DNA of 64,000 bases from positions 46,748,001 through 46,812,000 of the forward strand of contig OX485804.1 in the NCBI GenBank assembly GCA_950295325.1. Reading direction: 5' to 3'. Numbering within the stretch: position 1 is the first letter of the stretch; the number at the start of each line of letters is the position of its first letter. Source of the stretch: Polytrichum commune (lineage: Eukaryota > Streptophyta > Polytrichopsida > Polytrichales > Polytrichaceae). A program made the translations under genes and the position numbers. The notes under the pieces are model-generated. The model saw only the letters and a list, made by a program, of their open reading frames with translations. It had not been told where the DNA came from and ran no database searches. Below are positions 1 through 64,000 of this stretch, one piece after another.

Positions 1-327
1 TAGCCCCAATTTCTTTTACAAGGAATGACAATTAGTGCTAGATCTACATTTAGTGTTGGTGACACTACACGGGCGGTTTAAAATTAGTATTGAACAAGAC
101 AAAGAGAATCAGTAACACTAAATACAGTATTTAGTGTAGTCATCCTCAAAGAAGGAACTGTGAATTGCACGAGACATGGCACCACATTTATTCTAATGTC
201 TAAGAGTGCGTGCGCTTATATTTATGAAGAAACGGTAACGGTACAATGATTGGTCATCAATTTATGATGGCACAAGTTTTTGAATGGTAGCGATTATTGG
301 TAGGCTTTTCACACCTTTGGCACCTTG

Positions 328-690
328 AAATCTAAAGGTAGATGGGTTTGAAATGGTTATTAAAATTTTTTATTAGCCCATGATACGAAACACACAATTA
401 GTAGGAGACGATTAGCAAATTCAAATCAAGATCGTAGCCACTTTCTTTATGATTGTTGGATTTCAAATGAATATCTTATTCTTTATCCATCAACATGGAG
501 ATTCTTGTGCTCATTGACAAACGGTCATATAGGTCCCCACCAAACTATGTTGAAGCCAATTAAACTTACTAGGTTGTCATATTTTGAGCATACGGTTGGT
601 CCAAAGATCAATCTCTTTTGAACAAACACATGTCTTTTTGATACCCGTTCTTAAAGCCACACCAAATTGCATACAACTCAAATAGAGGCA
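328..690 (+). repeat. Dispersed repeat family A, copy 1
   Basis: This segment shares an ordered series of blocks with the copies at 12366, 14503, 22281, 42069 and 61547: an AAGGTAGATGGG start, a GATTAGCAAATCCAAAT block, GTAGCCACTTTC, GAAGATTCTTGTGCTCA, TCATATAGGTCCCC, and a run ending in ACACATG plus a GTATCCGTTCTTGGAGCC-like block. The better copies end in the complement of the start (CTACCTTAA), so a short terminal inverted repeat is likely. There is no coding capacity, so it is probably a non-autonomous MITE-like element. Confidence 0.6.
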
Positions 691-1319
691 TTCGATGAAT
701 GCCCCCTCCCCACCTGACTTTACCTAAGCCTATAAGATGGTTCTAAAAGCACGCCCTTCCACCATCGACATTATCTAGTGCCGAGCCTAGTTGGCAAATG
801 ATGTGGCATGGTTTAAAAGTGGAGGTTTTAAGCCTCCAGCACTGACCCTCCCATTGGTACCCAGACCTGAGGCAAGAATGTAGGACCCCCAAAAGTGTCG
901 CCTCCTGCCCTTGTGGTTGGTTGCTTTTAGTCTTAGCTATGAGGGCACAAGGAGCTTCATTAACAAAACAAACCGATGGTAAGATAGATGAGTAAGTAAG
1001 GCATTTGGGGATGGGACAAAAACTATCCAACATTCATTGCTTGGTAGACAAAACAATGAACATGTGTGAAAGCTACTTAACTAAAACCTACTTGAAAACC
1101 TCCAGAGCAAGTTCTCGTAAGTGCATTGGGATAGCGGATGCCTCCGCTATAAACGAGGGAACTTTACCCGGTTTTGAGGAAAGACTTTGGTTATTTGATA
1201 AAGTCAGGTGGGGAGGGGGCATAAGATAGGTAACCGAATTAAGCACATCTACCTTATGGGTTTTACAAAGTTCCAATAGGAAGGTTTAGTTGTGAACCTC
1301 CTAAAGATACTCTAAGGTA

Positions 1320-1696
1320 GGGGTGGCAATTACCGTCCAAATTTCAGATGTGCCTAGTTGGGATGCTGAAACTATTTTTTTTATAAATTTTGAGCGCTCC
1401 GCAAAGCTGGTGCAAGAGCAACTATGAAAAAATCAAAAATTTCCAGCATGTCTATGATTTCCTACAAATTTTTAAAGGAAACCTTGTAGAGTGACCAACA
1501 CTCGCAAAAAGGGTACGTGGTATATCCACAGGCTGGATTTCTAAAACCGACCGCTGGCAACCAATGCAATGCTGGCAGCGCTGTGAACGGTAAAAGCACC
1601 TTGATAGGTGCTTTTGTAAACCCAAGTTAAAGCACCTAGATAGGTGCTTCCGACCCTAGGGGTCGACTTTAGGACCTGCACGGAAATTGCCACCCC
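1320..1696. mobile_element. 377-bp TIR element with TA target duplication, nested in family A
   Basis: The ends are inverted repeats: GGGGTGGCAATTACCGT at the left and its near-perfect complement at the right. Both sides are flanked by TA (1318-1319 and 1697-1698). The outside sequence resumes family A: the block before 1318 and the block after 1700 are adjacent in the copy at 14855-14960. The element therefore split an older repeat. The interior has two small palindromes around AAAGCACC/GGTGCTTT. It has no ORF and is a non-autonomous DNA transposon of uncertain superfamily; the TA duplication hints at Tc1/mariner. Confidence 0.65.
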
Positions 1697-3066
1697 TACC
1701 TTACCTCCCTACTTGAACGGACCAATACCAATGTGACATCAACATTCCATTCCGTTTCTTAATGACATATGGGGACTCACCTCTAATAAGGGTGCATCAA
1801 GGACATATAGTACTTCAAACTTGTAATATCTATATATAGAAATTATTAATAGACTTTCTATCCCTTCCACCTTCTAATATGAGTCTTACAAGTTTGAAAG
1901 CTATATGTTTAACTATGAACCCCCAAAAAAAGATTCTACATACTTGAAGAAGGTGCTATCAAGGTGACATCAATGTTATGTATATGCTAAGTAATGGAAA
2001 ACGCACCATAAAGGTGCATCGAAACTAAATATGGCATAAATGTTCTCTAATACATACGGCAACTTTTGATAAGCTTGCCATGCCTTAACTCTTCCTCTAG
2101 AAGCAGAGTTGATTTGGAATCTTTTGGGTGCCGTATTCATGCAGGTGGGCTTTGGTGTGTGTAAGATGGAGGTTTTTGCTCAAAAATATATTTCCGAAAA
2201 CAAGTGAGCTCTTTCAAACTCTAACTATCAACAATCCCGCCAACAACCAAGGGAGCTTCATGAAGCAGCTTGACCCGCCACACGTGAAGGCAATGGGTCC
2301 ATAATAGTATTTACTATTTGTGACATTTGTGGGATTCCAAACACATCACCAAAAAAAAATGATTTTTGTAAACCTGGACTAAATCCAAGTCCAGAATTAT
2401 AATTTGTTGAGTTCCTCGATCATATGATCTTACGATAGGATTGTATGGTAAGATCCTCCGATGTAGAGTTGATTATGATAATATTAAAGCATGCGTGGAC
2501 TGTATTTTCACTATTCAACATTTACTTGTGTAGACTTAACACCAAAAAACAAATATCTGAATTTTTTTTCTCCATCATATCTTAATAGCATAACATAGCA
2601 AGTACTTACTAAGGATTCACATATCTCCCATAAAATATTAATATATCATAAGTGTATCGACGGATCCACCGATAGAATTGAAGCAACCACAAAATCAATC
2701 ATTCAAAAATATATCCGTATTTACTTTAATACATCATATCTATATTTGCCAAACGCACAATGCACAAAATCCACCGAGACCTCACTACCAAAAAACAAGC
2801 CATGCTCCAAGGGGATTGGGCCGGAGACTAATGCATACATAGAATCAAAGGAACGCGGCTTTGGACCCTAGTTGTATTGCCATGACACCACAACCAATCA
2901 ACCAACAATGGTTCAATATGATTGCCTCACGCCACACATGCAACACAAATTGGGTTTAAGATGTGCCCTTGTCATCTTGTCATCTTAGTCACTCCCAAGT
3001 GTGGGAGGTTGAATCATGGGTTCTTGCCATATGGAACGAGTATGAAATACGCGACACCCTTTATGA

Positions 3067-3263
3067 TATTTAGTGTCACTTACTATTTGGAGTAACTTAT
3101 TGTTATGGCACTATATCGTCAATGTGAATTTTTACCAAGCAAAGATTTGAATGTTATATATTAGTGTCCAAACAACCAGTTTGACCTTTATTGGTAAGAG
3201 ATGAGATCCAAAGTAAAACGTTATAACACAACGTAACTCCAAATAGAAAGTGACACTAAATAC
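3067..3263. repeat. Foldback (MITE-like) element
   Basis: The left arm begins ATTTAGTGTCACTTACTATT and the right arm is its near complement, ending AATAGAAAGTGACACTAAAT. Each arm runs about 45 bases with a central spacer. There is no ORF. Related short arms occur at 34-150. Confidence 0.55.
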
Positions 3264-4902
3264 TATAAACGGTGTAGTGGTGGTGCATTACACCAACATA
3301 AAACGAAGTGCATTCCGCATTGGGGAATGTGCATAAAATTGGGAATCGGGCCAACCTAAGAACACCACTTCACATGTTTGCCAAGCTATGAAGCAAAGGG
3401 TGACGGAAACGGGTCACACTTACTCTCTTTCAAACCCGAAACCTCTCACATCCATTGCAACCGATCGCAATTATTATCGACCATTCAAGATCACAAATGT
3501 GATATTGTCATGTCACATCTTCCACGCCTCCTTGATACACATGCGTTGGTCGTTAATAGATGATTATTAGTTATACACACATCATAGCTCCCTAATAGCG
3601 AGATTAGAGGCTAGCCTTTTTTATTACCTAACCTATACCTACACTATACATATAAGGGCCACTTCACACACGAGCCAGGAGCCGTGACCATGAAATTGTG
3701 AGAGCCCAAATAAAAGTGTCCAAAGGCCGTCCCAACAAACGTCCAAAATCATGTAGAGTGGTCACGGATCCTCAAGTGTAGTGTGAAGTCATATGTGACC
3801 AGGCCCCCAACCAAATGCTATTTCAATGAATTTCTATTCATGCAGGTCCTCGCACATAATAATATAAAATTAAATCAACGGTTGTGAGCATTCGGAGTGC
3901 CATGGTCTCCCGATTTTGTGTTAGGCCTACCTCCAAGAGGTGGTTTTTGAAAATAGTTCAAATGACCATGAAACATGAACCATTCGATGATGCCATGTAG
4001 GAATCCATGTAGACTTTTACATCCATCTTGCATTCACATACTCCTTTGGTCCCTCAAGCACAGTGTGAAGCGAACTTGGACCGGCTCTACCTTTTCCACC
4101 AATGAGAGTGCTTGAAGTGTAATGGCAACAGGCTCACAGTCTCGTGTGTGAAGTAGCCCTAACCCTAAGCCTTTTAATTTGAAAGCCAAATTGAAGATTA
4201 TCGTGCTCATGAAGGTGTCATGTAGGTGCCCCCCCCCCCCAATCATGTTGAGTATTAAGCCTAGAATGGTTAGCATACTTTGAGCACGTAGATCTTCACC
4301 CAACCACAAACCACTCCCATATAGGTGTCCACATTATTGTTGTGTTTAATTTAGGCATGTCTACCTTACAAACATGAAGTTTGGCATGGCATCTAGTGCT
4401 TCTCAATATTGCTGTTCCTTATACAAATGTTTAGAGGAAGTCAGAATGCACAACTAGCTGAAATACAATCTTCAAAGGACAAGAGACAATGTGTGAAATA
4501 TCTCGTGCGAAAAGTGGGCGATGTCATATAAAGCAATGACAAACGAATTTTTCCTACACAAATGGCTACATTTTCCCAACCAACAACCGGCTCTCGATAT
4601 GTTCACTACAAGCTTCACAGGGTTTGTTTCTAAAAATACAATTGTCAAGGCTGTACCCTCATAAATTGCTTCCCAATAGCGAGATTAGGTAGAGGCTAGC
4701 CTTTATCAACAGCTGAACTACATCCACACTCTAAAGAAGACTTTCCTTTTCTTTTTATTTTGACAGACAGCTTCACAATAATCTCCTCACCTAGCAGTGA
4801 CCTAATTGTTTGTCATAGATTGTTGGCCAAACACCATACTATACCCAACCAAAACAAGCAAGAGCTCCTTTGCTTCTCCAATCCCGATCCCAACCGATCC
4901 AA

Positions 4903-7900
4903 TCAGTCGTTACCAAGGTCATGTGGAGAGGCTTGCCTGGATTGTGGGCTCACTCCAGGTTGCGTCATCACAGGTCTTGTCAAAGGCTTCAATTCCTGCA
5001 TTATGTCAGAGAACGAAGGTCTTTGTCTAGGATCCCTGCAAAATCTCAATTTAATTTCCACTTGTCAGACCTGGAGATAGAATATTCTTAGAATCCATTT
5101 TTATGGAGAAAAACACTCATGTGTGACGTATAGAGTACATATGCATTACAGCAACGTTATCCTTTTCATCGCACCGGAGTTTTGGTTAGGGGTTGGTTGT
5201 TTTGCATACATCAAAACTTTCCATGTTCAGTAAGTTTTCAGTGCATGCTTGGAGTTGCTGTGGAGGATTGAATGGAGAACATTTTATGTTGGTTCATTCA
5301 GGGCCAAACTCATTTTAGGACCTCTTGCCATGCCAAAATGAGTTTGGACCTCAATGAACTGATATAGAAAGTTCTTAGTTCAAAATTCACCACCAACACC
5401 AAGCATGCACCGAAACCTTACCGAACATGGAAAGTATTGATGTATGCAAAAACAACCAACTCTTGACTGAAACTCAGGTTGAATTTGAAGGATATCTCTA
5501 CCTATCCTTAGAAGTCTCTCAAACCCATGTTTTGGTACGGACATTATATATTGTCAAAAGTGGGGCGAAACTCCCTGCCAAAACATGGAATTGAGTTTTG
5601 AGTGACTTTTAGGAAGAGGTTTAAGACACATCGGGTTCTGACTTTTAGCAACAAAAATAACAGAATTATAAACCTGACTGTAAACCTGTACTAAAGTCAA
5701 AATTATCAAAATTATCACGGTTCCCTGAAAGAATGACACATACGTGCGCCAGCATGCTTGGATGATGTTTGCAATAGACGGATCAGTATTCTCAGGAATC
5801 GGAAGCCTTCGATGCTGAAAACCAACAGCACCCACCACCTGAACACAGAAAAATGTTGTCCACACTTAGCAAGACAAAATTAGGACAATAAAGACAGGGA
5901 GATAAATACAAAAGTATATTTCTTGGTTCCTTTATTCTCTTTTATTTTTGTTCGTGTCAGCAACCCAAAAGGATTGAAAACAGTGGCGTTGTTGCAAAAA
6001 ACTGGCGACACAAGCTCAACATCTAACAAGAGGAAGTTAGATGCTTTTGTACACCTCGAATGCATATATTTGTATTGCCCAAAATTAGCAAAGAATCCAA
6101 TTTTTCTAATACTCTTGAACATCAACCTATCTATGATAACTTCAATGTAGGGCATAATGAAGTGGAACTGAATGGTCATGAAATTTAACCACAGTACTGA
6201 TGTACTTATGAAACTTTGATTTGGAGAGGCACTAATAGCACACCTTGTGAATATACAATCATGTTAATTCAAACAGTACTTGAAGCCCATTTGAAGGCAT
6301 CCAGATGAATACGACCCTAAAGACGCCTTGTTGTATACCAATGAATGACTCAACCAAAGTCAAAATTCCCACAGAATAGCAAAAAAACAAACCTGGATGG
6401 GATTCATGCCCGCCCAAGGTTGCTGAAGAGTAGACAACTCCCACAATATAACTCCAAAACTGTATACATCAGACCTGCAGCGAAGACCAACCAATGAGCA
6501 TCAGCAAAATTGTGACCTTATTTACACAACAATATTGCCAACATACATAAGAAAATAGAGTGCCAACTGAGGCATTTGTCTCCTTGGACAATTGAGATGA
6601 AATTCATTCTAGAAACTGTACTTCAAAACTTGATATGAATGATGAGTAAAATGCAGGTGTTTATACTTTTCATCAGAGAGCTCATTCCGTAGAACTTCTG
6701 GTGCCATCCACTCTGGCTGCATTGAAATAAAATAAAGGGCCCACTTGTCAAAATTTGAATGTGGGCTTTCATCCAGCCACTTTCCATCATGATGAGAAAC
6801 AATTTTTCAGTATTTCTCAAATGCAAATTCGACACTGCTCTCCAATTTTACAAGACGACATAAAATCAATTGCACTACCAGTAGGCAGTAATTGGCATAA
6901 CCTCAATCTATTCAACATCCTTCTACTTTAATATTAAAGAGTAACCACCTTGGTACTTTGTCATTTAGGGGTTTATATGTGAACCATAGATAGAACACAA
7001 GCCCTTCAAGAATAACTGTCGCCCTAGAGCCTACCACATGCCAGAACTTCCCAATATTTATGGAACTCCCTTTTCAGATGAAAGTTTAATGTAAGGTGGT
7101 TGAAATTTCACAGGAGCTGAAGGCATGTTAGAGAAATACTGTGAGCATTATACTTATACCAACAATTCTAAGTATGTTCACATCAACACCAGCTAACAAA
7201 CAGGTTCAAGATCCAATCAAGAGCTTAGCCTTCCATAGATTGCCCATGCAATTCTTCATCCATCTAAAAACATTCACTAACTCCAACACAAAATAAAATA
7301 GGACACAGCTCTGTACATACCGTTCCAGCACTAGACTTTGAAGTTAGGAAAGTGTTGTGCTTGATCCGTGAGAGTCCAAAATCACAAACCTGCAATCATA
7401 AATTGACAAGAACAAAAGACTCTTAAGATAAATTAAGTGCATGGAACGACAATGACTGAAACTGTTTACTCTACATCCACACTATAAATAGGAAATGCAC
7501 ATCAAAAGAACATTAAAAAACTATGTGATGTAGGGGACATTGGTCCAAGTGAACCTACACTTACTAAATTCCAACCTTCTCAATATATATACTTATCAAT
7601 AAGCAACACGCCTACACAAAGAACACTAACACCAACAATATTACTAGAAACTTTTGGTCAACCATTCCAGAGTTGCCACTCAAGACCTTGTTTTTACTCT
7701 TGTCTCCCTCTGTAAAAGTTTCCCTATTTAGAATTCTCCCTCTTTCAAAGTGAGCAGAATGCACTACCTTCACTGTCCAGTTCTTGTCAACCAGTAAGTT
7801 TGGTGATTTAAGATCCCTATGTACAACTGGGGGTGATGAGCGATGAAGATAATTCATCCCTTTAACCTGCAGTCACAAAACGAATATTATCCCAGCATTA

Positions 7901-10900
7901 CATTTGAGTCCTTGAGTCTAATATCAAAATGAAAAATGTTGCTATTTGAAATAACCAATTTTTTTTTAAACAGGAAACCCATCAATAATTCTCTAGCAAA
8001 CAATGCAACAAGGCAACTAATCCTAAAATCAAGTATCAATGATTGATCTTCACTAAACGGCAACCACTAGTACACCTCAATTAATATAGCGATTCACAAA
8101 ACCATCTAGCCTACTCTGATATAATACTCACAACATCCAAAGCCATCCGGACACGGCGCCGCTCATCGAGTTCCCGATTCGGTCTATGGAGCAGTCTGTA
8201 TAGACTTCCTCTGCACACCCAATATGACAAACAAATCCATTTAACTTCTTTAAAGCAGCTGGAATCAAAGGTTATGTTTATAACAAAAAGTAAAAGTGTC
8301 GACCCTTTCCAAGCAACGTATAGTATTCCAATATGTATGTCAGGGTTTTATCAGAATGAGTAACTACACACAACCCAGCTTGAGTTCTCATAGAACTATA
8401 CACGCAAGCAAGTTTCGGTGATGTAAGAAATTTTTGTCATCTAACTTTCAGGTCATGGTCAGCTCAGCCTGCGGTAACTTATTATCAAAGTTAAGAAAGA
8501 ACACTTGTATTTACTGCCTGACTGAATAAATGTGAAACTTACCTTGGGCAAAATTCAGTAATGATAGATAAGTTGGGAGGTTTTGTAACTGCTCCCATAA
8601 AGAGGACAATGTTTGGATGTCGTAATCTTCTCATAATTGCAACCTTCACAATGCAAGTAAATTGATGATGTAAACCTCAAAATTCAACAATGATAATCAT
8701 CCAGAATATAAGTATCCATCTCTTAAAACAATATCCACTGTAACCATAGGTTGATTGGAGATTTATGAATTTATGCTGTTGTAAATAGTTAACCTCTCTC
8801 CCTGAACCAATCTCCAAGTCCACCTTCTTCACCAGCTTTGAAGAAAGTGTCTTGTAAGTTGAGAGGGTTGCAAAACAAGACACTTGAGCATTTGGACAGG
8901 CAAACCTAGGTCATAGGAGCAAAACAGGATACCTCCATTTTGAACTCTTCAAGTGCCTCCACCTTCAAATCTTGTTCCAGAAACACTTTCACAGCAACGT
9001 CCTGCAACAATCAACCACTTCTATGACTGGCAGTCCACACCACACTCAGGCTCTCAATTTATATCAACAACTTTTTCTCCAACACTCAAACTCTCATTGG
9101 TCCTTCTGAATTCAAAAAATTCCATCATGACTATATTATACTGGTGAGAGTAGATATATACAGAACAAAAGCCCAAAGAAGTTCAAATAAGGCGTCACTC
9201 AAGTTTAAGAGAAAAGAATTTAAGCTGTAAGATACTCACAGAGCCTTGCCAGTCGGCACGATAAACTTTGCCATAAGAGCCTGCAACAGAGTATAATACC
9301 ATTTGGATTGAAAAGGTTAAAAATGTTGCAATGCAAGATGACACAGATTATCACTTCTTGTGGACATGCATTCATTCATTCATTTATTCAGCAACACATG
9401 CATCCAATCTAAATTTGCATCCAAGAACATTAATAAATAAATATTCTTTTATGGAAACCCTTTAAAGGAATCCATTATACAATTTTTCATTTTGTTTAGT
9501 GTGTAGCTAAATGAGTCTTAACTTAAGAAGGTTACCTCATGCTGTCATCCATTATTTGTCATCACATATATCATCATACATGGCAATGTTGAGCTGTGAT
9601 CAACCTTCGAGGAACAATAAAAGGGAACAATGTTTCTGAGGACCAACCTTGTCCTATCCGTTCTCCAATGATCAAATCCTCCCATGGAATCTCAAACTCC
9701 TTTGCAAATGCAACCGCATTTTCAACCAACTTCCCTCTTGAATACCTATTTATTTCGTCTTCCTGGCTATCTGAAGCTCGACTTCCAGTTCCCATACCCG
9801 TACCACCCCCCCGCCCACCCGCCTCATTATCCGACTGCCCACCTGAATTTACATCCCCCGAATTCCTTTGCCCCCTTAACATATCTTGGTTTTGACTAGC
9901 TTTCGATCCTTGGTACTCATCATATCGGTTGTTTCCACCTCTCGATTTTTCCCTGTCCCACGCTGAGTTATGTGAACTGTTCTCTTTTTCTTGTTCTCGT
10001 TCTTTCGCAATTTGCACAACCCCAAGCCGTTGACTATCTTCTAAGGGGCTAAAATCAAACGGTTGCGCAGCAATTCCGCCACGTGGCGACGGTATCCCCC
10101 CTCTGTATGGACCCATATTTTGTGCACGTGGCGAACTTACTGAAGCCCCCTTGTCCAGGTCAGCAGAGGCAACCCTAATAGGGACCGTGAGAATAGGTTT
10201 AGGTGGTGGTGCAAGGCTTATAGCCAGCTCAACATTAGGAACAGATTGTGGTCCCGATACACTGTTCCCCTCGCGAGGTCCTAACCCACTTCTTGCCCAG
10301 TTATGTACAGATACACTGCTCCCTGCAAATGGGATAGGCCTCTCAAACTGCAAAGGTGAAGCAATCACAGCTGGCGGAGCTGCCAGCCGTCCATCCGGCG
10401 CCATTATCTGACCTGGCTGAGCAAGGAGGTCCACCATCCATTCCCTACAAAACAAAACAAGAAAAAGTCAAAAACGTAACCCACAATGTGTGAATGCATT
10501 ATAAAAGTAAGCCCCAAATTCAACCAAACATTATAGAGTTATACTTTGATTCAACTCAACTTTTGGTCAGGAGTTGGTTGTTTTACATACATCAACACTT
10601 GCCACTTTTGGTAAGTTGTCGGTGCATGCTTGGAGTTTATGTGGAGGTTTGAACAAGGAAAACATTCTATATCAATTCATTGCAGACCAAACCTATTCAG
10701 TTTAGCACCTCTTCTCTTGGCATGCCAAAATAAGTTTGGCCCGCAATGAACCAATATAGAATGTTCTTCTTTGTTCAAACCTCCACATGAACTCCAAACA
10801 TGCACCGAAAACTTGCCCATCATGGAAAGTGTTGATGTATGCAAAACAATCAACTCCTCACCAAATGTCCACTTGGATTCAAGGATAACTCTATTAGAAT

Positions 10901-13900
10901 GGATCAGAAAATATGTAAAGGCTACCAGAACCAACTAAACCCAGATATATAGAAAGCCTTTGTTCTTCATGGAACGCTACTAGATTGATTCAAGGAAAAG
11001 TCAGCACTGTTGCTTAAGAATCCCCATTCATCCTTAATTACAACACAAAAGGCATTCAATAAATCCACTTAACAGTGTCCACCACTTTTCAGATGATATA
11101 ATCATTATGCTTTTATAGGATAGGCAACGTCACGTAGATTTTCTCAAAAAATATATTATTATTTTTTATTATTATTATTATTATTAGATGAATACCTCTC
11201 ATCTCCACATTTTATGACGACCATAGCGTCATCTTCTTTGCCACAATAAGAGCTCCCACGAACCAGCCTACAGGGCAGGCCCACGCTGTCTGCCATCACC
11301 TGAAAACAGACAAAGGCATAGTCCCCCACGACTTAAAAACCCAAGTAATGCACTATTTATGTAATATCACTTGAAATTAGCTTCCATTTGCCTGCACCAA
11401 ACTTCTAAATGGACCAACCTCTGTTCAAAAGTCGACATGAATAAAACAAAATAATACGATCTTACTAAGACAAAATAATACTAAGACAAAATAATAGACC
11501 TTATTAACCAACTGAGAGACATCATTGCACAATTGCACAACTGAGAGAACATCGGTTCATTGAGGGTCGAATTCATTTTGGCATGAATTGAGAGGTGCTA
11601 CGATGAGTTTGGCCTTCAATGAACGGAGAGAGGTTACTCTCCAATCAAATTCAAATACTACCTCCAACCATGCACCATCACAAGTGGAAAAGATTTATTG
11701 ATATTGTATGTAAAACAACCAATGGAAGATCATAAGGAACCAACTTCAAACAAAAAAGCCCATTGAGTGAGGTCAAAGGATAACAAACAATACAAAAACC
11801 CTATCGTTGACCAATAAGTGAGGTCAATTCCCATCTTCTTTGACCATTCTTATATCTCCACATTTACCTTGAAGAGCAATGCTCGATGTCTTCCTAGGCC
11901 GGCCCGTAACATTCCAATAGGGAGAACAATGGTACCCAAAAGTGCAGTCAATTTTGTTGTTGCATCTCGCCAAGCCTCCACTATGCTCTCATCTGTCAAC
12001 GCGGCACCTCCCATTTTTGCAGCCACCATTTGGGCCAACTTGGCGGCAAGATCCAAAACCTCTTGAGAATTATATGCGATTCCTATCGCGCGATCTTCAA
12101 GCTCTTTCAGGTCAGGGTCTCCATTTCGGTCCACCAAGATGACTTCAAATGTTGCATCTGCGGGAGAAACGTTTCGTAGCGAGTCCAAAGGAGGCATTCG
12201 GCCGAGTTCATTTGAATCCGTGCACATGGACCATACGTATGGGCTCATACCCCAGACTTCATAAAATCCATCTTCAATTCGATCCTCATATCCCAGACAA
12301 TTGCTCACCTGCAAAGTCAATCACAAAACCAGCAGATCAATCACCTTTTAAAACACTTTCTTATTAAAGATAGATGGGTCGTAAATAGTTAAATATGCCC
12401 ACTTCTCGTAGGATATGAAACGTGCGATTAGTTAGTATGAGATGTTTAGCAAATCCAAGTCATCGAAACCGTAGCCACTTTCCCTCATAATTTTCAGAGC
12501 TCATATGAAGATATTATTTATTATCAGAGTGAAGATTCAAGTGCTCAATATATGGTCATATAGGTCCCCCCAATCATGTTGATGACTACTGGACCTACAA
12601 TGGTTATCATAAGTTGAGCACGTAGTCCAATTTCTTTAAACACAAGATGCCCTTTTGGTATCTGCTCTTTGGTATTTGTCCCCTATGGCATCCATTAGTT
12701 GTTTTGCATACAATATCAGTAAATTCTTTCCACACGTGGTGCATGCTTGGAGGTAGTGTTTGAACTTGATTGGAGAGTACCCTATTTCGATCCATTGAAG
12801 GCCAAACTCATTGTAGCACCTCTCGGTCCATGCCAAAATGAGTTTCACCCCTCAACGAAATCATAAAGAATGTTCTTCATTCAGTAACACTACCTCCAAG
12901 CATGCACCAAAAACTTACCGAACATGGAAGGTGTTGATGTACGCAAAACAAACAACCAATTATTAAGAAAAAAATCCTTTTACAGTGACCATAGGAGTGG
13001 CTCTAATAATAACAGCTAAAGATTCTTTCCGTCATTCTTAAGGATTCAAAAAATGATATCAGTACCTACTAACTCACCCAATAACGGTAAGCAATGGCCT
13101 CTACTTTGCTGACACCTGGCATCAGCCGTTTGCTGTCTATGGGACCACGGGTATTAGCATTGAGATCCGGGTCATCAACAGCCGCAGCCTCGGCCGCCAC
13201 TCGCAGTGCTAGCGCCAATTGGAGCTGAAAATCTTCTTCAGCTTGTTGAAAATTGACACCTCCCACGGGCCCAATATATGATGCAAATCCAAGGGAATTA
13301 CTCTCAGCTGAGCTCCCTGGAACAGATGCCACATTTGGACTTCCCGACACAGAATTTGCTGCACTTCCACTGGACGTCCGCGATAGTACCTAAAACAAAA
13401 CCCAAAAAAAAAAAATTAAAAATCAGTTTTGCTTTTATCAGTTCCATAATGAAATTCATCAACAGGCGTGCAATGATAACATGGCAGAGAGCATTCCTTG
13501 AAGTTACAGACCAAGCTTCCTCCTGCATAGAAGAAGAAGAAGAAGAAGATGTTTTATTTCACGCTTATTTCCCAAAATAAGTACTTGACGATGACGATGA
13601 TGATGAGGATGATGTCTGTGCCTGAAACAAAAGCCTTCAAGGTTAAATACCATACCCTGCTCTTTGGTTCAGCATAAAGATAATAAATATTTCTTTTTGT
13701 TTGAAGCTCTTTTTTTTTGACACATGTGTCGATATCTCATTGGTTGGGACCTGTAAAATCCCACATGGAAATCACATTCTGGCACTCAAAAGTGCCAAAC
13801 CAAAGGGCATGGTATACAGTAATCACTGCATGGTCAAAAATTCAGTTAGCTCTGTCGACCTTCTTTCATCCACTATAGAGACGAACAAGGATTTGAGGAA

Positions 13901-15338
13901 ACTCCATGTTTACTTGTTTGGTGTTTATTAAAACCTTGGACTGCTTTATTGTTTGTGTGGCAGTACCTAGAGTTCAATGGACTTCCAATGAATACCATCC
14001 TAGAAAAATACCTGAACAAGAGCCAATGAGGGTGTGGAAACCATAAAAGGAAGGCCAATTCATCATGAGTATACAAGCATAAGTGAGTGCACTCGCACAT
14101 AAAAAAATTTCTCAACTCAACATGCACCGAATGACCTACAGAGTTTTTGTGCAACTAAGGTGAGTGGGCCTTAAACGGACACTTTTTCTCTCTGCACCCA
14201 CATCTTGTAGGATTTGAAATGCATCACAATTAGTGGGAGATGAATATAAGCAAATCCAAGTTGTGGCCATATCCACAAACACACACACAACTCACTGAGA
14301 GGGGACACACACAGTCTCCTATTAGGCTTCAGAAAACTTCACACATAAGTATTTGAATAGGTACTTCACACTGGGATGGAACCAACTTCAAACGCAATCC
14401 TCTCATTCTGTGGGGGAAAACGCTAATTTTTTATTTTTTTTAAGTTATCTGAATAATGCTTAAAGTTAAAATTTACTAATACATAAGAAGGCAAGCTCCT
14501 GTTGTAAGGTAGATGGGGCTTAAATGGTTGCTATTTTCCAATTAGCCTACTTCTTCTAGGTTAAGAAACACGTGACTAGTACAAGATGGTTAGCAAATCC
14601 AAATCATCGAGGCCACAGCCACTTTCCGAGCTCATATGAGTATCTTAATCATTACTCAAGTGAAGATTCTTGTGCTCAATAAATCATCATATAGGTCCCC
14701 CCAATCATGTTGACTATTGAACTTAGAATGGTATTCATAATTGTTAAACACATGATGCCTTTTTGGTATCCGTTCTTGGAGCCAACTTAACTGCATACCA
14801 CTCAAATATTGGTGTCCTAATAACCAAATAAGGCACACCTACAAAGCTGCAAGATGAAGGTTTAGTTGTGAACCTCCTAAAGAAATTCTTCCTACTTGGA
14901 CAAAGTAATACCAATGTGGCATCAGCGTCTTGCTTCCATTTCCATTTCTTAATGACACATAATACCACTCAAATAGTATAGGTGTCCAATTCATAAAAGT
15001 AACGGGATTCATGAGGTACGTGTCTATTTTACCTGGAAACCACCAAATTCTTCTTGTTCACCATCTCTTCCCATCATGTAGGGGCCGGCACCATGACCAA
15101 CCATTACTAGTGGAAGTGCCACTCCATCAGCACTGTTGGAGTCATGCCCCCGTAATTGATCCACGTTTGAGGCCGAATTATGGGACATACGATCATGCAT
15201 GTAATCGTTCTCATGTTCCGACTCCCATGAATTTTGTCTTTCGGGCCTAGGTAGGCTTGGGTCATCATCATCCCATTTATTTACACCTCCAATGTGGAGG
15301 TTCCGAAGAAGCTGCTGCACTGTACTTCGTCCCAATTT
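4903..15338 (-). CDS. CTR1/EDR1-type (group B3) Raf-like protein kinase, 5' end unresolved
   Basis: Ser/Thr MAPKKK-like kinase of the plant Raf family; relatives act in ethylene, ABA and defence signalling. Exons (minus): 15338-15033, 13389-13078, 12308-11868, 11299-11196, 10444-9648, 9280-9240, 9001-8933, 8643-8543, 8210-8132, 7866-7768, 7389-7321, 6716-6667, 6474-6393, 5838-5744, 5035-4903. All junctions are GT-AG and in phase, giving 925 codons plus TGA. Exons 2-4 encode the EDR1 regulatory domain; the large 10444-9648 exon is a disordered linker ending in the kinase start. Kinase motifs are intact: GERIGQG loop, AVK lysine (about residue 672), HRDLKSPN (768 is the catalytic Asp), DFGLSR, GTPEWMAPE, and C-terminal RPSFSDIM. 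The first exon here opens at a splice acceptor with no in-frame ATG, so an upstream exon is required; the only in-phase candidate I see is 16927-16565. Introns are rich in MITEs. Confidence 0.9.
5178..5486. repeat. Foldback MITE family D, copy in last kinase intron
   Basis: A palindromic element. The left arm has GGTTGGTTGTTTTGCATAC and the right arm has its complement, GTATGCAAAAACAACCAAC. Inner arms around TGCATGCTTGG and CCAAGCATGCA, and CAAACTCATTTT and AAAATGAGTTTG, also pair. It lies between the exons ending at 5744 and starting at 5035. Confidence 0.7.
10562..10870. repeat. Foldback MITE family D, intronic copy
   Basis: This is the same palindromic layout as 5178-5486: arms with GGAGTTGGTTGTTTTACATAC and complementary ATGCAAAACAATCAACTCC. 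It sits in the kinase intron between 11196 and 10444. Confidence 0.7.
11547..11735. repeat. Foldback MITE family D, truncated intronic copy
   Basis: This retains the central inverted section (GTTCATTGAGGG, and the complementary CCTTCAATGAAC) and one outer arm ending GTAAAACAACCAATGG. The opposite outer arm is missing. It lies in the kinase intron between 11868 and 11299. Confidence 0.5.
12366..12680 (+). repeat. Dispersed repeat family A, intronic copy
   Basis: It matches family A from the AGATAGATGGG start through GTAGCCACTTTCC, TCATATAGGTCCCCCCAATC and CCCTTTTGGTATC. It lies in the kinase intron between 13078 and 12308, directly before a family D foldback. Confidence 0.6.
12698..12955. repeat. 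Foldback MITE family D, intronic copy
   Basis: The left arm is TTAGTTGTTTTGCATACAAT and the right arm is GATGTACGCAAAACAAACAA, with the shared inner arms around GTGCATGCTTGG and CCAAGCATGCAC. It sits in the same kinase intron as the family A copy at 12366. Confidence 0.65.
14503..14990 (+). repeat. Dispersed repeat family A, fullest intronic copy
   Basis: It starts TAAGGTAGATGGGGCTTAAA and carries every block of the family, including the downstream section GGTTTAGTTGTGAACCTCC to TTTCTTAATGACACATAATA, also present around 1285-1775. A partial further copy precedes it near 14160-14290. The part from 14621 onward belongs to the segment duplicated at 22281. Confidence 0.6.
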
Positions 15339-15852
15339 CTGTGTCAACAATCACAAATTACATAACTAAATAAATGAAATTTATTTTTTTATAAATAAGG
15401 AAAGGTGTGCTTTGGAAAGCAACAGCCTGGAGATGGTTACCCAAGTTGATTTCATTCACAAATGTTCACCACAATTTGCCCCCAAGATTCCACAAGACTC
15501 CACTCTCATCAGTATGAAATCTAATAATGGTGGCTTTGTTTACACCAATGTTGGGTATCAATAATCATCGACATTAATAATGATATCGAAGAACCTACCT
15601 GTGGGTATCAAAATTGTAAAACCAGTCAAATATTGATATCTGGTGGGTATGTGAAGGTGAGAGAACCTTCGCATACCCGACTCACTATTTGGGTCAAGAC
15701 CATTCTATGCCAAATTGATACTAGGGCAATTTTCTTCACCTAGGTAAGAAAGGTTCTTGCATGGTAGATAGACCCAAATGGTTTTCAAAACACAAATACC
15801 TTCAAATCCTCGTACCCTACTTGGTATCAATGAATGTGAAATCCTCATTATA
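14621..15852. repeat. Segment duplicated at 22281-23779 (gene copy)
   Basis: These 1232 bases recur at 22281-23779 with only scattered substitutions once the 268-base insertion (element plus target duplication) there is removed. The segment contains the whole kinase exon 15338-15033 with intron flank on both sides. Homology begins at ACTTTCCGAG, inside a family A repeat that is complete here but cut in the other copy. It ends at CCTCATTATA, inside a family C repeat that is cut here but complete in the other copy. The high identity, introns included, points to a recent event. Confidence 0.9.
15551..15852 (+). repeat. Dispersed repeat family C, truncated copy
   Basis: An element with GGGTATCAATA, a central GTGGGTATGTGAAGGTGAGAG, ATTTGGGTCAAGACCAT and GTACCCTACTTGGTATCAAT. 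It is related to 23478-23822 and, inverted, to 49311-49670. The right end, present in those copies, is missing here after 15852. Confidence 0.6.
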
Positions 15853-16132
15853 AATGTAGCTATTGGTTTTTCGAATGAAACTTCAGGGATTGCGAATAAA
15901 AGAGGATATGTGCTATCAAAGGGGTGGTTTAAACCCAAGGCCTTAACCGACATCCCACAGGCCGGAATAGAGCTTGGATGGGTGACCTTCCTGGCACTTG
16001 ATCTCCAATCCACCCAACATCATAGTGGGGGCATCTAAATGAATTGGATTATTTCAACCAACCAAGTGGGAACCTAAGGGCTTGCCCTCAAGGGAGATAG
16101 GTGCAAGACAACTTGTTTACGGAAGTCCAAGA

Positions 16133-16520
16133 TGTTCACCTTTGAAAGAAGCCAGTAGTCTCCAAGGCCCCTAATTCTCGTGATGCCCTTTTCAGGATTA
16201 CATGTAGACTTAGACCAACTCAAAAGATAAGCAAGACCATAATTCACGGCTGTGGTAACATTGGATCCATCTCTTCCTCTTATGTGCTATCAAGTTTATT
16301 CTACATTCAATGCTCCAGTGCCCTTCAAGTGTTCACCTCTGAAAAGGAGGCAGTAGTCTTCAAAACCCTCTACTTCTTGTGATGCCCATTTCGGGATTAC
16401 GTATCGACTTACATCACCTTCAAGATGAAGCATCAACCCCATAATTCACGCCGGTGGCAACATCAAAGTCACCTCTTACTCTTCGATGCTATCAAACAAT
16501 TCGTACATTCAATGCCCCTG
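16133..16520. repeat. Two-copy tandem repeat, period about 197 bp
   Basis: Units at 16133-16329 and 16330-16520 share TGTTCACCT, AGTAGTC, CGTGATGCCC/TTGTGATGCCC, GGATTAC, CATAATTCACG and TACATTCAATGC in the same order, with perhaps 70-75% identity by eye. The array ends about 45 bp below the donor of the zinc-finger exon, inside the putative intron linking it to the kinase gene. Confidence 0.65.
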
Positions 16521-16564
16521 GAGAATCCAACGTAATAAGATCAATGGGGAAACGTATGACTTAC

Positions 16565-16927
16565 ATTGAATTTGTGAATGTCAGTCTTATAATGAGCTCT
16601 TTGCTCCTCCAGTGACTGAAAAACAGCTCGACATCCATGGCACACCCAGTTCTGCGGCAACACTGGACCTTGTTGAACTCCAGGCCCAATTTCCAAGCCC
16701 TCTTCACGAACAAGCGATAAATTCCGCAGCGCCTCTGTTTCCTCTTTGATTCCGGACTTTTCTCCTAATCCAAATTCCTGCACTGTCTCTGAGCTGTCTT
16801 CATTAGATGCTCGATCGTCTCTCCGCTGTGCATACAGCACCGCCCTATCGAAGAATCCATTTGGTGCATTGAACAGACTCTCGACAGATTGTTGCTGCAC
16901 AGACGGTGATGGTCCTTTGCGACTCAT
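16565..16927 (-). CDS. VMS1/ANKZF1-like C2H2 zinc-finger first exon (orphan or fused to the kinase gene)
   Basis: An exon of 121 codons from ATG at 16927 to a GTAAGT donor at 16564. The end shows a C-x2-C-x12-H-x5-H finger followed by HKFN, and the start has a short SLFNAPNGFFDRA block. This layout matches the N-terminus of plant Vms1/ANKZF1 homologues, peptidyl-tRNA hydrolases that release peptides from stalled ribosomes. In that family the finger is followed by the VLRF1 catalytic domain; I find no VLRF1 sequence downstream on this strand. The donor is phase 0 and the next acceptor, at 15338, opens the kinase exon in phase 0. A C2H2-kinase fusion transcript is therefore possible, giving about 1046 aa. 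The alternatives are an orphan exon left after loss of the rest of VMS1, or use as an untranslated leader. The exon itself is well supported; its partner is inferred. Confidence 0.7.
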
Positions 16928-16999
16928 GTTTATGTCGTCTGCTGCCAATGTCTACTGCCGTGCACAAAAACTCTAGCAATTCAATCGTCACCGAATTCG

Positions 17000-19900
17000 G
17001 TGACAAATTTCGTGCGCAAAATGGCCAGCAAGTCGATGCTTCCAAGTGCGTACCGCAAACCCTAATTCTCTGGTTCACGGGAGAGCCGGATCCGAAAGAT
17101 TGGATCTGCCGAACGTGGACGAACGAGATGTCGGAAATCGTTCGTCGGTAACATTCGTTGGAGTCCATATGGTCGTGACCATACTGACATGCCACCTGTC
17201 CATCAACCAATGAGTTCTTTGTAGCAGATATTTGTCAATCTGACATTATTCTAATTTGGAGAGAGTGGGCCATCAGTAAACGGTTCCTACCAGCATGGGC
17301 CATTTTTAGCTCTAAGCATAAACCTCATCATATTATTTAGCATACTAATGCGAAGATATTAGTAAGCACACTAACGCCAAGTGTCATGAGGTTACACTAA
17401 TGGTCAAGTTGTTGGCCCTTAATGTAACCGAGCAAACGCCTCATACTACGGTACATGACATTATTAGGAAGGTGTAGTGGAAACCATAAAGTATTCCTTG
17501 TTGGGAGTTTGATTAATTCATACTTGCTTGACACCAAAAATATAAAAAAGGCAACACCAATATAACAAACACCTCCGCACAAATATGTACACACTTTATT
17601 CACATAATATAGTTACACACAAAGCCTTAGAAAGCCTTTTTCACATTGTCCTTGCACAAATCCCTACAAGTAAATATACTGAAATGTTTGTGGGGTTAGC
17701 ACTACTAACATTGTCATTTCCCATGCCACATTGGCTCCCCATCACAAATGTGGAAACTACATAAGTGCCACAAACTACACACGCTTGACGCCAAAGGCCA
17801 CCACCAGCAAAGTTGTCAGCTTCGGTGACACCTACACATAACTCTTCCTCGAGCCATCTCTCTTGTAGATCTCTTAGAGCATCATCACCCAGTACCTTCC
17901 AAACGAACCTCGTCATCTTCATGCAAAAAGTCATGTTGATATTTCTCTCCTCCACCTTATGATCAAAAAAACAATTTGTTAAGCATTGCAGTACCTCATG
18001 TCGGATATTCTATTGATAGTGTCCAAAAAAACACATTTGAGATGTCCTCCAATTGAATGCCATGAGGATTCATCATAATCCTCCGAATGGAAGCAACCCT
18101 TTGTGCATTCACAACCGTGGACTTCAAAGGGACCACCAATGTAAGGTGTGTATAAAATTGTCCATTTTCACATTTTCTATCTATTCTATCTATCTATCCA
18201 TTTTCACACTTATGAAACAAATGTACCATGAAGACTCGTACCCAAATGTGTATACACCGGAGTTCGTGATGGTGGGAGAATATGAAAGATGGACACATGT
18301 CTAACTAGTTTTGTATTTTTGAAAAGGCCACATGCCAAACAAACAATACTCCCTAAAACAAACATATGACAAAAGAATGAGGAAACAAATGTGGAAAGGT
18401 GGGGGACTACGAGTGCAAAAGGTGGGCACGGTGGGAAATATTAGGGGGAGACGGTGGGCCCAGAGTTAGGGTGCCTTCATGGCATGGGCAATTGGACAAG
18501 GTATGAAATTTTAAATTAAAGAAAACAAAAATCATTGTTTTTCTTAAAAGCACTCCATGGGGAGCATGGTGATGAATCATGGGAGGCTTATGAGCATGGG
18601 CATGTCCATGGCAAATACGCATGGCTGCAACAAGTTGCGGTAGCACATGTCCAAACTCATGTTTCTTCATGTGAAATCTTGCCCATTGATGAGCCATTTG
18701 AAGAATGTTGCTAAAAGACAAACTAACTCGTATTTTGTGACCTACCTTGCCATGCTCCTTCATTATATCATCAAACATGACAATGCAATGCACAAACTCA
18801 ATTTTTTTTTTGTTTTCCCATTCTCCTACATGCAATACCTAACTATGAATGTATGCAATCCCCATGTTTTAACCTTTTACAAGTCACACCATGCCCTATA
18901 GAGGATTTTGACCACATTTCAAAGCCACCTTCAACTTTTTATTCATGACTTGTAGACTACTAAAACTACCCTTCACCACCATCACTTGAGATGCTTGTGT
19001 GCCAATCCACAATCTAGCAACACAATGTTCTTCAATGAATCTCCTCAAATTCACCAAAATTTCGGATATCAGAGTCACCCCCCACTACAATATTCATAAT
19101 AACTTCATAAGACTTCAAACATGCACAAGTGTGCTCTTGTGCAAGAGCATGAGTTGTTGCTTGCATTTTGGAGGCATCTCACATTGGCAATCCGCCAAAA
19201 ATATCAATACACTAACGAAACCAACAGTTTACAACTCTGACCAAAAAAAGGATTGAATTGCCAAATCTAAACAAAAGAATCGCCGCTCCGGAGCATTGAG
19301 GCACATCCTAGCATTGAGGATGCCAAAACCACACTATAAGCCATGATGCCGCCACCTTCTATTTAAAGGCACCTTCCTTGACAACCATGTGACCCACCCT
19401 CCTGCCACATCAACCCGACAAAACTAAACATCCCACCACCCAAACCAATGATTTTCTTCCTTTATCGTGAAATAACACTTTGGTAGGTTCAACTCGTTGT
19501 CTTCCCAATACACTATTTATCTAGAAAAAAACGGTTTTGGAGGGGTGTCATATGGATCGTGACTACGTATTATAGTCCTTGGGGGGAAAAAAAGTTATAT
19601 TCATCTCCTTGTGTGGACAATATACCTTGTATGATTTCCAGGGGGGAGGTGTCAGTGGCCAATCATGAAGGATGAGCCCACATAAGTGGTGTAAGCCACA
19701 TTTTTCGGCCATAGCCTAGCCGAAGTGGGCAATGTCTATGTTTTGTAGCTTTCATCCAACAGATGGTAGTCATATCGTCATCCACATAAGGTTAAAGGGT
19801 ATGGTCACTTCAAGTTGGTTATTGTCTATAACTAGCTTCTCATCCCTTTCAACTGCGTAAGGGGAAGGCCAAGAAATGCAATAGATTGGGAAGAACCAAG

Positions 19901-20460
19901 AATGGGGCTATGAGAATGAATCTAGTTTTGTGAGGGGCTAAGAGAGAAAGAAAATCAACATGGAGCGTTGAGAAGTCATACATACCCTAAATAAGATTGT
20001 TGGCTATAAGCATGTGAATTATTTCACTCAACCTATGAGAGGGAATGAGGATTAATTGCCTAAGAAGGGCGATAGCCTTTGAGAACCAAAGGAGGTTAGT
20101 CGAGATGCTCAAGATAAAGAATCGGTGAGTTCAAGAAGAGCAAGAGCCTTATAGAGATTGGCTAATGGCATGACTAGTGAAAGGTCGAGAGAATTTTAAA
20201 TGCCACAGTGAGATAGAAACAAACAACATGAGTGAAAAGAGAAGAGACTCAAGAGCGCCTATGATGGGCATAGTCGACATCCATGAGAGTTCAAGGGCCA
20301 TAGCCAAGACTTAGGCCAAGAAATAGCTAAATGAATGTAAGGCATTACCTTGGGTAGGTACAAAGAGAAGAATATAACCTAGTGAGCCTACAACTCCTTG
20401 TCATGAAAACACAAAGAGCATGCATGTGAGGATAATGAGACCTAAGGATATTTTGTGTGG
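17000..20460. other. Intergenic region
   Basis: The first 200 bases are the upstream flank and probable promoter of the minus-strand zinc-finger exon. Beyond that I see only short open frames without motifs, a poly-A/T-rich texture, a small CTATCTATCTAT run near 18180 and no RNA gene. The right edge is the target site of the hAT element. Confidence 0.5.
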
Positions 20461-20468
20461 GTTGTAAG

Positions 20469-22195
20469 CAGTGTCCGGGGAGTTTTATACAAAAATTGGT
20501 ACATTGCCGATCTTTTATAAAGACATTCGGATTTTTATTTTTTTGCTCGGAAGCTACCTAAATCCAAAAAAAAATCTCGGTTAAAAACCGATATTTAACT
20601 TTACCATTCGGTAATTTTCCGACTTTCTGAATTTCATTTCGGTATGTTTCCGAAGATTTGTATTGTATGTCGGATTTGTTTTTTAAAATATTGTAAAAAA
20701 ATTTGGTGTTATGCTTGTAAAGGGGTGAATTTATGTTGATAGAAAATCCAAGTATCCTTGGAAGGATTTGAACCTTGCCAAGCCCCCACCAACTTGGGGC
20801 CAAGGATTTAGCCTTTAAAAAATATATAAATCCAAAAAGGGTTCATACATTATTTAGAGGCTAGTTAGTACAACAATACATGCAACTTTTAAACATCCGT
20901 ATCCTCATAATTAGAAAACACAGTTGAACTTTCTGAACAAGATGCATCACTTGCAGAAGACACATAACGTGAAGGATTAGCATATAAAAACCGGTATTTG
21001 GTTCCAGTTTTCCACAAAGAATTGCCTCTTCAATAATATTATCAAAGTTTTCATATGGTCCCTCTAAAGCAATTCTAAGCATTGCTTCCAAATTTTTACT
21101 TCCAAGTTTGTTTCTCACTCGTGTTTTTATTAAATTTTGGACACTAAATGCCCTTTCACAAGTGGATGTTGATACACATTGTACTCTAGCCAAATCAGCA
21201 AGGACAAGCAAATTAGGATATCGGGTTTATAAATAATGATTTCATGTGATCATGCCCCATAAATCTCTACAAGTTTTATTTCCCCATTCAGTGGTGGTTT
21301 GCAGTTTGAAAGCTAGAAATTCACGCTTACAAGCCATCACATCAAAGAATGAAGGAAATTTTGAACCTTCTTGATAGCGATCATGCCCATAGTGTGCTAG
21401 TAATTTTTCTAATTCAATCACCCCCAAATTTGGAGGCCTATCTGCCTTGAAGGCATATTAATAGGATTTAAAATTTTAAAACATGAAATAAGATCATTGT
21501 CTATAAATCTAGCATCTAAGCCTACACAAACAATCTCTGCAAATGCACGTTGGAATTTAAGTGCTTCCTCAAGGTCATCTTCTAGTCTAGACCGGTCCAT
21601 TTCAAAACCATGATACATTTTTCCAGAGCAGGTTGATCGCCGCACCGAACTGGACCTCCAAAACAAATGTCTCCAAGTAGATCGCAAGTGGATCGCCGCA
21701 GGTGGATGCGGAAACAAACATAAGCGAAAGAACAGTAGTGAAAGAACACAAAGAGAAATTCCAGTAGAGGAGTGAGAGGAGTGAGATACTTTGCACAAGG
21801 GACTCAAACTCCTTATACTCATGAGAGAGGGTCCTTGGGTGCTTAGAGCCTCAAAACCCTAATCGGCCCAGTGAACGGAACCAACCCTAAATTAATTAAC
21901 CTCCATGGTTCTTGACCTTATGAGTCATGACTCTAGTATTACCCTAGTAGAAATTTCCGCCCTATCCCTAGTCCCTTCGGCTACTTGCCTAAAATTTAAA
22001 AATTGGCTCGGTAAATATCCTAAAATATGATGCCTCAACCGGCTATATTGCCGATCTTTTCTCATTTGAACCGGTCAATTTCCGACCTTAACAATTTTAA
22101 GTCGGTACCTCGTCCGAATCATTGCGAACTCATTCGGAAATCTCCAAAAAATTTCGGCTAGCTCGTAACTAAAGTTCGGTACTCCCCGTTCATTG
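20469..22195 (-). mobile_element. hAT-superfamily DNA transposon, degenerate, 1727 bp
   Basis: Both ends are flanked by the 8-bp direct repeat GTTGTAAG (20461-20468 and 22196-22203), the hAT hallmark. The imperfect terminal inverted repeats are CAGTGTCCGGGGAGT and CAATGAACGGGGAGT. Subterminal regions repeat TTGCCGATCTTTT and many TCGGTA/TTCGG motifs near both ends, as expected of transposase binding sites. The interior holds a broken transposase in the minus orientation (20861-21822). It is too short and too damaged to be autonomous. Confidence 0.92.
20861..21822 (-). pseudogene. hAT transposase C-terminal remnant
   Basis: Three consecutive minus-strand open stretches (21822-21418, 21427-21242, 21211-20861) read as the C-terminal part of a hAT transposase. 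The first has YHGFEMDRSRLEDDLEE and a NDLISCFKILNPINMP block, the region before the dimerisation domain. The last has STSTCERAFSVQNLIKTR and NLEAMLRIALEGP, the conserved hAT dimerisation motif. The N-terminal BED finger and the first catalytic residues are absent. Stops and frame changes separate the pieces, so no functional product is expected. Confidence 0.8.
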
Positions 22196-22692
22196 GTTGT
22201 AAGTTGCTAAGGGCTTTACCTTGGAGGAAGGAAGGTTTCACCCTATTTGAGTAACCTAAACAAACTAAAACATAAACTAAACTTTCCGAGCTCATATGAG
22301 TATCTTAATCATTACTCAAGTGAAGATTCTTGTGCTCAATAAATCATCATATAGGTCCCCCCAATCATGTTGACTATTGAACTTAGAATGGTATTCATAA
22401 TTGTTAAACACATGATGCCTTTTTGGTATCCGTTCTTGGAGCCAACTTAACTGCATACCACTCAAATATTGGTGTCCTAATAACCAAATAAGGCACACCT
22501 ACAAAGCTGCAAGATGAAGGTTTAGTTGTGAACCTCCTTAAGAAATTCTTCCTACTTGGACAAAGTAATACCAATGTGGCATCAACGTCTTGTTTCCATT
22601 TCCATTTCTTAATGACACATAATACCACTCAAATAGTATAGGTGTCCAATTCATAAAAGTAACGGGATTCATGAGGTACGTGTCTATTTTAC

Positions 22693-23266
22693 CTGGAAAC
22701 CACCAAATTCTTCTTGTTCACCATCTCTTCCCATCATGTAGGGGCCGGCACCGTGACCAACCATTACTAGTGGAAGTGCCACTCCATCAACACTGTTGGA
22801 GTCATGCCCCCGTAACCGGTTGGCCGCTTTGTTTCGCCGAGGTGGCACTACACGTTTGGCTCTGAGCACACAGGTTTGCAGACGATAATCTCGACATCCC
22901 AGCCGGTTATGATCATCTAAATCGGTTATGGTGATAGGTGACCCACTGTTTAGGTCACTTGCGCGGCTCAACAAAGCGGTCAACCGGTTACGTCTGGTAA
23001 TCGTTTTATTGGAACCGGTTATCAGTGCACAACCGGTTCTGCACCGATAACCGGTTCCAATAAAACGATTACCTAATACGTAATTGATCCACGTTTGAGG
23101 TCGAATTATGGGACATACGATCATGCATGTAATCGTTCTCATGTTCCGACTCCCATGAATTTTGTCTTTCGGGCCTAGGTAGGCTTGGGTCATCATCATC
23201 CCATTTATTTACACCTCCAATGTGGAGGTTCCGAAGAAGCTGCTGCACTGTACTTCGTCCCAATTT
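22693..23266 (-). pseudogene. Duplicated kinase exon broken by an insertion
   Basis: A copy of the exon at 15338-15033, with the same acceptor (GACACAG) and donor (CAG/GTAAAA). Without the insertion the exon length is identical (306 bases). A 263-bp element plus a 5-bp target duplication sits at 22816-23083, adding stops. Substitutions such as Ala to Thr in MSHNSASN are present. It lies on the 5' side of the intact exon, so an upstream transcript could still include it as a poison exon; there is no direct sign of that. Confidence 0.85.
22816..23078. mobile_element. 263-bp insertion with a 78-bp near-palindrome and 5-bp target duplication
   Basis: Comparison with the unfilled site at 15134 defines the insertion exactly; CGTAA flanks it on both sides (22811-22815 and 23079-23083). 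AACCGGTT-type motifs occur at least seven times. Positions about 22996-23073 form a near-perfect palindrome: two 28-base arms are exact complements, and the middle, around GTGCACAACCGGTTCTGCAC, is itself nearly self-complementary. The outer ends are not inverted repeats, so this is not an ordinary MITE. A 3' hairpin recalls Helitrons, but the TC start, CTRR end and A/T insertion point do not fit. Confidence 0.85.
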
Positions 23267-23477
23267 CTGTGTCAACAATCACAAATTACATAACTAAATA
23301 AATGAAATTTATTTTTTATAAATAAGGAAAGGTGTGCTTTGGAAAGCAACAGCCTGGAGATGGTTACCCAAGTTGATTTCATTCACAAATGTTCACCACA
23401 ATTTGCCCCCAAGATTCCACAAGACTCCACTCTCATCAGTATGAAATCTAATAATGGTGGCTTTGTTTACACCAATG

Positions 23478-23822
23478 TTGGGTATCAATAATCATCGACA
23501 TTAATAATGATATCGAAGAACCTACCTGTGGGTATCAAAATTGTAAAACCAGTCAAATATTGATATCTGGTGGGTATGTGAAGGTGAGAGGACCTTCGCA
23601 TACCCGATTCACTATTTGGGTCAAGACCATTCTATGCCAAATTGATACTAGGGCAATTTTCTTCACCTAGGTAAGAAAGGTTCTTGCATGGTAGATAGAC
23701 CCAAATGGTTTTCAAAACACAAATACCTTCAAATCCTTGTACCCTACTTGGTATCAATGAATGTGAAATCCTCATTATAGATACCCGAATGGTATCAATA
23801 AAAGACGATACCAGACCAACAC
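23478..23822 (+). repeat. Dispersed repeat family C, complete copy
   Basis: It matches 15551-15852 and then continues through GGTATCAATAAAAGACGATACCAGACC, the far end also seen (inverted) near 49311-49340. This shows that the 15-kb copy is truncated. Confidence 0.6.
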
Positions 23823-24599
23823 CGGTTAACACTAGGGTCCACCAAAGGAACTCCAAAATCGAGTAATACTCTTGGTCAAGAGCCAAAAATTGGACCCAAG
23901 GAGTTTCCACCAGGGTCCATGTCTTCTTAAGTATGAAAATTTTGACCTAGCACTAATGTGGCATCACGTTTTCCCCATAAAATCTCAAACCAATCTGTAA
24001 GCTTGGGTTCTATCTCGAATCTGAAAGTAGGGTCCATTTAATGGGCGTTTTGCACCTCAAGTTTCTTGGACCCGGACCCTAATGTAAACCCATCCTTCAT
24101 CCAAATCTCATGGGAGAAACACTGATATTCATGGAAGATGAAGTTGAAAGGGGGTGGGGTGCGTTCGTACCAAGTCATTATGAATTGGGTTTTGAACGTG
24201 TAATGACATTTTTAAAGCACTCAAGAAGCTTGTTATAGTCCTGCAATATGTTGGATTTTTTCCCTAGGCGCATATTACATATTCTACAAACGAAAAGTTT
24301 GATAAAAAAAAGTTCAAAAATTAAAAAAAAATCTCTCTATTCGTAGTTGACAAAATTCTGCGCCACAGAACTTAACTCTAAATGCAACAAGACTAGTGCC
24401 ATTCCTCAAAGTTGCTTGAAAGTGGGTCACATTGACAGCAACATCTACTGTTTCCAAGGGTCATCAAATTTTGCTCACACAATTGGAAGATCAACTTTCC
24501 GGAGTGACTTTACTTGTAGTAGTTCAATTACAGGGAGGAGAGCTACTTTTGCAAAGGGATGAATCTTGAAAGACGTGGGTTAATTATCACAAGTAAATT

Positions 24600-25378
24600 A
24601 TCATTAAGCATTTGTGGTCACAACAAATCCTCCAGAGGTGACTAAGATGTACCAGAAGAAGGCTGCACAATTTTGCACCCAAAACTCACCATCTTGACCA
24701 AGAACGTATTTGATTAACTTGACAAGCTGTTGTTCCTCTCCCAAAAAAACTAGTTCGATTGAATCATCAAATACAAGGTGACAGAGAGCTGTTCGGAAAA
24801 GGTCCAACATTGACAAAGAGTGAATTTTTTGCTTCTATTTCCCACAAAACAAACCACCTACCACAACTCTTGAACCTGGATGAAAAAACAACTCTGAGGT
24901 TCAAAATTTACAGATGTCAAAGTCCCAGATCTGCAATTCACAAATCAGATGTTCCTAAATGCTATGTTTTATTGCATTATGAAGAATAAGGTTTTTTTTT
25001 CTATTAAGCATAGTGGTCAAAACATTTCCTTCAAAGATGACTTAAAGTGTACCAAAGAAGGCTGCATAAATTAGCACCCAAAAATGGACTTTTTTTTTAT
25101 CAAGAATTGATGTTGATCAACTTGAGAACCTGTTGTTGGTTTTTCCTTCTCCCAAAAGTCTAGTTGATATGAATCATCATCACCACACATGCGACAAATA
25201 TTTCAAGAGCTGTCTGGAATTGACAAAAGGAAATCTTTTGTTTATGTTTACCACAAAACTATACCACCCACCATAACCCTTGAACCTGGAAGAAAGGGCG
25301 AGTCTGAGGTTCTGACTTTACAAATTTCAAGTCCCACAAAAACCCAGATCTAGAATTCACAGATCAAATGTTCCTGAC
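24600..25378. repeat. Diverged tandem duplication, unit about 390 bp
   Basis: Units at about 24600-24966 and 25001-25378 share in order ATTAAGCAT, GAAGAAGGCTGCA or AAAGAAGGCTGCA, TTGCACCCA or TTAGCACCCA, CCTGTTGTT or GCTGTTGTT, AAGAGCTGT or GAGAGCTGT, CTTGAACCTGGA, TCTGAGGTTC and CAGATC..AATTCACA. Neither unit has a long open frame, so they could be remnants of a duplicated transcribed segment. Confidence 0.7.
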
Positions 25379-28300
25379 GGATCAATTTCCCATATCTCCA
25401 TGGCTATGGAAGCACAAAATCTAGTTCCTCCCTTTCCACAATGAGAGTGGCAAAATTCTCAGTTGAAGAAGAGGCAGTTGCCCCAAAAGTCCCAGGGTTG
25501 GCACAAAAGACTGCAACTTTGGCAGGTCAAAAAAACGACAACCAACAAACCGCTAGATTAAAAAAACAAGCTGGATCGATTTCTATAGACAAAAGCCCAA
25601 AAGCTGGATCAATTCCTTCATTAACACCACACAATCACCACCTCTACCTTACTTGGCTCATATGTAAACCTTAAACCCATTTCCTACCAACCCATCGCGC
25701 TTGAGCTTTAGAAATTGAAGCATCATCCCACCGCTGGAGTAAGAAGAAAGAACCCAAATAATTTGAAAATTAAAAATTACAGAAATTGCAAGCAAGCTCC
25801 CTTGCCTTGTCACATAGAAATCAGAGACACACGCGAATGGTACAGGAAGCAATTTTCAAACCTTGTTCATGTTTTGTAGCTTGCAATGTGAAATTGCGAG
25901 TGGCTTGCAATGTGCAAACCCCCTTGAAGCTTGCAAAATCCCTTGCACCCCTTGAAGCTTGCAAATTTCTACCCTAAACCCCCTCCCCCCCTTCCACCTT
26001 TGTGTCGTCAAAGCAAACAACCTTCCCCGATTTCGGAGCAAACTCAGCAGGAGGAAGCTCTAGAAATCAACCCTAACGAGAGAGACAATGTTCCCAATGA
26101 AGTTCCCTTTCGTTCCCACTCCAATTTCCCTTCTCACTGCATTACATTATAAGGGTGGATCCCCTTGCAATGCAGTTTTAGGAATAATGTGAGTTAGTAA
26201 GTTAGTAAGTTAGCGATGAAGCAAAAGGAAGGTGAAATAACATACTACTTTTGTCATTAAAGGGCCCTTACTAGCGGCTTGCACCTAGCCCTAGAAATGG
26301 GTTTAGAAGTTCAAGAGCAACAACCAATGAGGGGCATGGAACCTAGGGTAGGGATAAGGCTAGGAGAATGCGGGCCCCCCGATTTATTGAGTTGTGTGGG
26401 GATGTTTTCGACCACCGAAACTACTAAGGTATGTGGGTGTTTGTTTGGTACGTTTTTTTTCATGTTCTCCAATCTTTTGTCAAGTGATTGGATTCACCCG
26501 ATGAAACTCGTATTGCATCAACAAATCTACGATGAAACATTTGCAAAAATTGGATTGAAAATCGGAGCTTCCTTCACTTAGTTATGGTTATCAGAAGAGT
26601 GTGTTTGTTGATTTCTTAATTGGATGTATGGGTCCTTGCAGTTGTGTTCACTGTCGAGTGAGTTCGTAAGTGTAGAGTGGTACTGTAGTTATTAGTATTT
26701 GAAGACATATTCCATTCTCTTTTAAACATGTGTCTTTATGTTGTTTTCCCTCTTTGATAAAAAACGAACCACATATCGATCAAATATAGGGGTCCAATTC
26801 ATGGTTCTTTCTTTTGTCTTTTTTTCTTTATACCACATGTTTAGCAAGTGAGTGGGTGGAATACATGCATTTTTATATTTTAGAAAATGACGTGCGATAA
26901 AATATAGGGTATTTAATATTCATTCGAAGTAAAATTTTGAAGGATTCTATATAAAATATAAGGGGTGATTTAATGTTGGAAACCATTTGTAAAAATAAAT
27001 ACACCATGCAATATAACACGTGTAAGGGACCACATTTTGCTTCATCAAAGAAGATGAAGGGTTTCGTTTTATTTCATGGAGGTTTCTCTTTATTAAGGAT
27101 ACTTTGAACTCCATTATGTTTAAACATTGACACGAAAGGATATATTTGAGACAATATTTGATGTTTGAAATTCTTTTGCAAATGTTATAGGAACTCTTGC
27201 TACCCTGCAAATGTTGGACGGTTGTGTTTCTTAACACACTAAATTTTAAGGCTTCCGTTATGAGTTCAATAGCCAATTTGAACAAGTGCTCAACGGTCAT
27301 GTCAACTATTGTTGGTATTCCTGGCAACCTTTTACCACCTTTTGATTCAAAGATGAAAACATGGCAAACGAGTGAGCTCTTGTGGTTTTTTAGATTGATC
27401 CAAGAGATACGACAAACTAGGCTACTTGCATTCTCCAGTATAATCTTGTTGGTGTAATTATTTCTTATTGTGTTTTCTTCTTGCCATATCATAACAAATG
27501 CAATCCCATTGTTAAAATGTTGATTCACAATGCACACCCCCCCCCCTTGGCTAAAAATTAAAAGCTATAAAAAATTTGTAACAAAAATAGGGTATTTAAT
27601 ATTAAATGCATTATATATTTCTAATTACCAATAGGGTATTCGAATTTTAATCTTAGTAGATTTTTTCTACGCTAAGGACTCCTAATATTCTAATTCTTAA
27701 AGTCAATACCCCCCTTGAAAATAATTGGTTGTTGCAAGTGTCTCCAAAAATTTACTATGAGTGCCCCCCCCCCCGGGTGTAATACATGCAATTTGTATGA
27801 GATGGTTAGAAAATTTAATTTCTTAGAATGTTTTGGACTCGACTCTTATATATACACAACATTTATTACTATAATGTGAATCTCTATATTCTTAAATTGA
27901 TCATGTAGACAACCCCCCTCCCCTCCAAAATTATATTCACAATAGAACCTAGAATAATAAAAACACATGTTGAGCATGAAGTCCACTACTTATGAATGTA
28001 TGTTTTTATGATGTTCAATCTTCGAACCAAACATTGTCATATACATTAGTCACATATAGGGGTGTAATTAAAATAAGTAATAGCATATAACATGCCTACC
28101 TTAATATAAAAAATTAGTCTACAACTTATTTTAACACAACATATGTGAGGGCAAGTATAGACTCAATAAATCCTAAGGCAAGACAGAAGACCGAGGAAGT
28201 AGAGGATTGAGGAAGAAGTATATATATATATATATAATTTTGGTTAAATCATACGTAGTCATTTTCTCAATGATGTGGCACCTCTATATCCAAGTTATAA

Positions 28301-29479
28301 CATCCTACGCTAAAATCTTAACCACATGTTCTAATTAGAACATTGAGGCATCAAAAATATATTTGACCTTTTTGACATTCTAAGCTAATTCAAAAATTCA
28401 AAATCACAATCTAATATTAAATTTATTATTTTATTTTGATGACATTATATGCATTAAGAAACATCATATTCACCTCTAAAGTGATGAATGACCTTGGAGC
28501 ACCAAAGCACATACTTCAACATATATATTATAATGAGCAACATGAACATCATATTGTTACAAATAATTATCCCCAACGAAGTTTTTATCATGAAATAAAT
28601 AATTAGCAAGAATTTTTTTTAAAAAAAACCCATAAAGAGATATGTAGGGATGATGATGATAATGATCGACTCCTTGACTAGGCCAATATGTTTTTAAAAA
28701 AATGCCGCTCATTTGGTGATGACTAAGATTGGTATGGCAAAATATTCTTGGTGCATGAAAAGTGAACACACAAGTATCAGTGGTGGGGCACAATATCATA
28801 TCCTACCATGTTTTGGTGTATGATATAACAAAGAAAAATCAAATTAAAAGAAAAATCATTGCACCTTCCCTCCCCCACTTACCAATTTGTTATTTTTTAA
28901 TTATTACTCACATGGCTCTCTGTGTGAATCTTATAAAAAGAATCATAGTATATTTTTCACTTAACTTGCTACAATATAAATTTCATAAGTTAAAGAAATA
29001 ACTCATCCATTATGAAAAAAAATTAATAATTTAGTGTTCAAATAAGATTTTTAGTTTAACATAGTCAATTAGGATGTAGGTTTTAGAGCTAGCCCAAATT
29101 CATTTGCTTTCTAGATAAGTTTTATTTTCACATATAAAAAACATATACGATGTTCTTAATATCTAGTATGCGAATATTTTCAATTAAAAAATTTGAGGCA
29201 ATGGTGGAGTGCCAATACATGTGAAAGAAACTACGTACTTATTGGTGTAGTTCAAGAACTATAATATTTCAATCTTGAATGGCAAGTTGCATAAATTCAT
29301 AGAAATCTTTTCAAACAAAAAATGAAAGGTGAACTCATCCTTTATTTATTTATATTTATGATTCATAAAGATATTTTTATCAAATTCCTTTGTAGGTTAC
29401 AATCATTAGGATTCATTATTGTGTGGTTAATCATTCATGCATAACGATCTTAATGCCAAGTATAGCTAGCCAAGAAAAA

Positions 29480-29640
29480 ATGGATCGGATCAGTAATCTT
29501 CCTGAAGTTTTGAATTTGAACCACTTATTTCTCATATTACATATTAGGGTTTTCTCAATATTTTTGTTTTCTACTTTTCTGCAGGAAGAATCGGTAACCC
29601 AAGTGTTTTAGGTAGACATGGAGAGTTTTTCTTCATTTGA
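29480..29640 (+). pseudogene. Possible F-box gene relic
   Basis: The start MDRISNLPEVL resembles the beginning of plant F-box/LRR/FBD proteins (DRISNLPDEVL). About 35 codons on, FLQEESVTQ followed by a frame change to SVLGRHGE resembles the next F-box block (FLPTEESV..SVLS.RW). The middle is degraded and nothing matches downstream. The match is short, so chance is not excluded. Confidence 0.3.
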
Positions 29641-32600
29641 GAATCCTAATATGATCACCGCTTCAAGGGAGAAGCTGGTGGTGGAGAAACACAAGAGTTG
29701 AAGAGGACATCCAAATTATTTCCCCTCCCCCACCCAAAAAAACACGAAAAAATCCTAAATTGAAGGAGATGAAAGATGAGGATGACGATAACAAACGAAA
29801 TTGACTAAACTCCGAGGTGGAGACATTGATGGCTTTGACGGGCGAGATGCAACCTGAATTCGTAAAGAATGCGAAGAAATAAGGTATGTACTCAATGTCA
29901 TTTAGGTTTTCAAGGAAGAAAAAAGTAATAACAATTGCGTTATGCACCGGATTGTGTTTGGACCGCAATTCCATCCTTACCCTCCCCTAAACCTTGCACA
30001 ACCAAGCTAACGTAAAATAAGTTTCGAAGCCAGAATTCTATGAGCTTTATGTTGTTCTCTTATTTCAAGCATGTTTGCAATATTACCAGAAGAATGCACA
30101 TGGGTTGTGGGTTTAGGGGTTTTTCGGAAATGCATTCTTACATTCTACCGAACCTGCCATAATTCATCAGTAGGCTTGTGGAATCCTTTTAGAAGTCACT
30201 TTCTAGGCTAAACTATGAGTTAGGTTACACAAACCTCTTTAATCATGGGTTAAGCTTGTTGTAACATTGGCCACGAAAATGTAACAGCAAATGCTCAAGA
30301 GCATTGGGCATTGACCACGGTAAATTCCATGAAACTTAACCCTCAAAACCATTGGGCCCTAGAATCGGGCGTCACCACTTTACATGTGACAAGGTTGGGC
30401 CGGGAAAAAATTCATAAAGTTGGGCCGGATTGAGGCCTCAATCGGGCCAGTGCTCCGGCCGGCCTCAGGCCGTGTATAAAGTGGCCCTTAGTGCAAGAGG
30501 CTTTAAACACAAGGAAGCAATAACATTTTTTGACAGTAAAGAATAATTTGAAGGTGAGGTTGGAAAAAAACATTTTATAGCATTTGTTGTAATCAACTCC
30601 TTAAATATTGCCTAACCTCTAAGGATGAACTGCATTCCCAGGACCTACTTCATTTACAACGTCTTTAACAATCCTTCAAGCAAAGCCAAACTTCCCCTCT
30701 CATTCAACTTTTCATAACATCATTAATATGTATATTTATTTTATTATGTTCTCCCTCTTTGCATTATATATATTGTCATTTTTTCATTCAATCTTTACTT
30801 ATAGAGAGATCCATCCATTTGTAAATTTGGTTTAATTAAATTTTTATTTCTCATAAAGTGGTACATATTGAATGATATCTTATAAATCTATATGAGAGAC
30901 TTTGCTTTTCATCTTTGATTAGTTTCATTATCGTCATGTTATATTCTCCAATATTCATGCAATCATAAATATCATCTAAGTGTTGTTTAATTGCGTGATA
31001 TTTGCATTTCATAATGTAAACAAAACACAATAATGTTAATTCATGTTATTGTAAAAATCTTACAATCTTCTTTCATTACTTGAACTTAACATATTTAACT
31101 TTTAATTTTTTTAAATTTAAATTCAAATAATCTATGCTATGTAAAATTAAACCAATCAAAATTATATCAATCAAATCAACATGAAGTTAAATAAATTTAG
31201 TTTTTGGATGGTTTTATACTTTGGCCTAGATAGATGTACTAGCACAAAGTTGCATGTCAAATCAAACCTTGATCATAATTTAAATTGGGTTGGATCTTAA
31301 CATAATATAAATTCAATGTTGTTAACTATGTGTCAATCCTCTTTTGATATAATCTTGATTTTTAAAAAATAATATTACAAGTACATTGATCATATATTGT
31401 TTGGTTTTTTATTTTTTATTTTTGCATGTGTTTGTCTCTAGATAGCTTAATTCCAATAAGTAGTGTATCTGCAATGGAATTCATTCACTAGACGGTGAGA
31501 AGGGTTATTTTGGTTTGAAAGTGGTGCCAATTATGGATGTGGATAGTTGACCACTAAGGTTGTGGTAAGGTTAAGAAGGTGACACAATACTCTTACACAT
31601 TTAGAATAAAATTAGATGTCCATCCATAGCTCAATCAATGGGCAAGAGGAAACACAATTGGTTGCCTCCCTCCTTACATTACTATATAGTAGCGGAACTA
31701 CTTGTGTCGAAACCATAATTTGTAGCTTGGTCAATGAGCTTGTATGCATTTTGGAAGCCCTATTATGGTTTTCAACCATCAAGGTTTGCAAAAAAGAGGC
31801 AAATATTGTGATTTTGAATTTATGTCCCATGCCATATAAGGTTCGATTGATGACTGCTAGCAATACAAACATTTAAAAAAAAAAGTTGTTATTGTACATA
31901 TGAAATTTAGGCACCCTTCTATTTATATATATATTTATGTCCAAGCTACTAGGAAACTACGGTATATGTAATGTGTTCATAAGGGCATTTTGTTGCAAGA
32001 AATCTAGACTAATTAGAGGTTGGACACTCCAAATGAAGATTTGTATGTGCATGTAAAAATGTTAAGTAAATTGCTTTAAAAGTGAGCTTCATTGTGCTTG
32101 TGGTTCTCTGGACCGCATGAGTTGTTAGAATTAAGAAAGTAATAAAATTTCAAGGGTTGATTTCATTGCCGACATGTTTTTCTTTATCCATTCACAAATG
32201 AATACATGTCCGACACAAATATATGCTTACAGTGTCCGACACAAATATCCCTTAATCTTTAAAGGTCAAAGGGTGTTTTATGAAAATTCAAGATGAGTTA
32301 AGACATTTGGATGTTTGAATGTTGTTTTTACACTGAAAGAAGAGATGTTCCAAATCATGTATAGATTGTATCCATACAGTTTCAAGAAAATTCTAACACC
32401 CTAACATGCCAAAGAAACATGTACAATTTTTATGCAAAATTATTCTTTAAAAACATTTTACCAAGCATTATCTAATGAGATTATCTCCCAAGTGTTATAA
32501 AACTCATGTACAACATGGTTTGATAGACTAGAAACATAAAATCTTGTATATAGTTGGCATAAAAAATTACTTGATATTGCATAAGATAGTACGTTGGATT

Positions 32601-33184
32601 CCTTTGCGCACTTGATTCTATGTGCAACCTAATTGAATTAATTCCTTCATAAGGAGGAATTTGATTGAAGAATGAAGCTCTTTCAACCATGTACACAACA
32701 CAAATAACACGAAAGTGACACTACAACACTACAATAGAATTTCGTGAACATGCTACACTCAACTTTAGTTATGTAGATATAACTATATTTAACTACAATT
32801 TTCGGCAAGTCAGATCGCAAACAACTATAGTTACGAAAGACGACTAGTTAACCAATAATTGAATTAGTTGGTTAGTTGCCAAGGTCTGAAGTTCTCATCT
32901 CCCAATTATCAGAAACAAGTCAACGTATGCTATGAATATGCGTCGGAAGGGAAGCTTGTCCATGAAAATTTATGGTCATTTCAAATCATGAAATTAAATT
33001 GGGATTTTTTTTTTAAAAACTTGTGATTTCAATTTTCCAAAATCACACATGTACTACACTTCTGCAAAATGGAAATGGGACTGTCTACCTTAACTTTATA
33101 CCAAAATGCTAGAAATGTGCAAGTCCTAGTATTTACTTGCAATATATAATAGAGATATCATTGGCAACCAAACTTCAAAGCAAT

Positions 33185-33193
33185 AAAAAAAAA
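33185..33193 (-). terminator. Pol III terminator of the interrupted tRNA-Pro
   Basis: A run of nine T residues on the minus strand, immediately after the tRNA 3' end. This is the usual RNA polymerase III stop and supports the tRNA orientation. Confidence 0.6.
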
Positions 33194-33250
33194 GGGTAAT
33201 TGGGAGAATTGAACTCCCGACCTCTTGCACCCTAAGCAAGAATCATACCA
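33194..33250 (-). tRNA. tRNA-Pro(AGG) 3' fragment, gene split by the LINE
   Basis: Read on the minus strand this is the part of a tRNA from the D loop to the acceptor end. The anticodon stem CTTGC/GCAAG encloses the loop TTAGGGT (anticodon AGG, proline). The T-arm is GGGAG-TTCAATT-CTCCC and contains the B box. The 3' acceptor strand AATTACCC has one base more than a clean 7-bp pairing with the 5' strand GGGTATT, so the gene may already have been slightly defective. The missing 5' part, with the A box, lies at 41900-41935, beyond the LINE. The last 21 bases (33230-33250) are the target-site duplication. Confidence 0.88.
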
Positions 33251-33722
33251 TGAAAACCTCACCGAGGTAATTAAAGAGAAAGGTAACCAGTACAAAACCC
33301 CAGAAAAACCGGGGGGGGGAGGGCAACCGGGGCAAACCGGAGCCGAAGTGCAAAAAAACCCACCGAACAACGGGGGAGAGGCCGGTGAAAACCGGAAACT
33401 AACCTGTCAGTAACACAAGCCTAATCACCAACAAACAGGGAGGGGGAGAGGAAGGCGCGTGAGCATCCCCAGCGGAGGGCGCGTCACCGCGAACGGCCGG
33501 CACCGAGAACAGGCCCGGGCGCGGGTCCAGAAAGCCCGGCAGGGGCGGGGGGCGGGAAGCTTCTAGACGCTCGCACGCGTCAGCAGACCGTACGCAGAGG
33601 GGGAGGCGGGAAGCCCAGGGGGGGGGAAGCGCAGAGCGCGTAGACGGAGAGCCAGGTGAGGCGGAGCACAGACACTCCGGGGAGAGAGGAGCCGGATTCA
33701 CTCGTGGGCGTGCGGCGAATCA

Positions 33723-34805
33723 TCACTCACTGAGGGAGGGCGCAGTCATGTCGATGTCGTGAGCCCACTTGTAGACTCCAAGGAGCGAACCAGAGGGCGG
33801 AGTGGGGAACAATTTCCGACAGTCGGCTTTAGTAAGGACGTACCCGATAGGTAAGGATTCAAGAAGGGCTTGTCTTCGTTCCTGTTCGATTTCTTGCAAA
33901 AGTTCGTCAATTTCTTGATCAATCTTGTCTTCGAACTCTGACATAGAGATGCCGAGCTTGCGTTGGATAAACCTGTAAGGGTTATCTGTCGGTGGGGAGG
34001 GGGGAGCGATACCTTTGTACTTATCGAGTAGAGTACGCTGGTTCCGTTGAGGTAGCGAGAGGGTAGTACGTGAGGTACCACTGCTTTCCTCCAAAGCCCC
34101 CGAAGTGGCCGGGTGAGCTAGCGTCACATCTATGGGTCCTACTGAGGTGGACGTTGTGGCCTCGAAGGTCCGACGACTGCCCGGCCCAAAAAGGCATCGC
34201 CTCTTCGGCCTGCTGTGTGGCCTGTCACTTTGAGGTGGACGTTTACCCGAGGATCTAAGGATTTCACCCGCCGGTGGGTAGGCCGCAGATGCGCGAGGCT
34301 CTTCCATAGCCGGCTCGAAGCCGGGCTGGGTACCCCCGGTTGGTTGGAGCATATGTTTGCTTTTCCTTCTATAACACTTCCGTTTGGGTCGGCTCGTCTT
34401 CCTGGGGAGCGTACTCCCAAAGGGGGAGATGGCCGGTCTGGTATCAATTAGTTCCTCTGGGTCAGCATTCTCCTTGCCTCTGTGAACCTGCGAGGTCCCA
34501 ATTAGTGGTGTCGTGGCGCCTGTGTTGAGATCGCGTCGCTGAAGGGGAGAATTACCTGTACGAGGTTGCACGGGTGGATTGCTCTCAATTGATCTGCTGG
34601 GTGTTCGTGTCGTGTTGGGCGCAGGTTGTGGTGAGCCGTGATAGCTATCCTCTTTGTGGGTATCGGCGTCGCCATTGGGCCCTGCATTGTGTATAACAAT
34701 TTGGAGCGTGTCAATAGGGGTGTCTCGAGGTTCTGGGGTCGCATTAGTCCGGTAAGTATCCTCCTGGGGGGGTCTGTGGGATGTTGATGTTTTGAAGAAA
34801 CTCAT
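33723..34805 (-). CDS. LINE ORF3, unknown protein (360 aa)
   Basis: An intact frame from ATG at 34805 to the stop at 33723, downstream of reverse transcriptase, where plant LINEs normally have no gene. The first two thirds are Pro/Ser/Thr-rich and look disordered. They contain two basic clusters, RPKRKCYRRKSK and SRPKRRC, that resemble nuclear localisation signals. The C-terminal third is better ordered: an acidic helix with ISMSEFEDKIDQEIDELLQEI, then a compact end with GYVLTKADCRKLFPTP. I recognise no domain. Before the MITE inserted, ORF2 would have ended at 34744, so ORF3 would have started 62 nt inside ORF2 in another frame, an arrangement that fits reinitiation. It is open in a copy whose other ORFs are broken, which could be chance or recent constraint. 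Confidence 0.65.
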   Translation of the reverse strand: MSFFKTSTSHRPPQEDTYRTNATPEPRDTPIDTLQIVIHNAGPNGDADTHKEDSYHGSPQPAPNTTRTPSRSIESNPPVQPRTGNSPLQRRDLNTGATTPLIGTSQVHRGKENADPEELIDTRPAISPFGSTLPRKTSRPKRKCYRRKSKHMLQPTGGTQPGFEPAMEEPRASAAYPPAGEILRSSGKRPPQSDRPHSRPKRRCLFGPGSRRTFEATTSTSVGPIDVTLAHPATSGALEESSGTSRTTLSLPQRNQRTLLDKYKGIAPPSPPTDNPYRFIQRKLGISMSEFEDKIDQEIDELLQEIEQERRQALLESLPIGYVLTKADCRKLFPTPPSGSLLGVYKWAHDIDMTAPSLSE

Positions 34806-37800
34806 CGATGAGTGCCGAGAAATCACGGGGGGATCACACCCCCTTACATTTCATAACCACATGCGATAAAAGTTTGCTACCCTATATTACATGCCATAGA
34901 TAATTTTTAAAATTATGATATTTTTTCTACATACACATAACCATTGATAATATCTTTTGCATATTTTTTTGAAATTTTTAGTCATCTTTATTTTTTGTAG
35001 TAATTTTTTTAGTTCAATGTTGCGTCATTCTAGTTAGAAACGGTATGTTTTATAAAAAAAACAAATCATCAAATTTGGTTACCAATTTTTACTATGTATA
35101 TCTACTCATGAAAAAAAAATCATAAACTTTTGAACCATTTTGGCTATGCTTTATGTAAAAAGTAGATTTTGTTTTATCACACGTGGTGTTCAACTTGACA
35201 ATGAAGTGCACCCCCCGTGCGAGAAATTTGATCTGGTGGTGAATTCCGCCTCTGGGTCGGGTGAGGGCGACAGTCGGTTTATCCGAATCGGTGTGATTGT
35301 CCATGCCCCTAATTCGATTGGAAGAAACTCCTTATGCGGTGTGAGATTCCATCTGAGATTGCCTCCCCTCATCCTGCCGAAGATTTCTGCCTGTGACCAT
35401 ATTTTCTGAAAGCATGAAATCATTTCGTGTCGCTTTTCTTCGTTTCTGTTGTGTCTAAAAAGCTCCTTATAGGCTTCCATAGCACTGTATATTGTGTTCC
35501 TCCAGGCTTGCCACAAGATAACTCCCAAGTGGAAGTGATCTTCCCTAAATGCAACTTCGACTCTTTGGCACCAGATTGCCCAGAGCAATTGGGCTCTAAG
35601 GGTGTCCCAGGGTGTCTCCATAGTTATTCTAAATGCTGAGGCTGTATCCCACCGTAAATCTTCCTCCATGGCTGGTCCTGCTGCTTCGGTCATTAACCCT
35701 CTACTAATGTCCCTCCATGTCTGGTAGCTGGGCGGTAGCCCAGCTACCTGCCTAGTGTTACGAAAGAGATCCCACGCTCTTCTAATCTCTGTACATTCTT
35801 TGAATGCATGTTGTAGTGTCTCCCTATCCTGTGTTGGGCATAATTGACATTGGTTTGATAAACCGACTCTTTCCCTCCAGGCCCCAACTGGTAGTCCTTC
35901 GGTAAGGATCAGCCATTGCATGGCCGACACCTTTCTGGGGAGATAGGGGTGCCAGATGCGGTTAAAAAACTTCGCCCTCTCTTTGCTGTTGTACCCATAA
36001 GCTTCCAGCTCCTCGTCCACTTTCATTTGATGATTGTTTTGTTTCATGGCGGCTCTGTACCCCCTCTTGGTACAATAGTTGAGCACGGTAGTGTCGGGAA
36101 GCGCACCAATTCGCCTCCACTGCCACTCCTTGGGGTCCCACTCCAAGTTGCAGACCCAGTTGTTCCCCCACATCCACAGGGTAAGTTCAAAGTCGTCTAC
36201 TTCTAGTGGATTGAAGTCCATAACTGTTCGTTTCGCCCCTCCACATTTGACTATGCGGACTTCACTGTATTGCCCAACGGGTAGCGGGGAGTTGGTGGCA
36301 ACTTGTTGTAATTGTTCCGTGCTCAGTTTAAGATAAACTGTAATTTCCATGGGGTCAGTCCTGGTGATTTGGTAGACTTGTGTAATTCGACCATCCTCTT
36401 CTTTCGCTGCGATCCATAAACCTTTAGTGGATGGGATGAGGGGAATTGGTTGCCAGGGGATGCTATTGATAACTCGCGTATAGAGCTGGGGTGTTGTCCT
36501 GCTCCTTCGTAGGTTTCTATGTTTTGCGAATGGGATCCATCCTCTGCCATGTTCGTTCACTATGTCTTTAATTGTTTGAATGCGCTGTTCCGCCCAGAAC
36601 TTCATATTGGTTTTGGGTTCTGTACCCCACTGAACGCCCTGTTCGTTGGTTAAGAACCGGTTGCCGAATAGTGGCTGCCGGGTAATTTCATCCCACGTGT
36701 TTGGATCCTGTTGCTCGATACCGGATTGAATTGTCTGCCATGCTTTAATCACACCTTGCCACATACCTGAGCCTTGCTTGACTACATTTCTTGAGTTCAT
36801 GATCCAATTTGAGTGGGCCGGCCACCTGCCTTTGCGTGATTGCTTTGTTTGCGCAACTCGATATCGCACAAGCGACTTCCAGGGTTCGTACCCCACCGAG
36901 AGCCCGCGTGTCAAAAATTTTATGAGTAGCACCGAGGCTTGCCACTTTGGATCTAAAAAATTTATACCCCCTCTAACAATGGGTAGAACCGCAGTGTCCC
37001 ATTTCACTTTGGCTCGCGCGTGAGATTCTTCCCTGCCCGACCAAATGTAGTTGCGTACCGCAACTTTTGCGAGTTTGAGAGCCTTTCCTGAGTAATCTGT
37101 GCAAGAGGCAAAGTACCATATAGAAGATAACACCACCTGATTCGCTATCATTATTCTGCCGGCAAGTGAGAGAGGTTGCTTGACCCATTTCGAGAGGTGT
37201 TTTCTAATTTGACTCAGCATCTTACCATCCTTCTCTTTTTGGGGAATATGGAGTCCGAAGGGATAGCCAAGGTACCGCGTCACTTCTCCAGGTAAGAGCC
37301 ACTTCAACCCTGCTTCCTCTCCCCATTGCCGTGCTCTTTCATTATGTGACAACCATAGTCCTACAGATTTGTGTAGGTTCAACTTTGCGCCAGAAGCTTC
37401 TCCAAACCGATTGATTACGTTGAGGGCCCTGTCCATGTTGTCTCTAGTACCATCTAGGAAGAGTAGCGTGTCATCTGCAAACATTTGATTCGTAATGCTT
37501 GACTTGTCCGGAAGCGTGAGTCCTTTAACTCCCCATTCTGGGATGTTGCAGCATTTGTCCCAGTACATCGACTGTAAGCATGAAGAGATATGGTGCTAAG
37601 GGACAACCTTGATGCACTGATCTCTCCAGGGTAAAGGGCTGGGATTGTTCGCCGTTGACTATGACAGTGGCGGACGCGTTCTCGTTCAGTGCCATAACCT
37701 GATTGACCCAAGTCGGATGGAATCCCATCCTGGTCATCACTTGACGAAGGAACGTCCAGTTAACATGATCATAGGCTTTTTCAAAGTCTAATAATAACAT

Positions 37801-39651
37801 GCTAAGGTCTTGTTTAGTTTCTAGTGTCCATTCTATGGCTTCGAAAGCCAAGAAGATGTTATCCAAGATGCACCTGTTGGGAACAAAACCTGTCTGGGAG
37901 GGTAGTATCTAGTGATGTAGGAGCGGCTTCATTCTATTGGCTAGTATCTTTGCTATGATTTTGTATGGGGTGTTTAGAAGTGAAATTGGTCGGAAATTTT
38001 GGACTCTACTTCGGTCTTCGGATTTCGGGAGTAATGCTATTTTACTAATATTCAACTCGGCTGCAATGTGCGTTTGCTCTACAGATTCAGCTACAAAGTT
38101 TAAGATATCCTCTTCAATATCCTCCCACAAGGCTTGATAAAATTCTGCAAGGATCGTATCCGTGCCTGGTGACTTCCCAGCAGGTAATTGTTTCACTGCC
38201 TCAGTCACTTCTTCCATGGTTATAGGCCGAAGGAGTTCTAGGTTGTGTTCTGCAGTTACCGGTTGAGTAATACATTGCAAACAGTTCTCCCGTGCCCCGG
38301 CCGCATCTTCTACTTGGTCATCCCGCGTGTAAAGTTGCTTGTAGAACGCGAGTATGTGCGATTCCAAGTCAGATTGCTTAGTTAGGATCCTGTCTCCATT
38401 TGTGAGTTGAGTTATGTTGAACGCCTGTCTTGTCCCTTCGTGAAATTCAAAAAATTCTTTTGTGCATCGGTCCCCCACCCGGGCCCATTTAGAAAGAATC
38501 GCGGTTTCTTGAAATTGGAATTTCTATTGTCTCACCTCGTGTAACACCGCCTGGGCGTCGCTCAACTTCTCTCGTGCTTCCTTTGAGCCCCAGTTGTGTT
38601 GTAGCTCCTCCTCTGCGGCGATGATATCTTCAAACTGAGACAAATAGGTTGTTTTCCATTGTTGTTTCTGGTGTTTAGTAAGCTCCTCTGATTTTAAACG
38701 GATAGCCTGCGTGACAGCCACTATCTTGGAGTTCCATGAATCGATGTCCGAGGTCATCACTCCTTTCCATACTGCCAATAAAGCTGCTTTACACTCCGGG
38801 TTCTGTAGAAGGCCTTTATTGAAACTGTGTGGTCTTGCCTTCTTCCTGAGTGGACCTTTGGTATGTAGGACGACCCCGGCATGATCTGAAATGTCTTGTA
38901 TGGTAGGAAGAATTTCGGTTGACCCTCCATTTTGTTCTAGATGTGGTGTGATATAGAACCTATCAATTCTAGTCTGTACCATGGTTTCGTCATTATGCAA
39001 ATTTGACCAGGTGAAAGCCTTACTATTTCTGCGATGGTAAGAGTCTATGTGATAAGCATCCCTTACCCCTAGCTTGAGAAGCAATTTATTCCATGACTCA
39101 AGTTTCCTGGTGCTAATACTAGTCTTCGTTGTTCCCCCTTGCTTATCCTGTATGCTTTCTATATTGTTAAAGTCACCCGCGAGCACCCATTGTGCCTCTG
39201 GGAGTTATGTTTGAGCTAGATGTGCCCACATCATCGCGCGAGGACTTGTATGACTAAATCCATATATGTTTATTATCCCAAGTTGTAGGGCTGGGCTAAT
39301 ATTTAGTACTACATATTGCGCTCTTCCAGGAAATAGTATTCCGTGGTGGGTGACTACTGTCGCCATTTTGGCTGAGAGAACAATCCCTGTTCCTCCTTTA
39401 AAACGGCCCGTTTGTGCTGAAAACGCCGCTTCGTTCCACAAACTAATACCTCCTCTAGTTTCCACAAACCTGGCATGCTTGAGGCTTGCCGCCTCTGGTA
39501 ATTTCGTTTCCTGGAGGAGCAGAATGTCTGTAACTGGGGTCGTGTTGAGGAACACTGATTTTATTTCCTTCCTTTTTCTCCTTCCTAGAAATCCCCGTCC
39601 CAAACTTCGGGTATTCTGTGTGGAGATAGTAATTGCCTCATTGTATTTCAT
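34744..39651 (-). pseudogene. LINE ORF2: endonuclease/reverse transcriptase, inactivated
   Basis: Read from ATG near 39651. The APE-type endonuclease shows TQNTRSLG, LLLQETKLPEA, GGTGIVLS and, further on, LAGDFNNIES. The reverse transcriptase shows GKSPGTD, NFRPISLLNTPYKIIAKILANR, DFEKAYDHVNW and FADDTLLFLDG (FADD in place of the commoner YADD). The C-terminal zinc motif is C-x2-C-x9-H-x4-C in QCQLCPTQDRETLQHAFKEC. In-frame stops lie near 39204, 38522 and 37910, and a frameshift near 37540. The original C-terminus is separated from its last 24 codons (34815-34744) by the MITE. No RNase H domain is apparent. Confidence 0.92.
34824..35219. mobile_element. hAT-type MITE nested in the LINE
   Basis: A 396-bp AT-rich insert with the 9-bp terminal inverted repeat CACGGGGGG/CCCCCCGTG and an exact 8-bp target duplication CGAGAAAT (34816-34823 and 35220-35227). 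A second inverted block, CACATGCGATAAAA versus CACGTGTGATAAAA, lies further in. It has no ORF. The AT-rich body contrasts sharply with the GC-rich LINE. It replaces the true end of ORF2 with about five foreign codons and a stop. Confidence 0.93.
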
Positions 39652-39817
39652 TCGGATTGGCTTGGGAATTGGTCTCCTCACTGACGACAACAAAGCGATT
39701 TTGGTGAGCCGCCGCTGCCTCAGATGCTGGGGTGTGAATGGATGACTCTGGTAAGATCATCTTATACCAGTGTGTTCTATCTTCGACAATTGATTCTATG
39801 TCATCAGAGGGGTGTAG

Positions 39818-41808
39818 CTATATACGGTCCTTTATTTCACTTGGTAGGCTGCACCATCTGTATGTGAACCCTCTCCTTGGTTTTATCTTGCTTTCCTGCA
39901 CTGGAACTGTGACAAACAGTGTGCAAGTATGGTCTCCTTCTAGTTCACCCTCCCAACTGGCAAACCACTTCCCTTGCTTCCACCTTTGTAACGGGTTCAA
40001 GGAGGGATTTGTGAAGACTAGTACCTTGTACAACGCTTGAGCCGCCTCATTTACAACGTGCTGCCTCACTCTTGATTCCGTCCAGGGAACTCCAGCTAGG
40101 AGCTCGGCGATGTGTACCTGTACAATCAATTTGGGTGCGGATGCTTTTGTACTTACCAAGTATTTTGTCGTCTCGTCTGTCCCTCCTTTGATGAGGATTG
40201 GGATTACCCTAATGGTTTTCCTTAATGAGGTTGGTGTGTGGGGTGTGTTAAGGGCGATCCAAAAATCATCAGCTAGTCTTCCGGACCTGTACCCCTGCCT
40301 AGTTATTGGAGCTGAATCCGGTGTTTTGCTTGCAAGTTTCCCTTTTCCCTTGTCCCCTCCATTTGGCTGATCTTGAGCCTCCTGCTGGGTTGGTTTCGTG
40401 CGCCATACAAATTGTGGGGATTCTATTGGTGGAGGCGAAAGGTGTTGTTCTCTGCTAGCTGCTTTGGTACTGTGGAGGGTAGTTTGGGGAAATTTACTTC
40501 GTCCTGTTGGGGTACGTCGGGTATGTCTATCTCCTTCTCCTTATCTGCTGATTTTTGTTGAGGTTCTTGAAGTTGGGACTTAATGGGTGAAGCTGACGCT
40601 TCTTGTGTCTTAGGTGATGGTGATTGGTCACGCGTTCCGCTAGCCTCTGGATGTGCCTGTGTGTGAGGCGTACTTGTATGTCCCCTCTCATCTGAGTTTG
40701 GACTGTGAGATTCTGGTATGCGCGTCGGAGACGAATGTGGTGTTCGGCTGGGAGTTGCGTGTGTGTAGGTGTGATTGGGCTGACCATTTCTCTGACCTGT
40801 GTTTCGTTGCATACTTCTCTGTCTGTTTGCCAACTCCTTCTTTGGGCAGTATCTCACCGGGTGGTCGCGTGAGCGACACCGCCCACACTGGTTGGGAAGG
40901 CCGCTAAATTCCAATGCATGCTCGATTGAGCCTTCCCCATCTAGTCTTGGGAGGATCACTGTATGTGGTAATGCATCTAGATCTTTAACTAGTAACCGTA
41001 TGCGTGGCCCGCACAATTTAGCTCTATAGGCTTCTGAACTGTCAATAGAAATTACTTGACCTATCTGTTCTCCTACAGTTTGGAGAAATGTGTTGTCTCG
41101 TAGGACTTTGCACAAGTTAACTACTTGCATCCAGACTGGATAGTCAAGTCTATCCGTATCCTGGGGCGTATTAGCATCAAAGTGCGGACGCCAACTAGAC
41201 AAGTATATAGCGGCGGATTCGCAAACAAGGTCAGCTTGATTTAATGCATGAATCCTCCCTTCTGGCTTCTCAAATGTGACCTCAAAAATATTATTTGCTT
41301 TTATAGATATTGAATCAAGAGATGGGTGTAGGGTTTCCCGGGCCCAAGCTGTGAGAGCTTTAAGCCCGGGGTGCTTACCTTGTATGCGCCCGAGCAGCGA
41401 TACTGATGCTGTAGTGTCACATTGGGAGCGCAGGTTGGCCAGCAGTGCTGCCGGGATCTTAACTACGACCTTTCGCGGATCCACTTGCTGGGGAGCGTCC
41501 TCGCTTGGTGACTTGTCCATGCTATTAGCTGGTGTGTGTAGCGGAGCTTTGAAATTTTGATTCTTGTTCAAGTCAGTTAACCTGGCTGCTGGTTCCTGAG
41601 AGGATTCCTCTCCTACCTGCGCGAATGGTCCATTACCTTGGGCTGCCGTGACAAACGTTTCCTTCCTCCTCCAAACACTGTAACTACACTGTCTACTGCT
41701 ATCTCTCGCCGCTCTGCGTTGTTGTGCGTCACTACTCTTGTTTGTGGAGTCATTGGATTCGTCATTCAAAGGCGAATCCCTGTGTAATAACTTCGAACTA
41801 AGATTCAT
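39818..41808 (-). pseudogene. LINE ORF1: DUF4283-like RNA-binding protein with CCHC zinc knuckle
   Basis: The main frame runs from ATG 41808 to 40423 (461 codons). After a Ser/Thr-rich N-terminus there is a DUF4283-type region (SLLGRIQGKHPGLKALTAWA, then YPVWMQVVNLCKVL and IGQVISIDSSEAYRAK), ending in the zinc knuckle CGRCRSRDHPVRYC (C-x2-C-x4-H-x4-C). A long Pro/Ser/Thr-rich tail follows. The piece at 40159-39818, in another frame, has a plausible folded block (TCTLFVTVPVQ, GFTYRWCSLPSEI) and is probably the C-terminal part separated by frameshifts and stops around 40160-40420. In plant LINEs this protein binds the element RNA. Confidence 0.85.
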
Positions 41809-41899
41809 CAGGACACGTTAAGAATTTCGCATTCTATCCATCTTCCTAAAAAACCGGATCTCACCCGGTTTTTGCGGAGCTCCGCCTCAGACTCTAGCC

Positions 41900-41935
41900 C
41901 CCTAAGCAAGAATCATACCACTAGACCAAATACCC
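41900..41935 (-). tRNA. tRNA-Pro(AGG) 5' fragment, gene split by the LINE
   Basis: Read on the minus strand from 41935: GGGTATTTGGTCTAG, the acceptor 5' strand and the A box (TGGTCTAGTGG), followed by the D arm and the first half of the anticodon arm, up to the proline anticodon. The last 21 bases (41920-41900) are the target duplication, repeated at 33250-33230. Neither half can make a tRNA alone: this half lacks the B box and T arm, and the other lacks the acceptor 5' strand and most of the A box. Confidence 0.88.
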
Positions 41936-42068
41936 ACTCATGCCTATTGTTATCAATATTATAATAATAATTTCTATTGTGGTTTAACCGAGTGTGAAAC
42001 TTTGGAAAAATTGCCCGGGCCCAGTCCGCCATGGCAAACCCACATTCCTAGGTTCAGGTTTTGTGTGG

Positions 42069-42420
42069 TATAAGGTAGATGGATCTTTAAATGGTTATTT
42101 TTTCCAACTAGTGCATTTCTCATAAGATATATTCATGGCTAGTATATCTGAATCCACGGTGTAGCCACTTTTCTCATAATTTTTGGAGCTTCATATGAAC
42201 ATCTTATTCATTATCAAAAGGAAGTTTTTCGTGCTCATTAAGTGGTCATACAAGTCTCCATAAACCATGTTGAGCATTGAAATCATAATGGGTATCATAT
42301 TGTGAGCACGTAGTCCACTCTCATTCGACTACATGTGTTTTTGGTATGCGTTGTTGGAGCCACACCTAACCACGTACCACTCAAACAAGTTGTTTGATCA
42401 AGAGAAGTAATCGACCTCAT
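42069..42420 (+). repeat. Dispersed repeat family A
   Basis: It starts ATAAGGTAGATGGATCTTTAAA and follows the family order through GTAGCCACTTTTC, CATCTTATTCATTATCAAA, GTGCTCATTAAGTGGTCATA and GAGCACGTAGTCCA to ACCACTCAAACAA. Confidence 0.6.
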
Positions 42421-42902
42421 GAATGGGAAGTGTGACCAACTAATTCTGCCCTCATTCACGTCACCCTGTTTTCCTAGCAAGTAATTTTTATTTTTATTTT
42501 TAGAATTATCCAATTAAAATATTCAAAAAATGCTTCGCGTATTGTATCCTACTCAGGGTAACAATAAAGGGAGCATATGAATCCTATTTGAAAATTAGAA
42601 AGTAAAGTGAGAGAATCAATTATGAAGTGTGCATGGGGTGCCTTGATTATATTTTCAATCACTTAAAACTCTCCCACATGCAGTAAAGAGTGTGTAAGCC
42701 ACAAAACTGCTTAATGAGGGTTGAGCAAGGGGAGAAGCTCTTAGTTGGATTTTGTTTTCCCAACACCTTCCCTCAGCATGCAAATATAAATCTTCCCCCC
42801 ATAAGTTTATCATTGACCAATTCGACAATATAAGCTCAGTATACTAGGTAATCCAAAACCTTTGACCCGATTCGAATGTCAAATTGGCTTACAATAGCAA
42901 TA

Positions 42903-43980
42903 CAGTCTAACCTTGATAATGTCACCCTTGTTAATAGAACACCTTGATATTGTCACCTAAAAGTTTGAAACCGATTTTCATAATGTAAAACTCCCTCGTT
43001 ATTATCCCTATCACCCTTGATAATGTCACTATTTTTTTTCAAAATCCGTAGTGTAAATGTGATAATATCAAGTATGGATGGATTGTATGGGTGGGCATGG
43101 GTTCGATATTATTGTTCATGGGTGAGCATGGGCTAAAGCAAAGCATATTGGGGGTCATTGAATGAGCTCTCATTCAATGCTTTCGGCATAGTGGGATGCA
43201 TAATTTCAAATTTGGTACGTGTTTCGGAGTCCAAATGCTCAATTCTACAGATATAAACAATCTTGATGAACGTATGAAGTCCAAAATGGAGGAAGCAACT
43301 TTGGAATTGGGTAGACTCATCGCCGCATTAAATTTGGGTTTGGATGTTGAAGGCAAGCCTGTAGAAAAGCTTTGTCCTTTGGAGTACATAAACATGGAAG
43401 GTGAAGATGATTTTGAGGTGGAATTTTCTACTGAGGAGCTTGTGCAATTAGTGCAAGATGGCGAACAAGTTCTTGATTCCATGGAAGTGGACCCATTGAT
43501 TGTTGATAGCAGTGATGATGAGTCTAAAGTAGTGAAGCTAAGCGATGCACAAAAATATGCTAAAGATGTTTTGAATTTTATGGCTAGCCAAGGTTCTCAG
43601 ATTTTCAGCACTCATGAGTTGTTAGAAATGGAAAAAAATCCATGACAAACTCATTAGAATTGGTGTTGCACATTTAACATCAACAAAACAATGTGACATT
43701 AGAAGCTTCTTTGTCTCTAGTGAGAGGTCTTTACCTGATCTCAATGACACATTATGATGTGCTCTTGTTATTCACAATTTTGAATTAGATTTTACATTCA
43801 AAAACATTGAAGTCTCGTATTTGTTATTTAAAAAAAAATTGTAATTATATTTTGATTTTCTACATATTTTTTGATAATATCACATTATGCACAAAATATG
43901 ACATTATCAAGTATGTCACACCTTGTTTATATCACACTTTTTGGTGAAACGGAGGGTGTGACATTATCAAGGTTAGGGTG
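42903..43980 (+). mobile_element. pogo/Tigger-type (Tc1/mariner superfamily) transposon, deleted
   Basis: The terminal inverted repeats begin CAGTCTAACCTTGATAATGTCAC at the left and CACCCTAACCTTGATAATGTCAC at the right, flanked by TA at 42901-42902 and 43981-43982. The GATAATGTCAC motif repeats several times in each subterminal region. It is only 1078 bp long and keeps the C-terminal part of a transposase, so it is an internally deleted copy that would need a partner's enzyme. Confidence 0.93.
43196..43757 (+). pseudogene. pogo/Tigger transposase C-terminal remnant
   Basis: The open frame 43196-43645 encodes an acidic region (YINMEGEDDFEVEFSTEELV) typical of the tail of plant pogo/Tigger transposases. 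The HTH_CENPB and DDE catalytic domains are gone. One surplus A in the run near 43630 shifts the frame; the tail then continues in the next frame to TGA at 43757. That tail includes QCDIRSFF (43689-43712), a good match to the PCNA-interacting PIP box Q-x-x-I-x-x-F-F, a feature known from Drosophila pogo. Confidence 0.78.
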
Positions 43981-44599
43981 TACTCGGAGTCTACATAGGA
44001 AGCGGTGTCCACCCTCCCCAACTTAGTCCTGAATTCATAAAGCGAGGTAATTAGCGAGTCATAAATGCCATCTTTGTGATATTTACATAACCTCAATTTG
44101 AGCTTGCACGATCTGCGAAAGGCCTGCAATAAAATTGCGAACAGATTATTAGAGACTCAGATAATGGTCTATTCATAATGACACCTCTGAAGTGATATGG
44201 TGTCACACTTTTCCACAGTAATATCTTTGCCAGAGCTGGTGCGACTACGCTTGATTACCCAATTAGTGAGTGTTACTCTTCAGAGTTAGACAGTGCAATA
44301 ACGTCTTACTCAGGAGTTCAATTTTCACTAATGAAAGTTGAATGTTTGGACACTATAAAATATAAATGACTTTGCTTGGTAAAGTATTACATTCTCATTA
44401 AATAGTTAGTAGCACTACGTAACTCTGAATAGTAAAATTTGGGACTATCAGTGTACTAAAAACGTGACAAAAAGTCAAGGTCTCATGAACCTTAGTTGTG
44501 GTGTCAATTGTGTGTCCAAATTATTGGTTTAGTTTATCAACATTGAAAATGATTTCACTTGAACCCCTGAAGAACATTACATGCACAATTTACATATAG

Positions 44600-45024
44600 T
44601 TTATTAGCTCTGTCTGTAGGACAGAGACTATGCATCAACTTCTTCGTTTCAAGAGCAAATTTCCTAACCACTTTGTGTTCACACTTGGACGTTACTTGTT
44701 CTTGTTATTTTTAGTCCACTGTATTTAATGTGGATGTTATCTATAGTTTTTTATATATATACATACAAGTGCTCCCTAAAATGCATTGAAAGAAATCTAG
44801 TTAACTATAGTTATTTTGGCAGTTCTTGATTATTTATTTTTAAAAAATTGGGTGATAAATGAGTAGCTTCAATCCTTGACCTGTATTTGAGAAGAAGGTG
44901 CACAAAATCCAAGAAAGGTTTGGTATAGTGAATAGCCATGGATTGGCATGAGCAAAGTAATCAGCTACAATTTTAGTCTTTCATAGCAAAGGACAGAGCT
45001 TCACGGTTCTACCGTTTTCTTGTT
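44600..45024 (+). repeat. Direct repeat, left copy
   Basis: It begins TTTATTAGCTCTGTCTGTAG and ends ACGGTTCTACCGTTTTCTTGTT. It is about 90% identical by eye to 46410-46853. The copies are in the same orientation with 1385 bp between them. The ends are not TG/CA and I see no target duplication, so a segmental duplication is as likely as an LTR pair. Confidence 0.8.
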
Positions 45025-46409
45025 AGAAAACACAAATAGAATTTTTTTTCATTACAAAGCTATACAACATTGGTATTTTTTTATCATAATATTATCCTTA
45101 TCCATAACAGTGTTCAGTGGGACTGACAGTATTCACAAGAACTTCCCCACATTCAGACTGAATGTGAAAAATATTTCGTGGAATATTGTCAGACCCAGAC
45201 AACGTTGTTATGAATATGAGTAATGTTATGGTTGCTTTCTTGGTTTGAGAATGTCTATAGAATTGTGTTGATATTATGATGAATTTGCATAACATTGTTT
45301 AGTTGCATGGTTGTGTTCATTCTATATTCACCATTTGGGCCTCCACTATCTTACTTCATGGGAAGAAACTTAGATATAAGGAAGAAATTAACACCGGTAT
45401 GAATAATGAATAGTGTTGGTACGAATAATATTGGTATTTTCGATGATAATAATGCTATGAATAACTTTTTTAGAAAATAATACTAAGATGAACAATGTTT
45501 TATGTGAATATTAACGTGATGAACATTGATTCTTATGAATAGTGTCGCGAGTATAACTCCCACACAAATTTTCAAGTGTCAACATGAACGTATAAATATA
45601 AATGAATACCTATCCTTACCTTGTCCGGGGGGCCCACATGATATAATTGGAATATTCCAAGATCATGGAACTGATCCACATGGCTGACATCATACCAACA
45701 AGTGTAAACCTAGGCACGAGGGGAGGTGAATGGGAACATACATGTCCTAGTGGTTACATGCTCATGGTGCCTAAATCTAGTTGTGTTGGACAAGTAATGG
45801 CAAAGGATAACTAGTCCCAACCATTGAAAGGTTTTGTGAACCCCGCAGCACTAGCCCTCAAACATTATGATTGCAATAGATATACAAGTAGTCCCCCTTT
45901 AAAGGAAGAACGAGGGTAAAAGCCTGAATAATGTTATGCAAACTACAACCTTGAGTAGAACCCTTGCCTCATATTGTGCCCAAGAGGCTCCTACCAGAAT
46001 GTGAACCACTTGCCTAACTCGTTGTAACCAAGTAACCTAACCTCAAAGAAATTGACCCACAGCTAGCGTACCCCGTCAACAACCCATGTTATTTATTAAA
46101 CAATTGTTTTTGAAGGGTTGACATTCAATTTTCCACTTGATGTTGGTCCCATTATGCTCATACAAGACGTTGAGAGTTCCCCAAAGTGGGTCAAATTGAT
46201 TGACATACAATTCCTTGCCAATATATTATGTTGCTCAATGCACATGTCATAGGTGACAAGTGCACATGGCATATGGGCATGGCTTGAATGAGCGATGAAG
46301 TCTACTAACTGCCCATTTTTTGTACAATGGGTGTCAAGGTTAGAGCCCACTAGTTTGGCCACAACATGTATCACCCATTTTGTACTAGGTTGGAGAATCC
46401 CTCTTAAAC

Positions 46410-46853
46410 TTTATTGGCTCTGTCTGTAGGACAAAGGCTATGCATCAACTTCTTCGTTTCAAGAGCAAATTTCCTAACCACTTTGCTTTCACACTTGAGC
46501 GTTACTTGTTCTTGTTATTTTTGGTCCACTTTATTTAATGTAGATGTTAACTATAGTTATATATGTATATGTGTGTGTGTGTGTATATATATATATAGAA
46601 CTATAATTGTTCCCTAAAATGCATTGAAAGAAATCTAGTTAAGTATAGTTATTTTGGTAATTCTTGATTATTTATTCTAAAAACTTCGGGTGATATCAAA
46701 ATCCTTGACCTGCATTTGAGAAGAAGGTGCACAAAATCCAAGAAAGGTTTGGTATAGTAAATAGCCATGGATTGGCATGAGCAAAGTGGACAACTATAAT
46801 TGTAGTCTTTCATAGTAAAGGACAGAGCCTCACGGTTCTACCGTTTTCTTGTT
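46410..46853 (+). repeat. Direct repeat, right copy
   Basis: The partner of 44600-45024. The difference in length comes mainly from an expanded (GT)n(TA)n stretch at 46560-46598, where the left copy has a shorter TATATATATACATA run. Confidence 0.8.
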
Positions 46854-47861
46854 CAATTATTGTTTCAAACACTTGTGGAGCTTTTGGATGTTGTGCTTCT
46901 GGTTTACATAAGTGCAAACAGTGTTGACCCAAAAACCATCAGTAACTAACAGAGGATAAGTTTACAAGTTCTAGTGACTGAGAAGTTGTGAGGTAAAGGG
47001 TCTTCAAGAAACACCCCCAGAGAAATAAACTTGTTTGGAGGACTAACCCATGGAATGTGCCAATAATCATATAAACAAGCAAATATGGGAGGCCATATCT
47101 GTAATTAAAACTACAACCAAATTCCATATGAAGTCATTATTAGGCTAGGAACAATTTAAGGACTACATACCTCAGCACTTCCGTTGTTATTTGAAGTGCA
47201 CGGAGGCTCCAACAGCACAGAATTGTCAACGGCAGATGCCTTATGAGAAAGGAGTGCAGAGTTCATCAAAAATTATCTGTTTAGGTATAGATAAAGGCAA
47301 GAATCTCAAACCTTGTGCTAGAAATATACAGACATTATAAGTGTTAAAAAGTTACGTCATCAGAAACCAGTGATCTTGACAGCTTTGCCACTGTACCAAG
47401 AAGTCCACTTCAAGATTGTCAATGTCAGCATCACATGGCAATGGCCTTACTGTCCCTCAAAAATCGCTTTTACACCACTTTCATGCAGTAGATGTAATAC
47501 TGTTAATAGTTAACTACTTTGGTCAAATTTCTATCCAAATTTGTGGAGTGTGTTTTCTTTTTGAGACTCTATATGATCCAATCGAGACACCACACAAAAG
47601 AGCAATTTTACTTCTTCTTCTTTTTTTTTGGGGGGGGGGGGTGGGTGTTTAGGGAATTTAGGGACAGTTGTTTAGAAACTACCATCATTTTTCACCCTGC
47701 AAAACAAATGACAAACGTTTGTTGAACTTCCTCTCCTCTACAATAGACTGTTACAGTGTAAATGCTCAGATACATGCCAAAAAAATTAATTTAAATGATT
47801 TGAAATTTGTGATCCCACAGAAAATATGGTTCTAACAGGTATTTGCATTAGTAAAATAGGA

Positions 47862-50800
47862 TTATTCTTTCAAAAATAATTTCTCTATAACTTCCTTGAT
47901 ATCGGCACAAGGAATAGTGATGAGATTAGCTGCCTTGAATCCTTTAAGTGCTTTGTTCGATGACTTGGGCACAACACATGTTTTGAAACCCAGTTTTGCG
48001 GCCTCCACAAGTCTTCTCTCCATTTGTCCAACCTGCAAAACAAACATCACCATCCAACTCAGAAACAGTGGTACGCATTGAACTTGATCAAGACTGGCAG
48101 TTTGAGAACACAATCTTGGCGAGTTGAGAAGAATTTCTCTCCATTATCTATTGATCCTTCTTAAAGTCCCAGGGGATACACTTCAAATCAATGGTGTATT
48201 TTAAACTGTGTTTTACATGATTAAACTTGGAGTTGACATACAAAAGAAAGTAGTGAAAGGTAAATTGTAAATTACTTCTGTACAGTTCGAACAAGCGACA
48301 TCAGCATTGATCTCCACGAAAACAATTTAGTAGTACCCTTTAGAAAATAATGACTACCTTAAAAAGAACTATTTTTATGAGATTTACTTTGATTGGTTAA
48401 AGAGACAAGTTGCATACGATAGTGGAGAGTAAAAAAATATATAACCATATTGTTTTCTTCATGTAGCAAATTTCATAACAAAGAAAAAATTTAGACATTG
48501 CAGGACACAATGTCAATCAAAAGCATTAGATCCTTCAAAGTGTAGGAAATGGAACCCTGGATAAGAGAAATGCGGAAGAATGTTTTTTAAAAAATTTAAA
48601 AAAAATCTCAAAACATATAAGAGTTTGGAGCTGTTTGAAAAAGTGAGTGACACTTTTTGGTCACTTGGGTCTTTAGAGGTTTATGAGTAATAGAAATACA
48701 AGACTACCTACCAGTACTTGAACTGACTGATGAGGTGAGAAGTAATACATGTCCAATAGCCAGCAGGAAATAAGGGCGAAATCCATTGAAACCCCAATTC
48801 AGATCACTGTCCTTCACAACAGAGGAGAGTAAACAAGTGACACACATTTCAAAACAGATGGTAGGAAAAGGATAAAAGTACTTACTGATCGCAGCTCGCC
48901 ACCCAGCCCAATCTCGCCAATGAAGGCCATGTCCCGATCTACAGCACGCTCCAGGTAACTGCGAGAATGAAATGTTAAATCAGGGTTCAGAGTATGGCAG
49001 CTCTGAGCAGCCAATTCATCAATGAATTTAAGTCTGTAACAGTAACAATGTACAGATGAAAGCACATATAAAAGAAAGGATAATGCCTATGTCTGCCAAC
49101 TTTAGCATGAAGTATAGAGTATCTCCACCCACATGCTACTGCTTCAATCAAGATGTGGACTCTTTTCTAACGGTTGCAACTGGGCAACTTGATCACCCAT
49201 TGTTGTTCCCCTACTAGGCTCAGCAAGCCCTTCACTACCCCAAAACTTCAAAGTTGACCAGTTGACCTGGTGAACCCCCACATTCAAGGTGGAGATTAGT
49301 CCCACTCAGTGTTGGGCTGGTATCACCTTTTTTTGTACCACTCAGGTATTTAGAATAATAATTCTAGATTTGTTTAATACGAGTAGGGTATGAGTATTTG
49401 AGCAAATTTTTATTTTGATACTATTGGGGTCTATATACCATCCAAGGACCTTCATACATGTAAAATTACCCAAGTATCAATATGTTATTATGATGGTATT
49501 GACCCAAACAATGACTTGCGTATACAAAGATTCTCTCATCTTGTGATACCCACCCAGTATAAATCTCTGACTAGTATTACAATCTTGATGTGAGTTGGGT
49601 CAATTCTTTAATACCATTATTGATATTGTATTGATACCATGCATTCACCTAAACACTGGTCCAACATTGGTCCCAACCACTGAAGCTATTGGCTTGATGT
49701 TGTACAAATAAAACACACCTGCTGCAGATTGCGACTGCAATGGCTACATCAGCTGCTGGTTCCCGTAATTGCAACCCGCCTACAACATTTATGAAGACAT
49801 CCTGAAGGTGCAAACCAAGACACAATCAGTTAACACATTGTCAACTTATCGAATACTTACAAATGCCTTGACTACAAGCCCGCAAGGATTACAACTGACA
49901 TGATTTGGGCACCTGATTTGAGAGCTTCAGACTTGCTTGCTTCACAAGGACCTGTGATACATATCACACTTTCGGATTAGGAGCACAACTACCATAACCA
50001 AGATTGATTTCAAAACCTCCTGTTTCTGATTAGAAAGTGCATTTTAATTACTGAACAGAATATCAAGACTTCTGAACAGAAATCAGATGTGAGTCAGAAC
50101 ATCTTGGAATATGTGCTGCAACAAGGACTACGCAGAAATACATAGAGCACTGCAAACACTCTTGCAGCTTGCTTGTGTGTTTAGCTGCAAGACTTTAACC
50201 CTTAGCATCTGAGAGGCCTGGGCGTCTCCATGGACAAAAACATATAGTGGAACTACACCCTTTCATTTTAAGCTGATTGTGTCAAAAGTGACCTTATCTA
50301 ACATTAACTCAGTCGTCAAATGCACTTTTCAAATTGGTCGAATGCCGTATGTTAGTGAAGATTTGGGTTCAAATACACAACCTAGGTGCCCTTGGATGCA
50401 AATACATACTTTTTATTTTGATCATCAAAGTCAAATATGAGTATAGTACTATTTCTCCTTGATATAAGATAATGTATTACATAAAGTTTCAAACCCACAA
50501 ATATTAAATTTATGATTCTAAGATTTGGTCAGGCTTGTAAAAATTGCATATAAAGGTCACATGTTGAGCCCCTTGGCCCTTTAAGGGATAAGTTACACTA
50601 AGAGAGGATACTGAAACACTTTCTATGTGTACAAATTAGTCCTTTGTCGTATTTGTCAACAACATATGTTGCACCCTGAATCAAGTCTTAGGGTTCCAAG
50701 GCCTTGCACCTACTTCGTTTGAATCTTCTAAACAACTCTTCCACTTCATGAGATATTAATAAGAAAAATTAAAAGAGGGAGGATGTAGAAGATAACTTAC

Positions 50801-53800
50801 TGCCAGTAGGAGAGACAAGCGTTGGCCATCAACACCATTTGCTGTGCGCCTACCTGGTTGTTGTCCAACTGTTGAGCACAATGCCTGTCCACCAAAAAAC
50901 TTCAGATTCATCTGTACACTGAAATTGCAATGGATAACCCTAGACACCACACCCTGAACTGTTTTGGATACTACTGACCCATAAAGAGGGCACATATGAA
51001 TGGAAAAAGGTGATAATTGTTGGAACACTCAACACCTGTAATTATACTACTTCTACTTATTTTCTATACAGACTATCTAAGGTCCCTTTTACACTAGGGC
51101 TTGAGTTGAGCGCCTCCTCATTAGTTGGGAGCCTCTTAAGCGTGCTTGTTCACTTGAATCCACTTTACACTCGAGCTCAACTTGAGAGATTGAACTTTCT
51201 ACTGGGTTTGGAATGTTTAGTTGGTGCCTTGATGGATCCCATGTGAAATAACCATGACAAGCTCTCTGTCAAAATCCTAAGCTACCTCCATGAGGTAGCT
51301 TAGGAGCTCGAGCTCTCATTTTGTATACCCCAAGCCAATGTGCTTTCAAGCATTCTTTGGCTTGTCATGAATGTTCATGAATGCTCATGAAAGCTTCTTT
51401 GTTTAATATCATCCCCCCTAGATATCGCAATTTAAGCATGGCCACCTTACACTTGCTCAAACTATTGAGAGCTTGAAAATTGGTGAACCTCTCAATAGTT
51501 CGAACTTTGGATGAAAGCTTGTCAAATCCATGTATCGAACTCCCGAAAATTGCAAATTCAAGCTCTCAACTTGAGCTCTAGTGTACAAATGGGGCCTTAG
51601 ATCAAATTAACATGCCATTGCCAGTTGCACAAATGTGTTGATATTCCAATCCTAATTTGCACTGATATGGATTTTTCAGTAACATCTGCAGGTGCAAACC
51701 TTACAAAACACAGGTATGAGACTCTGCTGTGTTTCTGGCCTTTAGTGAGGAGGAACTGCTCCACTTAAAAACTGTTCGATTCGTTTTCAAATTTACGTGC
51801 CTCAATTTATACGCATACCAATTTCAGTATGTAAACCATTTCCACCATTGGAATGCTAACAGTCTGGTAGAAACTAAGCAATAAGAGATTCTGTATAGTT
51901 GAGTACCTGAACTTCAAGAAGGATGGGACGTGAGCCCTCCATAGTCACTGCTACAGCAGCAGAGGCTGCATTTGCAACATTTTCATTACGTGAACTGAGA
52001 AAAAGCTCACTTGGACTATCAACTGCTGCAAGCCCCCCTTCAACCATCTCAAAAACTCCCACCTACATCACAGACCAAGGCAGCAACCTCAGTGATCCAC
52101 AAAAACTGGTTGCCCGATAGAGTTAAATCCTCTATTAGAAATTTTGTGAGAAATCAGTCTTTTATAATTACACCATAGCTTGTTTTGCATACAAAATCAA
52201 TAGTTTATTTCCACTTAGGGTGCATGCTTGGAGGTAGTGTTCTGAATTTGAATGAAGTGCAACCTATCTCAGTTTATTGAGGGCCAAACTCATTTCAGCA
52301 CCTCTTGCCATACCAAAATGAGTTTGACCCTCAATGAACTGATATAAAATGTTCTTCGTTGAAACCTCCACACTACCTCCAAGCATGCACTAAAGACTTA
52401 CCAGACATCGAATGTGTTGTATGCAACACAACGAACTCTTGATCAAAAACTCCATTAAATAAAAGGGCTATTATAATGTAACATCAAAGATCCCTCATGT
52501 CAGCTGGAATGGATAAATTGATCAATTCCTGAGTATCTTTAAGAGTCGCTACCTGGTTATGATGGTCTGCACTAAATCTTAGAAATTGTTTTGAAATAGC
52601 AAAAGCTAAGTCAATTTGTATTGGTTTTCAGTGGAACCTGATGATACTCACCTCATCAGTGGAACCATAACGATTCTTAACAACTCGAAGAAGTCGATGT
52701 GATTGCAGCCTTTCACCCTGCACATTAAGTTGTAATAATTTCTGTGATAATTCTCAAGCTTCAAAATTAGAAGATTTTAAGAGAGGCTTCTGGCCAATCA
52801 GTTGGCCTTTGGGGGAACACAAGCTCAGGAGGACAGTGGCCAACATTACCCTGTGGAAAATAGATAAGGCACCTAAGCATCCAGAGTTTGGCATCCTTTA
52901 GGATACCTTAGGGTACCTCCTTTTTGATAAGTTTTCCACATGAAAAAATAACCCTTAGAGAATAAGCATCAAAACAAAAGTACAATAAACTAGAAGTCAG
53001 GACAGGGAAAGATAGTGGTCAACAAACAAGTATAACCCAATTAAGACCAACTAAATTCATTCGGAAAAAGGAATGAGAACAAACCTCCATGTATAGCACC
53101 ACATCAACAACATGTTCCAGAATTTTAGGTCCTGCAATGTCACCACTTTTGGTCACATGCCCAACCTACAGAGGAAACAGCAAGATATCAACTGCTGCAC
53201 ATACTCTTTCCATGGTGACTGAGGTGATTTCCATGGGACCAGTTGCACCTCTTCTCAAAGAATATTATTTTGTGTCCTCAAATTAGATAATTCGATTGTG
53301 AATTATTACTGAAAGCAATGCAGTAATGTTTTAACAGCCATGCGGTAGAAAATTTCAATTCAGGAACCCCACATTGCTTAGCAAGTGGCTTGCTGTACAG
53401 ACAACAATTCATCACATTCTGAGCATGGACACTATATATGTTCATAAGTGTTTCAAAGATATGTAGGTTGATGGGCACGTAGACAGTGCTCATCACTGGA
53501 GCAATGATAAAGTGTAGACCCTTACCAGAAAAATGGGAATTTTAGTCTGTTTTGCCATTCTCAACATGGCCGTTGCACACTCTCGTACCTACAAGAGGAC
53601 ATTCAAAGTGAGACTTATGGGTTCCCATTATTGCAAATGAGAAACATGCACCTCTTTAGCGATTCATTATCTGGTGGAAGGCAATCACCAGCCCTTCTAT
53701 TTGAGTCTGTTGTATCTATGGAACTTATGTATCCTCTGCTTAATCTTTTTCACAGATTCCAACGTCCTTATTGGATGCAAAGAGTTTCAGTAAAATTTCA

Positions 53801-56800
53801 CCTGACTGACGCTCCCAGCACTGCCATTGGCTTCTGGAAGATACACAGTCTGTATGGAGTCCACTATTACAGCCCGAGGTGCTACTTCAGTGATTGCCTC
53901 CAGCACCAGCTACATGAAATAAACAAAAACATTGAGACTTCAATATTATTGGTTTACTACAAAAGCCTAGACTATGGTCCTGACATTATCTTTTCCATGT
54001 TACCAACCAATGAAAGCTTGAGCACTAAAAAAGCTTAATTGCAATAACAAGATGAAATTCAAAAGCTTAGAATATGGTCAGAAGTTGGAAAATACTATGA
54101 CAAGCCAAGCAATCCTTGATTTGACCAAGGACATTCAAGTGTATGTATAGCAATCCAAATGTTGCTCTTATAGTAATTACAACCCATCACACCAGAAGTA
54201 AGTGGGAATAACTTAGCGGATATGATACAAATATAAAAATACCATGGACGGATAGACCATTGGTGGAAAAGCTAACCTCAAGATCGGTTGCAGAGTAAAG
54301 GAAGAGGTCCTCAGCAACTATGTTCAACCGGTCCGCTCGATTACTTATTTGCTCCACACTCTACCCCACATCCACATGCGATGACCAATATCATACAAGA
54401 CAGTGATAGGTGAATACAACAATTTCTATCCACATCGATACCAAGCTGCCCACACGAAGCATCTTAACATGGTCTTATTCTGATGATCATCACCCAAGGA
54501 GTACTGATTAACAGGACAATATGTAGTCCTCCAAAGTTGGCATATTTTCACCACTATGCAGAGGTACATGGAGTAAATATTCACACAACTCTCATGAGTA
54601 AATCCTTACTGCACTTCCTGTGTAACTCTTTTCAAGTTCACTCGATTACATGCAATAGACTCAATAATGCTTTAGACACACCTCTTCTCCAGATACATAG
54701 AGGACAGGACCAGGACCTTCTGTTTCTGTGCCTTGTGCTATGAGACCTGCAACCTGGCCAAATAAGAATGTCAACATCCATATAGAGGAAACTAATATAA
54801 TTTACAGAAGGAAAATAGAATTCAAAAAATCAAATCCGCAATCTGTCGTGAAAAGAGAGAAAGAGTACCTGTAATAGAAGAGTGCTCTTTCCAACACCAG
54901 GATCCCCACCCACTAGAATCAATGAGCCTGAAAAAGATCCATGATGATTTTTACAATCAGGGACACACTCACAGTCTGGATAACTTATAGATAAGAATTG
55001 TCAACAGCGACAACAACATCACAAGAAATAAGATTATAAGGTGGACGCAAACCTGGTACAAGACCTCCACCCAGGACCCTCGAAACCTCCTGGCCAGTGT
55101 CTCCAAGCCTGTGGAGTCACAAAACCAAGTGATTGTAAGACCAAACAACGAGTTTATTGAGATGACACACAGGTCTTCTGTTCCCATGAGCCTGGTGAAC
55201 TTTGGAGTTAGAACGTCAGCAACTCCTGAAGACCTCTCATCAAACTCCAATAAGCATTCCATTTCTGTCTATCTAGGATATATGTATGACAAGTGCTCTC
55301 ACAGCTACATATTCACCTCCTCTACATGCTGAGCTAAGTGGCACGATTCGGGAAGCATACAAAGGTAGACTAAACAACCAGTTCTGTGGCATGACATATA
55401 GGGTGTAATCCCATGAGCCTGGTGAACATTGGAATTTGAATGGCAGCAATCCATGTTAAACCTCTCATCAATCTCCAGTACGCATTCCACTTTTTGTCTA
55501 TGTAAGATTATGCATTGCAACTGTTTTCTATTGGGCTAAGTGGCATAACTCAGAAAGCATAGAAAGGATGAGTAAAAAACATATAGGTGTAATCCCATGA
55601 GCCTGGTAAGCATTGGAGTTAAAAACGTCAGGAATTCATGTAGCCCTCTCATCAAATTTCAGCATGCGCTTCAATCTTGTCTATTTAAAATCTCTATGTA
55701 TGACAAGTGCTTTCATCTCTACATATTGAGCTAAGTTGTATACAAAGGGAAGCATACAAAGGAAGAATAAACAACCAGTTAGGTGGCATGAAACATGGGT
55801 CTTTCATGAGCCTGGCAAACATTTGGGTTAGAATGTCAACAATTCATGTATACCCCTCATCAAACTCCAGTACTCATTCCACTTGTGTCTATGTAAGATC
55901 TATGCATGACAAGAGCGAGTGACATGATTCAGGACACATGCAAACAAAGGAAGACTAAACAACCAGTTCTGTGGCATGACACATAGATCTATCCCATGAG
56001 CCTGGTAACCATTGGAGTTAGAACGTCAGCGAGTCAAGTAGACCTCTCATCAAACTTGTGTCTGTAAGATCTATGTATGACAAGTGCAAGTGGCATGATT
56101 CAGGAAGCATACAAAGGAAGACGCCAGTGCAGCTTCGAATGACCTTTAGCCACATCCGACAATCGTTGAGGGCCATTACTTCCAACATTCTCGAGCCAAG
56201 CTCGACTACCAGATCGTGGGGAATTCCTCAGACCTCCATAATCAACTTCTTTCTTAATTTCATGTCGCACCGATGCCAAACTCAAATTCTCCACTGCCCT
56301 AGCTGCTGCTCCTCCCCGTTTACCTGCATTTCCTACTGGCTCCCGAAACTCTTTCAATGTATTTATACCTTTGCAGTTTTTACATGACCCCCACCACTGT
56401 GCATAGGACTCTCCACAATTCTCACATACCCAATGCACCTTTGTCTTTTGACCGGTTTTCTTTCCCCTTATGCTTGCAAAATCCCTGCTTCCAGTTGACG
56501 CCATTGCCGTGGTCCACATTCTACTCTTCAATATATGCTTACAGTTTAGGTGTGAATTTCTGCGAAACAAAGTGTCCCCAAATCTACTTCTATCAAAACT
56601 TGGAACATTTTGCATTTCCCTATTGCTGAATCTCGGTTCCTGGATGAATGCCAAACCCCTAACCTCCCATGGCCTCATGGCATGTGGCGTGTCATCCTTA
56701 TAATGATTACATGCCAAAGCCTGCAATTGAGCGGTTTGAGAAGTCATGGCCATCTTGGAAGTAGCTAAATTGAGTCCGTGCATTGCTTTTATGGTAAACC

Positions 56801-57099
56801 CTCTCATTTGGCTTCCTGCAAATCAAATTGCTCCGTATCAGATTTCGGCACTTTTAAAGTTTTTACAAACTAAGCTAGGATGATGCCACAAGAGACAGTA
56901 GAATGATAATTCAAACTGAAAATTCATGTGAATCTATGTGGAATGGAATGACACCTGGTTGAAGGGTTTGCGATCCTCGGAGCTCCAGCGAAACTCTTGG
57001 CACTCTTTCAATCGATTTGCAGCACTTGAGACCAATTTGAAAGCGAGTGCCCCGCATTCTGAAGACAGAAGTAAGTGCATTCGGAGAGATTTTGAACAA
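47862..57099 (-). CDS. RadA/Sms DNA-repair ATPase, probably organellar (680 aa)
   Basis: RadA drives branch migration of recombination intermediates; the Arabidopsis RADA acts in mitochondria and plastids. Exons (minus): 57099-56955, 56815-56113, 55108-55053, 54927-54869, 54753-54682, 54360-54277, 53909-53802, 53588-53526, 53165-53085, 52717-52652, 52062-51907, 50884-50801, 49951-49913, 49801-49719, 48958-48886, 48032-47862. All are GT-AG and in phase. The N-terminus is basic and Ser/Arg-rich, with few acidic residues, and fits a transit peptide. Motifs: C4 zinc finger [18 protein letters not shown] (179-196), Walker [11 protein letters not shown] (308-317), Walker B region [10 protein letters not shown], RadA motif KNRYG (471-475; usually KNRFG) and a full C-terminal Lon-like domain ([27 protein letters not shown]). 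The gene looks intact. Start choice: ATG 57099 opens the longest frame; ATG 57057 would also keep the leader. Confidence 0.95.
49311..49670 (-). repeat. Dispersed repeat family C, inverted copy in radA intron
   Basis: The reverse complement matches 23478-23822 in order (GGGTGGGTATCACAAGATGAGAG, TTTGGGTCAATACCAT, TGATACTTGGGTAATTTT, CATACCCTACTCG). It lies in the intron between 49719 and 48958. Confidence 0.6.
52175..52445. repeat. Foldback MITE family D in radA intron
   Basis: The left arm is CTTGTTTTGCATACAAAATC and the right arm is GTATGCAACACAACGAACTC, with the usual inner arms GTGCATGCTTGG and CCAAGCATGCAC. It lies in the intron between 52652 and 52062. Confidence 0.65.
55130..56113. repeat. 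Tandem array filling radA intron 2, about five units of 170-225 bp
   Basis: The motif CATGAGCCTGG occurs near 55184, 55411, 55595, 55804 and 55993. A second motif, GCATACAAAGG, occurs at 55355, 55557 (one change), 55752, about 55940 (degraded) and 56107. The last one is the real exon 2 splice donor: on the minus strand it reads CCTTT/GTATGC. The units therefore copy the exon-intron junction, and at least two others retain an exact donor-like site. Confidence 0.8.
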
Positions 57100-60000
57100 A
57101 TCTGAGTTTAGCTTCTTGTGCTATTTACAATCTAGGTGTCGATGTTTCGAATGACGGATCCTCGACGGTGGAAGAGAAAGAAGAGATTCATTCAAACGCA
57201 CACCAAGTCGAGTCTCTCCTCTCACGTTGTCACCGAATACTCCATGGGTGCCCCTCTAAAGCGCACGGTATAATGGATGGAACTCATCCTGAAACCTCCA
57301 ATTTCTCATCCCATTACTTTTCAAACAATTTTGAGGTGCTACATGGCGTTTTGTAAAGGTTCCAACTAATGCAAAAAGTAATATTGGCACTTTGTCAAAT
57401 TTTGAATTATTTTGTGTGAAAGTTGCTTTCATAATACTCCACACGCTTAAGAGCTTGAACCTTTTCCAAATCGAGTTGGTCACATGGTTCAAGCAGGTAG
57501 ATTCTTGGATTTATTGTTGATGACCCAAGGTAGCAGAAAGTTGAGCATGGCAAAAGCACCATGTAAATATGTTCTTGATCAAATATTATATTCTAGTTGT
57601 GATTGCGATTTGGATACACAATTTCATTGATACATGGTTTTTTATATTCATGGCCAGTTGCTATTGATTACCAATTTGCAACAAATGGTATTCATGTTGA
57701 ACATACCCCAAATGTGGGGAAACCCATGTTAAAGGTGGAATAATTATCTAGAGATTCCCAGCCCCATGGAATATTGACACATAGCTTAGTGATGTTATGT
57801 TATCATCAATACATGTAGTATACATACTACATTCACACTTGTCAACAAGGGCGTTAATGATCCAAACAATACCCACCCAAGTAACATTTATGCTATGCCC
57901 ACACTAGGGCTAGTCACTACTCCTTGGCAACATAGGGAGTCCCTCTTGATATGGAAAGTTTATCTTTTCCCGAATATTATAGTTATTGGTAAGGAATTTT
58001 TTGTCCTACTCATAATAACCTCATTGGATGTGATGTATATTGCAGTTTTGCCCATTCACTTCACTGCATGCAAGATATCAACTCCTATCATAAACTCTTC
58101 ATTGGTGTGGGCCACTTGTTGGTCCTAGTGTGGGCATGGTATTGGTTGATTTTGTCTATAATGTAGTAGCACTATCTCACTTGTTATCACCCACATATAG
58201 GCGGCAATAGTAAGTAGAGAGTGTGGGTAAATTCTTTGTAAAGGAAGATTTCCACTCTTATCATCATTTGCTACATTAAACATATAATTTAGTGTGGCAT
58301 TTAAATGGGTATACCATGTTGATAAGAGCGGTCTCCACGACTTGTCATACAACAAGAAAATATCATATGATCAAAAGAGTTGTGTCATGCTAAAAATTAC
58401 GGCTTTCTAGCTTATCATACTAGGTTGGGTGGCCCAAGCTCGCCTTGCATAGGCTACTTCAAAACATGAAGTGGCATGTCCCATGCATAAACCCTATTTT
58501 ACATCTTCATTTTTTGATTTTTTTTTTAGAATTCCAACGAGTACCACTCAACTTCAAAATATAGTGTCCTATACAAGATGACCTAAAGGGCTCTTGATAA
58601 TAATTATAATCATAATCACAATAGCAAACATCTCAAAGAGACGCATAACTCCTAGTTGAGCTTTAAGGGACTTCATGCATAAAGTATATGTAATGAAACA
58701 CCTATGCATTCAACCCATAAACCTCTCAAGGAGCAAAGTAACCACATATTCTAATGTGTTTGGATGTTATTCGGTTCATTTTTCTTGTTCTCCCTCTTCT
58801 ATTGATCATATTTGTGCCTTCAAATATGGTTGCATTAGAAATTCTATGATGAAACATCTGGATTTCATTTTTTATTTTACTAGAAAATCAAACCTCTTCG
58901 TATTTAGTTATGCTTATCAAAAGTGCACATTCGATGATTCTTTAATTGAAATCATAGGTCCTCCTAGTGGTGTTTACTACTGATCGAGTGTGTGATTGTT
59001 AACAAAGGCGTAGGGACACGAGGGTCACGCCATAGTATTCTATACACTAAATGTTGAATGCAAACCATCATAATTGGACTTGTGTCAAGAAATGGAAAAG
59101 TGGGAGATGATCATGTTATTTACATGCCATATAAACCAATTTATGATCTATCCAATAAGCTTATGTGCATCTTGATTTGCAGCTACTAAGAATTGCATTA
59201 GTCAATATATAATCTAATTGTCAGTGAATCATAGGTTGTTGTGGACTTTGGACAAGTAAGCTCAAAATTATAATATCTCATATAGTGTTCCAATTTTTAG
59301 ATTGAGGAGATACATTTTACATATCCACATTGAAGTCTATAATAAGATTGTAGGACAAGAATGTGGAGCATTGAACCAAAATTTATCTAAAGTATGGAGG
59401 AATTCATCTAAGTGCATTGTAGGGGGTTTAGAGCTATGACATGCAATGCTTTTTGAGTGTTCAAATGGAACCAAAACGGCAATGAACTTGGCGCCGTTAT
59501 GTGTGTATACATGATGATACAATAAAACCAAAGTTTTATCATACATCCTTATTATAACATGTTTATCATAACATTCTTATTCTATTATATTTTTGACAGC
59601 TATCAATTGTGACCAATTTGTTGAATTTTGTCCAACCTTTCTATGAGTCCCACTGAGGCATAGTATGTGGGAGGATTGAAGATCACAATCTTTCATTATA
59701 TCACAATGATGTTGTTGTAAAGATCAAGTATTCAAAGACTACAAAATGAAATATGTTCCTCGGAGGTGTTTAAATAAAAAAGACAATCACCAACCACATA
59801 GTAATAACCAACCGTTCGTCATAGTAGCGAATTTCGCATACGTTAATTCATGTGAAGATCTCATAATTCTATAAATAATAAAATATTATTTATTATTTAT
59901 ACTACGTATATAAAAAGACTAGCTTGTATCAAATTATACTATATTAAAAGATACATTAAAATACCATAAAGCGGACTAAAATATTGATATAATATTATCA

Positions 60001-61048
60001 TTCAAATCTATCAATTCAATATGAATCATTATGATATCTTTAATATATCTATTGAGTTCCACATAATGATTTGCCCACTTACATCATCCGGTATTAGGTC
60101 TAACCAGCAGAGCTCTTGTCGCAAACTCCTTACTACCATTCTAAACTAGAGTCTTCAACATTTGCACTTTCATGGATATGGATCCCAACAACCTACTTCT
60201 CAAACTTAAGGTTATTGCTACTTCTAGCCTTAAGGTCTTGTGAACCCAAGTGCATGTGTAGTCCTTGCCTTAAGGAACAACCTAATATATTTTGAAGACG
60301 TAGTCTAATTTTTTTTTGAACACGTGTCTTTAAGGTATGTGGGTGTTATTAGTTTTTCATGTTCTCCAACTTCTACCAATTAGATTTACACAACAATACT
60401 CGTGTTGCATCATCAAATCTACGATGAAACATCTACAAATCTCAGACATCCCTTGATTAAGTTATGGTTATGGGAAGTGCATGTTTGTTGATTTCCCAAT
60501 TGGATACATAGGTCCTCCCAATTATGTTGATTATTGAGTGTGGAGTAGATTTCAATATTCGAAGATGTAATCCAATTTCTTTTAAATATGTGTCTGTATG
60601 ATGTTTGTTCTTCGATCCTTGCCAAAGCACATACCCATTAAGTATAGGGATCTAGTTTTTTTTAAATGAGCCACTTAAGACCCACCTCCCTTATTGTGTT
60701 TGTTCTTTGATCGTCACCTAACCACATACTAATCAAATTGTATACAACAATACCTTTACCACTTCGGCAATAATTAAATTGTTTTTAGGAAAATCATTTT
60801 TTGAAAATTTCAAAACTTAATATGATTTTTTGAAAATTTCCTTTCAATACAAAATTGTGAGAATATAAAATAGAAATTATGATATTTACTCACCTATAAA
60901 TAGCCGAAGTAGTAAAGGTACTTTGGTAGTGGTCCAATTGAGAAAAGCAACTTAATAACACCTTCATACTTTATAAAAAGCAAATGTTGAAAAATAAGGT
61001 TAGAACACCTTCTTTTGTCGAGGTCATAAGACAAGCTCTGTGGAGAGG
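57100..61048. other. Intergenic region
   Basis: The first 150 bases are the upstream flank of radA. The remainder is AT-rich with short open frames only. Degenerate repeats near 58750-58980 and 60330-60660 share GTTCTCC, ATCTACGATGAAACAT or TTCTATGATGAAACAT, and ATAGGTCCTCC with the copy at 26450. Their latter half resembles family A. Confidence 0.5.
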
Positions 61049-61069
61049 TTAGGGTTTAGGGTTTTAGGG
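61049..61069 (+). promoter_or_regulatory. Telo-box upstream of the coiled-coil gene
   Basis: TTAGGGTTTAGGGTTTTAGG lies about 120-140 bp before the ATG at 61189. Such short interstitial TTTAGGG motifs are frequent near transcription starts of plant housekeeping and translation genes. The sequence also supports a plant genome. Confidence 0.55.
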
Positions 61070-61188
61070 TATAGCATTTATCCACGCTTACCCATCGTTC
61101 ATGAGATTACTCATACGATGAGGTTCGTTCTCATGAATCATCAGCAAGGACTCCCCGGGAGTCACAAGCTCATCGTTCCACATCAACT

Positions 61189-62715
61189 ATGGAGCAACTG
61201 GATCCTGCTGGATTGCTAAAGTACGTGTGATCGCTATTTCTCTGCTCTCTTTAGGATTCTTGTATGATTTTTAATCTCGCAGTTTACATCCATTCTACCA
61301 TACTGTGGACATGATTGTTGAGGGGAATTGCCGGACGTAGTGTAATTGGAGGAGGTTTGTGGCTTATCCAGGTTCTTGCAGAAAGAAAATGAGACGCTGC
61401 AGCAATTTCAGTTGAAGATCTCGAATGAACTTCATCAACTTCAGGTTATTGTGCATTTTCTCTGCTCTATTCAGTTCCAATAGAAATTGAAAATTGAGGC
61501 CTCTGCAATCCCATTCTCACTTGCACTCAAAATGCTCTCTCTCAAAATAAGGTGCACTTTTCTCTCTGCACCCACTTCTTTTAGGATACGAAAATGAAAC
61601 ATGCAATTAGTGCGCGAGGATTAGCAAAACCAGAAATTCATCGTGCTTGTAGCATTTTTCATTTGAATTTGCGGAGCTTACATGAATACCTTCTTTACTA
61701 TCAAAGTGAAGATTCTCGTTCTCATGAAATGGTCATAGATGTCCCCCTAATTATGTTGACTATTGATCCTAGAACGGTTAACTTATTTTGAGTACGTATT
61801 CCAATCTCTTTTTAAACACATGATGCCTTTCTAATGTCCATTCTTGAACCTAACCACACACCACTCGAATATAGTTGTCCATATTTTGGGGGTGTTGGAT
61901 AATCACCTGTCTACCTTAAGACAGGACCAGTTCACAAGAAGAGTCTGACTGGAAAAACGTCTCATTGAAAATCTCTTCAATTTCAATCACCTATTGAAGT
62001 TTATGTTTCTGTGGTTGGAATGTGGCAGGTGGAGGAGGAGGTCTTTGTTCGCACATTAGATCGGCTCAATGAGAAAGAAAAGAATACAAGCAGCAAGGAT
62101 GTAATGGCCAAATGAATTTTCAATATTCCTTTCTTCAAACTTCACATCATATATTTATATGTTTACATGTTTACATGTGTTTACAGAATTCTCAGCTGGA
62201 TTTTTTATTTCTTGGTGTGGAGAACTATGTATTAATTGCAGGGAGATGTTGCATGAAGCAGGGTAGAGCTGGCCAGGGCACAACAGGTGCTGATAGAATG
62301 CAAGCAGGACGTGAGCTTCTCGAAGCTTTGCAATCAGAATTGACTGCAGTGCCTGTGACTCCGCTGCAAATGGTTTCTCCCGAGCCTCTTCAAGCAATAC
62401 CCGAGACAACTCTACATCTCGAATTGCAGAGCAACGCAGAAGCACCACAGGTGAGCTTCTAATCTAGGTTGTGTGACAAAGTTTATTGAAACAGGTCTGT
62501 AGGAATGTAAAACTCGGATAGGAGCCTCTACTGGTATAAATGCCTGCAAATGTTTAGGCCTAGCGACTATCATGTGGCTCTTGACCCTTGCAGATTAAAT
62601 ATGAGAATCTCTGTGTATGCAGATGGAGAATGGACTTCCAGCTTCTCATTTGGAACTTGAAGATGAAGAAGACGAGGATGAGTTGCTTCGAAGACTCGAG
62701 TCTGGCATGTCATAA
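61189..62715 (+). CDS. Small coiled-coil protein of unknown function (152 aa, modelled)
   Basis: Five exons in phase: 61189-61220, 61372-61444, 62029-62100, 62262-62450, 62623-62715. The first three give a heptad-like helix (LLKFLQKENETLQQFQLKI, then VEEEVFVRTLDRLNEKEK). The fourth is less certain: its acceptor AAGCAG/GG was chosen because it is the only one nearby that stays open in phase with the earlier donor and with the last exon. The last exon is strongly acidic, ending LELEDEEDEDELLRRLESG before MS and TAA. It has no signal peptide, membrane segment or known domain; possibly a subunit or adaptor. The coherent splice pattern, coil-forming 5' exons and upstream telo-box make a real gene likely. 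Confidence 0.65.
61547..61920 (+). repeat. Dispersed repeat family A within an intron
   Basis: A family A copy in the second intron of the coiled-coil gene, ending in CTGTCTACCTTAA, the complement of the family's start. This is one of the better examples of its terminal inverted repeat. Confidence 0.6.
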
Positions 62716-64000
62716 CCTTTTTCAGCAAGGATAATTGTGTGAATTCATAACATAATAGGGAAAGCCCTTTGATATAATTACGATTCCTGTCTCAATTCAT
62801 CTTATATCCATTTCCAATCTGGTATATAGATAACTTGAAGTATCAAAGAATGATAGGAGTTTTACTTTTAAGAGAAAAAGAGGGTTAACAGTTGCAGATC
62901 CAATTCTGGCCATAGAGCCACAGCTCACAATCCCAGGCTTAGAGTACCCCACACCTCAATATCAACTTTTGAACTGCTTTTGCACTATAAAGTGTGGGCC
63001 AAGTCAAGTTAGGTTCTGTTAACTTGCAGATTTAGGTTCTTAAGCTGGTATGTAGTTGTAGTGATGTGGAAAAAGAGCAAACAAATTTGAACTATTCTTC
63101 GGATCTTCTTATTCCTACAGTATGGACTTTCAAGGACCACCACTTGGCACATCTGACCTCTTAAGGTAGAGGGTGATATATCAAACACCCCACCGAAAAG
63201 CAACACCTCCTAATCTGTACCCAGAATACATCTTAAACCGTTTGAATGTCTACTGCTCAAACTGGAGGTGGACATGGGTAAAAAGCAGGTGGTTTTGGGA
63301 AAATGCAGGGTTGGTCTTGGTAGAAAGTGGGATTTAATTTGGGCCAGCACCAGAATGTGGCTAGGGTGCCTTACTTATATGTATTTGTTGAGATCCCAAA
63401 TGCCAAAGAGCTCAATTTTTTATAGGGTGGAAAGTTGGTTTTTGTGCGGGATGGTTTGGACCAAAGGCCAGGTAGTTTTGGATGAAAAGTGGAACTGATT
63501 CTGGGAGCCATTTGCAGTGGGAAAAGTGAGGGTATAGAAACAGATTGAGGAAACTACAGTAAGTGACTTCAAAAATTTGTAGTTTATTCATATAATGTGC
63601 GATTTAATTTACTTATGTTTCTACTATGTCTAAGTCTATTTGCTCAGCCAATTGTGCATACCACGTAGTCCACATGGACTCTACGAATAGCCCAAATCGC
63701 ATAAAGTGTTGGTTTAAGCACACTCTACCTTAGAATCGCTCAATACTTTACATATTTGGCGAAGTTTAATTTTTCTATCCTTTTCTAAGAGATTGGGACA
63801 CCCAATCGAAATAGCTCCTGCATGTCAAAGTCCACAATCTTTCACAAAAGCTAGTTGCAACATTCTGAAGTTTCAATGTCTTGTCACTGAGTTACTCATA
63901 ATTGTACAATCTTGTAGGTGCCAGATTCACCTTTACTAAACCTCCTGTAATCTCTTTTGAGATTATGAACTTAATATTGACCTTTCGCACAACACTTTCT
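62716..64000. other. 3' flank and intergenic sequence
   Basis: It begins with the 3' UTR of the coiled-coil gene. I see no further gene, RNA gene or clear transposon end; open frames are short and motif-free. Confidence 0.5.

Follow-up and report, generated by a model that had tools for sequence, protein, structure and literature searches.

The locus examined here raises the question of whether a LINE that interrupts a tRNA gene marks a retrotransposon lineage directed to such genes or a single hit. In the window, a 64,000-nucleotide stretch of the Polytrichum commune genome, an 8.65-kb L1-type LINE on the minus strand, at 33251-41899, lies within a tRNA-Pro(AGG) gene and divides it in two. 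A sequence-only reading had placed the element inside this gene, with a 21-bp duplication from the D loop to the anticodon and a tRNA that is restored on removal of the insertion, and these claims were borne out. The repeat CCCTAAGCAAGAATCATACCA occurs in exact copies on either side of the LINE, the earlier coordinates being right to within a base, and the minus-strand flanks, joined across a single repeat copy, give GGGTATTTGGTCTAG-TGGTATGATTCTTGCTTAGGG-TGCAAGAGGTCGGGAGTTCAATTCTCCCAATTACCC, which ARAGORN calls as tRNA-Pro(agg). The duplication spans the D loop to just beyond the anticodon, and the T9 run is present (Table 1). When given the window as it stands, ARAGORN also calls a 'tRNA-Pro' at 33194-33263, but 13 nt of this call are LINE sequence and its Rfam score of 25.3 bits lies under the 29-bit threshold.

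Table 1 Features of the interrupted tRNA-Pro(AGG) gene and of the inserted LINE, in window positions
Feature	Position	Strand	Basis
tRNA-Pro(AGG) 5' part, from G1 at 41935 to just beyond the anticodon, including the 5' duplication copy	41900..41935	-	Sequence; ARAGORN on joined flanks
Target-site duplication, copy at element 5' end	41900..41920		Exact 21-bp match
5' junction filler outside the shared element	41888..41899	-	16/16 other 5'-end matches begin at query base 13-22; tRNA match not above chance
Conserved 5' end: palindromic GGAGCTCC stretch, then AAAAACCGGGTGAGATCCGGTTTTTT hairpin	41838..41887	-	5'-end pattern matches; fold
ORF1, two frames, change near 40420; DUF4283; CCHC knuckle by eye	39674..41817	-	PF14111 9.1e-7; tblastn to L148 ORF1 49% and 57%
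ORF2: APE-type endonuclease, reverse transcriptase, zf-RVT; two frames, change near 37540; in-frame stops	35220..39666	-	PF03372, PF00078, PF13966; ORF list; tblastn to L148 ORF2 68% and 72%
ORF with clade-specific C-terminal domain of ORF2	33723..34826	-	tblastn to L148 ORF2 1602-1834, 32%
Conserved 3' end ATTACCTCGGTGAGGTTTTCA, possible small hairpin, without poly(A)	33251..33275	-	Genome matches to 3' end
Target-site duplication, copy at element 3' end	33230..33250		Exact 21-bp match; joined flanks
tRNA-Pro 3' part: D loop, anticodon arm, T arm/B box, acceptor end	33194..33250	-	Sequence; joined flanks
T9 run, pol III terminator of tRNA-Pro gene	33185..33193	-	Sequence

The window copy is disabled, since its ORF2 is split over two frames with in-frame stops, and the PF03372 and PF00078 matches of the window piece fall under the curated cut-off. 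A relative inserted in a tRNA-Trp gene (L148) carries ORF1 and a 1845-codon ORF2 frame without stops, the latter with PF03372, PF00078 and PF13966 above cut-off and an N-terminal APE-type endonuclease together with a reverse transcriptase. No endonuclease domain besides the APE type was matched in the profile search of this ORF2, whose C-terminal ~540 residues are without an assigned domain. Plant L1 ORF1 proteins typically combine DUF4283 with a zinc knuckle; PF14111 (DUF4283) matches ORF1 of both L148 and the window copy, and a zinc knuckle is recognisable by eye. Among solved structures the ORF2 reverse transcriptase is nearest to human L1 ORF2p (8uw3; 7.5e-59, versus 1.3e-14 for R2), which is a best match and not a placement in a tree. 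Judged by their sequences, these copies share with the L1 clade an APE endonuclease and reverse transcriptase, an L1 ORF2p-like best match and a plant-type ORF1, and lack its poly(A) end. A clade-specific C-terminal domain was detected in 28 of 32 clade 3' regions versus 0 of 18 control LINE loci, the latter drawn from 141 zf-RVT matches and absent from the clade list, which scored 57 of 757 candidates.

Both termini of the element are conserved. The 5'-end pattern had 17 matches in the genome, the window included, versus none with the reversed pattern, and the outermost ~12 nt of the window copy are regarded as junction filler because all 16 other matches begin inward of them (Table 1). The conserved 5' end folds at -18.3 kcal/mol. 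A known self-cleaving RNA at the 5' end was considered and rejected: in an Rfam search of 33000-42100 (E up to 5) none of the three matches reached its gathering score, and one of the three is the tRNA fragment. At the 3' end, a short inverted repeat (ACCTC GGT GAGGT) is followed by TTTTCA; a 22-nt version forms this stem (-4.8 kcal/mol), but 38 nt of the window copy adopt another fold. The family copies read likewise end in the conserved 3' motif directly at the target, and the motif was found at 0 of 18 control loci, where tRNA genes also numbered 0. The missing poly(A) tail, previously seen as fitting site-specific elements better than ordinary L1, is a family trait, but a conserved 3' stem-loop, which is known from other plant L1s, is not by itself evidence of site specificity: PMC3747384 describes a monocot group in ME1 with a stringent 3' stem-loop (conserved 3'-end sequence plus hairpin) and notes that poly(A) is not universal in plant L1s. 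The conserved letters reported there (loop UCU, flank CGAG) differ from those of the moss LINE, and the phrase 'tRNA gene' occurs 0 times in the text of that paper.

We surveyed 89 copies of the family 3' end in this one 408-Mb genome. A first search found a 3' end in part of the 32 clade downstream regions, and a looser search and a pattern search recovered more, with ~4 of 80 pattern matches expected by chance. Among 13 hits of another 3'-end search, the two-mismatch L016, L017, L018 and L020 were omitted as chance (control 4), their inclusion giving n=93 rather than 89; L019 was counted with a second 3'-end pattern, and L004 came from a single separate search. By reading, the flanks comprise 21 tRNA genes, 20 tRNA-like repeats (a by-eye label) and 48 that are neither. 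The same gene part is occupied each time in eight isotypes, Pro, Trp, Leu, Glu, Gly, Lys, Asp and Val (Val, Lys and Asp presumably, as assigned by reading against known tRNA sequences), and the tRNA 3' half lies in the orientation of the element in 21/21 cases. The RF00005 tRNA search scored 63 of 24132 candidates.

Counts against controls rule out a chance association with tRNA sequence. A complete T-arm lies 10-80 nt beyond 26 of 89 junctions, versus 1/89 in the 70 nt that follow (200 shuffles averaged 0.87, maximum 6), and is absent by the same measure after 63/89. After removal of three flanks identical to others over 40 nt, a perfect B box was present in 19/86, versus 1/86 downstream, 0 on the other strand and 0.025 in shuffles. 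At one mismatch the B box is missing from 55/86 deduplicated flanks, and this looser test also matches the other strand in 9/86, the B box being partly palindromic. Of the flanks identical over 40 nt, L074 and L087 diverge past the tRNA, which suggests two independent insertions, and L081 and L114 appear to derive from a single insertion that was later duplicated.

Target-site duplications were identified at 17 of 18 paired ends (9-21 bp, 14-19 in 15/17), the exception being L066/L116; six 5' ends are without a 3' partner (L053, L054, L057, L058/L138, L063 and L143). Joining the flanks with one duplication gave a complete ARAGORN tRNA gene in five cases (Pro, Trp, Leu, Glu and Gly), in all of which the duplication ends in the anticodon loop. 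An A box with at most two mismatches was present at 10/17 empty sites, compared with 2.2 in shuffles (maximum 7); the remaining sites have three (3/17) or 4-5 mismatches (4/17). One site (L064/L026) is A-box-like, with one mismatch, and is without other tRNA context. Extra letters in the tRNA-Gly targets were considered as insertion scars and rejected, intact tRNA-Gly genes having the same letters as introns. Some 5' extras do hold tRNA pieces, as a composite LINE with a tRNA-derived end of its own would; the isotype nevertheless varies among copies, the joined flanks restore different tRNAs, and intact target paralogues exist (8 intact tRNA-Trp genes among 12 matches to the tRNA-Trp 5' half), which refutes the tRNA as part of the element and makes this explanation scarcely credible.

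The cut itself falls at a fixed place with the core GGT or RYA at 69/89 junctions. Unrelated flanks with variable duplications, which the sequence-only reading had named as the contrary pattern, were found in part: more than half of the 3' ends are not tRNA-like and duplication lengths vary, but 35 of those 48 junctions keep the cut core, versus 4/48 when the test was shifted by 20 or 40 nt. A loosely specific L1, whose endonuclease needs only this short core and strikes tRNA genes as open chromatin, would explain these same observations. We consider it most improbable, given that the T-arm excess arises although tRNA genes must be a tiny part of 408 Mb, that tRNA-like repeats are struck at the same place, that class 2 copies strike the same tRNA region despite different cut-site letters, and that a B box lies beyond 0/10 poly(A) stretches of control LINEs, whose poly(A) ends were taken without duplication support. 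The alternative of a one-off hit at tRNA-Pro gives way to a lineage once the flanks of the other copies are tabulated. Many relatives occupy equivalent positions in other tRNA genes or tRNA-like repeats, so the window LINE, a disabled copy, very probably belongs to a plant L1-type lineage directed to the internal promoter (A box/D-arm region) of tRNA genes and of tRNA-derived repeats. As in site-specific elements, independent copies occupy the same place in the target gene, and strict restriction is not seen. Targeting is strong but leaky, because most sites are not tRNA-like yet largely keep the core, and resembles a pol III A-box preference more than a strict single site.

On such a reading, the ORF2 APE endonuclease, or a pol III factor bound by ORF2, would read the A box and nick the bottom strand either at 5'-TACC^ in the D loop (class 1) or roughly 5-10 nt beyond that point (class 2). 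Reverse transcription of the element RNA, beginning at the RNA 3' end, would be primed by the DNA 3' end so released, with second-strand cleavage about 15-21 nt from the nick. Because pol III factors are common to tRNA genes of every isotype, targeting through TFIIIC/TFIIIB instead of direct A-box reading by the endonuclease would suit the range of isotypes; it has been proposed for Dictyostelium TRE5-A, which requires a functional B box (PMC5391098). Two observations speak against the factors: the cuts lie within the gene, at a fixed short core, and the same register is used in tRNA-like repeats and in at least one A-box-like site that otherwise lacks tRNA context (L064/L026). We regard this route as a serious possibility that falls short of being probable.

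The 5' junctions bear on how the element is transcribed. In one 5' extra, 112 nt align at 96% with the 5' half of an intact tRNA-Gln(CTG) gene on another chromosome together with 79 nt upstream of it; two more carry 33 nt of the tRNA-Trp 5' half at non-tRNA sites, and one Trp piece has a ~6-nt leader before tRNA-Trp. Among 16 short 5' extras, clear tRNA pieces occur in four (L142, L064 and L137, 33 nt; L060, 15 nt, own target), two are marginal (L067, p 0.01; L061, with an equally long antisense match), and in ten the tRNA content is not above shuffles; L006 was omitted, its extra of >300 nt being element. Pieces are stacked in L142 (Leu+Gln) and in L064 (Trp+Pro-like). tRNA 5' pieces from elsewhere suggest transcripts that may start at or above donor tRNA genes, such that a jump could bring along tRNA 5' fragments from former sites. 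The pieces could also have arisen if the reverse transcriptase switched template to cellular tRNA 5' halves or pre-tRNAs. tRNA halves end in the anticodon loop, as the Trp and Gln pieces do, the 33-nt Trp halves sit at non-tRNA sites, the matched tRNA-Gln (C7) is uninterrupted in this assembly, and the tRNA-Glu pieces of L060 stem from its own target and could reflect local slippage. Neither the upstream sequence of tRNA-Gln nor the leader of tRNA-Trp is expected in a mature tRNA half, however, the piece ends coincide with the expected end of the donor duplication, and the stacked pieces fit successive generations; template switching is therefore rather unlikely in our estimation. Donor transcripts form part of a broader model that we offer tentatively, as conceivable but not yet the probable case: a plant L1 lineage living as a pol III A-box parasite, which would home to the internal promoters of tRNA genes of any kind and of tRNA-derived repeats, be transcribed from at or above the kept tRNA 5' half and so be able to add a tRNA piece to its 5' end on jumping, as a travel record of successive hosts, with the C-terminal ORF2 domain as targeting module.

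Plant LINEs are generally regarded as scattered. According to a 2015 paper (PMC4640811), the early-branched, Tx1 and R1 groups hold the majority of reported target-specific non-LTR families. R2 has a single strict site, whereas the moss LINE only prefers its target, and a restriction-like endonuclease of R2/NeSL type was not matched in the moss LINE, where an APE-type domain was found. Planarian LIN15_SM and LIN25_SM use a restriction-like endonuclease. These non-LTR elements, discussed with the NeSL clade, are tRNA-gene specific (PMC4640811). They are animal elements with one isotype each (tRNA-Arg and tRNA-Glu), whereas the moss LINE is of APE/L1 type and occurs in many isotypes. Dewa, of the Tx1 clade, is likewise a target-specific non-LTR element and differs in lying in a spacer, not in the gene. 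Its site is the spacer of zebrafish tRNA-Leu, and Dada DNA transposons occupy fixed sites inside tRNA genes with an own target per family (both PMC3706591); Dada differs in its DDE transposase and short duplications from the retrotransposition and many isotypes of the moss LINE. Dictyostelium elements (TRE5/TRE3, NLTR) are also non-LTR and directed to tRNA genes of many isotypes. Their insertions lie ~4-50 bp upstream or ~100 bp downstream of the gene (PMC5006619; PMC5391098), thus outside it and at a distance, in contrast to the moss LINE inside. A plant LINE aimed at tRNA genes was absent from the matches listed in a search thin on subscription literature, the habit being described in other organisms. 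If the present reading is true, plants would own a retrotransposon that breaks tRNA genes from within and a natural nickase attracted to the A box, its 5' junctions may record donor addresses, and the two cut classes within one clade would make LINE site choice testable by comparison.

An L1-type LINE splits a tRNA-Pro(AGG) gene in the window. The element has a GC content of 44-52% per kb, compared with 29-37% in the adjoining kb, and the two parts of the tRNA-Pro gene lie outside its flanking repeats. Joining the flanks and one repeat copy gave Pro(agg) by ARAGORN, with T9 coming next. The sequence-only reading of a LINE within tRNA-Pro(AGG), with a 21-bp duplication and T9, was borne out, as was its lack of poly(A) at the 3' junction, where the element terminates in a short inverted repeat. 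The segment codes for ORF1, which contains DUF4283, and for ORF2, in which APE endonuclease, reverse transcriptase and zf-RVT domains are recognised. Because both ORFs are broken across two frames and ORF2 also has in-frame stops, the window copy is, judged by its reading frames, dead. A T run follows the conserved 5' hairpin, and could be a stop for pol III transcription from the tRNA half.

The genome totals 407.8 Mb over 64 contigs, of which seven are chromosome-sized; on one contig of 146.6 kb lies a tRNA-Asp that we take to be plastid-like. The final 300 bp of the window element matched seven places, six covering only the last ~50-70 bp. A search with the RT region returned 58 matches (57 of 757 candidates scored), and since the others were 47-85% identical, the clade is diverse. 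A 3' motif search without target letters found 13 places (first motif type), and the motif's commoner version, TTTAACCTCGGTGAGGTMTTY, was found with up to two mismatches at 80 places, compared with 4 for the reversed control. All 80 of these and nine of the first type had their flanks read, forming a set of 89 junctions. As a control, 18 LINE loci absent from the RT-region list (57/757 candidates scored) were picked from 141 zf-RVT matches. The family 3' motif was found in 0/18 of these; 10/18 had a downstream poly(A) stretch, with a B box after 0/10.

Tabulating the flanks of other copies supported a tRNA-targeting lineage, albeit a leaky one: by eye, the element was joined to a tRNA gene at 21/89 junctions (eight Gly, five Pro, three Lys and a single Trp, Glu, Asp, Leu and Val) and to a tRNA-like repeat containing A-box- or B-box-like portions at 20/89, with neither at the remaining 48/89. 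A T-arm (a TTCRANN loop with four or more of its five stem pairs) followed 26/89 junctions versus 1/89 in the next 70 nt (shuffle mean 0.87), although three of the 26 (L080, L111, L116) look like chance. Perfect B boxes were present in 19/86 flanks versus 1/86 farther downstream and, within one mismatch, in 31/86 versus 1/86 downstream and 9/86 on the other strand. A cut core, defined as GGT or, shifted along by one base, RYA, occurred at 69/89 junctions; at the non-tRNA-like sites it occurred at 35/48, versus 4/48 with the test shifted by 20 or 40 nt.

Both ends were paired for 18 copies, 17 of which had duplications of 9-21 bp (15 of 14-19 bp; two with one mismatch). Joined flanks yielded an ARAGORN tRNA in 5/17 (Pro, Trp, Leu(CAA), Glu(CTC), Gly(GCC)), and in all five the duplication runs from in or after the D loop to the anticodon loop. 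An A box with at most two mismatches was present at 10/17 empty sites versus 2.2 in shuffles; three other sites had 3 mismatches and four had 4-5. Junctions fell into class 1 (GG start, D-loop cut; 39/89, 11 with a T-arm), class 2 (ACA-type start; 43/89, 15 with a T-arm) or neither (7/89). By eye, class 2 cuts in tRNAs lie some 5-10 nt beyond class 1, for example before GGATAC (Glu), GTACCC (Gly) and GCAAGG (Lys). Because the cut letters differ yet the tRNA region is the same, this suggests that the A box is the landmark for insertion.

Two very short 3' copies, L006 and L014 (about 366 and 81 bp; duplications of 17-19 bp), represent insertions that lost their 5' portion, in sites of the same type. 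Matching duplications also lie about 27, 22 and 32 kb apart at L055/L041, L062/L031 and L056/L070, respectively, and these copies therefore probably hold later insertions.

All 13 intact tRNA-Gly(GCC) loci examined with ARAGORN (L188, L190-L195 and L197-L202, on contigs C1, C2, C3, C5 and C6) are interrupted at position 37/38 by an intron of 11 or 14 nt, in a sample of 16 fetched from 25 matches to a query that itself bears the intron, so that intron-less genes may be missed. These introns are noteworthy because it is for Tyr and Met that introns in plant nuclear tRNA genes are known.

Sixteen copies have a short extra sequence between duplication and 5' end, containing clear tRNA pieces in four and marginal ones in two. 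At L060 it consists of repeated pieces of the copy's own target, and in the other three clear cases the tRNA is foreign. Two copies in non-tRNA sites carry a 33-nt tRNA-Trp 5' half, in one case preceded by a ~6-nt leader and followed by a Pro-like piece. In a copy sited in tRNA-Leu, 79 nt of upstream flank plus a tRNA-Gln 5' half match an intact tRNA-Gln(CTG) locus on C7 at 108/112 nt, and a second tRNA-Leu half follows. The main rival account is that template switching onto tRNA fragments made the foreign pieces; we read them instead as RNA that would have begun above or at a donor tRNA and been carried through several jumps. At L138, the 5' junction of a short copy has stacked pieces resembling, by eye, tRNA-Pro and tRNA-Asp.

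L148, an 8-kb copy in tRNA-Trp, has ORF1 and ORF2 frames of 723 and 1845 codons without stops, with APE and RT motifs visible by eye (QNT, QET, GDFNN, SDH; FADD). Human L1 ORF2p is nearest to its ORF2 among solved structures. Some 540 residues past zf-RVT have no Pfam match, and the C-terminal part was matched in 28/32 clade 3' regions and the window versus 0/18 control loci; our guess is that it serves targeting or 3'-end binding.

Coordinates of the window element and related features
Feature	Position	Description
LINE segment	window 33251-41899, minus strand	8649 bp
Flanking repeats	window 33230-33250 and 41900-41920	exact, 21 bp
Conserved 5' hairpin	window 41838-41887	followed by a T run, six T in window copy
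Conserved C-terminal part after zf-RVT	window 33723-34826; L148 ORF2 residues ~1480-1845	without Pfam match
L138	C4:37497300-37498330	three tandem tRNA-Trp genes, middle one split by short element copy

Mobile elements in tRNA genes or close to them have been described in Dictyostelium (PMC5006619, PMC5391098), in planarians (PMC4640811), in zebrafish (Dewa) and among the Dada transposons (PMC3706591), with no plant counterpart among the literature matches listed. Our verdict is that the family of the window LINE is real and represents a new variety of target-specific LINE.
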